64,000 nt of DNA. Source: Myxococcus dinghuensis. Lineage in GTDB: Bacteria; Myxococcota; Myxococcia; Myxococcales; Myxococcaceae. The notes beneath the pieces are model-generated. The model did not search any database. It saw only the letters and a list, made by a program, of their open reading frames with translations, and was not told the DNA's origin. Every line of letters starts with the position of its first letter. Within the stretch, counting starts at the first letter, position 1. The DNA is taken from contig NZ_JAKCFB010000038.1 of the NCBI RefSeq assembly GCF_024198235.1, positions 1-64,000 of the forward strand, read 5' to 3'. Position numbers and translations under genes: made by a program. Below, one piece after another: positions 1 through 64,000 of this stretch.

Positions 1-91
1 TCACCAGCGCCATGAGGCCATCAATCGACTTGCGCATGTCCACCGCCTCGGTGGCCAGCACCACGCGCACGGACGCAGGAAGCGTGAACAC
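1..91 (-). CDS. tnpB: IS66 TnpB accessory protein, 5' part
   Basis: A GTG-started frame runs off the left edge after about 30 residues. It begins VFTLPASVRVVLATEAVDMR and continues KSIDGLMALV, which is the typical N-terminus of IS66 Orf2/TnpB (the 'DMRKSIDGL' signature). The start lies 4 bases after the TnpA stop, as expected for coupled IS66 genes. TnpB is required for IS66 transposition but its biochemical role is not established. The gene is truncated only by the window edge as far as can be seen. Confidence 0.8.
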   Translation of the reverse strand, partial: MFTLPASVRVVLATEAVDMRKSIDGLMALV

Positions 92-95
92 TCGC

Positions 96-410
96 TCACC
101 TGCCCAGCGCGGTGACGAGCCGGGCCACGTATTCGATGTCGGCGCCCACGGGGAACCGCAGCCGGGCTCCGCTGGCCAGCACCACCTCGAGCAGCACGGG
201 CCCCACCTGCGCGACGGTCGCCACTTCCACCGGCAACAGGCGCACCGCTGGGGCCTTCCGGGCGTGCTGGCGTCGGCGCCGGTACACCCACGACTGCAGC
301 GTGCTCAGCCTCAACCCTCTCTGCGCGGAGAACGCCTTCTGCGTCAGCCCGCTCGCCTCGAACGCCTCGGCGACCTGCAACCACTCCTGCTTCTCACCCA
401 GCTTCGACAT
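96..410 (-). CDS. tnpA: IS66 TnpA-like accessory protein
   Basis: This 104-residue protein has an N-terminal helix-turn-helix region. The segments WLQVAEAFEASGLTQKAFSA and LRLSTLQSWVYRRRR match the IS66 TnpA/Orf1 pattern in which a 'S-G-x-T-x-x-x-F' helix is followed by 'L-xx-W'. The C-terminal half (VEVATV, LEVVLASGARLRFP) is the usual small beta-rich part ending near 'LVTALGR'. Length is typical of the family. It lies directly upstream of TnpB, and the terminal repeat is about 50 bases further upstream. Role: accessory DNA-binding protein for IS66 transposition. Confidence 0.85.
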   Translation of the reverse strand: MSKLGEKQEWLQVAEAFEASGLTQKAFSAQRGLRLSTLQSWVYRRRRQHARKAPAVRLLPVEVATVAQVGPVLLEVVLASGARLRFPVGADIEYVARLVTALGR

Positions 411-458
411 TCCGGCCAGGGTCCACCACGACTGCTACCCCGGCAATGCCTCCCGACA

Positions 459-479
459 CGTCGCTCGCCGGACGGTTAC
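459..479 (-). repeat. terminal inverted repeat of the IS66 element
   Basis: On the minus strand the sequence from 479 inward starts GTAACCGTCCGGCGAGCGAC, resembling the GTAA-start, pyrimidine/GC-rich tips of IS66 elements. It sits about 50 bases upstream of the TnpA start. The partner repeat is outside the window, so the boundary is inferred. Confidence 0.6.
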
Positions 480-659
480 CGCGGCTGGACTCGCACGGAC
501 GCACTTCTCCCGGGGGAAACGATTGAGGGCTTCGCCCCGGGCAGCGTGGCGTGCGTGGAGCCGACGGACTCAGGCGACGTGATGAAAGTCACCGTGCGCT
601 GGGCGAAGACCTACGTCGTGCAGGGGTTGCTGGCGCACAATCTCAAACTGCGGGGCTGA
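480..659 (+). pseudogene. 3' fragment of a host gene cut by the IS; Hint/intein-like tail
   Basis: An open frame continues from the IS boundary to TGA at 657-659, giving about 59 residues without a start of its own. It includes LPGETIEGFAPGSVACVEP and TYVVQGLLAHN near the end. The 'G-LL-HN' pattern followed by a short tail resembles the C-terminal splice-junction region of Hint/intein-like domains found in polymorphic toxin and myxobacterial surface proteins. That resemblance is short and is an inference. What is directly visible is an open frame lacking a 5' end next to a transposon terminus, so it is most likely a gene remnant. Confidence 0.45.
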
Positions 660-686
660 GATGAGCGTGAATGTGTCGAGATTTGA

Positions 687-1817
687 CTAGTATAGATGCT
701 TCCAGTGCAACCAGTCTTCGGCAAAAAGTCCACACACCGAGCACCTACTTCCAAAAGGAGCTGTGAGTTGCTTGCAGTTTGGGCACACCCAGACGTCCCC
801 ATTGTTTTTCATGTATAGATCAATGAAGTAAGGGTCGTTGAGTTTATGGACGAGCCCTGCGAATAGCATGTCGGATGCCATTTTTGTAAAAGAACCATTA
901 TGTAGGCGGCGGTTTACGTCGACCTGAAGAAGCCCGTGAAGTAGGTGAAGAACGACATGGGCCTCGTTGTCGGTTGCTCCTACTATTGCTGGCTCTTGGA
1001 ACTGGCCGGACCCGATGATGTTAATCAGATCGAAGTATGTCTCGCCAAAAAAGGGAGGCGCCCCGGAGAGCAGTTTGTAGAAAATCACCCCCAAAGACCA
1101 CATGTCGGATTTTCCGGTGCCGGCTGTGGGAGTTTTGATTGACTCAGGGCTTGAATGGCTGATGGCGCCTACAGGCCGAAAGGTGTCTTCTGCGAAGTCG
1201 TCCGTTTTAAATAGCTTGGCGAGGCTGTTCAGGTGGACACCGAAATCAAGGATCTGAATGCCGGTGTTGAGGCATTCTTGCGTGGTTGGATCATATTTAA
1301 ACGCGGAGTTGTTGACCATTATGTTTCCGGGGTGGAGGTCTCGATGGACAATGCCTGTTGTTAGGGAGGGGGTGAGTGCGCAGGCGATGCGCCATGTCAT
1401 CATGAGTGCCTGCTCCCAGTTCCAGGGAGGAGGGGTGTTTTGAATGAATTTCGCGAGAGACTCGCCCTTGGCCAGTTCCATGAAGAAATAATGGACGGGG
1501 AGATTTGGAACCTGCTTTGCTGGCGTTAGGCCCTGGATGATTGAGGGATCTCGTGGGAGTTCAGTTCGACCTGCTGAGTGGTATCTGTAGCTGGGGGCAC
1601 TTAGTTTCAGAAGGGCATCTGCCTCTCTGTAGAATCTATCCACCTCAGTGCTCTTCTTGGGTGCAATAAGAAACTTCGCCGCAACATGTACGCCGTTAGG
1701 ATCTGCGTAGACGAACGTGACGCCCTGACCGCCAGCGCCAAGAGGTTCTATGAGTCGGTGTCCATCCAGTGATTCAAGACCTAGGCGCTTTAGTAGTTCG
1801 ATGCTGTCTGTATTCAT
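687..1817 (-). CDS. Ser/Thr protein kinase with C-terminal zinc ribbon
   Basis: This 376-residue protein is a Hanks-type kinase with intact catalytic elements: Gly-rich loop GAGGQG (27-32), AAK lysine K48, HRDLHPGN (H158-N165) and DFG (191-193), then SPE for the APE motif. There is no transmembrane segment. The tail carries CPNC (345-348) and CSVC (359-362), a rubredoxin-like zinc ribbon that could bind protein or nucleic acid. Codon use and base composition are visibly AT-richer than the neighbours, suggesting recent acquisition. It is transcribed away from the lysis-like cassette across a 210-base divergent region. No substrate is apparent. A role in signalling or defence on a mobile island is possible but unproven. 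Confidence 0.85.
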   Translation of the reverse strand: MNTDSIELLKRLGLESLDGHRLIEPLGAGGQGVTFVYADPNGVHVAAKFLIAPKKSTEVDRFYREADALLKLSAPSYRYHSAGRTELPRDPSIIQGLTPAKQVPNLPVHYFFMELAKGESLAKFIQNTPPPWNWEQALMMTWRIACALTPSLTTGIVHRDLHPGNIMVNNSAFKYDPTTQECLNTGIQILDFGVHLNSLAKLFKTDDFAEDTFRPVGAISHSSPESIKTPTAGTGKSDMWSLGVIFYKLLSGAPPFFGETYFDLINIIGSGQFQEPAIVGATDNEAHVVLHLLHGLLQVDVNRRLHNGSFTKMASDMLFAGLVHKLNDPYFIDLYMKNNGDVWVCPNCKQLTAPFGSRCSVCGLFAEDWLHWKHLY

Positions 1818-1972
1818 TGGGTTTGGCGGGGCAATGAGGGGTGGGCGTTGTGTTTTGGTGTATCAATTAGGGGTTGGAGAGTGCTGCGGTGTTCGGGTTG
1901 AGCTGCAAGGCGCAGCAATTCAAGAGTAGCCGATTGGCCCTAGATCGGCCAGACGCTGTGCTGGACTGAACC

Positions 1973-1984
1973 ACTTCTAGAAGT
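1973..1984. promoter_or_regulatory. perfect 12-bp palindrome in a divergent intergenic region
   Basis: ACTTCTAGAAGT is a perfect palindrome in the 1818-2027 gap between the divergent kinase and the coiled-coil/peptidase genes. A second small dyad, GCTGC-5-GCAGC, lies at 1902-1916. The position suits an operator for one or both directions. No clear promoter boxes were recognised. Confidence 0.35.
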
Positions 1985-2027
1985 CACACCCATTTACCAA
2001 GGGCAACCTCAAGCCCCTGGTGATGTT

Positions 2028-2312
2028 GTGACAGCAGAAGAGACCCAGTCCCTACAGCTCGTAGTCGGCTCCCTGCTCGGAACGGCAGGAGTCGGCGTCC
2101 TCACCTGGGCCGCGAAGTCCCTCGTGGGGGAGATTCGCGCCCTGGTCGAGAAGGTCGCGCGTCAGGACGAGCGCATCAACACCCTTGCCGTGGAGCTGGG
2201 CGCGCTTCGCAGGTGGCGCGACGAGTTCAGCACGGGCCTTCCCGCCCAGGTCCGGCAGACCGTCGAACTGGAGCTGCTGCGCATGTCCCAGGCCAGCAAA
2301 GGGGACGCCTGA
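2028..2312 (+). CDS. small membrane-anchored coiled-coil protein, first gene of lysis-like cassette
   Basis: This 94-residue protein starts with GTG; the nearby ATG at 2023 is followed at once by a stop. A single hydrophobic segment (about 10-30, LVVGSLLGTAGVGVLTWAA) is followed by a charged, heptad-like helix (LVEKVARQDERINTLAVEL). This one-helix-plus-coil layout is seen in small phage membrane proteins of lysis modules, but the protein does not match a family I can name. Its TGA overlaps the ATG of the M15 peptidase (ATGA), so the two are translationally coupled. Function is inferred only from the company it keeps. Confidence 0.6.
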   Translation: MTAEETQSLQLVVGSLLGTAGVGVLTWAAKSLVGEIRALVEKVARQDERINTLAVELGALRRWRDEFSTGLPAQVRQTVELELLRMSQASKGDA

Positions 2313-2845
2313 TGACCCGGGCCAACTTCAAGCGGGTCGACCTTGACCGCGTCTATCTGCCGTTCGTCGTCGTGTCCCTGGATGTCATCGCTCGGTGTAT
2401 GGCCCGGGGCGCTCGCTACGTGGCCACATACGGCTTCCGGAGCCTCGAAGAGCAGGGCGAACTGCGGCGCCTCTACCTCGCGGGCAAGGGCGGCAAGGCA
2501 TCGGCGGCGGGTCTGTCCGCGCACAACTACGGCCTCGCCTTCGACTTCGTCTGTGACGGCGACGCTCGGCCCGGTGTCCAACCCGATTGGCGCCTGCCGG
2601 CCTATCGCGTGCTGGGCGAGGAAGCGACGAAGGGGGGACTCGTCTGGGGCGGCCGGTTCGGTGACGCGCCCCATGTCCAGTGGCCGGGCTACGTGAGCGC
2701 GCTTCAGCTCACGCCCCTTCGCACGCGGGTTGAGCGCGAGTCGCTCGCGTCGGTGTGGGCCCAGTTGGACGAAGAACGCCAGTCGCCGAGGTGGCGCGCG
2801 GCAAACCCGAAGCTCGCGGCCGAACTGTCTCGGCTGGGCTTCTAA
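2312..2845 (+). CDS. M15-family D,D-/L,D-peptidase, phage endolysin-like
   Basis: This 177-residue protein resembles the VanY/L-alanyl-D-glutamate peptidase group (peptidase M15), which cleaves peptidoglycan stem peptides and serves as an endolysin in many phages. Visible family signatures are the YGFRSLEEQGELRRLY segment, SAHNYGLAFDF (the S-x-H-xx-G-xA-xDF zinc motif with His and Asp ligands) and the C-terminal PHVQW with the last His ligand. It has no signal peptide, as expected for a holin-dependent endolysin. It overlaps the preceding gene by ATGA and is followed 17 bases later by a holin-like gene. The longer open frame upstream of the ATG is not coding. Confidence 0.85.
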   Translation: MTRANFKRVDLDRVYLPFVVVSLDVIARCMARGARYVATYGFRSLEEQGELRRLYLAGKGGKASAAGLSAHNYGLAFDFVCDGDARPGVQPDWRLPAYRVLGEEATKGGLVWGGRFGDAPHVQWPGYVSALQLTPLRTRVERESLASVWAQLDEERQSPRWRAANPKLAAELSRLGF

Positions 2846-2862
2846 CCCTGGAGGCAACACAC

Positions 2863-3315
2863 ATGGTCGACGTGAATGTCATCGGTCCGAACCCCGAGCA
2901 GTTCGAAGCCTTCGCGCAGCTCCTCCTCGACGCCGTGACGAGCCGGAACTACGCCCTCGTGGCGTCCCTGGTGGTCGTGGTGCTCGTCTACCTGCTGCGG
3001 AAATTCGGGAGCGCGTTCGTTCCCTTCTTCAACACGGACAGGGGCGGCGCGGTGCTGGTGCTGGCCGTGTCGCTGGCGGGTGCCGTCGCGAACGCACTGG
3101 CCGCTGGGGCGTCGTTCTCCCTGGCCCTGGTACTGACCGCCGTGAAGGTGGCCCTGACGGCGGCGGGTGGCTTCACGCTCATCAAGCGGCTTCTCTTCGG
3201 GGACGCCGCGATTGAGAGCGCCGAGGTCGCGGGCGAGATTGCCGCCGGCCAGGTCGCGGGCAAGGCCGCGGCGATTGCCGTCCTGGAGCAGCTCGACAAG
3301 CGGGGCGAGAAGTGA
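2863..3315 (+). CDS. holin-like membrane protein
   Basis: This 150-residue protein has three hydrophobic segments near residues 29-45, 58-80 and 86-108, and a charged Ala/Glu/Lys-rich tail. An excellent ribosome site (GGAGG at about 2850) precedes the ATG. Size, three short membrane helices, charged C-terminus and position just after an M15 peptidase fit a class-I-like holin that would release the endolysin to the periplasm. No sequence-specific holin family was recognised, so the role is contextual. Its last codons overlap the GTG of the next gene. Confidence 0.6.
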   Translation: MVDVNVIGPNPEQFEAFAQLLLDAVTSRNYALVASLVVVVLVYLLRKFGSAFVPFFNTDRGGAVLVLAVSLAGAVANALAAGASFSLALVLTAVKVALTAAGGFTLIKRLLFGDAAIESAEVAGEIAAGQVAGKAAAIAVLEQLDKRGEK

Positions 3316-3611
3316 AGCTCGGCGCGCTCGTGCTGGCGGTGCTCGTCGCGGTGCCCGCTGCGGGCTCGGAGGTCGTCAGCGTCGAGCGCGCCCAGCTCTT
3401 TCCGGATGGAGGTGCGGCAGCCGTCGAAGTGAAGGGCGGCTGCTGGCTGTCGGAGGCGCGCTGCATTCGCACGGCTGCCGAGCTGGAGCGCCTCCGGGCT
3501 GAGAATGCTTCCTTGCGCGAGCACGCGGGCGACGTGTCCCTCACCGTTGCCGTGGTGGCGCTGGTGCTCGGACTCGGGGCCGGGGTCGCCGTCGCGAAGC
3601 TTGCGGACTGA
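3312..3611 (+). CDS. small secreted/membrane protein, spanin-like candidate
   Basis: This 99-residue protein starts at GTG overlapping the previous stop (GTGA). An N-terminal hydrophobic segment (LGALVLAVLVAVPAAGSEVV) looks like a signal peptide. A helical stretch (TAAELERLRAENASLREH) and a C-terminal membrane helix (SLTVAVVALVLGLGAGVAVA) follow. Two Cys (in GGCWLSEARCIR) could pair in the periplasm. A coiled-coil protein after endolysin and holin genes often acts in outer-membrane disruption (Rz-type), but the C-terminal helix is not the standard Rz layout. It may be a unimolecular variant or an unrelated envelope protein. Confidence 0.5.
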   Translation: MKLGALVLAVLVAVPAAGSEVVSVERAQLFPDGGAAAVEVKGGCWLSEARCIRTAAELERLRAENASLREHAGDVSLTVAVVALVLGLGAGVAVAKLAD

Positions 3612-3870
3612 CAGGGTGGGCGTTTGTCCTGGGCGGATAAGTCTGCCGTTAGCCCGCACGGGTCCCCTGGCGGCATTCCCCAGCGAGCGACTGGCTGAGC
3701 GGGTCTAACTCCCTGGATAGACACGTAGAATGGCCAGTGAGCGGCATTCGACCTTCAAGGTCATAGACCTTAGAGGTTGAGTCAAATGCCATGAACTCTT
3801 GAGGCTGTCAGAGTCGGCTGCTATGCCGCGCATCGCCTGCCGATGTGCTGGCGGCTGACCCGGGGGCCAC

Positions 3871-5193
3871 ATGAGAGCTGTAGTTCTTGCTGCATTGCTG
3901 CTGCTTGCGAGCGGATGCGCTTCGACTCGCGTCGTCCACCTCGACACGGGGCGAGGCGACGCCATCGCCTTCACGCCTGAAGAGTCCGAACCCGTCGAGA
4001 TTGGCGAAGACGCGTTCAAACGTGCGGTTGCACAGCTCGTCCTCGACATGCGGCTGGACGTCGCGTTTCGAGAGGTAGAGCAGGACGACCGCCGTTCGCT
4101 GCTCGCGTCCTCCGCTGGCATCGTTGATGGGGCCCAGGGAAGGTCGGTCCCCCCATCCTACGAGCGCATCTGCCAGCGACAGGACGAGCCCCAAAGCTGC
4201 CTGAGCCTGCTTGCCGGTGGACTGGTGCTCGGCCCCACGGAGCGGCGCATGTTCGCGCTCTACTTCGCGCTCGACACGGTGTGGGAAGGCGTCGAGGAAG
4301 CGATTCGGGACATGGTGAACGCCGCCGCCCTGCGTGCCATGGTGACGACGATGATAGGGACGGCGCTCGTGATGCTGGTGGCGCCCGAGCCCATTACGAA
4401 GCTGATTGCCATCGCCCTGACCGCCTCACTGATTGCGTACCTGGGGACGGGGCCGGTCTGGAACATCGGACAGGGCTTCCTCCGCCTCATGGACGAGTCT
4501 CGGGATGCGGTGCGCGTCGACGAGCTGGCGAGCGCTGGTCATCGCTTCGGGAGGGTGCTGGGGGACAACGGGGCCCGGGTCCTGGTGGTGGTCGCCCTCG
4601 CGGCGCTGGGTGGGAAGAACGCCATGGCCGCCCAAGGTCCCAGGATGCCGGGCTTCGCTCAGGCCGCGAGTCGGGCGCAGATGGAGGGCGGTTTTCAGCT
4701 CGCGGGGGCGTTGACCGGGGAGGTCCAGGCCATTTCCGTCGCGTCAGCCGGGGTCCTGAACGTGACGCTGGCGCCAACGGCGGTCGCCGCGGTCGCGATG
4801 GGGGCTGGCAAAGGCACTGGGGCCGTGACGGGAGCCGTGGGCGGCATCCAGGGCGACCCCGACGGGGAGGTGCATCACATCTGCACGGACAAGAACACGA
4901 AATCCGACGCGACCGGCGGACCCTGGACGCCTGAGTTCGAACGGGTCTTCAATCGTGCTGGGATGAAGCTGGATGACCCTGCGAACCTCATCCGCATCAG
5001 GGAGCACAAAGGCCCGCACCCGCGCGAGTATCACGAAGCGGTCTATTCGCGCATAGATCGTATGACGCGAGGCTGCCGAGGAACTGCGCGCTGCCGGGCG
5101 CTATTGGTGGAGGAGCTTGCCAAGATTGCTCGGGAACTCGTAAGGGAAGGGTCGGAGCTGCGCGCCCTCGTCACCAAGAGGGCTCAGGAATGA
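3871..5193 (+). CDS. SitA-like polymorphic lipoprotein toxin with AHH/HNH-type nuclease end
   Basis: This 440-residue protein has a lipoprotein signal ending ASGC (Cys16). A long middle part includes a hydrophobic stretch (about 155-195) and Ala/Gly-rich helices, and the C-terminal ~110 residues look like a nuclease. These contain EVHHIC (His335-His336) and HKGPHPREYH (His379, His383, His388), the layout of AHH/HNH-endonuclease VII toxin domains. In Myxococcus, TIGR02269 lipoproteins of this build (SitA) are passed between cells by TraAB outer-membrane exchange and kill non-kin lacking the cognate immunity protein. The ATGA overlap with the next gene fits a toxin/immunity pair. A 259-base gap with no gene lies upstream. 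Family assignment is by recalled pattern. Confidence 0.75.
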   Translation: MRAVVLAALLLLASGCASTRVVHLDTGRGDAIAFTPEESEPVEIGEDAFKRAVAQLVLDMRLDVAFREVEQDDRRSLLASSAGIVDGAQGRSVPPSYERICQRQDEPQSCLSLLAGGLVLGPTERRMFALYFALDTVWEGVEEAIRDMVNAAALRAMVTTMIGTALVMLVAPEPITKLIAIALTASLIAYLGTGPVWNIGQGFLRLMDESRDAVRVDELASAGHRFGRVLGDNGARVLVVVALAALGGKNAMAAQGPRMPGFAQAASRAQMEGGFQLAGALTGEVQAISVASAGVLNVTLAPTAVAAVAMGAGKGTGAVTGAVGGIQGDPDGEVHHICTDKNTKSDATGGPWTPEFERVFNRAGMKLDDPANLIRIREHKGPHPREYHEAVYSRIDRMTRGCRGTARCRALLVEELAKIARELVREGSELRALVTKRAQE

Positions 5194-5774
5194 GCATGGA
5201 CCGACGCTTTTACAGCCTGAAGATGGATCTGTCGGTGAAGGGGGGGCGCTGGCGGCTGGACGACCCTGTTGATACTCAGGGCACGAAGATTGACGACCTT
5301 TGGTTGTTTGGGCAGGGGAAGCCTGTTGCTCTTCACGAACAGTTGAGGATCCCGGTGGAGCAGTCGAGGGAGCCGCTCGACATCGGATTTGCTGGTGAAG
5401 GTCTCACACCGGTTGTTGCTGAGCGTGTGGCGTCTATTTTTCGAGAGATGGCGCCAAACGATGTGCAGCTCTTCCCGGTCGAGGTCGAAGGGCAGTTTCA
5501 TCCCTACTTCATTCTGAATGTGGCGCGGGAGATCCGGTGCATTGACGATGCTGCAAGCAAGGAAGTGGAACTCATCTCGGCTGACGAAGAGCTACACGCA
5601 GATATGGCTGGGCAGTACAGGTCCGTCATCGGATTGCGGATCGACAAGTCGAAGGTTGGCGGGGCACGAGTGTTCCGATTGTGGGGATGGCCGTTGCCGA
5701 TCATCGTCGACGAAGAGGTCAAGGATGCCTTGGAGGCAAATGGCATCTTCGGTGCGAGTTTTGAGGAGGTCTGA
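5190..5774 (+). CDS. SitI-like immunity protein, Imm43/DUF1629-type candidate
   Basis: This 194-residue cytoplasmic protein has no signal or membrane helix. It begins MSMDRRFYSLKMDL and contains LDIGFAGEGLTPVVAERVA and a late segment with FRLWGWPLPIIVDEEVKDAL. The 'xFRLxxxPxxIIVxxxVKxAL' ending is characteristic of Imm43/DUF1629-like proteins that pair with nuclease toxins in myxobacteria. It overlaps the toxin gene by ATGA, which secures co-translation of toxin and antidote. Base composition is slightly lower in GC than the toxin. A strong hairpin terminator follows at 5800-5832. Confidence 0.7.
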   Translation: MSMDRRFYSLKMDLSVKGGRWRLDDPVDTQGTKIDDLWLFGQGKPVALHEQLRIPVEQSREPLDIGFAGEGLTPVVAERVASIFREMAPNDVQLFPVEVEGQFHPYFILNVAREIRCIDDAASKEVELISADEELHADMAGQYRSVIGLRIDKSKVGGARVFRLWGWPLPIIVDEEVKDALEANGIFGASFEEV

Positions 5775-5799
5775 AGTGCCCCTTCGCAGTTGTTGAACT

Positions 5800-5832
5800 C
5801 GCCCCGGCGCTCCTCACGGCAGCGTCGGGGCG
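5800..5832 (+). terminator. intrinsic terminator after the toxin/immunity pair
   Basis: CGCCCCGGCGCT (5800-5811) pairs with AGCGTCGGGGCG (5821-5832) over 12 positions with one G-U wobble and a 9-base loop. A T-containing run (TTGCCGTTT) follows. It begins about 25 bases after the immunity gene stop. Confidence 0.7.
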
Positions 5833-5922
5833 TTGCCGTTTGGCCAGGGCGTGCTGCCTCAATTGGTCCCACTGCGCGAGTTGCCTGGATGGTAGCTTCC
5901 GGCACCGGGAGGTCGTGCGCCT

Positions 5923-6783
5923 TTGAACCAGCCGGTTAGATTGGCCCTCGCGTTCGTTCTCGCGTGGGGAGCTGCGGGGCCTGCCGGGGCGGCACAGGCG
6001 GAACGTGGGAAGAGGGAGCGGGCATTGTCCGTTGCGGCCAGTCCCAGCGAGCCGCTTCCCGTCGTTCGCGTGGCACACGACACGCCGACGCTCTTCCTGT
6101 TCCCGGCCCCCATCAACAGGAAGACCCTTACCTTCGACGAGACGCGCATTCGTGTCCTCGATGCCGGTGAGCGCTCCATCATCGTTCAGCCCGTGGCCGA
6201 CCTGCCGGAAGGCGAGCGCTACGAAGTCGGGGTTTTCTTCGCCGATGGTCGGGCACCCGCGAGAGCCGCCTTCGTCCTGGTGACGGACCCGGCCGAAGTG
6301 GACATTCGCATTGACGTACAACGTCCCGAGCAGGGGGCGGCATGTCCCACCGATGTGGTTCGCGAGCCCAAGCCGGAAGACTTCGTGTTGCTCGGACTTG
6401 TCGACCAAGAAGGTGTCACGGTGACCCCCATCAAAGGGCATGAGGATCCCGAGCGAGGGTTCTCCGTGTCGCGTGCATCGGCCTATCGAGGGAGTGGATG
6501 GGTACTTGTCGATGTCAAATTTGTGAACCAGTCGGGCGGCTCTCCCTGGACCCCGAGGGATGCGATGCTGACTGGGCGAGCAGGATTGCCAGTTCGAGCA
6601 CGGGTCGTGACGGTCGAAACAGGCAGTTTTCAGCCTGGGAGCGTCGGGCGCGTCCTGGTTGCTGCTGATGTTGAACAACTAAGCGCTAACCCGGTCTTCA
6701 CTCTGGAGATCTTGGGGAATGGTCGCACATTGGTCCTTCCAAACGTACGCCTTCCAAAGCGAGGCCCTGGGAGCAGTCAATGA
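5923..6783 (+). CDS. DUF2381 family secreted protein (TIGR02268 type)
   Basis: This 286-residue protein probably starts at TTG 5923, preceded by GGGAGG ten bases upstream. It has a signal peptide (LALAFVLAWGAAGPAGAAQA). The body matches the myxobacterial DUF2381/TIGR02268 paralogue family: a PTLFLFPAPI segment, a central GERYEVGVFFADG and a C-terminal SVGRVLVAADVE. Function is unknown; the fold appears all-beta. It is joined to a Ser/Thr kinase gene by an ATGA overlap, the arrangement in which this family is often found. This suggests the secreted protein is a partner or sensor for the kinase's periplasmic domain. Confidence 0.8.
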   Translation: MNQPVRLALAFVLAWGAAGPAGAAQAERGKRERALSVAASPSEPLPVVRVAHDTPTLFLFPAPINRKTLTFDETRIRVLDAGERSIIVQPVADLPEGERYEVGVFFADGRAPARAAFVLVTDPAEVDIRIDVQRPEQGAACPTDVVREPKPEDFVLLGLVDQEGVTVTPIKGHEDPERGFSVSRASAYRGSGWVLVDVKFVNQSGGSPWTPRDAMLTGRAGLPVRARVVTVETGSFQPGSVGRVLVAADVEQLSANPVFTLEILGNGRTLVLPNVRLPKRGPGSSQ

Positions 6784-8567
6784 CGGTTCCGCCGCATGCG
6801 ACGCCGTTGGGATTGTCCATCGATGGGTGGACCGTCCTGAAGGAACTCGGGAACGGTGGGTTTGCCGTCGTCTATCTCGTCGAAAAGCACTCGCGACAGT
6901 GCGCCCTCAAGCTGGCGCGCCATCGCGATTCGAGCGGCGACGACAAGCAGACCCACGCCCGAACGATGCGGGAGCTGGCGGCCCTTCTGCATCTCGACCA
7001 TCCGAACATCATCCGGCATCAGGGGTACGGGTACTCTGAGCGAGGGAACGCATATCTCGCCCTTGAGTACGTCGACGGCTGGACGATGGCGGAGTGGGCG
7101 GAACGGAAGCATCCGACGGTTCGCGAGATTCTGACCGTCTTCGACAAGCTCGCGAACGCGCTTTCGTACATGCACAGTCGCGGTGTCCTGCATCGCGACC
7201 TAAAGCTCTCCAACGTGCTGGTTCGACGGAACGACGGAGAGCCCGTCATCATCGATTTTAGCTGCGCGACCTATGAGTCGGCCGAGGAGCTGACGGATAG
7301 CGGGCTTCCTCCGGGGACGGATCGCTTTCGTGCGCCGGAACAGTTCCGCTGGCTCCAAGCGCACAAGGACGAGCATCGAGCACGGTACGCCTATCAGGTC
7401 TCCGATGAGGTCTTCGCGTTGGGGGCGATGCTCTACGACCTGCTGACCGACTCTCGCCCGACTGCCGTCGAGGCACGGTTCTCGCTCAACAGCCCGGTCG
7501 TGAAGCCGCCCGCTGCGCGCACTTTGAATGCTCGTGTGCCGGAAGCCCTGAGTGACCTCGTCGAGAGCATGTTGTCGCGCGAGCCTGGACGCCGGCCGGT
7601 CGACACGGAGGCGCTACGCCGGGAACTAGGGGAACTGATGGCCGACCCCAGCGACGAGTACCTTCGCCCTGCCCATCCACCGTCGGAGCAGCTCCAGGTT
7701 GAGGCGGCTGGAGATGGGCTCCCTTTGCCGGGTGCGGTGTCGTCGCGTCCTGTATCGTCGGGGGCGATGATGGCGCGGGGGCTTGCCGCGTTCGTCACCT
7801 TGGGCGTCCTTGCGACGGCTGCGGCCCTCTGGTTCAACCCCGGGAGTCCTGCCCCAGTCCCCGCAGCTCAATCCGAGGGTGCGCGCTCGACGTCCCCGGC
7901 CCCGATTTCGCCCCCGCTCCAATCGGCTCCCCCTGCTATGTCCCAGACCAACCTCGCAGCCGTGGCGCAGCCGGGCCCGGAATCCGTAGCCGTCCAGGTC
8001 CAGAAGGAAGGTCCCACCGTGAAGAACACCCCGTCACCCGAGGCCACGACCCAAGGTCGCCAGTCGCGCGGGAAGGCAATTGCCGCAGAGTGCGCGACCA
8101 TGACGCTTGTGGCGGCCCTCGCGGCGGGATGCCCTGGAGCGCAAATCCGACCGGAGTCCTTCACCTGCCCAGCGGGTTCCGAAGACGCAATGCGGGAAGA
8201 TCTTCACTGGAAGATCAACGAGGGCTTTGACCTCACCTTGGATAGTCGCCATGACCCAATCGGCCGAGTGTGGTTCACGGCAGGGGCGGAGGTTGTGGGA
8301 ATTGTGCCGCAGGGAGTGACGGATTCGAGGCAGAGGGCTGTTGCTCCACCTGGGACGCGCTTCTACGGGAAGGCGTATTACCTCTCCGACAAGATGGGGC
8401 GTGCGGAAGGTCCGGCGTTGGTTGTGCGCTATGACCGCGTGAAGTTGCCGGGACAAGACGAGCGGCCGGTGTGCTTCGTGGTCGAGATGACCGCCTACAA
8501 GTACGAGGACGGGCGTGTTCAGGCGAGCAATCTCGGGGGAGGCTACGTCGTGGACCGCTGGCCCTGA
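6780..8567 (+). CDS. membrane Ser/Thr protein kinase
   Basis: This 595-residue protein has a cytoplasmic kinase domain (about 15-280), a single membrane helix (about 330-352, GLAAFVTLGVLATAAALWF), a Pro/Ser-rich linker and a periplasmic C-terminal domain. Catalytic features are the GNGGFAVVY loop, K44 in ALKLAR, HRDLKLSN with D140, and APEQ. The metal-binding motif reads DFS (159-161) instead of DFG; Gly to Ser still occurs in some active bacterial kinases. The periplasmic part has Cys pairs around AECATM and CPGAQ/FTCPAG and may be recognised by the DUF2381 protein it overlaps by 4 bases. A two-gene envelope-sensing unit is a reasonable inference. Confidence 0.85.
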   Translation: MTVPPHATPLGLSIDGWTVLKELGNGGFAVVYLVEKHSRQCALKLARHRDSSGDDKQTHARTMRELAALLHLDHPNIIRHQGYGYSERGNAYLALEYVDGWTMAEWAERKHPTVREILTVFDKLANALSYMHSRGVLHRDLKLSNVLVRRNDGEPVIIDFSCATYESAEELTDSGLPPGTDRFRAPEQFRWLQAHKDEHRARYAYQVSDEVFALGAMLYDLLTDSRPTAVEARFSLNSPVVKPPAARTLNARVPEALSDLVESMLSREPGRRPVDTEALRRELGELMADPSDEYLRPAHPPSEQLQVEAAGDGLPLPGAVSSRPVSSGAMMARGLAAFVTLGVLATAAALWFNPGSPAPVPAAQSEGARSTSPAPISPPLQSAPPAMSQTNLAAVAQPGPESVAVQVQKEGPTVKNTPSPEATTQGRQSRGKAIAAECATMTLVAALAAGCPGAQIRPESFTCPAGSEDAMREDLHWKINEGFDLTLDSRHDPIGRVWFTAGAEVVGIVPQGVTDSRQRAVAPPGTRFYGKAYYLSDKMGRAEGPALVVRYDRVKLPGQDERPVCFVVEMTAYKYEDGRVQASNLGGGYVVDRWP

Positions 8568-8722
8568 GTTCCCCGAGATTACCCATCAGGTAGGGCGTTC
8601 GAATTTGGCGATTGCCCCGATTTTGGGCAGGGGACTCGTGGAGGCGTTCACCCCACGGGGGGCCCTAGGTAGCTTGCCCGCCCTTCGCTTTCGCGAGATC
8701 ACCAGCGGCAGGGGGTAACGGC

Positions 8723-9961
8723 ATGGCAGCTTCGGCTATTGAGTTTGGGCTCCCCAGAGGGGCCATCCTCTTCTCGGCAGGCGGATTCTCCTACGAGTTC
8801 CGGGAGGACTTGGGCGCGTCGCACCATGGGCAGAGCCTCTTTCTGGCGAGGCGCCGGACCCCCGATGGCCACCCGCGCGGGAAGGTGCTGCTCAAGGCGA
8901 TTCCCGACCAGTCCGCCGCGTCGGGGAATCGCGTCCGACGGGCTCGGGCGAAGCTGGATGAAGAAGTCCGCCTTGCCGAGCAGCTCGACCACCCCGGCAT
9001 CCTGAAAGTGTTGGGGCTGCACAAGGTCTACGGCTACTGGTACGCCGTCCTGGAGCATCCAGCGGGAACCAGTCTGGCGGACCTGCTCACGCTGGTTGGT
9101 GAGCGGGGAACCTGGTTCTCGCCGACCCTGACGCTCTACATCGGCATGCAGGTGGCGAACGCGTTGGATCACGCTCACACCGCAAAGGACGACCACGGGA
9201 AGCCGCTCAATATCGTTCACCGCGCGATCGACGTAGACCGCATCTTCGTGGACTGGGACGGTTCGGCACAGCTCGCCGACTTCGGGCTCGCCCTGTGTTC
9301 CCTTCCGGGGCGTATCACGTCGTCGGTTCGTCGACCGCAGGGGGACTTCTTCTACGCATCCCCCGAAGCGTTGCTAGGCGGGAAGGTTGACGCGCGCTCA
9401 GACCTCTACAGCCTTGGCCTTGTGATGTTGGAGCTAGCGACGGGCAAGTGCCTCCTCTACCCCGACGAGCCGGTCACTGCGGAGAAAGGCTCGGCATTGT
9501 CTGAGCGGCGCCGTCGACGTGTTACTCGCGCCATTCGACGGGCGACACTGGCGGGAATGTCCCCCACTGTCGAGGACGCCATCTGGCGGGCCGCGACGTA
9601 CACGGAGGCGGACGTAGACGAGATGACGCGCAAGCTGCCGCAGAGCCTTCGCGTTCTTCTCGGGAGATTGCTCGCGCCCTCCCCCGCTGCTCGCTACCAG
9701 TCAGCTCAGGAGCTTGCGGGGGACATCAAGGCGTGGATGGGAGGCATCTTCACAAAGGCTGATGCCATAGCCGAGCTGTCGCGCATCGCGGCGAAGTCTC
9801 TCGTGGGACGCAGGTTGGAAATGGGGGAGGCCGAGGAACAGGAAGAGGCAGGGCCGGCAAGTCACGAGGCGACGACGACAGCACGGCACCTTCGGACTTC
9901 GCCGCGAGCATCCGCGAAGGGCCCGCACGGCACCGATGATGGGGGCTCCAGCCGCAGCTAG
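8723..9961 (+). CDS. Ser/Thr kinase-like protein, predicted pseudokinase
   Basis: This 412-residue cytoplasmic protein has a clear kinase fold (about 20-345) but altered catalysis. The ATP lysine (K58 in VLLKAIPD) and DFG (186-188) are present. The catalytic loop reads HRAIDVDRIF, so the catalytic Asp of HRD is Ala (A168) and the following Asn is also missing. The glycine loop is poor (LGASHHGQSL). An insertion of Arg-rich sequence (ERRRRRVTRAIRR) and a low-complexity Glu/Ser tail follow. It lies 155 bases after the kinase/DUF2381 pair and may act as an allosteric partner or scaffold. Catalytic inactivity is a prediction from the missing Asp. Confidence 0.8.
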   Translation: MAASAIEFGLPRGAILFSAGGFSYEFREDLGASHHGQSLFLARRRTPDGHPRGKVLLKAIPDQSAASGNRVRRARAKLDEEVRLAEQLDHPGILKVLGLHKVYGYWYAVLEHPAGTSLADLLTLVGERGTWFSPTLTLYIGMQVANALDHAHTAKDDHGKPLNIVHRAIDVDRIFVDWDGSAQLADFGLALCSLPGRITSSVRRPQGDFFYASPEALLGGKVDARSDLYSLGLVMLELATGKCLLYPDEPVTAEKGSALSERRRRRVTRAIRRATLAGMSPTVEDAIWRAATYTEADVDEMTRKLPQSLRVLLGRLLAPSPAARYQSAQELAGDIKAWMGGIFTKADAIAELSRIAAKSLVGRRLEMGEAEEQEEAGPASHEATTTARHLRTSPRASAKGPHGTDDGGSSRS

Positions 9962-10108
9962 TGACACGTCCCTTTCCTTCCGAATCTGGCTTGCTGGACT
10001 GTTCAGGGCGGGCCAGGATCAGCGGCGGAGTTGCAGGAAGGACACGAAGAGTGAAAGCCCCTTCGTGGCCGATGAAGGGTTGGAAGGCAGCGGGAACGGC
10101 CAGATTCG

Positions 10109-10148
10109 TTCCAACTCTCTTCCAACTATTGGGGACCATGGGGGACCA
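10109..10148. repeat. paired direct repeats just upstream of tRNA-Leu
   Basis: TTCCAACT occurs at 10109-10116 and 10120-10127 (11-base period). GGGGACCA occurs at 10131-10138 and 10141-10148 (10-base period). Helical-turn spacing suggests protein-binding sites, for example recombinase arm sites or upstream control of the tRNA. No integrase is present nearby. Confidence 0.4.
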
Positions 10149-10169
10149 CTAAGGTCCTGAAAACACTGA

Positions 10170-10255
10170 GCACGAGTGGCGGAACTGGCAGACGCAGCGG
10201 ACTTAAAATCCGCTGACTCGCAAGGGTCGTCCGGGTTCGAGCCCCGGCTCGTGCA
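10170..10255 (+). tRNA. tRNA-Leu (anticodon UAA)
   Basis: The acceptor stem GCACGAG (10170-10176) pairs with CTCGTGC (10248-10254). The anticodon stem GCGGA/TCCGC encloses loop CTTAAAA with anticodon TAA (10204-10206). A long variable arm (GACTCGCAAGGGTC) marks a class II tRNA, and the T arm is CCGGGTTCGAGCCCCGG. CCA is not encoded. It separates accessory DNA from the ffh region. Confidence 0.95.
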
Positions 10256-10709
10256 CACCCAACCCATTGAACTTACTGGTGAATCACCGTCAGTTGGCCC
10301 TTGCGCTCCAAGCGGAGCCCGCCTTCGGAGGTGACAGCTCCGACCAGGAGGAGGGCCAACGAGGGCTTGGGGCTTCCTCGGAAGTCCCGGCGCCCGTTCG
10401 AGCGCCTCACGGCACCTTCCGTCCTGGCTCCTGGCGTCTGGAACAGGACCGTGAGGTCCCGCGCCTCGTGGTCCCTGGCCTCGTCGACCGCCAGGTCGGC
10501 GTGCCCGCGTCGGGAGGTGCCCCTTGTCCTGGGGTGGCCGCGACGGAGGCCGGGATGCGCCGTCCCTCGACGGGCGTTGAAGAAGACGGGCTTCGACGCC
10601 CTCGGGACCGTTCTCGGCTGGGGGGCCGGGGCCGGTGTCTCCACTCTTCGACGGCCTGGATGCGCTCCGCCGTCGCATCCCACCTCCCCCCTGTTATAAA
10701 GCGCCCCCC
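10256..10709. other. 454-base region between tRNA-Leu and ffh, no confident gene
   Basis: No frame here looks clearly coding. A minus-strand frame at 10273-10683 (136 codons) is Arg/Pro-rich over most of its length, as expected for a spurious GC-rich frame. Its last part, including ALLLVGAVTSEGG and LERKGQLTVIHQ, reads like an authentic C-terminus, so a degraded gene is possible. Short purine-rich stretches occur, but no attachment-site copy of the tRNA end was seen. Confidence 0.4.
10694..10700 (+). promoter_or_regulatory. -10-like box immediately upstream of ffh
   Basis: TTATAAA at 10694-10700 is the only AT-rich hexamer in this GC-rich stretch and lies 9 bases before the ffh ATG. If it is a -10 box, transcription would start within about 3 bases of the start codon, giving a (near-)leaderless mRNA. 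There is no Shine-Dalgarno in the intervening GCGCCCCCC. No good -35 was found. Confidence 0.4.
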
Positions 10710-12356
10710 ATGCTTGAGACCGTCACCAAGGGCTTCCGCGCCGCCAAGAACCGCCTCGCCGGCAAGAGCGAGCTCACTCCGGAGCTGGTCGACGAGTCGC
10801 TCCGCGACATCCGCGTCTCCCTCCTCGAGGCGGACGTGGCCTTCGACGTGGTGAAGAAGTTCGTCGCCCGCGTCCGCGAGAAGGCCGTGGGCGAACTCGT
10901 CCAGACGACCATCACCGACCCTTCGGGCAAGAAGCGCAAGGTCAGCCCGATGGACCACTTCATCAAGATCTGCCACGACGAGCTCGAGGCGCTGATGGGG
11001 CCGGTCAACACGGACCTGAACCTCAAGCCCAAGGGCCAACTGTCCGGCATCATGATGGTGGGTCTGCAGGGCTCCGGTAAGACGACCACCACGGGCAAGC
11101 TCGCCAGCCGCCTGCTCCAGCAGGGGCGCAAGCCGCTGCTCGTCGCCGCCGACATCTACCGTCCCGCCGCCGTGGATCAGCTCAAGGTCCTCGGCGAGCG
11201 CCTCAAGGTGCCCGTCTACCACGAGCCCGGCGTCCAGCCGCCCGAGCTCGCCAAGCGCGGCTACGCGGCCGCCCGCGAGCAGAAGTGCGACGTGGTGCTC
11301 ATCGACACCGCCGGTCGCCTCGCCATCGACGAGGCCCTGATGACCGAGCTGGAGTCCATCAAGGGCAACGTCCACCCCGACAACATCCTCCTCGTCTGTG
11401 ACGCGATGATCGGTCAGGACTCCGTGCGCACCGCCGCCGAGTTCGACCGCCGGCTGGGCCTGGACGGCTTCATCCTCACGAAGCTCGACGGCGATGCCCG
11501 TGGCGGCGCCGCGCTCTCCATCAAGGAAGTCACCGGCAAGCCCATCAAGTTCCTCGGCATGGGCGAGTCCATGGACAAGCTCGAGGAGTTCCGCCCGGAG
11601 GGCCTCGCCGGCCGCATCCTCGGGTTCGGCGACATCGTCGGCCTGATGAAGGACTTCGAGAAGGTCGTCGACGAGAAGAAGGCCGAGGAGGACGCGCGCA
11701 AGCTGCTGTCCGGCCAGTTCTCGATGAAGGACTTCGTCGAGCAGATCCGCATGGTGCGGAAGATGGGTCCGCTCAAGGACCTGCTCGAGAAGTTCCCCCT
11801 CTTCGGCGACCTGACCGAGCACCTCAACCCGGACGAGAAGGAGCTGACCAAGATCGAGTCGATGTACGACTCGATGACGGCCAAGGAGCGCCTGCGTCCG
11901 GACACCATCAACTCCAGCCGCATCAACCGCATCGCCAAGGGCAGCGGCCGCAAGCCCGAGGACGTGCGCGAACTGCTCCAGAAGTTCGGGATGATGCAGC
12001 AGGTGATGGGCACCATCGGCCAGAACCCGGGCCTGCTGGGCCGCATCCCGGGCTTCAAGCAACTGGGCCAGCTCTCCCAGATGCGCAACATGGACCTCTC
12101 CAGCATGTTCGGAGGGGACTCCAAGATGATGGAGAAGATGATGAGCGGCGGGATGCCCGGGATGGGCATGCCCATGCAGTTGCCCCAGGTGGCCCCCGGG
12201 TACACCCCGCCCATGGGCCAGGCCGCCATGGCCAAGGCCCGCCTCATGGGCTACGCCCCGCCCTCCAGCTCCGGCAAGCCCGAGGACCGCGACGCCATCA
12301 AGGAGCGCCGCAAGCGGGAGAAGGAAAACAAGAAGAAGAACCGCAAGAAGAAGTAG
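10710..12356 (+). CDS. ffh: signal recognition particle protein Ffh
   Basis: This 548-residue SRP54 GTPase binds 4.5S RNA and targets membrane proteins co-translationally. The N domain covers about 1-90. The G domain shows GLQGSGKTTT (about 118), the insertion-box part VAADIYRPAAVDQL, DTAGR, and TKLDGDARGG. The M domain, with many Met (KMMEKMMSGGMPGMGMPM), runs from about 310 onward. The tail is extended and strongly basic (ERRKREKENKKKNRKKK), giving about 90 residues more than E. coli Ffh. The start was chosen at MLETVTKGF, the conserved family N-terminus; frames further upstream are not coding. A hairpin terminator follows. Confidence 0.97.
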   Translation: MLETVTKGFRAAKNRLAGKSELTPELVDESLRDIRVSLLEADVAFDVVKKFVARVREKAVGELVQTTITDPSGKKRKVSPMDHFIKICHDELEALMGPVNTDLNLKPKGQLSGIMMVGLQGSGKTTTTGKLASRLLQQGRKPLLVAADIYRPAAVDQLKVLGERLKVPVYHEPGVQPPELAKRGYAAAREQKCDVVLIDTAGRLAIDEALMTELESIKGNVHPDNILLVCDAMIGQDSVRTAAEFDRRLGLDGFILTKLDGDARGGAALSIKEVTGKPIKFLGMGESMDKLEEFRPEGLAGRILGFGDIVGLMKDFEKVVDEKKAEEDARKLLSGQFSMKDFVEQIRMVRKMGPLKDLLEKFPLFGDLTEHLNPDEKELTKIESMYDSMTAKERLRPDTINSSRINRIAKGSGRKPEDVRELLQKFGMMQQVMGTIGQNPGLLGRIPGFKQLGQLSQMRNMDLSSMFGGDSKMMEKMMSGGMPGMGMPMQLPQVAPGYTPPMGQAAMAKARLMGYAPPSSSGKPEDRDAIKERRKREKENKKKNRKKK

Positions 12357-12385
12357 CGGCGGAGCCACCCCCTGGGTGGAGCAAG

Positions 12386-12424
12386 GCCCGTGCCCCAAGG
12401 ACATCGTCCTCCTGGAGCACGGGC
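12386..12424 (+). terminator. ffh terminator
   Basis: GCCCGTGC (12386-12393) pairs with GCACGGGC (12417-12424), with further pairing inside (CCAAGGAC/GTCCTCCTGG). TTCGTCGTTT follows. It begins 30 bases after the ffh stop. Confidence 0.75.
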
Positions 12425-12626
12425 TTCGTCGTTTCGAGGCACCAGCCACCATGGACAGGCGTCCACCCGGAGAGACCACCTCCTGAGTGTCACTGCCCCC
12501 TTGGGCCGGGTCTCCAGGAAGTGTCGCGTTGGGGGACAAGAGGGGCACCGTGATACGCGTTGGGGCCAGAGCCCCAGCCCGCGTCCACGCAAGCAGTGGA
12601 ACGACGACTGCATCCCCCGTCCCGCC

Positions 12627-14798
12627 ATGACGCCCCGTCCCAGCCTGAGCCTTCTCCTCGTCGCGATGCTGACGTCGCTCGCATGCATCGACATCCCAGA
12701 CGTCGCCCCCCCAACCGAGACACCAGACGCCGATGGAGGCTCGCAGCCCGACGGAGGCATCACACCTGACGCGGGAGTCGAGCAGGAGTCGGATTTCACT
12801 CTTTCCGTGAACCCCTCCGAGGACTCCATCCTCCAGGGAAGCGAGCGAAGCTTCACGGTGTCGATCCATCGCCAAGGCGGATTCACCGAGGCGGTCGACA
12901 TCCAGCTTGCCTCTGCCCTATCAGGCATCTCGGCAACGCCGCTGAACATTGGCGCCGGCAGCACCAGTGGCACGTTGACGCTCTCTGTTTCGACGAGCAC
13001 GACGGCCGGCGCGACGACGGTGACGGTACGTGGCACCTCCGGAACCCGGGTGAAGGAAACCCAGCTCATGCTGCAGATCGTCGCGCTGGGCGACCTGTCT
13101 GTCGGGTGGATCGAACCCACGGACTCGACTCGGTATACGCGCGAGCGAGCATCCTTCGACGTCCGCGTCGAAGGCGGACAGCCGGAGCAGGTCGAATTGC
13201 TGCATGGAAGCACGCTCATCCATCGCTGGACGGAGCCCCCCTATCTCCACGACTGGGACACGTCCAACCTCCCCGAGGGGACCTATGAAGTGACGGCTCG
13301 GGCCATTCGCGGAGGGACGACGTTCACGAGCCTGCCACGAACCATCATCGTGGACCGGACCGCGCCTCGCGTGGAGAGCCACCTACCAGCCCCTGGATTC
13401 GCGACGGTGAGCGTCCACACGGACATCGAAGTCACGTTCAGTGAGCCCATCCAGCCAAGCAGCCTCGCGGTGGGAGAGGTCCGCATTGTTACCGGTGGTG
13501 GCGCCACGCTCACCGTGACTCCGGAACTCTCCACGGACGGACGGAAACTCAAGCTCATCCCGAGTCAACCGCTGCCGGCGCCAAGCACCATCCGCGTGGA
13601 GCTGGGGTCTCCGGAGAAACGCGTCACGGACCTGGCGGGGAACAGCCTGAGCACCGGCAGCACGTGGGAGTTCACCGTCCCGGCGTGGCTACCGCTGGGC
13701 GGCATCATCAGCGCTCATCCAGGGAACACCCCAGCCGGGCAGGTGGTCATGAAGCGCGGCCTCAACGGGCTTCCTGTGATTGCGTGGTCCGAGTTCGATG
13801 GGACGACCAAGAACGTCCACGCGGCCAGATGGAACGGGAGCACCTGGGAGATGCTCGGGGGAGCGCAGAGCGCCCTTCCAGGCCCCGAGACTCATGCCTC
13901 CGAACCCGCGCTCTATGCAGATGCCACGGGGACGATGCTTCTCGCCTGGAGCGAGATCGCGGGCCAAGGGCTGAAACGCAGCACCTTCGTGCGGAGATGG
14001 GGCAACAACACGTGGCAATCCGTCCCACTGCTACCGATTTCAGGCGAGGCAGAGGTCTCTGTCGACTCGCCATCCATCACGACAACTCAGGCGGGAGCCA
14101 TCATCCTCGATGTGGATGTCGACAACCAAGGAATTCTTACCATCGGGGCATTCAGCCTCGCCCCTGATGCAGCCACATGGGCAACCACTTTCGTCCAGAT
14201 TCCGTTCGAGCAATTCAACGTCGGAGACTCCTCCGTCACTCGAAATGGAACCCAGCTCTACACTGTCTATAGCGCGTACTTCGACAACCTCGAGATTCGA
14301 GGGCTCGTGGTCCTTGTCAATCACAGGGATGCCCTTGGCGCGGCGCCCATCAATCGCTCGCCGATAGGCCCTTCCACGGATGCAACCATCGAGACCAACG
14401 GCAATGGCGAGCCCTCCATCGCATGGGTCGAGACCGCAATCGGGAGTACAGACGGGGCCCTCTTCTTCACGCATTGGAATGGAAGCGCGTGGGAGACGAT
14501 CCAACGTATCAGCCCCCAGACGTCCTCCAACCTCACGCCTAGCATCGCCATTGGGGAGGACGGCAATCCAGTCGTTGCATGGAGCGGGTTCTCTGCCCCT
14601 GAGCGGTCCATCTTCGTCACGCGCCAGATCGATGGGAGCTGGGCTGCCGTCGGAACGCCTCTGAGTGCGACAACGGGAATCGACAGCCCCGCCGCGAAAC
14701 CTGCCGTCATCGTCGGGCCCGACAATGTCCCGATCGTCGCGTGGCAGGAGCGCGATGGGACCAGCGAGGCCATCCACGTGCGTCGGCTCAACCAATAG
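12627..14798 (+). CDS. large surface lipoprotein with Ig-like domains and propeller-like repeats
   Basis: This 723-residue protein has a lipoprotein signal with Cys20 (TSLAC) followed by a low-complexity Asp/Pro/Gly linker. Three beta-sandwich regions follow. One is Ig-like near 50-150 (DFTLSVNPSEDSILQGSERS); one near 155-240 ends TIIVDRTAP, typical of bacterial Ig domains; and one is SbsA-type Big_5 near 245-345 (VTFSEPIQPSS, VTDLAGNSL). The second half repeats a 'xGxPxIAWSE/ARWNGSTWE' unit (GLPVIAWSEFDG, GEPSIAWVE, GNPVVAWSG, NVPIVAWQE), suggesting a beta-propeller. It is probably exposed on the outer membrane; its ligand is unknown. The ATG at 12627 was chosen because it gives the signal peptide. 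Confidence 0.8.
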   Translation: MTPRPSLSLLLVAMLTSLACIDIPDVAPPTETPDADGGSQPDGGITPDAGVEQESDFTLSVNPSEDSILQGSERSFTVSIHRQGGFTEAVDIQLASALSGISATPLNIGAGSTSGTLTLSVSTSTTAGATTVTVRGTSGTRVKETQLMLQIVALGDLSVGWIEPTDSTRYTRERASFDVRVEGGQPEQVELLHGSTLIHRWTEPPYLHDWDTSNLPEGTYEVTARAIRGGTTFTSLPRTIIVDRTAPRVESHLPAPGFATVSVHTDIEVTFSEPIQPSSLAVGEVRIVTGGGATLTVTPELSTDGRKLKLIPSQPLPAPSTIRVELGSPEKRVTDLAGNSLSTGSTWEFTVPAWLPLGGIISAHPGNTPAGQVVMKRGLNGLPVIAWSEFDGTTKNVHAARWNGSTWEMLGGAQSALPGPETHASEPALYADATGTMLLAWSEIAGQGLKRSTFVRRWGNNTWQSVPLLPISGEAEVSVDSPSITTTQAGAIILDVDVDNQGILTIGAFSLAPDAATWATTFVQIPFEQFNVGDSSVTRNGTQLYTVYSAYFDNLEIRGLVVLVNHRDALGAAPINRSPIGPSTDATIETNGNGEPSIAWVETAIGSTDGALFFTHWNGSAWETIQRISPQTSSNLTPSIAIGEDGNPVVAWSGFSAPERSIFVTRQIDGSWAAVGTPLSATTGIDSPAAKPAVIVGPDNVPIVAWQERDGTSEAIHVRRLNQ

Positions 14799-14810
14799 CC
14801 AGAGACACTC

Positions 14811-14850
14811 TCGGGGCGGCCACGACGGTTTCCATCAGGGGCCGCCCCGA
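14811..14850. terminator. bidirectional terminator between convergent genes
   Basis: TCGGGGCGGCC (14811-14821) and GGCCGCCCCGA (14840-14850) form a perfect 11-bp stem with an 18-base loop. It fills most of the 53-base gap between two converging genes. Confidence 0.75.
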
Positions 14851-14851
14851 A

Positions 14852-15952
14852 TCATGTCTGCTTCTTGGGAACCACGAGCCCCTGGCTCAAGCGCTTGAGG
14901 ACCCGCTTCTTCTGGCGACGCTTGTAGGACTCGTGCGAGTTCTCCCCCAGCTCGTTCTGCCGGGCCGTCTCCTCGTCGACAATCTGGAACTCGACGAGGG
15001 AGATCACCACCCGCCCCTTCCGAGGCCGGGTGTCCTCCTCGGGAGGAGGCAGGTACGAATCCATCCGGATGGGGATGTCCACCACGAAATTGAGCGCGCG
15101 GTAGGAGTTCCCCGAGAAGGTATTTCCATTCCGGGACTCCCGAGCCTCGTAGTCGCGGTCCAGGTGGAGATTGGGGATGAACTGCTCGAAGTGCGGGTAC
15201 TCCTCCAGCACTCCCTTGAACGGAAGGAGTGTGTTCTCCGTCTGGTCTGGAACCACCAGGTGGAACGGGAAGAGTCGCTGAGTCAGGTAATAGAGAACGG
15301 GCAGGAGGTCCTCTCGCGTGCGCGTGACGACCCGAAAGCGCGTCCGGTCATAGACCTGGGCCGCCACAGTCTCCTTCTTCGCGAGCAGCTTCGTGATCAG
15401 GGAGTCCTGCGTCTTGATGGAGTGCGCGAACTCGACGACGGGAAGCCCCTTCTCCTGCATCTCCGTCGCGACGCGGAGAACCTTCTCCATCACCAGTTCC
15501 GCGAGCTCTGCCTCGGAAACCGCCAGCCGGAAGAGGAGATCCCGCCCCTCGATATGCTGGATGACATGCATCACCTTCAGCACGACGCAGGCAATCCGCC
15601 GATGCCGGGAGTTCCCCATGGCGCCTGAGGCCAGGAGGAACAGGTCGTGGATCTCCCGAGGCTTCGCGACCGCATCCGCGACCCGGTAGTTGAAGGTCTT
15701 CCGGAGGTACTCGACGGCCTCCGCCAACACCAACTGCGCCCAGGCCTCGTCATAGGGACGAGAGACGTCGAGTTGGCACAACCGAAGGAACCGATCGACC
15801 TCGTCCCGCTCCTTGAAGTGCATCCGTCGCCAATCGATGACGGAGCCACCACGCAAGATGAGCCGGATGCGCTCGAGCTCGCGCAGGCCCATCTCCGCCA
15901 CCGTGCGGATGGGGATGTCGGGAAGTACTGGGGCGAGGGAGGGGGGCTTCAC
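14852..15952 (-). CDS. TIGR04552-type protein with RelA/SpoT-like synthetase motifs
   Basis: This 366-residue soluble protein is recognisable as the myxobacterial TIGR04552-type family of unknown function. The C-terminal half (about 175-350) carries the motif order of the RelA/SpoT (p)ppGpp synthetase fold. K180-x3-S184-x3-K188 corresponds to the 'K-x3-S-x3-K' ATP motif. D202-x4-R207 (YDRTRFRVV) corresponds to 'D-x4-R', Y284 to the 'GYQS' tyrosine, and E321-x-Q323 (VEFQIVD) to 'VEIQIRT'. ENSHESYKRRQ (337-347) corresponds to 'AExGxxAHWxYK'. The usual Arg two residues before K180 is Ser. The N-terminal ~170 residues are helical and not an HD hydrolase. Possible activities are alarmone synthesis or nucleotide/RNA pyrophosphorylation; none is shown. 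Confidence 0.75.
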   Translation of the reverse strand: MKPPSLAPVLPDIPIRTVAEMGLRELERIRLILRGGSVIDWRRMHFKERDEVDRFLRLCQLDVSRPYDEAWAQLVLAEAVEYLRKTFNYRVADAVAKPREIHDLFLLASGAMGNSRHRRIACVVLKVMHVIQHIEGRDLLFRLAVSEAELAELVMEKVLRVATEMQEKGLPVVEFAHSIKTQDSLITKLLAKKETVAAQVYDRTRFRVVTRTREDLLPVLYYLTQRLFPFHLVVPDQTENTLLPFKGVLEEYPHFEQFIPNLHLDRDYEARESRNGNTFSGNSYRALNFVVDIPIRMDSYLPPPEEDTRPRKGRVVISLVEFQIVDEETARQNELGENSHESYKRRQKKRVLKRLSQGLVVPKKQT

Positions 15953-16005
15953 ATCAGGGTTCCTATCCGAGCCTCCCTCTCCAGGAAAGCCCTCAGGCGC
16001 GGGAA

Positions 16006-16035
16006 GACCCTCTCCGGACTTGACCCGGGAGGGTC
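16006..16035 (-). terminator. terminator of the MORN-repeat gene
   Basis: Read on the minus strand, GACCCTC (16035-16029) pairs with GAGGGTC (16012-16006), with extra GC pairing toward the loop. It starts 35 bases after the MORN gene stop and lies upstream of the TIGR04552 gene. Confidence 0.5.
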
Positions 16036-16069
16036 CTCAACCGCCCCAGCGGACGAACCGGACCTACCG

Positions 16070-16546
16070 CTACTTCGACGCAACCTCTCGGTTGTTGCGC
16101 CACTCCGACTGCTTCACCAGCTTGCCGTCCGCGGCGAACTCCTGGACGGTGCCCTCGCGCGAGCCGTGGACGTAGTGCTCGACCTTCTTCGTCTTTCCGT
16201 TGGCGTGGAGTTCAACGACGTCGCCGTGGAAGTTCCCCCCCTGGAGCTGGGCGGTTCCGTTCACGTTGCCCTTCTCGTCGAAGAAGGTCCACTTGCCCGA
16301 ACGGAAGCCATTCTCAGACTGGCCTTCGGCCTGCTTCGCCCCGTTGGGATAGAACCACATGGCGGGACCATGAGGCTGACCGTCACTCGTGCGCACGCAC
16401 ATCGTGGTGTCCTTGCCCTGCTCAACGCCACCCGTCTGGCGGGTCCCTGCCGGACAATTCAGCCTGGGAGTCGCAGCCATCGCAATGGAAGGCATCGCAA
16501 CCAAGACAGTCAGGCCAACGAACCGGGTCCACTTTCCGAGCATCAT
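16070..16546 (-). CDS. secreted MORN-repeat (YwqK-like) protein
   Basis: This 158-residue protein has a signal peptide (FVGLTVLVAMPSIAMAA). About four MORN-like repeats follow: GPAMWFYPNGAKQAEG, GKWTFFDEKGNVNG, GDVVELHANGKTKKVE and GTVQEFAADGKLVKQ. Such repeats form beta-hairpin ladders, often in envelope proteins; automated pipelines sometimes name them 'toxin-antitoxin YwqK antitoxin' without function. The start was set at the second of three possible Met codons (MMLGKW), with a GAGGGA site at proper distance; the upstream MERGKS start is less likely. It is on the same strand as the TIGR04552 gene, separated by a hairpin. Confidence 0.75.
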   Translation of the reverse strand: MMLGKWTRFVGLTVLVAMPSIAMAATPRLNCPAGTRQTGGVEQGKDTTMCVRTSDGQPHGPAMWFYPNGAKQAEGQSENGFRSGKWTFFDEKGNVNGTAQLQGGNFHGDVVELHANGKTKKVEHYVHGSREGTVQEFAADGKLVKQSEWRNNREVASK

Positions 16547-16673
16547 GCTTTTCCCTCTTTCCATTCGACGAGACAGCCACCGTCACTTCGATACAAACAG
16601 ACGGGCCGGACCTTCCTGATATTCAGCCTCACACCCGACCCGCCACCAGCGAACACGTGCGCTGAAATGCGAA

Positions 16674-16709
16674 CCGCCCCACTCCCGAATGAATCCGGAA
16701 GGGGGGCGG
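16674..16709 (-). terminator. terminator of the Cys-rich lipoprotein gene
   Basis: CCGCCCC (16674-16680) and GGGGCGG (16703-16709) form the core of a hairpin with additional pairing toward the loop (TCC/GGA). On the minus strand it starts 37 bases beyond the lipoprotein stop. Confidence 0.55.
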
Positions 16710-16746
16710 CTCGAGGCATCAACACCTCAACCAAGAAGCCAGCGTC

Positions 16747-17676
16747 TTAGCGGGTGATGTTCTGGCAAACAGGGTTGCCGTTGGTGAAGTAGAAGCCCAC
16801 CTGGATCGCCTGGGAACCCGTCGGGCGGCACAGGTAGACCTGGAACTCCGCGTCACGCAGGTTGGTCGTGCTGCGGTTGTAGCCCGTGCCCGGGACCAGC
16901 AGCCCCTTGCCGAAGACGTCGGTCTGCGACGCCGCCGTGGTCACGTAGAAGAAGCCAGCCAGACCGTTGCGGGTCGCCGGCCAGTCGGTGTCCGTGCGGT
17001 AGGCGCGAACGCTCACGATGAACGCGTCATCGGCGCCGGCGCCCTGCGCGCAGTAGCTGGAGTTCGTCTCATAACGAACGCGGGTCACCTGGTAGATGAC
17101 CGGACCGTTGCTGCTGGTCACGTTCCAGCTCGGGCGGTTGCTCGAGAAGTTCTCGCAGGTCGACGGGGCCACCGGGGCGGCGGTGCAGGTCGAGCTGCTG
17201 CAGAACTCACCGTAGGAGCAGGTGCTCTGGGCCGTGCCGCTGCAGGTCTTGCCCGTCGTGTCGTCCTCCTCGCACTGACCCGTGCCGGTGTTGCACACGC
17301 GGCCGACGGAGCAGTCGGTGTCGGAGCCGCACTTCGGCACGCACACGTTGTCGAGGTCGGAGCAGACCAGGTCGGTAGACGTGGAGCCCGTGCCACCGTT
17401 GCAGAGCACGTCGGTGGAGCACTGGCAGATCTTGGTGTTCGCGTTCGAACCCGTGCCGCCCAGGGCCGCGCAGGTCTTCGCAGTGTCGGGACAGTCGGAG
17501 CCCGACTCACACGTGGTCACACAGACGCCCGCGGTGGGGTGGCAGATCTCCGTGCCCGCGCAGTCGTCGTTGGTGTTACAGCCGCTGGCGCTCGTCTCGT
17601 CGTCGCCGCAACCCGCCATCAAACCGCTCACCGCGCCCAGTGCCGAGAGCACCAGCATCATCTTGCGAAGCTGCAT
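16747..17676 (-). CDS. Cys-rich lipoprotein
   Basis: This 309-residue protein has a lipoprotein signal with Cys23 (LMAGC) then GDDE; the acidic residues after Cys could affect sorting. The N-terminal ~170 residues hold over 20 cysteines in repeated patterns such as CNTNDDCAGTEICHPTAGVC and CGSDTDCSVGRVCNTGTGQC. This 'C-x5-C-x5-C-x6-C' unit is common in myxobacterial surface lipoproteins. The C-terminal ~130 residues form a beta-rich domain (VIYQVTRVRYETNSS, FQVYLCRPTGS, VGFYFTNGNPVC). Function is unknown. A good SD (GGAGGGAATCCC) precedes the ATG. It lies downstream of gltJ but has its own likely promoter. Confidence 0.8.
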   Translation of the reverse strand: MQLRKMMLVLSALGAVSGLMAGCGDDETSASGCNTNDDCAGTEICHPTAGVCVTTCESGSDCPDTAKTCAALGGTGSNANTKICQCSTDVLCNGGTGSTSTDLVCSDLDNVCVPKCGSDTDCSVGRVCNTGTGQCEEDDTTGKTCSGTAQSTCSYGEFCSSSTCTAAPVAPSTCENFSSNRPSWNVTSSNGPVIYQVTRVRYETNSSYCAQGAGADDAFIVSVRAYRTDTDWPATRNGLAGFFYVTTAASQTDVFGKGLLVPGTGYNRSTTNLRDAEFQVYLCRPTGSQAIQVGFYFTNGNPVCQNITR

Positions 17677-17768
17677 GTTGGGATTCCCTCCGTCAGTCTG
17701 CTTGGAAACGTCGCGCGGGGTCTCCGGCCTCTGAAGTCAGACCCCGACGTCCATGCGAACGGGCTCGG

Positions 17769-17797
17769 CTTTAGTCCTGCCCGTCCTGATGTGTCAA
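17769..17797 (-). promoter_or_regulatory. sigma-70-type promoter for the Cys-rich lipoprotein
   Basis: On the minus strand TTGACA (17797-17792) and CTAAAG (17774-17769) are separated by 17 bases. The predicted leader to the ATG is about 85 bases and contains a hairpin, GGGGTCT/AGACCCC (17717-17745). The -35 is perfect and the -10 is weak. Confidence 0.5.
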
Positions 17798-17879
17798 CGA
17801 GTGTCGACCACACTCTAGACGCCGCGTTCCGAGCGAAATTCACCCCACTCGGAAGCGAACATTCCCACCGGACCGCACC

Positions 17880-17894
17880 GTGGCACAGTGCCAC
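17880..17894. promoter_or_regulatory. perfect 15-bp inverted repeat downstream of gltJ
   Basis: GTGGCACAGTGCCAC is two 7-base arms around one base, at 35 bases past the gltJ stop and about 85 bases upstream of the lipoprotein promoter. One-base spacing argues against a terminator hairpin and for a dimeric regulator site. Confidence 0.4.
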
Positions 17895-17929
17895 CCATGT
17901 CACGTGCGACCCTACCCTTCGCTCAAGTC

Positions 17930-20017
17930 TTAGAACGTGAAGGGGAAATCGATGGGGTCGCCCTGCTTCTTGTGACGAGGGAAGTTCCAGCTCTTGATGA
18001 GCCCGGAGATGCAGGACGCCATGTAGGTGCTCTTGAACTCGTCCGTCTTGCACGTGACATTCGACGTCTTGCCGCTCGGCTGGATGGTCCACCGCATCAC
18101 CAGCTTGCCGCTCAGCGACGGGTCCTTCTTCTTCTGCTCGTTCACGCACTTCACGATGGCGGGCTTGTTGTTGAGCACCACCGCCATGACGTCGGAGGTC
18201 TGCAGCCGCTCGGGCACGGCGCTGCCCGGCTCCGGCGGGACATACGCGGTGCGCGTCGTCTCCGCCTGCTTGGTCTCGGGCTTCGCCTTCTTCACGCCGA
18301 ACAAGTCGTCGAAATCGTCATCCTTGCTCGACGACTCCACGCGCTCGGTCCGAGCCACCGGCTGCTCGTCCGCCTCCTCGCGGCGGTTGTTTTGCGAGGA
18401 ATTGGACCGTCGCGTCGACGGCCGCTCCACCTTCGCCACCACGGCATGCTCCGGAGGCTTCGCCGCCTCCACAGGCGCTGCGGGCGGAGGCGTCACAGGC
18501 GCTGAGGGCTGAGCCGTCGCCACCGCGGGCGGCGGCGTCGCCACGGGAGCACCCGCCACGGGAGCACCCTCCGCGGGTGGCGTCCCTGTCGTGGGAGTCC
18601 CCGGCGCGCCGGTGCCTGCCACGGGAGCCGTCCCCGCCGCGGGCACCGCGGCGACCGTGGTGGGCTGCGTTGGCGCCGCCGGCGGAGGCGTCACAGGCGC
18701 CGTCGGGGGAGGCTGCGTGTTCACCGCGACCTGCGCGGGAGGCGGCGGTTGCGCGGCCGCCACGGGCTGCTGCGCCGACTCCCCCTTGTTCGAGAGCATG
18801 GCGACCGCCGCGCCCCCCAGGCCCAGCACACCGACGACGATGCCGACGATGAGGCCCACCTTCCCCTTGCCCCCCGACGCAGGCGGAGGCGGGGCATACG
18901 CGGGCGCATAGCCCGGAGGCGGATACGGCGCGGGAACAGGCTGCGCGTAGTGCGGGGCAGGCTGCCCGTAGGGCACGGGCGCCGGCTGCCCGTATGCGGG
19001 CATGGGCTGCTGCGGATAGGGCGCGGGCGCCGGCTGCATGTGCGCCGCCATGGCCGCGCTCGCCCCCATCAGCGACGGCGACGACACAGGCTCCGGCGGC
19101 GGCATGGGCACGTCGAGCAGCCGGGACTGCGACACCGGCTCGCGGCCCAGCGCGGGAGCGGGCGTCGGAGGCGGCTTGGTCAGCGCGTCGTTCTCCTCCT
19201 TCACCAGCGAGGCCAGCACGCTGCCCACGGAGGGCTTCCACCCCACCGGGGCCTCGGCCGCGGAAGGCGGCGGCGTGGGCGAGCCCTTCGACTTGCCAGC
19301 GCTGAACGCCGACTGCACCGGCCCCGAGGCCACGGAGGGCGTCGTGCCCGACACCGGCTCGGGCGCGACGATGGTCGGCTTCGAGGGACGCGGCGCCAGC
19401 ACCGACGCCAGCTCCGCCGTCTCCGACAGCGGAATCCAATCGCTGAAGCCCGAGCGCCAGCAGAGGCTGTCGGGCCCCACCTCGCCACGGTCCCACGCGT
19501 CCTTCACCTTCTCGACCGAGAGCGGGCCCACCTGCTTCTCGTCGATGGCGACGTACCACTCGTGCGACGTGGCCGCGGGCTTGGCGTCCTCCTTGTCGGG
19601 GGCATCCTCCGCCTCGGCCAGCTTGCGCACGTTCTCCGCCGTGGCCTCGCGCGCCGCGGCTTCGCCCGAGGACTCACCCGCCGGAATCTTGTGCGTCCCG
19701 GAGCTGAGCACCTGGTCGAACACCGCGCCGATCTCGTCCTCCTCCACGTCCGTGAAGAGGCCGCCTTCGGGCGGAGTCCCCAGCGACGTGGGCAGCGCGG
19801 CCGCCGCGGACGACTCGGCCTCCTTGCTCGCGCCGTTCGAGGTGGAGGGAGCGGTCGACGCGGAGTCCCCGGCGGCGTCCTTCCCGGCGGACGCACCTGC
19901 GGGACGCACGGTGATGGTATGGCCGCACTTCTTGCAACGAACCTTGACCCCCTTGGGGCCAACCTTGTCGTCGCTGATCATGTACTGCGCGCGGCAGCTG
20001 TCACAGACGAAGCGCAT
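17930..20017 (-). CDS. gltJ: gliding motility protein GltJ (AgmX)
   Basis: This 695-residue inner-membrane component of the Glt gliding machine starts with an N-terminal zinc ribbon (C5, C8, C28, C31; MRFVCDSC and VRCKKCG). An acidic linker precedes a GYF domain (about 152-206: WYVAIDEKQVGPLS, WRSGFSDWIPL). Then follow a long Pro/Ala-rich region, one membrane helix (about 385-405), and a further Pro/Ala/Glu-rich periplasmic linker. The TonB-like C-terminal domain (about 600-695) ends in IDFPFTF. In M. xanthus the cytoplasmic zinc ribbon and GYF parts interact with MglA and motility regulators, and the periplasmic end reaches toward the outer membrane. The start at MRFVCDSC is the conserved one; 21 upstream codons of the frame were excluded. 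Confidence 0.95.
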   Translation of the reverse strand: MRFVCDSCRAQYMISDDKVGPKGVKVRCKKCGHTITVRPAGASAGKDAAGDSASTAPSTSNGASKEAESSAAAALPTSLGTPPEGGLFTDVEEDEIGAVFDQVLSSGTHKIPAGESSGEAAAREATAENVRKLAEAEDAPDKEDAKPAATSHEWYVAIDEKQVGPLSVEKVKDAWDRGEVGPDSLCWRSGFSDWIPLSETAELASVLAPRPSKPTIVAPEPVSGTTPSVASGPVQSAFSAGKSKGSPTPPPSAAEAPVGWKPSVGSVLASLVKEENDALTKPPPTPAPALGREPVSQSRLLDVPMPPPEPVSSPSLMGASAAMAAHMQPAPAPYPQQPMPAYGQPAPVPYGQPAPHYAQPVPAPYPPPGYAPAYAPPPPASGGKGKVGLIVGIVVGVLGLGGAAVAMLSNKGESAQQPVAAAQPPPPAQVAVNTQPPPTAPVTPPPAAPTQPTTVAAVPAAGTAPVAGTGAPGTPTTGTPPAEGAPVAGAPVATPPPAVATAQPSAPVTPPPAAPVEAAKPPEHAVVAKVERPSTRRSNSSQNNRREEADEQPVARTERVESSSKDDDFDDLFGVKKAKPETKQAETTRTAYVPPEPGSAVPERLQTSDVMAVVLNNKPAIVKCVNEQKKKDPSLSGKLVMRWTIQPSGKTSNVTCKTDEFKSTYMASCISGLIKSWNFPRHKKQGDPIDFPFTF

Positions 20018-20152
20018 CTTTTCCGCCAAGCCTCGGAAATGACGGGAGAAATCCCGTCGGAATCGTAGAAGTCGCCACACGAGGGGTCAAGGATCAGCTC
20101 CTCGACCGCCCGGTTGGTCATCAACGCGTGAACCCTCGCTGGGGTTCTACCG

Positions 20153-23100
20153 CTACTTTCGTGCCTGGACCTCCACATGTGTGCCAACAGCCACACGGAG
20201 GTGCTGCAGCTCCTCGGAGGTCGCGAACACGAGCAACTCCTTGAGCTTGGTCCGCGGCGGCACCCGGAAGGAAGCCCCCGTCTCGCCCTGGACCATGCGG
20301 CGGACCGGCTCCATCTCCCCGGCGACGAAGAGCCCCACCCGCGCCGCGGTGAGCTCCGCCCCCTCCAGGAACTGTCGGACCGCCTGGGGTGTCGCGGTGG
20401 GCAACCAGGCCCTCGCGGCCTTGGCCAGCGCCGCCCGGTCCACCTCGGTGAGGCACTTCTCCAGGGCGCGGCGCTCCGGCTCCACGCCGTGGAGCGACTC
20501 GGCGACGCGCACGTTGCCCACCACCAGGTTGAGCGCCGCCTGGAGGATGGCCTCCAGCCGCTCCGCGGGCACGTAGTGCGTGAAGGCCAGCTCGGGACGC
20601 GCCAGCGCCAGCGCACGGCCCAGCAGGTAGTACACCTCCTTCTGCCCCTGCTCCGCGAAGTACTTGCCGCCCACGCGTACGCTGGGCGGATGCGTCTGCA
20701 GCAGCTCGACGTTCACGAGCGGCTCGGGGGCCGGCTCGTTGGAGCGACGCGCCATGCGCTCGCGCGTGGCCACGAGGAAGGGTGAGTACAGCTCCACGGC
20801 CTCCATGCCCAACAGCCGCGCGACGTAGCGGTAGTGGTGGACGTGGTACTCCTGGGCGCTGCCCACGTCGATGCGGTGCTTCTTGGGCACGAGCTGGTAT
20901 TGCGTGAACGGCACCCCGTACAGGTGTCCCGCCTTCGCGAAGAGCAGGCCCAGCAGCTCCGCCAGCGGCCCGCGCGCCTTCGGGTGGAACAGGTGCGAGT
21001 GCCACAGCTGGTCGTCCACCGGCCGCTGCGCCACTTCCTTCTTCTTCGCGTAGGGCCCCAGCTTGGTGAGGATCTCCTTCTCGTCCTCGCCCGCCTCGCC
21101 GAGCAACCCCGACGCCGCCTGCGCCGCCAGCCAGGCTGCGTCGTAGTCCTTGCGCAGCGCCGACAGCCGCACCAACTGACCGCACACCTTGCGCGGGTCG
21201 GTGGTGTTGGGGAGCGCGCGGCGCAGGGCGACGACGGCCTCCTCCTCCTTGCCCGGCATGCTCCCGGCCAGTTCGGCGAAGGTCTCCTGCACGGCGGCGT
21301 CCTCCGGCAGGCCCTTGGCGGCCACGCCGTACGCGGCCACCGCGCCCTCCGGATGCTTGAGCACCTGGTGGTACAGGTCGCCCAGCGCGCGCCACAGCGC
21401 CATGCGCGCCGCGTGTGTCTCCGGCGTCTTCGGCAGCCGGCCGAGCATCTTCGTGTAGTTCTCCTCCAGCGGCTTCCACTGCCGGGCCCCACCCAGCATC
21501 GCCTCCAGTGCGCTGAAGGCCTCGACGAAGCGCGGATCCAGGTCCAGCGCGGCGTTGAAGGCCAGGGCCGCGCCGTCCACGTCGCGCAGGTCGTCGCGGC
21601 GTAGCTCGCCCAGCGCGAACCACACGCGCTTGGCCTTGTGCGGCTCCAAGGCGAGCGCGGGGAGCGCCAGCATGCGCGCGAGCACGTCCGCGGCCTTCTG
21701 GCCCTGCCGCGTCTCGCGCAGGAGCACGTACAACTGGTCCATCACCTCGAGCGTGTCCGGCTGGGCCCGCAGCGCGCCCGTGAAGGCGTCGATGGCCATG
21801 TACGGGTCGTGCAGCTCGTCGCGCGAGACGCGCCCCAGCTCCAGGTAGACCTTGGCCTTGGCCTCGCCCTCCAGCACGCCGACGAGTTGCTGGCGCAGGT
21901 CCGCCGACTTCTCGAACTGGCCCGCCTTGTCCATCAGGATGACGAGCGCGCGCAGCGTGGGCTCGTGGCCCGGGTCGATGGCGAGCGCCTTCTCGAAGTG
22001 GTTCTGGGCGCGGTCCGTCTGGCCGAGCGCGGCGTGGATGTCGCCCAGTTGCCAGTACACCTCCACCACCTCCAGGTCCGTCAGCTCCTCGCGGTGGTGG
22101 ATGAGGATGGTCTGGAACACCTTGAGCGCGCCCTCGTAGCGGCGCGTCTGGACCAGCAGGTTGCCATAGCCCTCGAGCGCGGGCAGGTACGTCGCGTCCC
22201 GCTCGTAGGCCGTCTCGTAGCAACTGAGCGCCTTGTCACGCCGGCCCAGCTTCTCCGCGACGTAGCCCAGGCGATAGAGCTGGCGGCACAGGTCCGCGGC
22301 CGTGGCGGAGTCCTTCTCCACCATGGCCTTCTCCGACAGCTTGCGCGTGACGATGTCGAGCATGCGCTCGGCGGACGGCCACTCCTCGTGGGCGATGTAG
22401 ATGTCCGCCAGCGGCCGCGCGGCCTCGATGCTGTCCGGGATGTGCTTGAGCGCCTCCTCCCAGTAGCCCGTCGCCGTGTCGCGGTCCTCGCGCGTCTCCG
22501 CGTGGTAGCGCGCCACGTCGAGCAGCGCGCGCCCCTTGGCCGCCGGGTCCTCCGTCTGCTCCGCCTCCTGGCGCAGCGTCTGCTCGTAGCCGGTCCAGTC
22601 CTTCTCCTGCTCCTGGATGCCCTTGAGGGCGCGGATGCTGGGCAGGTGGCCCACGTCGATGGCCAGGGCCTGCTGGTACGCGGAGCGGGCGCTGCCCGCG
22701 TCCATCAGCATGTCCTCGTTGATCTTCCCGAGCCGGTAGAACAGCTCCACCGCGTCCTTCGTCTGCCCGGCGAGCTCCGCCTCCTTCTGGAGCATCTCCA
22801 GGGCGAAGGGCCAGTTGCCGCTGCGCTCGTAGAGGTTGCCCAACGCGTGCAGCGCGGGCCGGCACGCGGGGTCCGCGGCGAGCGCGGCGTGGTAGCTGTT
22901 CACCGCCTTGTTGAGCGCCTTGAGCTGCTGGTACTGGACGTTGCCGATGTCGACGTACAGCTCCGCCTGCTCCTGCGTGCTGGCAGCCAACGAGAGCTGA
23001 CGCTCGTACGCGACGATGAGGTCTTCCCAGCGCCCCTGGGCCCGCCGCAGCCGGATGAGCGACTTGATGGCCTGGACGTTCTGCGGGTCGATGGACAGCA

Positions 23101-26100
23101 CGCCCTCGACGCACACGTCCGCGTTGGCCGGGTTCTGGTACTTGTCCTCCCAGATGGTGGCGCTGCGGAACAGGACGCGGACCTTCTCGCGCCAGTCCTC
23201 GCTCAGCTCCAGCATGCGCTCGTAGATGGCGAGCAGGTCGGCGGGCTGGTCCAGCTTGGTGTGCAGCCGCTCCAGCGCCTCGAGCGCCTCGCGGTTGACC
23301 GGATCCAGCTCCAGCGCCTGCCGGTAGGCCGCCACCGCGGACTCGTCGTCCCCGATGTCGCGCTCGTAGACGCCCGCGACCTCCACCTGGATGCGCGCGC
23401 GCTCCTCGGCCGTGTCCGCCAGGTCCCGCGTGCGCAGCAGGGTGATGGCCACGTCGCGCCACGCGCGCTGCCGCCGGTACAGCGCGGTGAGCACGCCGAG
23501 CGTCTCCACGTCCGGCTCCAGCTCGAGCGCGCGAAGGAGCGCGCCCGCGGACTCGACCGGGTCTTCCAGCTTCTCGTCCCAGACGCGGGCAATCTCACGG
23601 AGGATGCCCTTGCGCTGCTCGATGGAGCCGGCGGCCTCGAGCTTCTGCTCGAGGGCCACCACGTACTCGCGCTCGCGCCCGCGCCGCTGGAACACGGCGG
23701 CGAGGCCGTCCAGCGCCGTGGCGTTGGTCGGGTCGAACTCGAGGATCTTCCGGAACGCGCCCTCCGCGGCCTGCGGGTCATCCAGGCGCGTGTCGTGGAT
23801 GCGCGCGAGCGTGACGTAGATGCGCTCGGCCAGCGGGCCGCGCGGCAGGCTCTCCGCCACCTCCTCGTAGACGGCGGCCATCTCCTCGTGGCTGCCGGTC
23901 TCCACCGCCAGCCGCTCGACCTCCTCGCGCAGCGTGTCGTCGGAGGCATCCAGTTGCAGCGCCCGGCACAGGGCCAGGAACGCCACGTCCTTCTGTCCCA
24001 GCCGCTCCTCCTGCACCCGGGCCAGCTCTCGCAGCGCGGCCAGCTTCTCCTCGTCCGTGACGAGGTGGGGCATGTACCGGTCCACCACGGTGGCGTAGGC
24101 GCGCCAGTCGTTGTGCGCCCGGTACAGCTCGCACGCGCGCTCGTACGCGGTGCGGTTGGCGGGGTCGAGCTCCAGCACCTTCTCCAGCGCGCCGGCGGAC
24201 AGCTCCGGCTTGCCTCCCTGCCCCACCCACAGGTCCGCCACCATGAAGTACGTGGCGACGGCGTGCTCACGCTCCTCGGCGGCGAGGTGGACCTGCACCT
24301 TCAGCTCGAGCGCGCGGACCGCGTCGTTCCACGCGCGCAGGGACACGAACAACAGGTGCACGCGCTCCAGTTCGGGCACCCGGTGCGGCTCCACCTCGAG
24401 CGCGCGGCGGGCGGCGTCCAGCGCCTCCTCGCGACGCCCCATGCCCGCGAGCACCTCCGCGAGCCGCAGGCGCAGCGCCTTCACGCCCTCGCTGCTCTCC
24501 TGGAGGGGGATGAGCCGGCGCAGCACGCCCACCAGCTCCTCGCGCTGCCCCGTCTCGTCGTAGAGCTCCCGCAGCGTGTCGAGCACCGCGCGGTTGCGCG
24601 CGTCCCGGTCCAGCGCCGCCTTGAAGTACGGGACCGCCGCCTCGGGCTGCTTGAGCAGCCGGTACACGACGCGCCCCAGGCGCTCGTTGAGCCGGATCAC
24701 CTCGCGGGGGTCCAGCGTCATCGCCAGCCGGCCCTCGAGGAGCTCGCGCAGGTCCTGCGGCCGATCCGCGCGCTCGTACAGCGACTCCAGCGCGGAGAAG
24801 GCCTGGTCGTTGCGCGCGTTCTTCGCCAGCAGCTCGCGATACAGCTCGATGGAGCGCGACAGGTCCGACAGGCCCTCGGCGGAGACCTGGGCCATCTTCG
24901 CCAGCACGCGGTCCCGCTCCGGGCCCGCCACCTTCTCCGACTGGAGCGTGAGGATGGCGTAGAGCTTCTCCGAAGCCCCCGCGGACTCGTAGATGCCCTC
25001 CAGCAGACGCGCGGAGGCGAGGTGCCCTGGCTCCAGCTTCAGGATGGCCTCGTAGGCCCCCGCCGCGCGGTCCGGACTGTCGAGGCGCTCCTGGTAGAGC
25101 TGGCCCACGCGGAACAGGTAGCCGATGCGCTCGGCGTTCTCCGTCGCCGTCGAGACGAGCGCCTCCAGGATGCTCGCCAGCTCCGGCCACGCCTGGAGCT
25201 CCAGGTAGAGGCGATCCAACGCCACCAGCGCCTTGTCCTGCACCGCCGCGTGCAGCGTGCGGGCGCGCTCGTAGTAGGTGACGGCGCGGTCGGCGTCGCG
25301 CAGCTTCGACTCCAGCATCTGCCCCAGCTTCAGGCAGACCTGCGCCGCGTCCGCGGCCTCGGCCACGCGCGGCAGGGCCTCCTCGTAGGCCACCACCAGC
25401 TCGTCGTAGCTGCCGGACGCATCCGTCGCGTTCTCCAGCCGACGGCGCACCTCGCCGTCGTTGGGGTCCTCCTTGAACGCGCGGAACAGCGCGAGGAACG
25501 CCAGCTCGGCCTCGCCCTGCGCCTCGCGCAGCGTGGCCAGCTCGCCCAACAACGCCTTGCGCTCGAACGCGTCCGAGGAGACGCCCACGCGCGTCTCGAT
25601 GACCTGGGCCAGCCGCGCCACGTCTCCGCTGGCGCGGAAGGCCCGCAGCAGCGTCTCCACCGCGAGCAGGTTCTGCGGCTCGCGCGCCACCAACCCCTCC
25701 ATCCGGCCCACCGCGCCCGGATGGTTGGGCTGCACCGACAGCACCTCGCCGTACAGCGCCAGTGCGCCCGTCTTGTCCAACAGGCGCGTCTCACGCACCT
25801 GCGCCAGCCGGAACTTCAGCTCCAGGCCCGCCTCGGGCGGCATCAGCGCGATGCGGCGGGACAACACGTCCGCCAGCTCCGGCCAACGCTCCTGCTTCTG
25901 GCAGAGCCCCTCCATGCGCTCCAGCGCCGCCACGTCGTCGGGCTTGAGCTCCAGCAGCCGGCGGAACGTCGCCAGCGCGCCCAGCGCGTCCTTGAGCTGC
26001 TCCTCCTGGAGCACGCCAATCTGGAGGAGCACCGCCGCGCGACGCGCCGGGTCCTCCGCCACCGCGAGCTGCCGGCGCAGGACCTCCAGCAGCTCCGTGG

Positions 26101-29100
26101 GCTTGCCCTGGGAGGCCACCAACCGGACGGTCCCGTCCAGCGCCTCCGTGTCCGTGGGGCGCAGCTCCAGCACGCGCTTCCAGGACGCCAGCGCCTCGGC
26201 CGGTTCACCCAGGTCCGTCTGAAGCCGCGCCAGGGCGCGGTACAGCTCGGCCCGGGAGGTGTCGCCCGCCTTGGGGGCGACCTCGGCGATGATGGCGCCC
26301 AGCTCTTCCGGAGCCTCGGCCTTGTCCACCAGGGACACGCACAGCTCCAGCGAGCGGAGGTCGTCCGGCAGCTCGCGCAGGGCGCGGGTCGCCGCGAGGA
26401 AGCCCATCTCCGCGTTCTCGAGCGGCCCGGCGTACATCTCCGCGATGCGACGCAGCAGCGCGACGCGCTCCTGCGGCACCGCCTCCGCCGACACGCGCGA
26501 CTCCAGCATCTCCACCTGCTTCAGGTGGTTGCCCACGGAGACGAACACCGGCTCCAGGGCGCTGGCCGCCGCGCCGCGCAGCGGGCTCTCCGAGCGCGCC
26601 ATCTCCTCCAGCGCGCCCACCGCGCCGGCGTGCCCCGCCCGGCGCCCCAGCACCTCCTGGTACAGCTCCAGCGCGCCGCGCGGGTCGTCGAGCCGCGAGA
26701 ACCGCAGCCGGCCCAGGCGCACGCGCAGGTCGGACGCCTCTTCCTGGGCGCCCCGCGCGTCCGCGAGCTGGATCTCCCGCTCGATGTGCTGCGCCAACTC
26801 CGCCCAGCGCTCCATGTCCGCGAGCACGCGCCCGAGCAGCTTGAGCGCGTTCGTGTTCTCCGGCCTCAGGCCGAGAATCTCGCGGTACGCCTGCGCCGCC
26901 AGCGCCTTGTCCGCCAGCGTCTCCTCGGCCAGGTGCGCCAGCTCGAACAGCAGGTTCACCTGGGACGCGCTGTTCGGCTCCGCGGCCACCTGCCGGCGCA
27001 TCACCAGCGCCAGCTCGCGGTGCGCCCCCGTCCGTCGGTGGACGCGGGCGATGGACTCCAGCACCACCTTGTTCTTCGGATCCCTCCGGCTGACCTCCTC
27101 CAGCGCGCGCACCGCGAGGTCGTAGCGCTTGAGGCGGTTGTCGTAGATGGCCGCGAGCCGGCGCCACAGGTCGCCCGCCAGGGGCTCCTGCGTGTCACGC
27201 TCGAGCTGGTCCTCGTACGCGCCCGCCACCTCCTCGAAGGAGCCCGAGTCGGCCGCGAGCCGCTCCAGCTCGTCGCGCACGGACACTTCCTGGGGGAACT
27301 CGTTGAAGGCCCGCAGGCGCGCGACGAAGGCCAGCGACGTCTGGCCCAGGGCCTCGCGCAGGGTGGCGATCTCCTGGATGTGCTCCAGCCGCCGCTCGGG
27401 CGCGACGCCCGGCAACAGCACATCCAGCACCTCCACCAGCTTCCGCGTGTCGTTGAGCCCGCGGTACACGGGCTCGAGCAGCCGCGCAGACTCCACGCGC
27501 GGGCCGTCGTGCGCCATCAACCGCTCGAGCCCCGCGACCACCTGGCCGTCCCCGGGCGCCAGCTCCAGCAGGCGGCGGTACACCGGCAGCGCCTCCGCCG
27601 GGCCCACTTCCTTCTCCAGCAACTGCGCCCGCTTGAGCAGCCAGCCGCGGCGCGTGCCCTCGTCCGTGGCGGCCTCCGCGAGCTGCTCCAGAACGTCCGC
27701 CTGCTCCACGAAGCGCCGTGCCTTCGCATACAGCCGCTCCAGCGCCAGCAGGCCCTCCGGTACGCGCCGCAAGGCCAGGGCCGAGCGGTACGTCTCCACC
27801 GCCTTCGCGTCCTCGCCCGCGTTCGCGTACGCCTCGCCCGCCTTGAGCAACAGGCCGACCCGCTCCTCGGGGTCCTGGGAGAGCTGCGCCTGGCGCGTGT
27901 AGACCTCGGAGAGGCTCTTGGCGTTCTGCCCCTTCTCGTACAGCCGTGAGAGGGCCTCCAGCGCCTGCCGGTCCTGCGGCGCGTCCGCCAGCAGGTTCTT
28001 CCAGAGGCGCGCGGCCTCCTCCGGCTGGTTCAGCGACTCGCGCAGCTCCGCGGAGCGCCGCAGCAGATCCAGCGCCGCGGGGTCCCCGGAGGGCAGCTCC
28101 GTCGCCGCCGTCTCGTAGATCTCCGCGAGCACCTCGTGGGAGCCCGTCTCCCGCGCCAGCCGCTCCAGGTCCGCGCGGACGCCGTCACGATCCCACCCCT
28201 GCGCGAACGACTTCACCGCGGACATGAAGGCCAGCGACGGCTGGCGCATGTCGCGCTCGTAGATGCGGCGGATCTCCCCCGACAGGAGGATCTTCTCCAC
28301 GGACAGCGCCGACTCCATCCGCGCCTCGCGCAGCGCCACGCGGCGGGCATGGTCCCCCACCTGCACCAGCACCGGGTCCAGCACCTCCAGCGCGGCGCCA
28401 CTGGCGGGCACCGCCGCCTTCACCCACGCCTCGAGCGCGGCCCGGGCCCCGGGGTGTCCGGAGTCCTCGGCGAGGATGCGCTTGTACAGCGACAGCGCCG
28501 CGTTCGGGTCGTCCAGCACCGTGCGCTGCAGCTCCGCCAGGCGGAAGGACACCTCACGCCCCTGCGGGCTCTGCCCCTCCTGCGTCCGCCGCAGCGCGAG
28601 CGTCCACGCCAGGTCCTGGTGGCGCTCCAGCTCCGTGTAGAGGCGGTCCAGCGTCGCCGCCGCCTCGCGGTTCCCCGCGTCGCGCTCGGCGAGGATGCGC
28701 CACGCGCTGGCGGCGCTCTCCGGGTCCGACAGCCGCGTCTCGTGCAGCAGGGCCGCCTCGCGCAGGAACGCCGACTGCTCGGCCGGCTCCGGCGACGCCG
28801 CGGCCAGCTTCTCCAGCACCTCGGCGAGCGCCGCCCACTCCTCGCCCGCGCGGTGCAGGCGCTGCAAGGCCCGCAGGCTGTCGAGGTTGCCCGGCTCCAA
28901 CGCCAGCAACGAGCGCAGGGCCTTCACCGCCCCGGCCTTGTCGTCGAGCTTCTTCTCCTGCACCTCCGCCAGCTCGCGCAGCAGCGCCGCGCGCGCGGGG
29001 CCCACCTCGCCCTCCTCCGCCAGCTCGCCGATGATCTCCGCGTAGCTGTCGACCGCGTCCGCGTCCTCCGCCGCCTGCCGCGCCGTGGAGCGCAGGCCCG

Positions 29101-32100
29101 CGTCGCCCGGGGCCAACCGCAGGGCGCGCGCCAGCGCCGCGAAGGCCAGCTCCGGCTGACGCAGGTGCGCCAGGTGGACCTGCGCCGCCTGCCGCAACAC
29201 CTGCACGCGCGCCCCGTCGTCCTTCGCCACCTCCGCCAGCACGTCCAGCGTGGCCACCAGCTTGCGGTGGTCCTTGGTCCGCTCGAGCGCGGGGACCAGC
29301 ACGCGCGCCGCCGCCTCTCGCGACGGGCCCGAGGCGAGCATCGCCTCCAGCGCGGCGATCGCATCCGGGTCGGACGGACGCTGCAAGAGGATGTCCGCGT
29401 AGCTGCGCACCGCCTCCGCGCCACCATCCTGCAAGCCCTGCAACAACTGCGCGCGGCGCAGCTTCAGGCGAGACGCCTTGTCCGTCTCACCCGCGGACTC
29501 CGCGAGGCCGATCATCCGCGCCAGCGTGTCGCCCAGCTCCCGCGTGCGCCCGGCCTTCTCGTACAGGTCCGCCAGGCGAGGCAGGTGCCGCCCCTCCTCC
29601 GCTCCGTGCGACAGCGCGGACTGCAGCGCGTCCGCCGCCTGGTCGATGCGGCCCAGCTCCGTGTTCAGGTCCACCAGTTGGAGCAGCAGCTCCAGCCGCT
29701 CCGCGCCGCGCGCGCCCTGGATGCGCTTGCGCAGCAGCCCTTCCGCGTCCGCCGCGCGCCCCGCGCGCCCGTACAACCGCACCAGCCGCTGGAGCACCGC
29801 GTTCGACTCCGGCGCGCGCCCCACCGCCACCTCGAGCGCGGCGATGGCGTCCGCCACCAGCCCGCCCTCCTCCGCCAGCCCCGCCGCCTCGACGAGCAGC
29901 GGCACCGCCAGCCCCGGGTCCTCCGACTCCGTGGCGAGCGTACGCAGCACGCGCCCGAGCTCCGCGTGGGCGGAGAGGTCCCGCGCCAGGCGCAGCGCCT
30001 CGGCCCGCGCCGCCTCGTCCTTCGGGTCCTCGCGGAGCACGCGCACGCGGGTGTCGAAGGCCGCGCGGCTGTCCGCCAGTTGCTTCTCGTGGATGCCGGC
30101 CAGCACCCCGAAGAGGCGCTTGCGCGCCGCCAGGTCCGTCGTCGCCTCCAACTGCTGCTGGAGCGCCGACACCTGACGCTGGTGGTCACCCGCGCGGCCA
30201 TAGTGCGCGGCCAGCGCCTCGGCCACCTCCACCGTGCGCACGCCGGCCGTCGCCAGCCGCTCCAGGCCGCCCACCACCACGCCCGTGGAGACGTTCTCCG
30301 ACAGGAGCCCCAGGAAGAGGTCCGCCGCGTCCTGCTGCCGCCCGAGCCGCTCCGCGTACAGCTTCGCCTGGCGCGCGGTCCACTCGTTGCGCTCCAACTG
30401 CGACTCGGCGAGCCCGGCGAGCCGCCCGGCCAGCGCCGCCGCCTCGTCGAAGCGAGACAGCGCCACGCACAGGGCCTGCAACCGCTGCACGGCCGACAAC
30501 TCCTCCGGCGCCAACTGCACCCACTCGCGCACGAGGGGCTCCAGCTCCTCGGGCGCCGCGCCCGCGGCCTCGCGCCGCGTCACCTCCGCCTCGAGCTTCG
30601 CCTTCGGGTCGTCCGCGAGCGCGGCCGCCGCCTGCAGCGACTTCACCGCCTCCGCCGCGACGGCATCCCCCGGCACGCGCGCCAGCACCTCGCGCCACGC
30701 GGCCTCCGCGCGCACGGGGTCCGCCAGCGGCCCCTGGAGGAGTTGGGCGAGCTGCCGCCACAGCGTCGCCGCGACCTCGGCCACGGGCGCCGCCTGCGCC
30801 GCGCGCTGGAGCGCCAGGGCGAGCGCGGGCTGCGCCTGCGCCTTCTCCGCGTGCTCCACCACCGAGCCGAGCAGCAGCGGCCGCGCGGGGTCCAGCTCCA
30901 GCGCCCGCGACAGCACCTCGAAGGCGCCGCGCGCGTCCTCCTTCTCCTCGAACATCAGCGCGAGCGCCTCACAGAAGGCCACCCGCTCCGCGCGCGGACG
31001 CGGCGCCAGGAGCGCCAGGTCCAGCAGCGGAATCACCGCCTCCAGCTCTTCGTCCTCGGCCAGCAGCCGCGCCAGTTGGAACGCCGCCAGCGCGTGCGCG
31101 GGGTCCAGCTTGAGCGCGGCCTCCAGGTGCGTGCGCGCCGAGGCCCCGTCCTTCAACTGCGACAGGCACAGCTCCGCCAGACGCAGGTGCATGGAGGCCT
31201 GGGCCGCCTTGTCCTTCACCGTGGCGAGGTAGCGCGCCAGCACCGCCACCGCGTCCTGCGCGCGCCCGCCCTCCAACAGCAGCTCCGCCGTCAGGCTCGC
31301 CGCGTCCGCGCGCGCGGCATCCGCCGCCACGGCCTTCTCGAAGGCCGCGAGCGCGCCGGGCGCGTCGTTCAGCCGCCCCAGCCGCAGCGTGCCCACGCGC
31401 AGCCAGAGGTCCACCTGCGCGGAGCGGTCCTTCACCTCGCCCGCCATCGCTTCGATCTGCTCGATGGCCGGCGCGAACTCCCCGCCCGCGCGCGCCGCCA
31501 GCTTCTCGATGAGCGACAGGCCCTCGGGCATGCCCGGCCACAGGAGGAAGCAGCGGTCCAACGCCTCCTTCACCTTTCCGGCCGAGCCCGGGTCGTACCA
31601 GGCGAACAGCTTCGCCACGAGCAGCGACAGGCGCGCCGCGCTCTTCCGGTCGCGCTCCTCCAACGACATGCTGCGCAGCATCCGCACGCGGTCGCGCCAC
31701 GTCTGCTCGAAGCGCTGCAGCGCGCGCCCGGCCTTCTCCACCCGCGCGCTCTGGGGGTCCAGCCCCCGGGCCACGTCGAGCACCCGCTGCGCCAGCTCGT
31801 GCTCGGTGGGGTCGTCCACCAGCCGCTCCGCCAGCGCCGCGTACTCCTCCGCCATGCCCGCGTCGCCCAGCGCCGCGCGCTCCCGCTCCAACGCCTCGAA
31901 TGCGGGCTGGAAGCGCTCCTCGGACAGCAGCAACTGGCGCACGCGCCGGAAGGTGCCGCGCTCCACCTTGGCGCGCGCCGCGCGCTGCAGGCACAGCACC
32001 GCGCGATCCCTCCGGAAGAGCTTCTGCTCGTACAGGTCCGCGGCCTTCAGGTAGTGGCCCGCGCTCTCCTCGCCCTGCGTGGCGCTGCCCAGCCGCTCCA

Positions 32101-32428
32101 GCACGTCCGCCAGCGCGGCCGAGTCCTGTCGCGTCTCGTGCAGCCGCTTGAGTCCCCGCAACGCCGGCAGCGGCTCGTGCGCCACCAGCAGCGCGCGCTT
32201 GAGCAGCTCCTCCGCGCGGGGCGCGTTGCGCTGACGCTCGTGGGCCAGCTCCGCGGCGCGGCACAGCAGGCGGACCGCCTCGTCGGAGACGACGTCGCGC
32301 GCGCGCCCCTCGTAGAGGCGGATCAGCTCTTCCACACGGCCGGCCTTCTCCAGGGCGGCTTCGGCTTCGGCGAAGCTCCGGTCATCGGACACGCGCAGCG
32401 TGGGTCGCGGGGACGTGGGCTGTTGCAT
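20153..32428 (-). CDS. gltI: giant TPR gliding motility protein GltI (AgmK)
   Basis: This is a 4091-residue tetratricopeptide protein with no signal peptide, consistent with the cytoplasmic GltI of M. xanthus (about 3800 residues). TPR-like units of roughly 34-38 residues run from about residue 20 to 3620, many ending in 'xLExxxxxAA' or 'LxRLYxxxGR'; units such as [17 protein letters not shown] show the repeated 'ALxAxREIAxL' grammar. The last ~450 residues are a different, non-TPR domain ([15 protein letters not shown]-like region, [31 protein letters not shown]) seen at the ends of other large deltaproteobacterial TPR proteins. In M. xanthus it works with the cytoplasmic AglZ/MglA/MreB platform of focal adhesions. 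Spacing to gltJ is 135 bases. Confidence 0.93.
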
Positions 32429-32557
32429 GGGGAGGGCGGGCCTCGGGGGGTCAAAAGGAACGACGCGGGGGCGCCAGCCGCCGGACTCTACCGGCCGCGA
32501 GCGCCCCCGATCAATCGTGCAAAACCCGCCAAACGGCGGGAATCATTGGCCTTCTTG

Positions 32558-34411
32558 CTACTCCGCCGGGGGAGTGGCGGGCGGCTCACCGCCCCCCTCG
32601 CCCTCCGAGCCGGCATCGCTCGGGTCGGCGGGGGCCGGGGCCACGGCGGGCGCCTCCGGGAGGACCTTCGCGCGCTCGAGGCCAGCCTCGTCACCCAACT
32701 GGGTGTACAGGGCGATGGCCTTGTCACGCTGCTGCAGCTCCTCGGCGAGCTGGGCGGCGCGAGCCAGGTTGCCGAGCTTCTCGTGCAGCGGCAGGGCCTT
32801 GTCCTTGCGCCCCGCGGCCTCCCACGCCTCGGCGGCGGCGGTCACGTCACCGAGCAGCTCCAGCCACCGCGCGCGGCCGGCAGGCTTCTGCTCCTGCTCG
32901 GCGCGGGCCAGCTCGCGCTGCGCCAGCTCCTTGGCCTCCTCTTCGAGGTTGAGGCGCTGCATGAAGTGGAAGGCCTTGGGCGGAGGCAGCGTGCCCAGCA
33001 CCTCCACCGCCTCGCGACGCTGGCCCACCGCCACCAGCAGGGTGGCCGCGCCCAGGCGATCCCCGCGCTCCACCAGGCTCTTCACCTCGAGCCCGCGGAT
33101 GCGGTTGGCGCTGGCCATGTCGCGCGAGCGCTCGTACGACTTGCGCGCCAGGGTCAGCTTGCCCGCGCGCTCGTAGGCGAGCGCCGCCTGGTCGAACTGG
33201 CGCGCGCGCTCGTAGAGGCGGGCGACGTTCTCGAAGTCGGCCTTGCCCACGTAGTGCTCCATGAGGAGCTCGTAGGCACCGGCCTTCTCCAGCGTGGGCG
33301 CGAGCTGGTCGGCGGGCAGCGTCCCCACCAGCCGGCGCGCGGTGTCGTTGTCGGACCCGGCCAGCGCGTTGCGCAGGGCGCTCTTGAGGTCGCCGCCGGC
33401 CTCGAACAGGCGCGCGGCGTCCGCGAAGGCGTTGTTGCGCTCGAACATGCGGCCCGCGTCACGCGTGCGGCCCATGGCCTCGAGCTGCTTGGCCTGCTCG
33501 CGCCAGTCACCCGTCAGCTCGGGCATGGGGCGACGCTCGGGGCGCTCACCGCGCTCACCGCGCTCCGGACGGTCCCGACGCTCGCCGCGCTCGGGACGCT
33601 CCCGGCGCTCGCCAGCGGCGCCGCGCTCGGGACGCTCGCGACGCTCACCCCGCTCGGGACGCTCCCGACGCTCGGTGCGCTCGCGACGCTCCTCGGTGCG
33701 GGCGGGAGCCGCGGGCTCCTCGGCCTCGGCGCCGGGCTGGCGACCGCTGGCGGAGAAGGCGACCTCCGCGCGGTCGCCGTCACCCGCCGCCCGCCAGACC
33801 TGGCCCACCAGGAACATGACGTCCGTCCAGGCGTCGAACTTCTCGCGCGCCGGGTCCACCGCGGGAGCGGTGGGCGCCGTGCCCTCGGCGGGGGCGGCCC
33901 CTTCCGCCGGGGCAGCGCCTTCCGCGGCCTCGGCGGGCGCGGTGGCCTCCGCGGCGGGAGCCTCGGCCGGAGTCGGAGCGGCGGCCTCGGCGGGCGCGGC
34001 CTCCGGTGCGGGCGGCTTGGGCTGACGCTGCACGCGCAGCATCGTGGTGATGAGGCGACCTCGGGTGTTGAGGTCCAGGTCCTCGAGGGACTTCAGGCGC
34101 ATGGGGCGCAGCGAGCGCACGATGGCCTGCAGCGGGGCCTTCTCCGCCGTGAAGTCCGTCTTCGAGAGCGCCTTCTCCAGGGTGCTCAGCTCGACGATGA
34201 CGCGCTGGCCCGGGCCCACGGGCCCCTCGTCGCGCCCGCGCCCGCGGCCCTCGCCGCGCCCACGTCCCTCACCCCGTCCAGGGCCACCCGGGCCGCCTCG
34301 GCCTCCAAAACCACCGCCAGGACCGTCACGACGCTGGCCCTGACCCGGCGCACCCCCGTCACGACCACGCCCGCCCTGGCGCGGCCCACCGCTTCCATTC
34401 TCCTGAGGCAC
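32558..34411 (-). CDS. RGG-rich TPR protein within the glt cluster
   Basis: This 617-residue protein starts at GTG (34411) with GGGAG upstream, 18 bases after gltH. The first ~65 residues are extremely Gly/Arg-rich (repeated GRG, GRGEGRGRG, GQGQRRDG), like RGG boxes that bind RNA. A conserved-looking segment (VIVELSTLEKALSKTDFTAE) is followed by an Ala/Pro/Glu linker. Then come tandem 'RERPERGER' repeats (about 235-300) and C-terminal TPR-like units (315-590, e.g. LYERARQFDQAALAYERAGK). There is no signal peptide. It is encoded between gltH and gltI in the same direction, so a motility link is likely, but I know no function for it. Confidence 0.8.
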   Translation of the reverse strand: MPQENGSGGPRQGGRGRDGGAPGQGQRRDGPGGGFGGRGGPGGPGRGEGRGRGEGRGRGRDEGPVGPGQRVIVELSTLEKALSKTDFTAEKAPLQAIVRSLRPMRLKSLEDLDLNTRGRLITTMLRVQRQPKPPAPEAAPAEAAAPTPAEAPAAEATAPAEAAEGAAPAEGAAPAEGTAPTAPAVDPAREKFDAWTDVMFLVGQVWRAAGDGDRAEVAFSASGRQPGAEAEEPAAPARTEERRERTERRERPERGERRERPERGAAGERRERPERGERRDRPERGERGERPERRPMPELTGDWREQAKQLEAMGRTRDAGRMFERNNAFADAARLFEAGGDLKSALRNALAGSDNDTARRLVGTLPADQLAPTLEKAGAYELLMEHYVGKADFENVARLYERARQFDQAALAYERAGKLTLARKSYERSRDMASANRIRGLEVKSLVERGDRLGAATLLVAVGQRREAVEVLGTLPPPKAFHFMQRLNLEEEAKELAQRELARAEQEQKPAGRARWLELLGDVTAAAEAWEAAGRKDKALPLHEKLGNLARAAQLAEELQQRDKAIALYTQLGDEAGLERAKVLPEAPAVAPAPADPSDAGSEGEGGGEPPATPPAE

Positions 34412-34429
34412 GTCTTTCTCCCGCTGGAA

Positions 34430-35062
34430 CTAGAACGCGTAGCGAATGTTCGGCGCCACCGCGAACCCGAAAGAGCCTCCGGAGACGAGGTAGTTCCCCG
34501 TCACCTCGAGCCCCACGGAAAAGTGGCGCAACCGTGTGTAGTACTCCACTCCGGGCCCGGCAAACACAAGAATGTCGGAATCCGGAAGGAGACGCTTCGG
34601 CGAGAACATCGCATAACCCGCGCCAGCGCGGAGGTAGAACCACGTACGCTTCACTTCCTGACTGTCGGCGATGCCCACCAGGCGGGCGCGCAGGACGGCG
34701 CCGGGCACCAGGGTGGAGAAGTCGCCGGAGACGGAGCCGCCGGACTCGCCGATGTACTCGGCGCTCGTGCGGGTGCTGGAGCCCATGATGAACAGGCCCA
34801 CGGACACCCGCTCGCCCAGGTCCACCCCCACCTCCACCTGGGCCATGGGCCCGGAGGAGAACGGCCGGGGCGTGCCCTCGGCGGCCGGCGGGTTGGTGAC
34901 GAAGAGCGGGCCGCCGAGCAGCGCGAAGTACACGCCACGCTCGATTTCGTCGTAGGCGACGGCGGGGCGGTCACCCGCTGCCGTCGCGGAGGGTTGCTGT
35001 GCGCTCGCGGCCATGGGGAGGACGAACGCTGCGCACAGGGCAAGGGGAGCGAGGGCTTTCAT
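34430..35062 (-). CDS. gltH: outer-membrane beta-barrel gliding protein GltH
   Basis: This 210-residue protein has a signal peptide (LALCAAFVLPMAASA-QQ). The body consists of alternating amphipathic strands (GPMAQVEVGVDLGERVSVGL, FYLRAGAGYAMF, FSVGLEVTGNYLVSGGSFGF) and ends in Tyr-Ala-Phe, the C-terminal aromatic signature for BAM insertion. Size and position between gltG and gltI match the predicted outer-membrane protein GltH, which with GltA/B/K forms the surface part of the machine in M. xanthus. It lies 105 bases after gltG and 18 bases before the RGG/TPR gene. Confidence 0.88.
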   Translation of the reverse strand: MKALAPLALCAAFVLPMAASAQQPSATAAGDRPAVAYDEIERGVYFALLGGPLFVTNPPAAEGTPRPFSSGPMAQVEVGVDLGERVSVGLFIMGSSTRTSAEYIGESGGSVSGDFSTLVPGAVLRARLVGIADSQEVKRTWFYLRAGAGYAMFSPKRLLPDSDILVFAGPGVEYYTRLRHFSVGLEVTGNYLVSGGSFGFAVAPNIRYAF

Positions 35063-35167
35063 GCGGTCCTGAGGGTGTCATGGCCCCCGTGGGGGACGGA
35101 GGCCGAGGTGACTTCCCGAGCGGGCCCTGGAAGGGGCCCGCCCGTCAAGCGCGGTGGAGCTCCGGCG

Positions 35168-37108
35168 TCACTCGCCGGACTGCTTGAAGATGAACGGGTA
35201 GGTGACGACCACCACGCCACCGCCCTTGGGTTCGGGGAACTTCCAGGTGCGCACGCGGCCAGCCACGCACGTCTCCAGCTCCGCGTTGCCCGCGGTGCTC
35301 TGCGCCACGGACGACGACGCCACGGAGCCCGTCGCGGTGATGACGAACTTCACCGACACCTTGCCTCCCAGCTTGGGGAAGCGGTTGAGGAGGCTCTCGT
35401 AGCAGTAGCGGATCTGCCCGCGGTTCATCTGGATGACCTTGCGGATGAGCTCCTTGTCGAGCGAACCCATGACGTCCACGTCCGACGACGTGATGCCCAC
35501 GTCCACGCTGGACTTGCCACCCAGCACGCCCACGCCGGTGCCGTAGCTGCCGGTGCCACCGCCGCGGCCCTTGGTGCCGATGCCGCCGATGCCCACGGTG
35601 TCACCCGTGCCGCCGCCTCCGCCGCCGGAGCCGCGCATGCCCAGGCCGCCGAAGCCGCCGGAGTTGCCCGTCTTGGCGCCGAACATGTTGCCCATGGCGC
35701 TCTTCAGGTCGCCGCCCAGGCCGCTGCTGCCGAAGACGGTGGAGATGCCCCCCTTGCCGCCGCCGAAGATCTTCGCGGTCAGCGCGCGGGCCTCGTCCTT
35801 CTTGTTCGGGTCGCCCTTGGGCGCGGTGCGGTTGTTGGTCTTGGGCGCGTCCTTCTTGCCCATCTGACCCTCGTCACCGCGGCTCTTCGCCGCCATCTCC
35901 CCGCTCTTCTTCGCCTCCTTCTGCTGGTTGAGGCGCTCGAGGAACTTGTTCTTTTGCGTCTCCGGCGGCTTGATGATGAGCTTGGCGATCCGGGCCGAGT
36001 TGGCGGACAGCTCGTCCGCGTACTCGTCGCCCTCCGCCGTGCGGTTCATCGCGGTGATGACGAACGCGGTGGCCGCGAAGAAGACCACCAGGAAGATGTT
36101 GACCGCGGTGTAGTCCAGCGACTCGCCCAGCGGCGCGAAGACGCGCTTGGGCACCGACTGGAACGCGACCTCCAGCGTCACCCCGCCCAGGTCCACCCAG
36201 AAGAAGTCCTCGGAGTCCAGGGTCAGCGAATACGCGTCACCCTCGTGCGAGGCCTTGCCGGACTCGATGACCGCCTTGAGGTCCCGCGTCTCGCCCTTGC
36301 GGACCAGCTCGCCCTTCATCTTCCCCGTGAAGCACACGGAGAAGGTCTGCCCGTCGGTGCGCAGCACCTCGAAGCGGGGGCTGCCCAGCTTGCTGTCCCC
36401 CATGACGAAGTCGACGCCCGCCGCGCTGCCCACGGCGATGGCGCGCTTGCGGCCCGGGGCCACGAAGAACTCGCCCACGCGCTGATCTCCCCAGGAGAAG
36501 CGCAGCGAGACGCCCAGGGGGCCGTTGGACTTGGAGCGGCGCGCGGTGCGCGCGCGCGGTGTGGCCGGCTCGGCGGGCGCGGGGGCCGCCGGCTCTTCCG
36601 CGGCGGCGACCGTGGTGTGCTTCTGCGTGGGGGCGACGGAGGCGTCCAGCGCGCCCGTCCTCGGAGCGGGGGCCGGGGCTTCGGGCTCCGGGCTCACCGC
36701 GGCCTGCGCCAGGCCGGCGGCGGGCGCGGGGGCCCCCAGCACGGGGTTCTTCTCCGTGGTGGCGTCCGTGCTCGCGGCGGCCACGGCCAGGTTCGCCGCA
36801 GCCACGGCGGCCGGGTTCTCCAGACGGATGGTCGTGCCACCCACGCGGATCTCGTCGCCGAAGGCGAGCTGGCCCTTGTTGACCCGCTTGTTGTTGACGT
36901 AGGTGCCCTCCACGCTGCCCATGTCGATGATGGACATGGTGCCGTCGCTGGAGACCTCGATGACGGAGTGGATGCGGCTGACCTTCTCGTCCTCCAGGCA
37001 CAGGTGCGCGGAGGAGAGCCGGCCAATCTTGATGATGTCGCGCTCGTAGTCCTTGGTGGCGACCAGCGTCTCGCCCTTGAAGACCTTGAGTGTCAGGGGA
37101 ACGGCCAT
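35168..37108 (-). CDS. gltG: FHA-domain inner-membrane gliding protein GltG
   Basis: This 646-residue protein has an N-terminal FHA domain (1-99) with the key residues G29-R30, S44-R45-x-H47 and N72-N73 (EGTYVNNK), predicted to bind phosphothreonine partners. An Ala/Pro linker and a second beta-rich cytoplasmic domain (about 185-320) follow. One membrane helix (about 334-356, FLVVFFAATAFVITA) leads to a charged helix and a Gly-rich periplasmic linker. A TonB/AgmX-type C-terminal domain (about 550-646, IRYCYESLLNRFPKLGGKV) ends the protein. GltG and GltJ are the paired inner-membrane TonB-like arms of the gliding motor. The ATG is preceded by TAGGAG. Confidence 0.93.
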   Translation of the reverse strand: MAVPLTLKVFKGETLVATKDYERDIIKIGRLSSAHLCLEDEKVSRIHSVIEVSSDGTMSIIDMGSVEGTYVNNKRVNKGQLAFGDEIRVGGTTIRLENPAAVAAANLAVAAASTDATTEKNPVLGAPAPAAGLAQAAVSPEPEAPAPAPRTGALDASVAPTQKHTTVAAAEEPAAPAPAEPATPRARTARRSKSNGPLGVSLRFSWGDQRVGEFFVAPGRKRAIAVGSAAGVDFVMGDSKLGSPRFEVLRTDGQTFSVCFTGKMKGELVRKGETRDLKAVIESGKASHEGDAYSLTLDSEDFFWVDLGGVTLEVAFQSVPKRVFAPLGESLDYTAVNIFLVVFFAATAFVITAMNRTAEGDEYADELSANSARIAKLIIKPPETQKNKFLERLNQQKEAKKSGEMAAKSRGDEGQMGKKDAPKTNNRTAPKGDPNKKDEARALTAKIFGGGKGGISTVFGSSGLGGDLKSAMGNMFGAKTGNSGGFGGLGMRGSGGGGGGTGDTVGIGGIGTKGRGGGTGSYGTGVGVLGGKSSVDVGITSSDVDVMGSLDKELIRKVIQMNRGQIRYCYESLLNRFPKLGGKVSVKFVITATGSVASSSVAQSTAGNAELETCVAGRVRTWKFPEPKGGGVVVVTYPFIFKQSGE

Positions 37109-37200
37109 GGGGACTCCTACATGGAATGGGGGGTGTGCTCGCTACCAGCCATGACAACGCGCGCGGCGACAGGTTCCCGCGCCCGCGCGCCCGTCAGCCG

Positions 37201-37473
37201 CTACAGCTCACCCACCGACTGCATGACCTTGTCCTCGAAGTCCTCGCGGACGCGGATGAGGTTCGAGTGCTTCACCTTGTCGCGCGCGTCGATGTACTCG
37301 CCGTCGGGCTTGGTGAGGTCGCCCTCGATGGTGTCGCCCTCGAAGTCGATGTTGGTCGTCTTGGAGTAGCGCACATTGCCCTCCCCACCCCCACCCTGGG
37401 CCTTGGCACCCTCGTCCTGGGCGAACGCCGGAGCCGCCGCGAGCACCGCGCACAACATCAAAGCCTTCCGCAT
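37201..37473 (-). CDS. gltF: small periplasmic gliding protein GltF
   Basis: This 90-residue protein starts with MRKALMLCAVLAAAPAFA and a clear signal peptidase site before QDEG. The mature part is only about 72 residues, polar, with YSKTTNIDFEGDTIEGDL and KVKHSNLIRVREDFEDKV. The frame extends 42 codons upstream, but those residues are not like a signal sequence. Position between gltE and gltG identifies it as GltF, the small periplasmic member of the Glt complex. The DNIDFEG-type segment is also typical of proteins encoded beside TonB-like motility genes in myxobacteria. Confidence 0.85.
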   Translation of the reverse strand: MRKALMLCAVLAAAPAFAQDEGAKAQGGGGEGNVRYSKTTNIDFEGDTIEGDLTKPDGEYIDARDKVKHSNLIRVREDFEDKVMQSVGEL

Positions 37474-37595
37474 CACTGCCTCCACGGGGGCCCACCGGGC
37501 CCGTTCCACACCACGTACCCCTTTCGGGGCAGCGAAGGTTCGCATCATCCCCCCGGACCTCGCCACAGCGAAGGCACCGGGGGGCATCCCGACTT

Positions 37596-39059
37596 TCACA
37601 TCAGGTCGTCTTCAGGCTCACCCGGCTCGGAAGGATCCGCCGGGGCTGCATTGTTCTTCCTGTCGCCCGCACCCTCCGTCGCGGTGGGGGTGGGAGCCTG
37701 GGGCGCGGCGCCTCCGGCGGGCGTGGCCTGGGGGGCCACGTTGGTGCCCGAGGCGGGCGTGGCGCCGGGCGGCGGCGGCGACGTCGGGGCCTGCTTCTTC
37801 TCCGCGGCCTGCATCTGGGACTGCTGCTTCTTCTGCAGGTCCTCCATCTGCTTCGCCTGCTGCTCGGCCATGGCGGCCTCGCGCTTGGCGTTGACGATGG
37901 TCTCCGCCTCGCGCAGCAGCCCGAACACGGGGGACTCCGCGGACAGGGCGACGTCGCCTCCGGCCATGGCGATGTACTTCTTGTACAGCTCGACGGCGCG
38001 CTCGGGGGCGTCCTTCACCTTGTGCAGGATGATGGCGCGGTTGAGGTTCACGGCGGCCAGCTCCTTGTCGAGCTTCTCCGCCTCGTCGTACTCCTGCATC
38101 GCCTTGTCGTACTGGCCCTGGCCCTTGTACGCGAGGCCCAGGTTGAGGTGCGCGGTGGCGTTCTTCCCGTCCGCCTGGAGGATGCGGCGCAGGTGCTCCT
38201 CCGCGCCCGGGAAGTCCTCGGAGTCGAGCGACAACTGGGCCAGCGCCACGTGGGACGGGACGTAGTCGTCACGCGCATCGAGGGCCTTCTTGAAGAACAG
38301 CCGCGCCTCGTCGACCTCGCCCTCGCGCTGGAGGATGACGCCCACCAGGTGCTGCAGCTCCGGGTCCGCGCCGTCGATCTTCGTGCCACGCAGCGCCACC
38401 AGCTTGGCCAGCGCCAGTTGCTTGCGGTCCAGGTAGCTGCGGATCATCACCTTGATGGCGGTGGTGGACTGCGGGTCGCGCATGAGGGCCGCGCGCGACA
38501 GCTCCATCGCCTTGTCGTGGTCGCCCTTCTGCCGGTAGATCTCCGCCAGACGGGCGCGGGACTGCGCGTCGTCCGGATAGCGCTGGAGCACCTCCTGGTA
38601 GAGGGTCACCGCGCCGGCGACGTTGCCGCTGTTCTGCTCGATGATGGCGAGGTTCTCCGAGGCCTGGCGCAGCGACGGCTTCTTCGTCAACGCCGCGCGG
38701 TAGCGGTTCTTCGCCTCCGGGATGTTCCCCTGGCGCTCGGCGATGACGCCCAGGTTGTACTCGGCCTCGGCCAGGTTCGCGTCGGACTCCAGCGCCGACT
38801 TGAACTTGCGCTCCAGCGCCGGGTAGTCGAACGCCTTGGCCTTCTTCTGCGTGTCGAAGGACTTCACCGCGTCCTCGAACTTGGCCTTGGCCGTGTTGGA
38901 GATGGGCGGCGGCGCGGCCTCCTTGGAGGGCTGGGGCGCGGTGTTCTTCACCGGCGCCGCGGGGCCCGTGGCCTTGGAGCTGGAGCAACCGGCGGCCACG
39001 AGCGACGTGGCCACGAGCAGGGGGAACAGGCGCATGGTGCGGGTCGTCGTCCGGTTCAT
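37596..39059 (-). CDS. gltE: TPR lipoprotein GltE (AglT)
   Basis: This 487-residue protein has a lipoprotein signal (LFPLLVATSLVAAGC, Cys25) followed by SSSK. About eight to ten TPR units span residues 70-390 (EAEYNLGVIAERQGNIPEAK, AHLNLGLAYKGQGQYDKAMQ), then a Gln/Lys coiled segment (MAEQQAKQMEDLQKKQQSQM) and a Pro/Ala tail. The gene start overlaps the gltD stop as TAATG, so the two are coupled. In M. xanthus AglT/GltE is required for adventurous gliding and lies on the periplasmic side with GltD. Confidence 0.93.
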   Translation of the reverse strand: MNRTTTRTMRLFPLLVATSLVAAGCSSSKATGPAAPVKNTAPQPSKEAAPPPISNTAKAKFEDAVKSFDTQKKAKAFDYPALERKFKSALESDANLAEAEYNLGVIAERQGNIPEAKNRYRAALTKKPSLRQASENLAIIEQNSGNVAGAVTLYQEVLQRYPDDAQSRARLAEIYRQKGDHDKAMELSRAALMRDPQSTTAIKVMIRSYLDRKQLALAKLVALRGTKIDGADPELQHLVGVILQREGEVDEARLFFKKALDARDDYVPSHVALAQLSLDSEDFPGAEEHLRRILQADGKNATAHLNLGLAYKGQGQYDKAMQEYDEAEKLDKELAAVNLNRAIILHKVKDAPERAVELYKKYIAMAGGDVALSAESPVFGLLREAETIVNAKREAAMAEQQAKQMEDLQKKQQSQMQAAEKKQAPTSPPPPGATPASGTNVAPQATPAGGAAPQAPTPTATEGAGDRKNNAAPADPSEPGEPEDDLM

Positions 39060-42000
39060 TAGAGGAAGTCCTCCGGCTCCTCGTCGCCCCCACCCTGCTT
39101 CGCGGGCTTCGAGCCGTCAGGACTGGAGGCGGTGGGCTTGGCGTCCACCTGGGTCTCGGTCTGAGAACGAAGCTGCGCGGTGAGGTCCGTCAGGTCCTCC
39201 TGCAGCGTCGTCTTCTGGTCCTTCTGGGCCTCCGCCACGGCCTTGGGCGCGGGCGGCGGCACGTCCTGGATGCCCGCCAGCACGTCCCCGCCGATGAGCT
39301 GCTCACGCCCCTTGAGCGCGACCTTCTCCTCCGGCATGTCCGGGTAGCGGTCCGGCTGGTAGGTCGTGCGCAGCATCTTCAGGGCCTCGGCGGCGCACGC
39401 GTTGAACACGTCCAGCTCGCGGCTCTTGGCCACCGTGGCGGCGAACGCCTCCGTGGCCTTGTCCTTCAGCGGCTGGGCCTGGTTGGAGAACTCGTCGCGC
39501 AGCGCCTGCTGCGACTCCTCGTCGAGCCCGCGCGGCATGGGGGCGTTGACGACGCGGTCGGCGAAGTGGTCGTACGCCAGGCCGATGCGGTTGAGCGCGC
39601 ACAGCGACGGCTCCGGCGCGCCCAGCGCCACCGTCTGCACGTACTTCTTCTCCACCACCTGCAGCGCGCGGCTCTTGTCCTGGATGCTCGCGCGGAAGCG
39701 GTCCGGCGACGGGGGCGCGCCCCAGAACAGCTTCAGGCGCTTGTACTCGGCCCAGTCCGGCTCGATGGCCAGGAACTGCGCCTGGGCGGCGGTGGCCAGC
39801 GCGGGCTTCTCCAGCGTGGTCTGCACGCGGCGCGGGAGCTGGTCGAAGTGCTCGCCCACGCGCTTGTACATGCGCGCCACGTCGCGCGTCTTGTTCATCT
39901 TCCCGTACAGCTCGATGATGCGGCCCTCGGCGCCCAGGAACTTGCTGGCCGAACGCATGTTGTCGCGCTCGTACTCCTCCAGCATCTTGATGGCCTTCAT
40001 CGCCGCGCCGCTCTTGCCGGTCAGGTCGATGATGGACAGGCGGATCTCGTCCGCGTCCTTGGCGCGCGGCCACAGCTCCAGGTAGCGCTCGCGGTTGCGC
40101 AGCGCCGCCTTCGTCTGGCCCAGGCCCTCGCGGTAGGTGGCTGCGTTGAACAGCGCCACCTGCGCCTTGGACTCCTCCCACTTCTGGGGCACCGCCGGCT
40201 TGTCGTCCGCGGCGGCCTTCTTGGACTTGGCGTTGGACTTCGAGCGGCCCCCGGACTTCTCGTCGAGGCTGCGCTCGTAGCCGCGCACGTAGAGCTCGTA
40301 GGTGCCGGCGGCGTCCTCGAAGTCGCCGATGGCCTCCTGCGCCTCCGCGTTGGCGTAGATGGAATCAGGCACGTACTTCGAGCGCGGGTACTGGGCGAAC
40401 AGGCGCTTTCGCACCTCGATGGTCTTATCCATCATCTTCGCTTTGTAGTAGTCGACGGACGCGTTGTAGAGCGCCAGGTCGGCGATCTCCGTCTGCGGGA
40501 AGTCGTGGACGAAGTTCAGGTATGCCTCGGCCGCCTTGGAGAACTCCTTCTTCTCCTCCAACTGGCTGACGAGCTTGAACGACGACTGCTCGATGAGCTT
40601 GGCCAGGTCCTCGCGGAACTTGCCGGTGGCGAGCTTGTCGTTGGCGTAGAAGCGCCGCGCCCACTCGTTCACCTTCGCGAAGTCCTGGAGCAGGTTGTAC
40701 GAGTCCAGGATGAGGTTGGCGCTGATCTCCGCCGCGCGCTGGCCGTTCTCGAACTTGTACTCGGGGTAGCCGAGGGCGATCTCGCTGAAGCGCAGCACCG
40801 CCTCGTCGAAGTGGTTGTGGCGGTAGTAGATGTTGGCGGCCTTGAAGGCGATCTCCACCCGCTTCTCGCCCTTGGGCACGTACTTGAGGTAGCGCTCGCA
40901 CGCGTCCAGCAGGGACTTCTTCACCGGGGGGATCGTGGCCTTCTTGGTGATGTCCGAGCCCACCGCCTCGCTCTTCGCGTCACCGCGGGCCTCGGCGGCC
41001 TTCACGACCTCGTCGTAGGCGAGCACCGCGTTGTAGGACGCGTTCTGCAGCCACTTGCCCGGCTTGCCCGGCTTGGGCTTGCCCTTGTCGTCCTTGGCCT
41101 CCAGCACCTTGGCGTCCTGGAGGACGACGAGCGTGTAGTTGGCGGCGGACTTCTCGTAGTTCTGCAGGTTGTCGTTGAGCAGCTCCGCCCAGAAGAAGCG
41201 CAGGTCGTACGCCTTCGGGTTCTCCGGGAAGAGCGTGAGGTAGTCGCTGTAGACGGCGTCCGCGTAGCGGAACGTCTCCTCGTTGCGAGTCTTCTTGCCC
41301 TCGTTGTGCCAGGTGACGGCGAGGTTGGAGAGGGTGCGCTCGGACAGCTCCTTCGCCTCGGCGAGCAGCCGCTTGTCCTTGTCGTCCTTGATGACGCCGG
41401 AGCCCTCGACCTCCTTCATGATCTTCACGAGCCGGCGGACCTGGGCGACGGTGCGCTCCTTGTTGCCCATGCGCAGGATGCAGTCGACGATCTTCCCCTG
41501 GAAGCCCGGCGCCTCCGGCGACAGCGGCTTCTCCTTGATGAGGGAGTTGAAGGTGATGGCCGCCTCGCGGTCCTTGCCGTCGCCGTAATAGATGTTGGCG
41601 AGCTGCTTCATCATCGTGAAGCGGTCCTCCGGATTGGAGGCCACCTTGCCGAAGTCCGCGCGGGCCTGCGCCACGTCACCCTGGTGGGCGTACGCACGCA
41701 CATAGTCGGTGCGCGCCTCGCGGACCAGCGAGCCACGGCCGCTCTTGCCGCCGTCCTTCTCCACCGCGTTGGTGCCGGCCAGCTCGCCGTAGAGCACCAC
41801 CGTCTTGAACTTGTCCTTGGCGGCCTCGTAGTCCGCCAGGTTGAAGTAGCACCAGCCCTGCTTGTAGAGCGCGAACGCGTAGACCTGGCTCTCGGGGAAC
41901 TCGGCGGCCTTCTTGTACGCCGCGAGCGCCTTCTCCAGCTCCGGACGCTTGCCCTTGGAGTTGTTGAAGTAGTACTCGCCGAAGGCCAGGTACGCGTCCG

Positions 42001-42634
42001 GGATGAACTTGGACTGGGGATACTTCTCCACCAGGCGCTTGAACGCGACGAGCGCCTTGCGGTCCTGTCCTTCCTCCATCAGGTACTGGCCGAGGAAGAA
42101 GAGCACCTCGTCGGTGCGCTCGAACTGCGGGTGCTCCTGGATGATCTTCGTGTACTGCTCGACCGCGAGCTTGCCGTACTCCTTCTGCTTGCCGACGAGC
42201 TCCGCCTTCTCCGCCTTGGCGCGCTGCTGGGCGCCGGTGTCGTTGGCGTTCATGGCGCGCAGGAGGTCGTCGTCCTTGCGGTTCGCCTCGAAGAAGTAGA
42301 ACTTCGACTCCTCCCAGTAGAACTCACCCAGGCGGAACAGGAGGCTGGGGACCTCCTTCGGATCCGGCGACAGGGAGATGATCTTCTTGAGCGAGGCGAT
42401 CTGCTCGCGTCGCTTGGAGGCCACCTGCAGTTCGACGCCCAGACGGAACTGGTCGTACTGGAGCGCGGGCGCGATTTCTTCCTTCTTCTTCTCGCGGGTG
42501 ATGTCTCCGGCCAGGGACTTGTCCACCGTGGTGGAGGCCTTCTGACCGAGCGCTGCATCACGCGGGGCTTTCTTCTCCTGCGCGGCGGAGGCCGTGGCCA
42601 GGAACACGAGGCAGACGAGGAGCGAACGGCGCAT
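39059..42634 (-). CDS. gltD: periplasmic TPR gliding protein GltD (AgmU)
   Basis: This 1191-residue protein starts at ATG 42634 with a signal peptide (RRSLLVCLVFLATASA-AQ) and an AGGA site. TPR-like repeats cover most of the length, for example FAEYYFNNSKGKRPELEKAL-like and LGQYLMEEGQDRKALVAFKR units. A Lys/Ser-rich insertion (GGRSKSNAKSKK) and an acidic end (GGGDEEPEDFL) are also visible. AgmU of M. xanthus has the same size and location and is found in periplasm and cytoplasm, with helical distribution along the cell. The frame stays open about 290 codons upstream, but that part overlaps the divergent gene and is not coding. Confidence 0.93.
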   Translation of the reverse strand: MRRSLLVCLVFLATASAAQEKKAPRDAALGQKASTTVDKSLAGDITREKKKEEIAPALQYDQFRLGVELQVASKRREQIASLKKIISLSPDPKEVPSLLFRLGEFYWEESKFYFFEANRKDDDLLRAMNANDTGAQQRAKAEKAELVGKQKEYGKLAVEQYTKIIQEHPQFERTDEVLFFLGQYLMEEGQDRKALVAFKRLVEKYPQSKFIPDAYLAFGEYYFNNSKGKRPELEKALAAYKKAAEFPESQVYAFALYKQGWCYFNLADYEAAKDKFKTVVLYGELAGTNAVEKDGGKSGRGSLVREARTDYVRAYAHQGDVAQARADFGKVASNPEDRFTMMKQLANIYYGDGKDREAAITFNSLIKEKPLSPEAPGFQGKIVDCILRMGNKERTVAQVRRLVKIMKEVEGSGVIKDDKDKRLLAEAKELSERTLSNLAVTWHNEGKKTRNEETFRYADAVYSDYLTLFPENPKAYDLRFFWAELLNDNLQNYEKSAANYTLVVLQDAKVLEAKDDKGKPKPGKPGKWLQNASYNAVLAYDEVVKAAEARGDAKSEAVGSDITKKATIPPVKKSLLDACERYLKYVPKGEKRVEIAFKAANIYYRHNHFDEAVLRFSEIALGYPEYKFENGQRAAEISANLILDSYNLLQDFAKVNEWARRFYANDKLATGKFREDLAKLIEQSSFKLVSQLEEKKEFSKAAEAYLNFVHDFPQTEIADLALYNASVDYYKAKMMDKTIEVRKRLFAQYPRSKYVPDSIYANAEAQEAIGDFEDAAGTYELYVRGYERSLDEKSGGRSKSNAKSKKAAADDKPAVPQKWEESKAQVALFNAATYREGLGQTKAALRNRERYLELWPRAKDADEIRLSIIDLTGKSGAAMKAIKMLEEYERDNMRSASKFLGAEGRIIELYGKMNKTRDVARMYKRVGEHFDQLPRRVQTTLEKPALATAAQAQFLAIEPDWAEYKRLKLFWGAPPSPDRFRASIQDKSRALQVVEKKYVQTVALGAPEPSLCALNRIGLAYDHFADRVVNAPMPRGLDEESQQALRDEFSNQAQPLKDKATEAFAATVAKSRELDVFNACAAEALKMLRTTYQPDRYPDMPEEKVALKGREQLIGGDVLAGIQDVPPPAPKAVAEAQKDQKTTLQEDLTDLTAQLRSQTETQVDAKPTASSPDGSKPAKQGGGDEEPEDFL

Positions 42635-42693
42635 GGTCTTCCTAATCGAGGGGGACCGGCGTCCCCGGTTGCCTTCCGAACAGGCAAGTGGCC

Positions 42694-42726
42694 GGGAATC
42701 TTCGGGAATTTCGATTCGAGGGAATC
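42694..42726. repeat. three GGGAAT(C/T) repeats at the gltD promoter
   Basis: GGGAATC, GGGAATT and GGGAATC start at 42694, 42704 and 42720, with an intervening GAATTTCGATTC dyad. The array spans from about the predicted gltD transcription start into the leader, a position suited to a repressor or to leader control. Confidence 0.45.
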
Positions 42727-42727
42727 C

Positions 42728-42757
42728 ACTATGCGCGGTTTCCGAGCGACGGGTCAA
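42728..42757 (-). promoter_or_regulatory. putative sigma-70-type promoter of the glt cluster
   Basis: On the minus strand TTGACC (42757-42752) is separated by 18 bases from CATAGT (42733-42728). The predicted start is near 42721, giving a leader of about 87 bases before gltD. It is the best promoter-like element in the 282-base divergent region (42635-42916). Confidence 0.5.
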
Positions 42758-42916
42758 CCCTGACTGGCTGCCCCCTCGGCGCGTGGAAAGCAGGCCGGAA
42801 ATCTTCCATTTGCGCTGTGAAAAGGGTGACAGAGGGGTTGCCTTGTCGGACCCAGCGGGTATGGGGGAGCGGACGGCCGGTTGCCCGGCCGTGTTGCCTG
42901 GAGCGCGTGTCGGATC

Positions 42917-43573
42917 ATGAGCCTGTTGCCGGAGAGCGCCAGCTTCGAGGAGCTGGTGCAGGACTACTTCCTCGCGGTGCGTGGCGCGGGGCTCATGCTG
43001 TCCGCGCTGGACACGCAGTTGTTGACGGAGTGGGCGCGCGAAGGGGTGCCGTTCGAGGTGGTGGCGCGAGGCATCTCCCGTTCCGCGGAGAAGGCGTTGT
43101 GGGACGCGCGTCCCGGTGAGCCGGTCCTGCGCAACCTGCGCGCGTGCCGGCGGCAGGTGGACGCGGAGATCAAGAAATACCGCGCGCTGACGGCGGGCGC
43201 GGGCACCGAACCGGAGCCCACCCCGCGACGTCGCAAGGCGCTCACCTGGGAGCAGACGCGGCACGCCCGGCTGTGCCAGGTGCTGGAGGACCTGGCGGGA
43301 CGGGAGGTGGGACTCGCGGCCCGGGTGACGTGGCTGCGGGGCACGGTGCTGGCCCACGTCCCGGACGAGCCCGCCCGGCTGGACGCGCAGGAGGCGCTGA
43401 GCTTCATGGCGCTGCTGCGCGCCCTCCCTTTCGACCAGCGACAGCAGGTGTGGCGCGAGGCACGCGCGGTGGGAGCCGAACAGCAGGTGATGTCCACCCA
43501 CGCGCGGCGGCTGTCCCGGCGATTCCGGGTGGTCGCGGCGGTGCGGCGGCGGTTCGGGATGAAGGAAGTGTGA
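42917..43573 (+). CDS. conserved hypothetical protein upstream of a DnaC-like ATPase
   Basis: This 218-residue soluble protein is rich in Arg/Leu/Ala and mostly helical. Segments include SFEELVQDYFLAVRGAGLML, LTEWAREGVPFEVVARGI and a basic end (RRLSRRFRVVAAVRRRFG). The 'LL-x-W-x-x-GVPxEVVxRGI' wording resembles winged-helix-like partner proteins encoded before DnaC-type helicase loaders. The ATPase gene starts 57 bases downstream, so a helicase-loading or DNA-handling pair is a reasonable guess, not a demonstrated one. It is divergent from gltD. Confidence 0.7.
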   Translation: MSLLPESASFEELVQDYFLAVRGAGLMLSALDTQLLTEWAREGVPFEVVARGISRSAEKALWDARPGEPVLRNLRACRRQVDAEIKKYRALTAGAGTEPEPTPRRRKALTWEQTRHARLCQVLEDLAGREVGLAARVTWLRGTVLAHVPDEPARLDAQEALSFMALLRALPFDQRQQVWREARAVGAEQQVMSTHARRLSRRFRVVAAVRRRFGMKEV

Positions 43574-43630
43574 GCGGGGCCACCACTGCTCGGAAGTTCA
43601 GTTTTCGGACGGGCATGGAGGGGGTCTTCT

Positions 43631-44593
43631 ATGGCGATGCGCGAGATGGGTGCGAAGGTGAACGGCGGCGAATCGTGCCGGATGTGTGGCGGGCGGACGT
43701 ACGTCATCGAGCGGCAGGGTGACCAGGCCCAGGCGCGTGTGTGTGCGTGCTCCGCCAACTGCTCGGTGTGTGGTGGGCGTGGCCACGTCCTGGTGGAGCG
43801 CGAGGCCGTGTTCAGCCAGAAGGTCGGCCCCAAGCGCTACGAGGTGATGGAGCCGTGTACGTGCACCCGGCGGCGGCAGCGCGTGGTGCTCTTCAACGAC
43901 ATCCGCATGCCCGGCGTCGTCGCCCACGCGGGCTTCGACAACTACCGCGCCTTCAACGAGGCCCAGGACCGGGGTCGCGGCGTGGCGATGCACTTCGCCC
44001 ACCAGTTCGTGAAGGGCGCGACGGCCAAGGGCTTCATCCTCAGCGGTCCGGTGGGGACCGGGAAGACGCACCTGCTGGCCGCGACGCTCGGACACCTGGT
44101 GCTCGAGATGGGCGTGCGCGCGCGCTACGTGGAGATCTCCCTGCTCTACGCGACCATCCGGCGCGGCTTCCAGGAGGGGAAGAGCGGCGGAGAGATCATC
44201 GGGCCGTTGTCGGAGGTGGAGGTCCTGGCCATCGACGAGATGGGCAAGGGCCGTGGCAGCGCGTTCGAGATGGAGACGCTCGACGAGCTGATCGCCCGCC
44301 GCTACAACGCGGGGCGCACCACGCTCTTCGCGACGAACTACTCGCTCGAGCCCGAGCGCAAGCAGGCGCGCGCCGCGGCCCCCACGGGCTATCGCTCGAC
44401 GGATGACGCGCGCGCCGCGGTGCGCGCGGAGGAGCTGCTGCGCGAGCGCGTGGGTGAGCGCATCTACAGCCGCCTCTGCGAGATGTGCACCTTCGTCGAG
44501 TTGCCGAAGGACACGCCGGACCGGCGCCGGACGCGGCAGGAGATGGACGCGATGAACCACCCGCCCATGGGGATGCGCAACGCGGGGCGTTGA
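43631..44593 (+). CDS. DnaC/IstB-like AAA+ ATPase with N-terminal zinc motifs
   Basis: This 320-residue protein has an N-terminal Cys cluster (CRMCGG, CACSANCSVCGG, CTCTRRR) forming one or two zinc ribbons of DnaJ-like spacing. The AAA+ core follows with Walker A GPVGTGKTHL (about 137-146), Walker B LAIDEMGKG, sensor region LFATNYSLE and an Arg finger-like RIYSRLCEMC. This is the DnaC/IstB build used by replicative helicase loaders and by transposon regulators. The zinc part is unusual compared with enteric DnaC but common in this clade. A GGAGGGGG site precedes ATG 43631. No IS elements flank it. Confidence 0.85.
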   Translation: MAMREMGAKVNGGESCRMCGGRTYVIERQGDQAQARVCACSANCSVCGGRGHVLVEREAVFSQKVGPKRYEVMEPCTCTRRRQRVVLFNDIRMPGVVAHAGFDNYRAFNEAQDRGRGVAMHFAHQFVKGATAKGFILSGPVGTGKTHLLAATLGHLVLEMGVRARYVEISLLYATIRRGFQEGKSGGEIIGPLSEVEVLAIDEMGKGRGSAFEMETLDELIARRYNAGRTTLFATNYSLEPERKQARAAAPTGYRSTDDARAAVRAEELLRERVGERIYSRLCEMCTFVELPKDTPDRRRTRQEMDAMNHPPMGMRNAGR

Positions 44594-44625
44594 GGCACGC
44601 GCCTGGTCCACGCAGGAACGCCGAC

Positions 44626-44976
44626 ATGACCGACGCCTGTCTCGTCCTCGTCACCGCGCCCTCCGCCGACAAGGCCGCCGAGCTGGCGCGCACGGTGGTG
44701 GAGGAGAAGTTGGCCGCGTGCGGCAACATCCTCCCAGGCATCCGCTCCATCTACCGCTGGGAAGGCAAGGTCCAGGACGACGCGGAGGCGTTCATCCTGT
44801 TCAAGACGCGCACCGCCCTCTTCGAGGCGCTGCGAGCGCGACTCGTCGCCCTGCACCCCTACCAGGTCCCCGAGGTGCTCCGGGTGGACCTGGCCGCCGG
44901 GCACGCGCCCTACCTCGCGTGGATTCTCGACAGCACGCGCGCGTCGACGCCCATCGGCGGCAGTGGCGCGGACTGA
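44626..44976 (+). CDS. cutA: CutA divalent-ion tolerance protein
   Basis: This 116-residue protein fits the CutA1 family in length and motifs: VLVTAPSADKAAELARTVVE, EKLAACGNI, YRWEGKVQDDAEAFILFKTR and HPYQVPEVL. CutA forms ferredoxin-fold trimers resembling PII proteins; its link to copper tolerance in E. coli is genetic and its exact role is unsettled. The ATG lies 32 bases after the DnaC-like gene, so they may share a transcript. Confidence 0.95.
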   Translation: MTDACLVLVTAPSADKAAELARTVVEEKLAACGNILPGIRSIYRWEGKVQDDAEAFILFKTRTALFEALRARLVALHPYQVPEVLRVDLAAGHAPYLAWILDSTRASTPIGGSGAD

Positions 44977-45073
44977 CCCCCAGGCGCCGTGGGCGTGAGG
45001 AGGTTCTCGCCCCTCCGCGCGTCACGTCCCCCGCCCCCTGGGTGCGCAGTCGGAGTCCCGCACGAGGCCGCGC

Positions 45074-47755
45074 TCAGGACGGCGACACCGGCGCGGCAGC
45101 CCCCGCCCCCTGCTCCGCGCTCGGCGCGCGCGGCGTCGTCGTGAAGACGAAGGCGCCGTCGCGGTAGTCCACGAGGATGCGTTGTCCCTCGCTGACCTCG
45201 CCGCGCAGCAGCATGCGGCTGATCTCCGTCTCCAGCTCACGCTGGATGACGCGCCGGAGCGGACGGGCACCGTAGCGAGGCTCGAAGCCCTGTTCGGCCA
45301 GTGCATCGCGGGCGGCGTCCGTCAGGTCCAACTGGAGGTTCTGCCCGTGCAGCTTGCGGCGCGTGGCCTCCAGCATGGTGTCCACGATGCGGCGCAACTG
45401 GTCCGGGTTCAGCGGATGGAAGACGACGATTTCGTCGATGCGGTTGATGAACTCCGGCCGGAAGTGGCCGCGCAGCGCGTTCATCACCGCCTCCGTGGCC
45501 CGGGCCTGCCCCGCCTTCTCCTCGTCGGCCGCGCGTTGGAAGCCGAGCGCCGCGCGCGCCGCGCCCATGGCCTCCGAGCCGAGGTTGGACGTCATGATGA
45601 TGACCGCGTTCTTGAAGTCCACGGTGCGTCCCCGTGAGTCCGTGAGGCGACCGTCGTCCAATATCTGCAGCAGCAGGTTGAACACGTCCGGGTGCGCCTT
45701 CTCCACCTCGTCGAAGAGCAGCACCGAGTAGGGCCTGCGCCGCACCGCCTCGGTGAGCCGGCCGGCCTCCTCGTAGCCCACGTAGCCCGGAGGCGCGCCG
45801 ATGAGCCGGCTCACCGTGTGGCGCTCCTGGAACTCGGACATGTCCAGGCGGATCATCGCGTTCTCGTCGTTGAAGAGGTAGTCCGCCAGGGCCCGCGCGG
45901 TCTCCGTCTTCCCCACACCCGTGGGCCCCAGGAACAGGAACGAACCGATGGGACGGTTCGGGTCCTTCAAGCCCGCGCGAGCCCGCCGCACCGCCTCGGA
46001 GATGGCGCGCAGCGCGTCCTCCTGGCCCACCACGCGTCGCTTGAGCGCGTCCTCCATCTCCAACAGCCGCTGCCCCTCCTCCAACTGGAGCTTCCGCGCG
46101 GGGATGCCCGTCCACTCGCTCACCACCGTGGCGATGTCCTCCGGGCTCACCGTGGGCTCGGTGACGCCGCGCTTCTGCTGCCACTGGGTGCGCAGCCCGT
46201 CCAGCTCCGCGCGCAGCGACTCGAGCTCCGCCTTGACGCGGCTGGCCTCGTCGTAGCGCTCCCCCGCCACCGCCGCGCTCTTGTCCTTCTCCTTCTGCGC
46301 GAGCAGCGTCTCCATCTCTCCCAGCCGGTCCGGCGCGGTGCGCGCCCCCAGCCGCACCATGGCCGAGGCCTCGTCGAGCAGGTCGATGGCCTTGTCCGGC
46401 AGGAAGCGGTCGTTGACGTACTTGTCCGACAACTCCACCGCCGCGGTGAGCGCGGTGTCGAGGATCTTCACGCGGTGGTGGGCCTCGTAGGCGTCGCGCA
46501 GCCCGCGCAGGATTTCGATGGCCTGCTCCGGCGTGGGCTCCGCCACCATGACGGGCTGGAAGCGGCGCTCCAGCGCGGCGTCCTTCTCGATGTTCTTCCG
46601 GTACTCATCCAGCGTGGTCGCGCCCAGGCACTGGAGTTCGCCACGCGCCAGGGCGGGCTTGAGGAGGTTGGCCGCGTCCACCGCGCCCTCGGCGTTCCCC
46701 GCCCCCACGACGGTGTGCACCTCGTCGATGAACAGGATGATCTGCCCCTTGAGGGCGCGAATCTCGTCCATCAATCCCTTGAAGCGCTCCTCGAACTCAC
46801 CTCGGAACTTGGTCCCGCCCAGCACACTGCCGATGTCGAGCGACAGCACGCGCTTGCCCTTGAGCACCTCCGGAACGTCCCCCGTGACGATGCGCTGGGC
46901 CAGCCCCTCCGCGATGGCCGTCTTGCCCACGCCCGGCTCGCCGATGAGCACCGGGTTGTTCTTCGTCTTGCGGCTCAGGATGCGGATGACGCGGTGGATC
47001 TCCTTCTCCCGCCCGATGACGGGGTCCAGCTCCCCCGCGCGCGCCAGCACCGACAGGTCCCGCGTGAAGCGCGTGAGGTTCGGAGGCAGCCCACTCCCCT
47101 GCCGCCCACCGCCGCCCGGCGCTGGAGCCACCGGAGGGCCGCCCTGGGCCGCGATGCGCTTGCGCAGCTCGTTGACGTCCACGCCGGCGAGGAACTGCGC
47201 CGCGAAGCTCTCGCTCTCCATCAGGATTCCGAGCAGCAGGTGCTCCGGCCCGATGAAGCTGTAGCCCATCTGGAGCGCCTGGAGCCGGGCGATCTGCAAC
47301 ACGCGCTTGACGCCCGAGGACAGCGCGACGCCCTTCGCCTGACGTGGCTCGCGGCGCGGCATCACCGCGTCCAGCCGGGCCTCGAACTCGTCCACCGGCG
47401 CGCCCGCCTGCTTGAGGGTCTCGCGCAGCTCCGGCACCGAGTGCAGCAGCGACAACAACAGGTGCTCGATGCGCATGCGCTCGTATCCCGAATCGAGCGT
47501 CATCCGCGCGGCGCGCTCCAGCACCTGCTGGGCCATCTCCGACAACTGCGCGAGCAGGTTCTCCCGGGAGCGGGGCCGAGGCCCCATCATCTGCTCCACC
47601 AGGCTCTCCAGGCTCCCCAAGCCATCCGAGCCCTCGAGGGACATGCCCATCGCGCTCGCGCAGTGGTTGCAGAGGTTGAGCGTGGCCTCCTGGCCATTCA
47701 CCCGCTTCTTGAACACGACCGCGGCTGGGCGGCTCCGGCAGTTCTGACACACCAT
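45074..47755 (-). CDS. clpC: ClpC-type AAA+ unfoldase with N-terminal zinc ribbon
   Basis: This 893-residue protein starts with a McsA-like zinc ribbon (C3, C6, C29, C32). Then come a Clp N double repeat (about 65-205), AAA1 (GEPGVGKT near 276, [11 protein letters not shown]), a UVR-like coiled middle ([18 protein letters not shown]), AAA2 (GPTGVGKT near 613, [14 protein letters not shown]) and a D2-small domain. ALGFQ near residue 738 matches the (L/I/V)GF loop that docks ClpP, so this is a protease partner rather than ClpB. A fused McsA-like ribbon is seen in some ClpC relatives and may sense metal or adaptor binding. GTGGAGG precedes the ATG. Confidence 0.9.
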
Positions 47756-47998
47756 GGTCGACGACCTCCACGCTCCACTCCCGCGCAAAGGTAGGAACCA
47801 CGAGGCAGGTGGACCACGGAGGCGCCGCCCTCGAGCGGGCGACCCGACGAGGCCCCTCTCCATCACTCGGAGAGGCCTCCTCCGTCAGCGCCTGACCCTC
47901 CCCGGAGAGCCGGGCGGGCCTCGGGAATGCGCCACCTCCAGGCATTGCATGCGCCGAGCGCCAGACGAAGCGTGTGGCACAGCCCAGGAGGTGGAGCG

Positions 47999-48166
47999 AT
48001 GCCCGACTACGACTTCTACTGCCGCCAGTGCAAACACCCCTTTTCGAGCCACATGAGCGTGCGCGAACATGACGAGCAGCCGGCGGAGTGTCCCCGGTGT
48101 CACAAGGCGCAGAACGTGGAGAAGCGCCTCTCGGCCTTCAGCGCGCATACTCGCAAGAAATCCTGA
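47999..48166 (+). CDS. FmdB-family zinc-ribbon protein
   Basis: This 55-residue protein carries CRQCKHPF and CPRCHK, the two-knuckle zinc ribbon of the FmdB/CxxC-regulatory family, starting with the typical PDYDFYCRQC. Such small proteins are common and their function is mostly unknown. A near-perfect SD (AGGAGGTGG) precedes the ATG. Its TGA overlaps the ATG of the next lipoprotein (TGATG). Confidence 0.88.
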   Translation: MPDYDFYCRQCKHPFSSHMSVREHDEQPAECPRCHKAQNVEKRLSAFSAHTRKKS

Positions 48167-48585
48167 TGACCCGCCCGCCCCGCGTCCCACCACCGCGCAT
48201 CGTCGCCCCGCTCTTCGCGGCGGTGTGGCTCGGCGCGTGCGCCACCCGACACACGGGGGTCCGGGACGAGGGCACCGAGCGCATCGAGGCCATTCTCGGC
48301 AACGCCGCCCTCGAGGACCCCATCCCCGAGGGCATCGTCTTCATCCCGGACGCGACACCGGGTCCAGACGCTCCGGCCCTGGCGACACGGGAGGCCTCCG
48401 CGCCTCCCCCGCCAACCACCCCCACGTGGGGACCCTACGGCCTCCCCTTCTCCGGGCTGTGCTCCACCTCGCCCGCTGGCGGCCCCACCGTGGCGCATGT
48501 TCCCGCGTGCCTGCTCATGCCCGGCGCCGTCCGCATGGTCGTCACGCCCAGACCGGGTGGGAGCATCCCGGGCCTGCTGCCGTGA
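48166..48585 (+). CDS. small Pro-rich lipoprotein
   Basis: This 139-residue protein has a lipoprotein signal ending LGAC (Cys25), after a Pro/Arg-rich N-terminus (TRPPRVPPPR). The mature part is Pro/Thr/Gly-rich without a recognised domain (IPEGIVFIPDATPGPDAP, GLCSTSPAGGPTV). It overlaps the FmdB gene by one base and so shares its translation unit. Function is unknown. Confidence 0.6.
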   Translation: MTRPPRVPPPRIVAPLFAAVWLGACATRHTGVRDEGTERIEAILGNAALEDPIPEGIVFIPDATPGPDAPALATREASAPPPPTTPTWGPYGLPFSGLCSTSPAGGPTVAHVPACLLMPGAVRMVVTPRPGGSIPGLLP

Positions 48586-49075
48586 GGTCTCCGCGCTGAA
48601 GATTCCCGACCGTCTCCACACGCGGCACGAGACGGTCGACCCGGCGATTCGCCGAAGCGCCCCCCGCTGAACGCGGACACCCGCCTCACGGCGTCGACGC
48701 GCGCGCCCGTCCTCGCGACACCGCGCCTTCACCGTGCCCCCTGGTGACGCCCTCGGGTCGACACGACGGCGTGGCCACGCTCCATCCCCACACGTGAGCA
48801 CCACACCGCTCCATCGCCAGGTCGTGGCCCGCGCGGGCACCCGCTGCCCGCCCACCAGGCGATCACGACTCGCTTTCCACCGTCACACCCGTTCGTGGTA
48901 GCGAAGGAGGACCGAGCCACGGCCCTCCTTCGCCCCACGCACTCGCGATGCCCGCGTGAGAGGGAAGCAAGGCCGCCTGCCCCACGAGGGCACGGTCGGC
49001 GCGAGGAAGCAGAATACCGCTCGTTCCGCCGAACGTTCTTGGCTCGCTCAACCCCCAAGAGGAGCCACACCCCCC
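48586..49075. other. 490-base gene-free stretch with a strong hairpin
   Basis: No credible gene was seen; frames here are Arg/Pro/Gly-rich with no start context. GCGAAGGAGG (48901-48910) and CCTCCTTCGC (48924-48933) form a perfect 10-bp stem with a 13-base loop, 143 bases upstream of the beta-helix gene. It could act as a terminator for a transcript from either side or as a leader structure. A palindromic GAACGTTC lies near 49035. Confidence 0.5.
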
Positions 49076-50692
49076 ATGTCCACACTGCGCAGCCTGTGCC
49101 TCGTCGGAGCGCTCTCCGCCGGGGCCCTCGCCTGTAAGGGAAGCACGGAGTCCCCCTCCACTTCGGGTGCCATCCCCAACACCACCACCCGCCCGCAGAC
49201 GCCGACCACCGGGACGACCGAGCAGCCCTCGCCCGGAACCTCGACGCCTCCCGTCACCCAGACACCCGGGACGTCGACGCCGACGACTCCCACGACCGGG
49301 GAACCCTCGCAGCCCCGGTACTCGCGCGAGTGGTACGTCAGCCCGTCGGGCAACGACACCGCCGCCGGCACGCAGGCCAAGCCGCTGCGCACCATCTCCA
49401 AGGCCCTCTCGTTGGTGGGGCCCGGGGAAGTCGTCCGCGTCCTGTCCGGCACCTACGCGGAGAAGCTGGTCATCGACTCCACCGTGAGGGCCGGCACCGC
49501 CAACGCGCCCATCACCCTCCGGGGCGAGGGCAAGGCGAAGCTCGTCCCCACCTCCAGCGGTTGGTACATGGCCATGGTGCAGCGCCCCTACTGGCGCCTC
49601 GAGAACCTCGAGTTCGACGTGCGCGGCGCGCGCCAGGTGGCCGTGACGTTCGCGGGCAACAGCAACGGCTCGGTCCTCGCGAACAGCGAGCTCTACGGCG
49701 GCGCGTTCGGGAGCGGCATCAGCACCGACTCGGGCGCCCGGGGGGTCACCCTCGAGAACAACCACATCCACGACTTCGACCAGGGCTCGACCGACTCACA
49801 CGGCATCGTCATCGCGCCCACGTCGCAGGACATCACCGTGCGCGGCAACGACATCCACGGCAACTCGGGTGACTCGGTGCAGTGCCTCGGCCCCGAGGGC
49901 TTCAGCAACGACACGCCCGCCAAGGGGGTCCTCATCGAGGACAACCACCTGCACGACAACCGCGAGAACGCGGTGGACCTCAAGACGTGCCACGACGTCA
50001 CCGTGCGGAACAACCGCATGCACGGCTTCACCAAGTCGAGCACGTCCCGAGGCGAGGCCGTGGTGGTGCACTACTCCGCGAAGAACGTGGTCCTGGAGGG
50101 CAACGACATCTCCGACGCGGCCCTCGGCATCGCGGTGGGAGGCAACCGGGTGGACGCGCCGCCGACGAACATCTCCGTGCGCCGCAATCGCATCCACGGA
50201 CTGAAGATGCCGGAGGGCTCGGCCATCCGCATCGAGAACGGCGTCGACGTGCGCGTGCTCCACAACACCGTCACCGGGACGGAGGGCTTCGCGCTCGTGC
50301 TCGGCCACGGGACCGGCGGCGACTCCACGCGCGTGGCGGTGCGGAACAACCTCTTCGCCACCCGCAACGCCGTCAACCTGGGGCCCTACGTGTCCGAGCT
50401 GGACCTGCGCTCCAACGTCTACCTGCCGCGCGCCAGCTTCACGACGGGCAAGTTCTTCGTGCCCGAGTCCTCGTGGGTCGGCGACGCGCTCTCCGCCTGG
50501 AAGCAGCAGGGCCAGGACACGGCCTCGTCCGAGGCCGCGGAGGCCCTCGCCGACGCGAAGACCTTCGCGCCGGGCGTCGGCGCGGTGGACAAGGGCATGG
50601 ACCTGGGCCTGCCCTACTGCGGCGCGGCGCCGGACATCGGCGCGGTGGAGTCCGGCTGCCCCACGGCGGCGACGGCCTCCATCGCCGAGTAG
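49076..50692 (+). CDS. right-handed parallel beta-helix lipoprotein
   Basis: This 538-residue protein has a lipoprotein signal with Cys20 (GALAC), then a Thr/Pro-rich linker to about residue 80. A DUF1565-type entry segment (WYVSPSGNDTAAGTQAKPLR) begins a pectate-lyase-like beta-helix (about 85-460). Its coils show repeated 'VxxExNxIHxN' units, for example GVTLENNHIHDF, DITVRGNDIHGN, VLIEDNHLHDN, DVTVRNNRMHGF and VVLEGNDISDA. Such proteins are often polysaccharide lyases, epimerases or adhesins; no catalytic set could be assigned. It probably sits on the cell surface. Confidence 0.85.
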   Translation: MSTLRSLCLVGALSAGALACKGSTESPSTSGAIPNTTTRPQTPTTGTTEQPSPGTSTPPVTQTPGTSTPTTPTTGEPSQPRYSREWYVSPSGNDTAAGTQAKPLRTISKALSLVGPGEVVRVLSGTYAEKLVIDSTVRAGTANAPITLRGEGKAKLVPTSSGWYMAMVQRPYWRLENLEFDVRGARQVAVTFAGNSNGSVLANSELYGGAFGSGISTDSGARGVTLENNHIHDFDQGSTDSHGIVIAPTSQDITVRGNDIHGNSGDSVQCLGPEGFSNDTPAKGVLIEDNHLHDNRENAVDLKTCHDVTVRNNRMHGFTKSSTSRGEAVVVHYSAKNVVLEGNDISDAALGIAVGGNRVDAPPTNISVRRNRIHGLKMPEGSAIRIENGVDVRVLHNTVTGTEGFALVLGHGTGGDSTRVAVRNNLFATRNAVNLGPYVSELDLRSNVYLPRASFTTGKFFVPESSWVGDALSAWKQQGQDTASSEAAEALADAKTFAPGVGAVDKGMDLGLPYCGAAPDIGAVESGCPTAATASIAE

Positions 50693-50705
50693 CCCCGACG
50701 GAGAG

Positions 50706-50735
50706 CCTCGGGCCCGCCTCACGCGCGGCCCGGGG
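50706..50735. terminator. hairpin between convergent beta-helix and aspartate kinase genes
   Basis: CCTCGGGCC (50706-50714) and GGCCCGGGG (50727-50735) pair over nine positions with one mismatch and a 12-base loop. It starts 13 bases after the beta-helix stop and can serve both directions. Confidence 0.55.
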
Positions 50736-50768
50736 CGTCCCCTTCGCGAGCCCTCGGGCGGCGGCCGC

Positions 50769-51962
50769 TCAGCTCCCGAGCAGCTCGCGGTGCAGCCGCG
50801 CCGTCAGCGCCTTGAGGTGGGGCTTGTCCACCAGCAACGTGAGCTGGAGCGGAGAGGTGTGCACGGCGTGCACGCGCGCGCCCAGCTCCTCCGCGGCGGC
50901 GAGCGACTGTCGCAGCGGGACCCAGTCCGCGTTGAGCCCCACGCCCACGCAGGTGACGGTGCCCAGCTCCCCCCGCCACGAGACGGCGTCCCCGAAGCGC
51001 GTGGACAGGTCCTTGCGGAGCGCGTCCTCGCCGTGGATGTCCGCCAACGGCACGAGCAGGTAGGTGTGCCCCGAGCCACCCGACAGCGCGTCATGCCCGA
51101 GCGTCCGGCCCCGGACGCCGCGCGCGTCCAGGAACTCCAACAGCTCCGGCAGACGGACCTGCGCGCCGGCGCACAACACCGCCATCTCCACGTCCGCGGT
51201 GACGCCCTTCACGCGCGTGTCCTGGGCCGCGGTCAGCTCGCGCACCTCCGTGCCCGACCCCTGGGCGTGCGCCGTGCGAGCGAGGATGACGATGCCGCGC
51301 GACTTCGCCCACTCCACCGCCTGCGCGTTGAGCACCTTCGCTCCCGCGCTCGCCAGCTCCTGCATCTCGTCGTAGTTCAGCGACTCGAGCTTGCGCGCGT
51401 CCGGCACCACGCGCGGGTCCGCGCTGAAGATGCCGTCCACGTCGGAGTAGATTTCACACGCCTCCGCCTCCAACGCCGCGGCCAGCGCCACCGCCGTCGT
51501 GTCGGAGCCGCCCCGCCCCAGCGTGGTCACTTCCTTCTTGTAGGACACACCCTGGTAGCCGGCGACGATGACGACACGGCCCCGCGCCAGCTCGTCGTGG
51601 ATGCGGTACGGCCGTACCTCGACGATGCGGGCCTGCGCGTGCGCGTCGTTGGTGATGATGCCGCTCTGGCTGCCCGTGAAGCTGATGGCCGGGACCTGCA
51701 TCTCCTGGAGGGCCATGGACAACAGCGCCATGGAGATGCGCTCGCCGCAGGTGAGCAGCATGTCCAGCTCGCGCCGCGCCGGGTCCGGAGACACCTGCTT
51801 GGCCAGCGCCAGCAGCTCGTCCGTCGTGTCCCCCATGGCGCTGACCACCACCACCACCTGATACCCGGCGTCGCGCTTGTCCTTCACCCGCTGCGCCACC
51901 TTGCGAATCTTCTCCACGTCGGCCACCGACGAGCCGCCGTACTTCTGGACCACGATAGGCAT
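50769..51962 (-). CDS. lysC: aspartate kinase (aspartokinase)
   Basis: This 397-residue enzyme phosphorylates L-aspartate, the first step to lysine, threonine, methionine and diaminopimelate. The N-terminal kinase domain begins [10 protein letters not shown] (K7-x-G-G-S) and contains [51 protein letters not shown] and [12 protein letters not shown]. Two C-terminal ACT domains (about 260-397) give feedback control, usually by lysine and/or threonine ([25 protein letters not shown]). Length is typical of class I aspartokinases. The start at [10 protein letters not shown] is the family start. Confidence 0.96.
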
Positions 51963-52059
51963 GAGCGTCTCACTACCCCTGTTGGGCGTGTCCAAGGAAC
52001 CACACCCCAGGCCATTCTTGCAGGAGCCCGGCCAGCCCGCCCGCTCCCGGTGCGTCGCC

Positions 52060-52087
52060 TTGACACCCCGAGGTCGGCTTCTATAGT
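52060..52087 (+). promoter_or_regulatory. near-consensus sigma-70 promoter of the ABC exporter operon
   Basis: TTGACA (52060-52065), a 16-base spacer and TATAGT (52082-52087) form an excellent housekeeping promoter in the 211-base region divergent from aspartate kinase. The predicted start lies near 52094, about 80 bases upstream of the ATPase ATG. Confidence 0.7.
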
Positions 52088-52173
52088 CGGGCGCGGTCTG
52101 CCCGGGCCGCCCGAGAGTTGCTCTCACGCCCAGCGGCCCAGGGTCGAGCCTTCGCTTCCCTGGAGCCTTCCCC

Positions 52174-52902
52174 ATGCCGATGATCGAGGTGCAGCACCTC
52201 ACCAGGCGGTATCGCGACCGCGTGGCCATCGAGGACCTCAGCTTCGACGTCGCGGAGGGCGAGCTGCTCGGCTTCCTCGGGCCGAACGGCGCGGGCAAGT
52301 CCACCACGATGAAGATCCTCACCGGCTTCCTGCCCCCGTCCGAGGGCGTGGTGAAGGTGGGCGGCTTCGACGTGACGACCCACCCGCTCGAGGTGAAGCG
52401 CCGCATCGGCTACCTGCCGGAGACCCCGCCGCTCTACCCGGAGATGACGGTCCGGGGATACCTGCGGTTCGTGGCCTCGCTCAAGCGCCTGCCGTCGCGT
52501 GGCCTCGACACGGAGGTGGAGCGGGTGGCCAGCCTCACCGGCGTCACCCATGTCCTGGGCCGGCTCATCCAGAACCTGTCGAAGGGCTACAAGCAGCGCA
52601 CGGGCATCGCGCAGGCGCTGCTCGGCGCGCCGCCGGTGCTCATCCTCGACGAGCCCACCGAGGGCCTGGACCCGGCGCAGCGCGCGGAGGTGCGCGCGCT
52701 CATCAAGGGGCTCGCGGGCAAGCACACCGTCATCCTCTCCACGCACATCCTCCCGGAGGTGACGATGACGTGCGAGCGTGTCCTCATCCTCAACCAGGGA
52801 CGCATCGCCGCCCACGACGACCTCGGCAAGCTGGCCGGCCTCCACGGCCCGTCGGAGAGCGCGTCGTTGGAGGAAGTCTTCATCAAGCTGACCGCCGCCT
52901 GA
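52174..52902 (+). CDS. ABC transporter ATP-binding protein, GldA-like
   Basis: This 242-residue ATPase has Walker [10 protein letters not shown] (about 36-44), a Q-loop-like [10 protein letters not shown], signature LSKGYKQR, Walker [13 protein letters not shown] and a switch His in STHILPE. Such subunits with the 'GYLPExPPLY' Q-loop belong to the GldA/CcmA export group. It heads an operon with a permease, a GldG-like protein and a DUF4340 protein. The Bacteroidetes gldAFG system affects gliding, but homologues are widespread and usually of unknown substrate, so a motility role here is not implied. Confidence 0.92.
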
Positions 52903-52940
52903 GCGCGAGCGCGCCCACCCGCGAGGAACCCCGGCCCCAC

Positions 52941-53744
52941 ATGCGCACCGCCCTGGCCATCGCCCGCAAGGAACTGTCCCTCTACTTCACCACCCCGTGG
53001 GCCTACGTGGTCTTCACGGCGATGGTCGCCCTCTCGTCGTTCTTCTTCGCCGCGCTGCTGGAGACCTTCCAACAGGTCCAGCAGATGGCCCGGGAGACGA
53101 CGTGGGCCCAGATGCCGCCGGAATACGACAGCTACCGCAACCTCACGGAGGGCGTGGCCGTGCAGCTCTGGGGCACCGTCATCATCATCACCCTCTTCGT
53201 CGCGCCCTTCCTCTCCATGCGCCTGTTCGCGGAGGAGAAGCGCAACAAGACGTTCGAGCTGTTGATGACCGCGCCGGTGCGGCCCATCGAGCTGGTGGTG
53301 GGCAAGTACCTGGGGGGCCTGGGCATCATCACCGCCACGCTCGCCCTCACCCTCCTCTTCCCCGCGCTCCTGTCGTTCTTCGGCCGCGCGGAGACGGGCA
53401 CGGCGCTGGAGTGGTCCACCGTGCTGGTGGGCTTCGTCGGCGTCCTGTTGTGGGGCGCCACCTGCATGGCGGTGGGCCTGTTCATCTCCGCGCTCACGGA
53501 GAGCCAGATGCTGGCGGCCCTGCTCACCTTCGCGGTGCTCCTGCCGTGGATGCTGCTGACCAGCGTGGCCCAGGCCTCCGAGGAGCCCGTGCGCTCGGTG
53601 CTGACCTACCTCTCGTTCGACTCGCAGCTCCAGCACCTGCTCAAGGGCGTGCTGGACGTGCAGTCGTTCGTGTTCTTCGCCTCCGTCATCGCCTTCTCGC
53701 TGCTGCTCACCCACCGGGCCGTGGAAGTCCAGCGCCAGGCCTGA
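52941..53744 (+). CDS. ABC transporter permease, GldF-like
   Basis: This 267-residue membrane protein has about six helices: PWAYVVFTAMVALSSFFFAA, LWGTVIIITLFVAPFLSM, a pair near GIITATLALTLLFPALLSFF, FVGVLLWGATCMAVGLFISA, MLAALLTFAVLLPWML and SFVFFASVIAFSLLL. The motif 'MRLFAEEKRNKTFELLMTAP' is the hallmark of ABC-2/GldF-type permeases. It lies 38 bases after the ATPase gene and 13 bases before the GldG-like gene, so the three are co-transcribed. Substrate is unknown. Confidence 0.92.
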   Translation: MRTALAIARKELSLYFTTPWAYVVFTAMVALSSFFFAALLETFQQVQQMARETTWAQMPPEYDSYRNLTEGVAVQLWGTVIIITLFVAPFLSMRLFAEEKRNKTFELLMTAPVRPIELVVGKYLGGLGIITATLALTLLFPALLSFFGRAETGTALEWSTVLVGFVGVLLWGATCMAVGLFISALTESQMLAALLTFAVLLPWMLLTSVAQASEEPVRSVLTYLSFDSQLQHLLKGVLDVQSFVFFASVIAFSLLLTHRAVEVQRQA

Positions 53745-53757
53745 AGGGAACCCGGAC

Positions 53758-55329
53758 ATGAACGTGGCCCTCATCGGTCGATACCTGGGTGCCTTCGGGC
53801 TCCTGCTGCTGCTGTCGAGCCCCGCGACCCTCTTCTTCACCTCCGGCAGCCCCGTGGCCACCGCCGTGAAGGCGGGCGTCGGGCTCGTGCTGGTGGGCGT
53901 GTGCGTGGCCACGAACCTCCAGGCCTTCGGCAACGCGTCCGCCCGCCGCTCCAGCCTCCACCTGGTCCGCTCGGCGCTCATCGTGGCGGGCGCCCTGGTG
54001 GCGCTGGTCGTCGTCAACCTGGTCGCGTCCCGGCACAACACGCGGTGGGACCTGACACACGGCAAGCTCCACTCGCTCGCCCCCCAGACGGTGGCCACGC
54101 TGGAGGCGCTGCCGGAGCCGGTGCACGCCTACGGTTTCATGCCGCCCACGCACGCCTCGTATCCGCTGGTGGAGGAGCTGTTCCAGCGCTACCAGGCCCA
54201 GGCGCCGGGGCGCTTCACCTACACGCTCAAGGACCCGCGCCGGGCCCCCGACCTCGCGGCGAAGTACCAGCTCAAGGAGGGCCAGGCGACGGTGGTGCTC
54301 GTGCGCGGCGAGGGCCCCGAGGCGTCCCACACCACGCTGAACGTCGTCTCCGAGCAGGACCTCACCAACGCCCTCATCAAGCTGAACGCGGTGGGCACGC
54401 AGCACGTCTACTTCGTCACCGGCCATGGCGAGTGGCCGCTCGCGAAGGACGAGGCCGCGCCGGACGACCCGGGCGCCACCATGTCCGAGCTGCGACGGCA
54501 GCTCCTCCAGGAGGGCTACGCCGCGGAGGCGCTGTACCTGACGGGCGCGACGGACGTGCCGCGCGACGCGGCGCTCCTGGTCATCGCGGGGGCGCGGGTC
54601 CGCGTCTCCCAGCCCGAGGTGGACGTGCTGCGCCGCTACCTCGCCCAGGGCGGACGCGTGCTCTACTTCGCGGACGCGGGCCTGCGAGACGGGCTGGACG
54701 ACCTACTCGCCGAGTACGGCGTGCTGCTGGACGAGGGCGTCGTCGCGGATTCGCAGTTCAACAGCGGCAACCCGTACGTGGTGCAGTCCGCCTTCTACAG
54801 CGCGCACGACATCGTCCGGCCCCTGAAGCAGCGCGGGCTGAACGTCGAGCTGCCCACCGCGCGAAGCCTCAGCCTGCTGCGCCAGGGGCTCGCCGAGGGC
54901 GTCCGCGTGGAGCCCCTGGTCCACACCTCCCAGAACGGCTGGGTGGAGACGAAGCCGGAGGAGAACGCGGTCCCCTCCGACGGCGAGAAGATGGGCCAGC
55001 TCACGCTCGCGGCCGCCATCACCCGGGACACGAAGGACGTGCCGGAGCGGCGCTTCGACCAGGCACGGCTGGTGGTGGTGGGTGACTCGGAGCTGCTGCT
55101 CGACCCGAACTGGGGCCACGAGCCCAACCGCAACCTGGTGATGAACGCGCTGGGCTGGGCCACCAACCAGGTCGCCAAGGTCACCCTGCGCCCACCCGAC
55201 CGCGACGTGTCCACCATCAGCCTGGACCCGACGGCGATGTCGCACCTGCGCTTCATCACCACGGACCTCCTGCCGTTGACGCTCATGGGCATGGGGCTCG
55301 CCATCTGGCTGACGCGGAGGAACCAGTGA
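53758..55329 (+). CDS. GldG-like ABC-transporter auxiliary protein
   Basis: This 523-residue protein has N-terminal hydrophobic segments (LGAFGLLLLLSSPATLFF, AVKAGVGLVLVGVCVA, SALIVAGALVALVVVNLVA), a large periplasmic ABC_transp_aux domain and a C-terminal helix (LPLTLMGMGLAIWLTRR). Family motifs visible are 'NTRWDLTHGKLHSLAPQTV', 'VYFVTGHGEWPL' (here HVYFVTGHGEWPL), 'LYLTGATDVPRDAALLVIAG' and 'LRRYLAQGGRVLYFAD'. This matches GldG and related auxiliary proteins. Its last codons overlap the start of the DUF4340 gene, as in other such operons. Confidence 0.9.
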   Translation: MNVALIGRYLGAFGLLLLLSSPATLFFTSGSPVATAVKAGVGLVLVGVCVATNLQAFGNASARRSSLHLVRSALIVAGALVALVVVNLVASRHNTRWDLTHGKLHSLAPQTVATLEALPEPVHAYGFMPPTHASYPLVEELFQRYQAQAPGRFTYTLKDPRRAPDLAAKYQLKEGQATVVLVRGEGPEASHTTLNVVSEQDLTNALIKLNAVGTQHVYFVTGHGEWPLAKDEAAPDDPGATMSELRRQLLQEGYAAEALYLTGATDVPRDAALLVIAGARVRVSQPEVDVLRRYLAQGGRVLYFADAGLRDGLDDLLAEYGVLLDEGVVADSQFNSGNPYVVQSAFYSAHDIVRPLKQRGLNVELPTARSLSLLRQGLAEGVRVEPLVHTSQNGWVETKPEENAVPSDGEKMGQLTLAAAITRDTKDVPERRFDQARLVVVGDSELLLDPNWGHEPNRNLVMNALGWATNQVAKVTLRPPDRDVSTISLDPTAMSHLRFITTDLLPLTLMGMGLAIWLTRRNQ

Positions 55330-56792
55330 GCCGCGCGCGCCCGGTGCTCGCGGGGCTGCTCGCCACGACGGCGCTGGGCGCGACGCTGGCCCTGTCCGCC
55401 TGCGACAGCCGCAAGAAGGGCGGACCTCGCGACGCAGAGCCACAGGCCGCGGCCGAGAAGCTCTTCGCCGCCCCGACGCCTCCGGGCGCCCCCGCCCCCG
55501 TGTTCACCCACGTCACCGTGCGCGCGCAGGGAGACACCACCGAGCTGACGCGCGGGTCCGACGGCAAGTGGACGCTCACCGCCCCCGTGAAGGCGCGCGC
55601 GGAGGACACCGCCGTGGAGGCCATCCTGGGGACGCTCGAGTCGTCGAAGTCGAGCACCCTCGTCGACGCGGCCCCCACCGACGCCGCCCTCGCGAAGTAC
55701 GGGCTGAAGCCCCCCGTGTTCAGCGTGACGGCCCGGACCTCCGCGGACGGCCCGGAGGCCCCGCACGCGGTGACCCTCCACGGCGGCGTCGAGAACACCT
55801 TCGACGGTTCGGTGTACGTGCGCCGCGAAGGAGACCCGCGCGTGTACGCGGCCCAGGGCTCCGTCCGGTGGAGCCTCGACCGGGGAACCTTCTCGCTGAG
55901 GGCCAAGGAGTTCCTCGGCGGGCTGGACGTCGCGTCGCTCACCGCCATCGACGTGAAGACCCGGGAACAGGCCTATTCGCTGACGCGCGAGCCGGGCGGC
56001 AAGGCGTGGCGGTTGGTGAAGCCCCTCGCGGAGCGCGCGGACGAGGCGAAGGTCGCCGGACTCCTGTCGGACCTGAAGGACCAGCGCGCCCTCGCCTTCC
56101 TCGACGACTCCGCGGCCACGCGCAAGAAGCTGGGCCTGGAGACGCCCGGGGTCGACGCGCGCTTCACGTCCACCGCGGGCGAGCCGGTACGCGTGCGCCT
56201 CTCCCGCGCCGTGGTCGATGGCGAGTCGCGCGTCTTCGCCCTGCGGGAGCAGGGCGCCGTCGTCGTGCTGGGTGAGGTGCCGGACAGCGCGCTCACCGCG
56301 CTGGACGTGGACACGCAAGACCTGAAGGACAAGCACGTCCTCCACTTCCGGCGCGAGGACGTCCGCCGCGTGGTGTTCCAACCCGGCAACGGGGCGCCCG
56401 TCATCACCGTGGAGAACACGAACACGGCCGACGCGGGCACGGCGGTCTGGGAGGTGACGACGCCCACGCCCGGCAAGGCCCTCCACTTCCGCATGGTCGC
56501 CCTGGTGCGCGCGCTGAACACGCTCAGGGCCTCCGCGTTCGGTGAGGCCCGGCCGCGGGACTGGTCGAGGTTCGGCATCGGCGAGACCTCTCCCCTCGTC
56601 GTGTTGTCGGGCGCGGGGGGCCGTGAGCTGGCGCGGCTGGTGCTCGGACACGAGGTCCCGGACGGCTCCGGCGAGCGCTACGCGCGTGGCGCCGGGGACG
56701 AGGTCGTGGAGATCTCTGTCGAAGGATTGGACCTTCCCCACCGCCCCGAAGACCTGATGGAGGCGCCGCCCACCGCGGAGCCCCAGCCCTGA
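55326..56792 (+). CDS. DUF4340 domain protein of the ABC operon
   Basis: This 488-residue protein starts at GTG overlapping the previous stop (GTGA). An N-terminal signal anchor/lipobox-like segment (LLATTALGATLALSACDS) is present. Beta-rich repeats with 'W-x-L-xx-P', 'AEDTAVEAILGTLESSK', 'YGLKPP' and 'KVAGLLSDLKDQRALAF' are typical of DUF4340, found in GldG-linked ABC operons. If the Cys is lipidated, the protein faces the periplasm. It probably assists the exporter; substrate is unknown. Confidence 0.88.
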   Translation: MSRARPVLAGLLATTALGATLALSACDSRKKGGPRDAEPQAAAEKLFAAPTPPGAPAPVFTHVTVRAQGDTTELTRGSDGKWTLTAPVKARAEDTAVEAILGTLESSKSSTLVDAAPTDAALAKYGLKPPVFSVTARTSADGPEAPHAVTLHGGVENTFDGSVYVRREGDPRVYAAQGSVRWSLDRGTFSLRAKEFLGGLDVASLTAIDVKTREQAYSLTREPGGKAWRLVKPLAERADEAKVAGLLSDLKDQRALAFLDDSAATRKKLGLETPGVDARFTSTAGEPVRVRLSRAVVDGESRVFALREQGAVVVLGEVPDSALTALDVDTQDLKDKHVLHFRREDVRRVVFQPGNGAPVITVENTNTADAGTAVWEVTTPTPGKALHFRMVALVRALNTLRASAFGEARPRDWSRFGIGETSPLVVLSGAGGRELARLVLGHEVPDGSGERYARGAGDEVVEISVEGLDLPHRPEDLMEAPPTAEPQP

Positions 56793-56938
56793 GTCGTTCA
56801 ATTCCAGACAAGCATGGAAGCGGTCGGCTGCTCGCCTCGTGGCAATCCACTACTGCGCGTCGGTGACGCACCACACCCCTGGTTTTGACGCGCGTGCTGC
56901 GCACATTCGCCGGAGCCTTCCCTCGGAAGACTGTGTGA

Positions 56939-56963
56939 AGCGCTGACAATCTCTGGCAGCGCT
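56939..56963. promoter_or_regulatory. inverted repeat upstream of the tyrosine-catabolism operon
   Basis: AGCGCTG (56939-56945) and CAGCGCT (56957-56963) are perfect 7-base arms 11 bases apart, about 75 bases before the HPPD start. Arm centres are 18 bases apart, somewhat under two helical turns, suggesting a dimeric regulator site in the 244-base upstream region. Confidence 0.45.
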
Positions 56964-57036
56964 TTGTGCTTTCCTCGAATAGCCCCCATCCCTACCTTGA
57001 CCACCGTACCCGTAGAGAACGTGTGGAGGCAGTGTC

Positions 57037-58110
57037 ATGGTGAGCGCGGCGGAAAACCCTCTTGGGCTGAACGGCTTCGAGTTCGTGGAGTTCACGAGCC
57101 CGGACATCGACGCGATGGTGAAGCTGGTGGAGCGGCTGGGATTCACCGCCTACTCGCGGCACCCGACCAAGAACGTGGTCCGCTACAAGCAGGGTGACAT
57201 CAACCTGCTCATCAACAGCGACGCCGCCGGGCAGGCCGCCGACTTCCGCGCCGCCCACGGTCCGTCCGCCAACGCCATGGCGTTCCGCGTGGCCAACGCC
57301 CGCGCCGCCTACGAGATGGCGCTGGAGCGCGGCGCCAAGGCCGCCGACCCGGCCACCAGCTCGCTGGGCGAGGGCTTCTATGTCCTCCAGGGCATCGGTG
57401 GCAGCCTGCTGTATCTCGTCGACCGGTATGGCGCGCAGGGCAGCATCTACGACACCTGGGTGCAGATTCCGGGCGCCGAGGAGGCCGAGGCCCGCAACAG
57501 CGTGGGCCTGGAGTCGCTGGACCACCTGACGCACAACGTGCGCCGGGGCCAGATGCGGACCTGGTCCACGTTCTACAACCGCGTCTTCGGCTTCACCGAG
57601 CAGAAGTACTTCGACATCAAGGGCCAGGCGACCGGCCTCTTCAGCCAGGCGATGATCGCCCCCGACCAGGCCATCCGCATCCCGCTCAACGAGAGCCAGG
57701 ACGAGAAGTCGCAGATCGAGGAGTTCATCCGCGAGTACAAGGGCGAGGGCATCCAGCACCTGGCCCTGTCCACCCAGGACATCTACGGCACCGTGGAGAA
57801 GCTGCGCGCCCGGGGCGTGGACCTCCAGGACACCCTGGACGCCTACTACGACCTCGTCGACCAGCGCATCCCCGAGCACGGGGAGGACCTGGAGCGGATG
57901 CGCAAGAACCGCATCCTCATCGACGGCAACCAGCAGGAAGGCCTGCTACTCCAGATCTTCACCGAAAACCTGTTCGGCCCTATCTTCTTCGAGATCATCC
58001 AGCGCAAGGGCAACGAGGGCTTCGGCAACGGCAACTTCCAGGCGTTGTTCGAGTCCATCGAGCTGGACCAGATTCGACGGGGCGTCATCCAGGTGGACAA
58101 GAAGTCGTAG
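57037..58110 (+). CDS. hppD: 4-hydroxyphenylpyruvate dioxygenase
   Basis: This 357-residue non-haem iron enzyme converts 4-hydroxyphenylpyruvate to homogentisate in tyrosine breakdown. The two VOC halves are evident. Iron ligands appear as His163 (LDHLTHNV), His241 (IQHLALS) and Glu319 (FGPIFFEII), matching the facial triad spacing of bacterial HPPD. Other motifs are [16 protein letters not shown] and the C-terminal [25 protein letters not shown] site precedes the ATG. It is followed 32 bases later by homogentisate dioxygenase, the next enzyme. Confidence 0.97.
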
Positions 58111-58142
58111 TCCCCCGCACGCCCCTTTCGGAGGAGACGTCG

Positions 58143-59477
58143 GTGAGCACAGAGAATCGAACCGCGGTGACTCCGAAGAGCGGGCTGAGGCAGGCGCCTG
58201 GCGGCTACCTCTCCGGCTTCGGCAACGAATTCGCGACGGAGGCCGTCCCAGGCGCGCTGCCCGTGGGGCAGAACTCGCCCCAGCGGGCGTCGTTCGGCCT
58301 GTACGCGGAGCAGCTGTCGGGCACGGCCTTCACGGTGGCGCGGCGTGAGAGCCGCCGCTCCTGGCTGTACCGGCTGCGGCCGACCGCCAGCCACCCGCCC
58401 TTCACGGCCCAGCCGCAGGGGCTGTTGGGGGGCGCGGCCTCCGAGGGCCCGGTGACGCCCAACCGGCTGCGCTGGAGTCCCCAGCCGCAGCCGGGCGCGC
58501 CCACCGACTTCGTCGAGGGCCTGACGACGTTCGCCGGCAACGGGGACGACGCCTCGGGCTCCGGCATCGCCATCCACCTGTACGCCGCCAACCGGTCGAT
58601 GCAGGACAAGGTCTTCTTCGACTCCGACGGCGAGCTGCTCATCGTCCCCCAGGCCGGCCGGCTGACGCTCGTCACGGAGTTCGGCGTGCTCGAGCTGGCG
58701 CCCGGCGACGTGGGGGTGGTGCCGAGGGGTGTGCGCTTCCGCGCGGAGCTGCCCTCGGGGGCCGTGGCCGGCTACGTCTGCGAGAACCGCGGCGCCTACT
58801 TCCGCCTGCCGGACCTGGGCCCCATCGGCTCCAACGGCCTGGCCAACGCGCGCGACTTCCTCACGCCGGTGGCGGCGTTCGAGGACGTGGAGCGGCCGAC
58901 GCAGGTGGTGCAGAAGTTCCAGGGTCGGCTGTGGTCGACGACGTTGGACCACTCGCCGCTCGACGTGGTGGCGTGGCACGGCAACCTGGCCCCGTACAAG
59001 TACGACCTGGCCCGGTTCAACACCATCGGCACGGTGAGCTACGACCACCCGGACCCGTCCATCTTCACGGTGCTCACCTCGCCCAGCGAGGTGCCCGGCG
59101 TGGCCAACTGCGACTTCGTCATCTTCCCGCCCCGGTGGATGGTGGCGGAGAACACGTTCCGGCCGCCCTGGTTCCACCGCAACGTGATGAGCGAGTTCAT
59201 GGGCCTGGTCCACGGTGTCTACGACGCCAAGGCCGGGGGCTTCGCGCCGGGCGGCGCGTCGCTGCACAACTGCATGAGCGGTCACGGCCCCGACAAGGCC
59301 AGCTACGAGCAGGCCGTGAAGGTCGACCTGAAGCCGCACAAAATCCAGGACACGCTCGCCTTCATGTTCGAGTCACGCTGGGTCATCCGCCCCACGCGCC
59401 ACGCGCTGGAGTCGCCGACGCTGCAGCACGACTACGACGGCTGCTGGAACGGCTTCGAGAAGGCCCGTCTGCCTTGA
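58143..59477 (+). CDS. hmgA: homogentisate 1,2-dioxygenase
   Basis: This 444-residue enzyme opens the homogentisate ring to maleylacetoacetate. Motifs are [56 protein letters not shown] and [10 protein letters not shown]. The iron ligands, by spacing to the human enzyme, are His345, Glu351 and His381. The start is GTG 58143 with GGAGGAG upstream. The final TGA overlaps the TTG start of the Rieske gene. The later pathway enzymes (maleylacetoacetate isomerase, fumarylacetoacetase) are not adjacent. Confidence 0.97.
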
Positions 59478-59842
59478 GCCTGCTCTCGCGCAAGCGGGTC
59501 TGGGAGACACCTCCGGAGGTGACGTTGTGCCCCGTGAGCAGCCTGGAGGACCCGGGCGCTCGCAACTTCGTCCTCCAGATAGGTGACGCGTACTTCCACG
59601 GCTTCCTCGTGCGACAGGGGGAGCGCGTGGTGGGCTACGTGGACCGCTGCCCGCATGCGGGCCTGCCCCTGGCGCGGCAGTTGGATCGCTACCTGTCTCC
59701 GGACAAGCAGCACATCGTCTGCTCGTGGCACGGCGCCATGTTCCAGCCGGAGGACGGGCGCTGCGTCGGAGGCCCCTGCAACGGCGCCTCGCTCACCGTC
59801 TGGCCCGTCAAGGTCGACGACGGCATGGTCGTCACCACCTGA
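59474..59842 (+). CDS. small Rieske [2Fe-2S] protein
   Basis: This 122-residue protein has one Rieske cluster motif, CPHAGLPLA and [10 protein letters not shown] (C-x-H ... C-x2-H). The rest follows ferredoxin-like Rieske proteins, with the closing '[13 protein letters not shown]'. The start is assigned to TTG 59474, overlapping the HGD stop by TTGA, because the frame has no other start nearby and the overlap gives the expected length. It is probably an electron carrier co-expressed with HPPD/HGD; its partner is unknown. Confidence 0.88.
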
Positions 59843-59874
59843 CCTCCGGGAGCGGGACTCCTCCCACGCGCGCG

Positions 59875-60612
59875 TCAGACTTCCATCAAGACATAGCGCT
59901 GGTCGGGCGTGTGCCGGGCCAGCAGCGGCATGGCGACGTTGAACACGGGGATGCCGCTCTTGGTCTTCCCATGGAGGGAGCCATGGTGCGCGTGACCATG
60001 GAAGACGGCCTCGGCGCCGTAGTGGTCGATGGGCATCGCCAGGCGGCTGGTGCCGAGGAACGGGCGGATCTCGATGTTCTCCCCCTCCAGCGTCTCCGGG
60101 ATGGGGGCGTAGTGCATGATGATGATCTTCCTCGGCGTGTCGAGGTGGCTCAGCGCCGCCTCCAGCTTGAGGGACTCGGTCACCGCCTCCTGCACGAAGC
60201 CCTTCGTCTGCGCCTCGCCGAAGGCCTGCAGGGTCGCGTTGCCGTAGCCTCCGCCGAAGCCCTTCACGCCCGCGATGCCGAGCACCTTCTCGAAGATGAA
60301 GTGGTCCCCGTCGAGGATGTGGATGCCCACCTTGGCCAGCTCGGCGCAGATCTCCTTCACCTGACCGTGCTCGTAGTCGTGGTTGCCGAGCACCGCGGCG
60401 CACGGCACCCGCAGCGCGGACAGCTCCTCCGCGAGCACCTTGCCCTCCTCCAGCATCCCGCGGTCCGTGAGGTCCCCACACAGCACCAACAGGTCCGCCG
60501 TGGCGTTCACCTGCTTGACCAGGTGCCGGAAACGCCCGTGGTGGTCCTCACGGCAGTGCAGGTCACCGACCGCCGCCAACCGAACTTTCGAACCCGGGTC
60601 GCGCGCCACCAT
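59875..60612 (-). CDS. calcineurin-like metallophosphoesterase
   Basis: This 245-residue protein has the full metallophosphoesterase motif set: GDLHC (D of motif I), GDLTDRG, GNHDYEHG, HYAP and GHAHHG. Two metal ions are expected. Substrate cannot be told; cyclic nucleotides, nucleic acids or phosphoproteins are typical. Its 5' end overlaps the end of the upstream nucleotidyltransferase gene by 50 bases, so the two are translated from one message, which may indicate a synthesise/remove pair. Confidence 0.92.
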   Translation of the reverse strand: MVARDPGSKVRLAAVGDLHCREDHHGRFRHLVKQVNATADLLVLCGDLTDRGMLEEGKVLAEELSALRVPCAAVLGNHDYEHGQVKEICAELAKVGIHILDGDHFIFEKVLGIAGVKGFGGGYGNATLQAFGEAQTKGFVQEAVTESLKLEAALSHLDTPRKIIIMHYAPIPETLEGENIEIRPFLGTSRLAMPIDHYGAEAVFHGHAHHGSLHGKTKSGIPVFNVAMPLLARHTPDQRYVLMEV

Positions 60613-61444
60613 CCCCCTCCTGCTGTCGTTCGTTTTCGTCCCAGGCGCGCCCGTCCTGGAACCCCCAGTGGTGGATGTCCACGTGGTAGTTCACCTTGGA
60701 GACGAGGTTGCCTCGGCACAGCTTCTCCGCCCAGTGCCCGTCCCGGATGCTGTCCAGCGTGCGGCGCATCAGCTCCGCCATCACCCAGTCCGGGACGATG
60801 TCCCGCTCCGACGGATAGGTGAACCGGAACAACATCAGGTGACTGAGCAACACCTCCCAGTACCGGTCGAAGCGGCGCAAGAGCCGCTCCCAGTCCATGG
60901 CCGGGCCCGCCTTGAGGATGAGGTGGTTGACGTCCGCGCCGTCGTAGCGCTCACGCTCGATGACGAACGCCTTGGACCAGATCATCTCCTCCGCGGGCGC
61001 GACGAGGCACTCGTGGCCGAAGACGGTGGCCGTCTTCGCGTGCTGGAACCACTCGTCGTCCACGACGGCCACGCCGTTGCCGGACGAGAAGATGAAGTCC
61101 ACGAAGTAGTCGCCCTTGAAGGCCTTGTAGAGCCACACCTCGTCGGTGCGCTCGGTGCGCCAGCCGTCCTGCTCGAGCACCTCCAGCGCCCGCAGCGCGT
61201 CCGCCTTGCGCGGGAAGAGGTCCAGGTCCTTCGTGTCCCGGTAGATGCCGGTATAGGTGGCATAGGCATACGCGCCGCCCACCACGAAGGGCACCTGGGC
61301 CTCGCGCAACAACCCCACGGCCCTGGCGCGGGCGTTGATTTCATCGGCGGTGCGTTCGCGTTCCGCGAGCGTCGCGTCCGTGCCCATCTCCCCGGGATGG
61401 TTGGGGTGTCGTTTTTCCATGGGCAAAAGGTAGGGATGATGCAT
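60563..61444 (-). CDS. nucleotidyltransferase-fold protein
   Basis: This 293-residue protein contains FVVGGAYAYATYTGIYRDTKDLDLF, best read as GG-AY followed by 'T-x-DLDLF', the two-Asp motif of the polymerase-beta-like nucleotidyltransferases, plus FVDFIFSSGNGVAV with a third acidic residue. The C-terminal half is helical (WERLLRRFDRYWEVLLSHLM). This resembles small NTases annotated as nucleotidyl transferase AbiEii-like or DUF6036-like proteins, without a paired antitoxin. The start may be Met 61444 or Met at 61420; neither has a strong SD. It overlaps the phosphoesterase gene. Confidence 0.75.
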   Translation of the reverse strand: MHHPYLLPMEKRHPNHPGEMGTDATLAERERTADEINARARAVGLLREAQVPFVVGGAYAYATYTGIYRDTKDLDLFPRKADALRALEVLEQDGWRTERTDEVWLYKAFKGDYFVDFIFSSGNGVAVVDDEWFQHAKTATVFGHECLVAPAEEMIWSKAFVIERERYDGADVNHLILKAGPAMDWERLLRRFDRYWEVLLSHLMLFRFTYPSERDIVPDWVMAELMRRTLDSIRDGHWAEKLCRGNLVSKVNYHVDIHHWGFQDGRAWDENERQQEGDGGARPGFESSVGGGR

Positions 61445-61492
61445 TTCCGCCGTCCGACGGCCGGGTAAAGCCGCCCGGAGAGCAGTCAGGCG

Positions 61493-61512
61493 GATTCCAA
61501 CCCCTTGGAATC
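61493..61512. promoter_or_regulatory. inverted repeat in divergent region 61445-61626
   Basis: GATTCCAA (61493-61500) and TTGGAATC (61505-61512) are perfect 8-base arms separated by CCCC. It lies between the divergent nucleotidyltransferase and lipoprotein genes. It is a good candidate for a dimeric repressor site. Confidence 0.5.
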
Positions 61513-61626
61513 AGGCCCATCCCTGGCACGAGCAGGCGCCTTTTCTGTTTTCCGGAGGAGCCGTGTCCATAGGGGCGAACACGCTGCCGCAAGGCCCTCC
61601 GGGGGCCTCCGAAAGGAAGAAGGACC

Positions 61627-62613
61627 ATGCTGCGCAAGAGCCTGCTGTGTGCCGCCGCGTTGACGATCGCCGGATGCGGCAAGGACGCGAAGAACGACGA
61701 GGAGTCGTTCCGCCAGGGACTGCCGTCCAAGGAGATGGTGGAGATGAAGTCCCCGCAGAAGGGCGGCCAGGGGCTGACGTCCGCGTACTACGGCGAGCAC
61801 CAGCTGTCGGAGAACTTCGCGCTCACGGCCGCCGCCGCGGTGTCGGTGAACGGGAGCACGCTGTGGGTGCTCGACCTCATCCAGGACATCGTCCGTCACC
61901 CGCCCAGCGCCATCGAGGGAGAGGTCGCCGTGTGGGGGCCGTACTCGGGGCCGCTCAGCCTGGTGACGTGGAAGCTGACCGTCACGCGCACCGACGACGA
62001 CACGTATTCGTACGCGCTCGCGGGCAAGGGCAAGTCGCAGGACGACTCCGCGTACCAGACCATCCTGTCCGGCTCGCACACGGCCGCGGTGGACGGCGAC
62101 GGCGAGCGCAAGCCGGGCTATGGCTCCGGCGATTTCCTCATCGACTGGGACCGCAACGGCACGCTGCCGGGCAACGACACCCGGGACGTGGGCTCGCTGG
62201 AGGTCCGCTACTCGCGCACGGGCGCGTCGACGGTGGCCACGGTGGAGGCGGACTTCCACCAGGTGCGTGACGACGAGGCGCAGGGCCAGCGGCTGGACGC
62301 GAACTACCGCTACGCGCGCACCCCGGGCGACGGCGGTGAGCTGGACTTCGTCATCAAGAAGAACATCGACCTGGACCCGACCCTGTCGCAGGTGGAGAAG
62401 CTGGCCATCAAGAGCCGCTGGGAGCACTCGGGCGCCGGCCGCTCGGACATCAAGCTGTCGGGCGGGGACCTGCACGGTGAGGCCACCCTCAACGAGTGCT
62501 GGGACTCGTCGTTCCTGAGCGTCTACTACGCGGCCAGCTACAACCCGTTCGTGGGCTATGGAACGGTGGCGGCCTGCGGCGGCTTCGACGCGGCGGTCTA
62601 CTCCACGCTGTGA
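61627..62613 (+). CDS. hypothetical lipoprotein
   Basis: This 328-residue protein has a lipoprotein signal ending AGC (Cys17) then GKDAK. The body is acidic and beta-rich: ALTAAAAVSVNGSTLWVLDL, VTWKLTVTRTDDDTYSYALA, FLIDWDRNGTLPGNDTRDVG and ends near GYGTVAACGGFDAAVYSTL with two late Cys. It matches no family I can name. AGGAAGAAGG is a strong SD. It is probably surface or periplasmic, upstream of the sigma factor gene by 25 bases and possibly co-transcribed with it. Confidence 0.75.
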   Translation: MLRKSLLCAAALTIAGCGKDAKNDEESFRQGLPSKEMVEMKSPQKGGQGLTSAYYGEHQLSENFALTAAAAVSVNGSTLWVLDLIQDIVRHPPSAIEGEVAVWGPYSGPLSLVTWKLTVTRTDDDTYSYALAGKGKSQDDSAYQTILSGSHTAAVDGDGERKPGYGSGDFLIDWDRNGTLPGNDTRDVGSLEVRYSRTGASTVATVEADFHQVRDDEAQGQRLDANYRYARTPGDGGELDFVIKKNIDLDPTLSQVEKLAIKSRWEHSGAGRSDIKLSGGDLHGEATLNECWDSSFLSVYYAASYNPFVGYGTVAACGGFDAAVYSTL

Positions 62614-62638
62614 CGCCGGTCGCGGTAGTCTGCGGCGC

Positions 62639-63181
62639 GTGACGGGAACGAGTCAGCCGGCCCTCCGGGTCATCCAGGGTGGTCCCCAGGGGGACCGGCG
62701 AGACGTCCTGCGCGAGCTGTATACGAAGCATGGTGGCAGCGTCCTGGGGCGCTGCCGCTATCTCCTGAAGGACGCGGCGAAGGCGGAGGACGCGATGCAC
62801 GATGTCTTCGCGCGCGCCCTCACCCACGTGGAGGACTTCCGCGCGGACGCCTCGCCGCTGACGTGGTTGATGAAGATCGCCACGCACCACTGCCTCAACG
62901 TGCTGCGTTCGGAGCAGGCGGCGTGGCGGCGCTGGTTCGAGCGGGACGCGGCGGCGAGGTCGGAGGCGCACGGTGGCCAGGGCGAGATGGAGACGCGGGA
63001 CCTGGTGCGCAGGTTGTTGTCGAGGGTGGACCTGGAGACCCAGGCGGCGGTGGTCCACTACCACGTGGATGGGATGACACTGGAAGAGGTGGCCGCGGTG
63101 CTGGGGCGCTCCGTGCCCACCATCCGCAAGCGGCTGGAGCGCTTCGCCGAACTGGGCGGAGAGGAACTGAGGGTCCGATGA
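62639..63181 (+). CDS. ECF-type RNA polymerase sigma factor
   Basis: This 180-residue protein starts at GTG 62639. Region 2 is evident (LRELYTKHGGSVLGRCRYLL, KDAAKAEDAMHDVFARAL, ADASPLTWLMKIATHHCLNVL), as is region 4 with its helix-turn-helix (YHVDGMTLEEVAAVLGRSVPTIRKRLERF). The linker between them is short and Ala-rich. Its last base overlaps the anti-sigma-like gene (ATGA), the usual layout of sigma/anti-sigma pairs. Target promoters are unknown. Confidence 0.92.
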   Translation: MTGTSQPALRVIQGGPQGDRRDVLRELYTKHGGSVLGRCRYLLKDAAKAEDAMHDVFARALTHVEDFRADASPLTWLMKIATHHCLNVLRSEQAAWRRWFERDAAARSEAHGGQGEMETRDLVRRLLSRVDLETQAAVVHYHVDGMTLEEVAAVLGRSVPTIRKRLERFAELGGEELRVR

Positions 63182-63942
63182 GCGCGCACGAGTCGGAGTG
63201 GACACTGCGCCGCCTGCGCGCCGGGGAGCTCCCCGCCGCCGACGCCGCGCGCATCCGGACCCACGTGGCGGGCTGCGAGGCCTGTGGCGCCACGCTGCGC
63301 GCCCTGGAGCAGGAGCAGGCCGGGTTCGAGGCCGCCCTCTCCTTCGAGCACTTCGAAGCGGGGGTGCGTCGCGCCGAGGAGCGCCAGCGGGCCACACGCC
63401 CGGGCCTGCCGCGCCGCTGGGTGGGGCCCGCCGTCGCGCTGGCGGCCAGCGTGCTGGTGATGGTGCTCGCGCGCCCCCTGCTCTCCCAGGAGCGGGGTTG
63501 GGACCGGAGCAAGGGGAGCGACACCCAGGCGGAGCTGCGCATCGGCGGCGGCCCCGGCCCGCAGCGCGAGGCCCGGGTGGACGCGCCCGAGGCCCTGGAT
63601 TCCGGCGAGCGGGTGATGCTGGGCTACAAGGCCGGCACGCACCGCTACGTCGCGGCGGTGTCCGTGGACGCCATCGGCGAGGTGACGGCGCTGCATCCCG
63701 AGTCCGGGCAGAGCGCGCCGGTGGAGCCCGGGGACGCGATGCAGTGGCTGCCGGGGAGCTGGGAGTTCACCGGCTCCGGCGTCGAGCGCGTGGTGCTGGT
63801 GCTCAGCGACGAGCCGCTCGCCGTGGAGACGCTCGTGGAAGCCGCGCGCGGCGCGTTCATGAACGCCAATGGAGATCTGGAGCACCTGCCGGCGCTCGCC
63901 GTCCCGGGCGAGCAGACGCACTGGGTGCTGCTCAAGCCATGA
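63178..63942 (+). CDS. anti-sigma-like membrane protein with zf-HC2 and DUF4384-type domain
   Basis: This 254-residue protein has an N-terminal zinc anti-sigma segment (IRTHVAGCEACG, the H-x3-C-x2-C pattern). A single membrane helix follows (about 85-101, VGPAVALAASVLVMVLA). The periplasmic domain includes SGERVMLGYKAGTHRYVAAV, VTALHPESGQ and LVLSDEPLAVETLVEAA, as in DUF4384. It is coupled to the sigma gene by ATGA. It should hold the sigma factor at the membrane until an envelope signal releases it. Confidence 0.85.
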   Translation: MSAHESEWTLRRLRAGELPAADAARIRTHVAGCEACGATLRALEQEQAGFEAALSFEHFEAGVRRAEERQRATRPGLPRRWVGPAVALAASVLVMVLARPLLSQERGWDRSKGSDTQAELRIGGGPGPQREARVDAPEALDSGERVMLGYKAGTHRYVAAVSVDAIGEVTALHPESGQSAPVEPGDAMQWLPGSWEFTGSGVERVVLVLSDEPLAVETLVEAARGAFMNANGDLEHLPALAVPGEQTHWVLLKP

Positions 63943-64000
63943 TGCGCGCCGCCCTCCAGCGCTGGCTGGCCCTGGTCCTGGTCCTCGTGGCGCCCGTGTC
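63939..64000 (+). CDS. start of a secreted protein gene, cut by window edge
   Basis: Two in-frame ATG codons (63939 and 63942) overlap the preceding stop. The first residues, RAALQRWLALVLVLVAPV, form a signal peptide. The remainder is outside the window. Its coupling to the sigma/anti-sigma pair suggests a shared envelope-stress function; caspase/CHAT or TPR proteins often occur in this place, which cannot be checked here. Confidence 0.6.
   Translation, partial: MMRAALQRWLALVLVLVAPV

Follow-up and report, generated by a model that had tools for sequence, protein, structure and literature searches.

Does a gene filed under a protein family of no assigned function encode a divergent relative of the alarmone synthetases? 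The gene belongs to NCBIfam family TIGR04552 and lies in what we call the window, the whole 64,000-nt stretch analyzed here (Myxococcus dinghuensis GCF_024198235.1, contig NZ_JAKCFB010000038.1, positions 1 to 64,000). A preliminary description of the sequence had noted synthetase motifs in the C-terminal half of the product, in the order and local spacing known from RelA/SpoT, and had suggested that the family is RelA/SpoT-related.

The TIGR04552 protein and its conserved residues

The window protein matches the TIGR04552 model with 414 bits (E = 4e-124) over model positions 3-352 of 352, which places it above the curated cut-off of 125 bits with the full model covered. It also matches the sister model TIGR04562 over its full length, and is thus a full-length member of a family to which NCBIfam assigns no function. 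Comparison with the nearest relative revealed 143 synonymous and 33 non-synonymous codon changes, indicating that the gene is under purifying selection. The gene and the parts of its product are as follows.

14852 to 15952, minus strand: TIGR04552 gene (366 aa, GTG start, predicted pI 9.2)
15443 to 15952, minus strand: N-terminal all-helical domain, residues 1-170 (conserved L33/G35/S37, A108, C122, K126, H133)
14882 to 15442, minus strand: putative RelA/SpoT-type synthetase domain, residues 171-357
15389 to 15415, minus strand: K180-x3-S184-x3-K188, candidate ATP/phosphate-binding motif (the residue two before the first Lys, K-2, is S/G/N, not Arg)
15332 to 15349, minus strand: D202-x4-R207, candidate metal/catalytic motif (invariant R205 where Rel has Ala/Gly)
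15113 to 15271, minus strand: family-specific insertion, about residues 228-280 (conserved P235, N240, N277, S280)
15101 to 15103, minus strand: Y284, predicted counterpart of the acceptor-stacking Tyr of GYQS/GYRS
14921 to 14992, minus strand: E321-x-Q323...N333-E-x-G336-x3-H340-x2-Y343-K344, predicted counterpart of ExQIRT...AExGxxAHWxYK

The residues named in the preliminary description (S178, K180, S184, K188, D202, R207, Y284, E321, Q323 and the ENSHESYKRRQ stretch from E337 to position 347) are all found where it placed them. Where QIRT has Arg, the window protein has Val, and the Thr position is occupied by D326, which is invariant in the family.

To gauge conservation, we reduced 101 distinct sequences to 52 at <85% identity. 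Mean column identity in the diverse family alignment is 34%, while K180, K188, D202, R205, E321, Q323, D326, N333, H340, Y343 and R346 are invariant in 52 of 52 members, including the three residues (K188, D202 and E321) on whose conservation the preliminary description had staked its reading. S184 (50/52), R207 (49/52) and Y284 (49/52, with Phe in the other 3) are nearly invariant. We searched 5,480 six-frame ORFs from the collected loci with an ordered regular expression (K-x3-S/A-x3-K ... D-x4-R ... Y ... E-x-Q-x16-H-x2-Y-K). It matched 116 TIGR04552 and 32 canonical Rel ORFs and nothing else; one matching ORF, in locus L102 and outside the fetched Rel set, was confirmed as Rel. The same 5,480 ORFs, when reversed, gave 0 matches. 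The ordered motif in the TIGR04552 protein is not a product of chance.

One lineage departs from this pattern. In L182 and L183 (family f19 genomes), K180, S184, D202, H340 and Y343 are all replaced and the gene is kept. Judging from these replacements, the two homologues likely represent a pseudo-enzyme lineage, suggesting that a RelA/SpoT-like fold can serve without catalysis; their joint loss is what would be expected if the residues form one active site. In members from another phylum (L169-L171), the catalytic residues are partly changed.

The N terminus had been described as something other than an HD hydrolase, and our searches agree. No HD, TGS or ACT domain was matched in the window protein by NCBIfam or Pfam, and the N-terminal model matched no PDB fold. 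The region is helical and strongly conserved across the family (A108, C122, K126, H133). An HD-derived origin was considered and rejected: the resemblance of KVMHVIxHIxGREL to the KLADRLHN of Rel is out of register, and the best PDB match of the N-terminal model (E 1.7, HIV capsid) is noise.

Relationship to the RelA/SpoT synthetase domain

Several independent comparisons connect the C-terminal half of the protein to RelA/SpoT. Of 33 diverse members, 22 show a match to the Pfam RelA_SpoT family (PF04607; best E 9e-6), while every other Pfam family matches at most 1 of the 33. The window protein itself reaches 19.6 bits, below the gathering cut-off of 27 bits, and the most divergent (bridging) member, P0002, also stays below it with 24.0 bits (E 5e-5), despite covering model positions 3-111 of 113 and having motifs, DLVGVRLVT and QYRSLHI, that resemble the classical ones. 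When the family profile was compared with PDB sequences, the small alarmone synthetase (SAS) YwaC/SAS2 ranked first, with the motifs in register but at only E 0.19. In a profile-profile alignment (hhalign) with Myxococcota Rel, E was 7.7e-5 over 147 columns, and the K/S/K, D-x4-R, Y and ExQ...H..YK residues were aligned.

Reciprocal searches gave the same picture. The only non-family matches of the family HMM are Rel proteins; conversely, a Rel HMM matches 111 family ORFs (best E 2.6e-4, best reversed decoy 4.0) and a SAS HMM matches 108 (best E 2e-6, best reversed decoy 0.16). For the NCBIfam family models, the next match after the family is canonical Rel, and a weak match in genome G005 proved to be its Rel.

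An AlphaFold model built from 31 sequences had a mean pLDDT of 85.9 and a pTM of 0.84, with low confidence at residues 276-282, the loop before Y284. When this model was compared to the PDB with Foldseek, all 31 matches at E <= 0.001 were of the RelP, RelQ, Rel or RelA type, the best (1.6e-5) being RelP, so that the predicted fold is not an unrelated one. The TM-scores were modest (TMt up to 0.55) and the rmsd was about 10 A, which counts against the explanation we favor. Since the profile, Pfam, alignment and AlphaFold/Foldseek lines agree, TIGR04552 can be regarded as a divergent RelA/SpoT-type branch, as the preliminary description had supposed. Profile comparison and predicted fold show the C-terminal half to be a homolog of the RelA/SpoT synthetase domain in which the catalytic residues are preserved in order. 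This half thus has the predicted features of a RelA/SpoT-type pyrophosphokinase fold.

Within this superfamily, the closest sequence and fold matches are RelP/SAS2 (YwaC) and RelQ/SAS1 (PDB 6ewz, 6fgk and 5ded), which share the predicted C-terminal fold and the K-x3-S-x3-K, D-x4-R, Y(R)xL and ExQ motifs in the same order. Unlike RelP and RelQ, TIGR04552 has 366 aa, a helical N-terminal domain, Arg at the third position after the motif Asp (D+3), an insertion of 40-67 residues, no Arg at K-2 and a vertical single-copy distribution. With the canonical long RSH proteins (Rel/RelA/SpoT), it shares the order of the synthetase motifs and their spacing, including the 19 residues from Glu to His in the last motif. 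It differs from them in the replacement of the QIRT Arg and Thr, in identity of about 9-27% over aligned stretches and in lacking an N-terminal HD and C-terminal TGS/ACT domains. Fold class is also what it shares with the toxSAS/CapRel tRNA pyrophosphokinases and the Apk (p)ppApp synthetases; in contrast to these, it is a core gene with a different extra domain and without toxin-antitoxin context.

The differences from Rel are consistent across the family. The preliminary description had observed that the Arg at K-2 is Ser in the window protein (S178), and the change proved general, with S/G/N in 118 of 118 family ORFs compared to Arg in 26 of 31 Rel found by the same regular expression. Likewise, D+3 is Arg in 118/118 family ORFs and Ala/Gly in 31/31 Rel, and the fifth residue after the motif Glu is Asp in 118/118 and Thr in 31/31, respectively. 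The QIRT Arg position is hydrophobic in the family, and the stretch between the motif Asp and the Glu exceeds that of Rel by about 40-67 residues. With neither the K-2 Arg nor the ExQIRT Arg-Thr, the family lacks sequence hallmarks of a classical (p)ppGpp synthetase. As judged from sequence, the window protein thus falls outside PF04607 as curated, and outside classical SAS/RSH by motif. Curated cut-offs hide a whole branch of the RelA/SpoT superfamily.

Distribution and predicted activity

TIGR04552 is found above its cut-off in 153 of 195 Myxococcota genomes, nearly always as a single copy, and in 6 of 46 genomes of the phylum to which locus L050 belongs. A plasmid search gave no TIGR04552 match, and two scans of viral contigs found no relative. 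A search of phage records gave one match, a TIGR04562 protein (L179; MW495066.1, Microcystis phage MaAM05, 117573-130571), but this lies beside glyS, secF, secD-type, mtgA and gatD genes in a stretch that looks bacterial, and we rejected a phage origin. The window genome has one copy of canonical Rel (L081), its only RelA_SpoT protein above the Pfam cut-off. This distribution suggests that TIGR04552 is vertically maintained beside Rel and is neither a Rel replacement nor a mobile toxin. In L102, a canonical bifunctional rel (212-2389, plus strand) precedes the TIGR04552 gene (2962-4059, plus strand) by about 570 bp. Separately, the TIGR04552 gene of the window has an 84% identical counterpart on a contig labelled Comamonas sp. 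KCTC 72670 (L011, BNCN01000006.1); this contig is probably mislabelled or contaminated with Myxococcus-like DNA.

In the open literature, we found TIGR04552 in one paper, where it is annotated in the mutation table of evolved Bdellovibrio (PMC9888234). The literature searched contained neither TIGR04562, CHP04552 or IPR030823 nor the relation of TIGR04552/TIGR04562 to RelA/SpoT, and the text of the 2011 RSH survey makes no mention of myxobacteria.

In RelP and RelQ, the donor triphosphate is held by the Lys/Ser/Lys residues and Mg2+ by Asp and Glu; the Glu activates the acceptor 3'-OH and the Tyr stacks on the acceptor base. As all of these donor, metal and acceptor residues are present in TIGR04552, its activity is probably, by analogy, that of a pyrophosphokinase. 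The donor nucleotide, probably ATP, would be bound through its triphosphate by K180, S184 and K188; D202 and E321 would hold Mg2+, with E321 also activating the acceptor 3'-OH and Y284 stacking on the acceptor base; and the 3'-OH of a nucleotide, or of an RNA end, would receive the pyrophosphate. Changes at the K-2, D+3 and QIRT positions, along with the insertion before Y284, imply a pocket unlike that of classical (p)ppGpp synthetases, and a non-classical donor or acceptor is plausible on these grounds. The toxSAS and Apk enzymes demonstrate that the RelA/SpoT fold can switch acceptor (PMC11559606, PMC12226406). As Apk specificity was not converted by substituting the syn motifs alone, the acceptor of TIGR04552 is not readable from its sequence.

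How well do other activities account for these data? TIGR04552 might be a second (p)ppGpp synthetase, equivalent to a small alarmone synthetase with an added regulatory domain and feeding the ordinary stringent-response pool. The shared catalytic constellation, the position of RelP/RelQ as nearest solved relatives, the presence of canonical Rel as a possible hydrolase and the Rel gene just upstream on the same strand in one genome (L102) are all compatible with this. However, the K-2 Arg, which stacks on adenine in classical synthetases, is S/G/N here and the QIRT Arg is lost. In addition, starved relA mutants of M. xanthus build up little (p)ppGpp, so that a second strong synthetase would hardly be expected; we consider this activity unlikely. 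Catalysis might instead be dispensable, with the fold binding a nucleotide and signaling via the N-terminal domain and a GYF-domain partner encoded upstream (see below). The deep lineage that keeps the gene after losing K180, S184, D202, H340 and Y343 (L182, L183) would fit such a sensor, as would the altered substrate-contact residues of the remaining members, but nucleotide binding alone would not require an invariant D202 and E321, and the full catalytic set, including these metal-binding residues, is invariant in nearly all other lineages. A pseudo-enzyme throughout the family therefore appears quite improbable.

RelA/SpoT belongs to the wider nucleotidyltransferase superfamily, and the insertion and altered pocket residues might allow a changed chemistry, for example the transfer of NMP onto RNA or protein. 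We regard this as very improbable, given that the closest structure matches are specifically of the RelA/SpoT type and that the pyrophosphokinase-specific ExQ...AExG...H..YK block is kept at exact spacing. Least credible is a toxSAS-like toxin or defense effector acting by pyrophosphorylation of tRNA CCA ends or by (p)ppApp synthesis. While the same fold can act on tRNA in toxSAS (PMC11559606), the TIGR04552 protein is basic (pI 9.2) and CapRel structures, such as 7ztb, are among its weaker Foldseek matches, it shows neither the toxin-antitoxin pairing nor the patchy mobile distribution of toxSAS: the gene is single-copy and spread through most of the phylum, no small antitoxin-like neighbor recurs in the loci compared, PADLOC and plasmid searches gave no match, and the sole phage-record match lies among bacterial housekeeping genes.

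Gene neighborhood and a possible envelope link

The TIGR04552 gene of the window lies among the following neighbors.

17930 to 20080, minus strand: protein with Zn_ribbon_4, GYF_2 and a TonB-like C terminus (ZnR-GYF; GltJ/AgmX-like architecture), upstream and co-directional
16747 to 17676, minus strand: Cys-rich lipoprotein-like gene, located between the TIGR04552 and ZnR-GYF genes in Myxococcaceae (no Pfam match)
16070 to 16564, minus strand: MORN_2 repeat protein gene, located between the same two genes in Myxococcaceae
10635 to 12356, plus strand: ffh (SRP54) ORF, convergent neighbor (identified from sequence; syntenic at order level)

A ZnR-GYF gene, or a relative sharing its domains, is co-directional and upstream of TIGR04552 in 25 of 40 diverse fetched loci and 39 of 48 near loci; among these loci, a gene of this type was never found downstream on the same strand. 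In several deep lineages (L083, L091, L092, L093, L111, L115 and L121) it directly abuts or overlaps the TIGR04552 frame, a pairing seen across several Myxococcota families, while the small MORN_2 and Cys-rich genes are usually inserted between the two in Myxococcaceae. The window genome contains GYF_2 just five times, too rarely for the linkage to be accidental. We take the combination of ZnR, GYF and TonB-like domains to be the architecture of GltJ/AgmX, although Pfam found no TonB domain in the protein encoded at 17930-20080. A second GYF protein of the window genome (L172) is 42% identical to it at the C terminus; we found no giant gltI-like ORF beside L172.

In one family (L099, L100 and L116), the upstream position is held by an FHA protein, which Pfam confirmed for L099, or by a relative sharing the C-terminal domain. 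For GltG of the gliding machinery, FHA plus TonB is the domain combination given in PMC3169522. GltG-like FHA proteins with the ZnR-GYF C-terminal domain flank TIGR04552 in L093 (4399-6483, minus strand) and L099 (490-2445, plus strand).

The single-copy, largely phylum-wide occurrence of TIGR04552 beside Rel and the GltJ-like gene upstream suggest an envelope-linked housekeeping or signaling enzyme rather than a toxin. The helical N-terminal domain, which stands in place of HD, would probably regulate or target the enzyme, and from gene order the conserved ZnR-GYF-TonB-like envelope protein would probably anchor or control it; the product of the enzyme may feed a housekeeping or envelope/polarity signal alongside canonical Rel in Myxococcota. 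Taken as a whole, the explanation we consider likely is a divergent, envelope-linked branch of RelA/SpoT-type pyrophosphokinases with an altered pocket. A bolder version, which we offer only tentatively as a possibility, is a phylum-wide enzyme that pyrophosphorylates nucleotides or RNA with a donor or acceptor unlike those of known alarmone synthetases, uses a new helical regulatory domain and a GltJ-like tether, and makes its signal at the envelope or pole.

In Myxococcus, (p)ppGpp sets off development (see the review PMC12288465). An overlooked second enzyme of RelA/SpoT type, if real, would add nucleotide or RNA modification to the control of starvation, polarity or motility, and because a GltJ-like gene is linked to it, the envelope/motility idea can be tested in a laboratory strain of Myxococcus.

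Other neighbors of TIGR04552 are more restricted. In the window, an 802-aa protein with Big_5 and Big_7 Ig-like domains (12390-14798, plus strand) lies between ffh and TIGR04552, as it does in some Myxococcus relatives only. In one group of deep lineages (L094-L098), TIGR04552 is located near mazG, rpsT and murJ-like genes, and these neighbors recur in that lineage group only.
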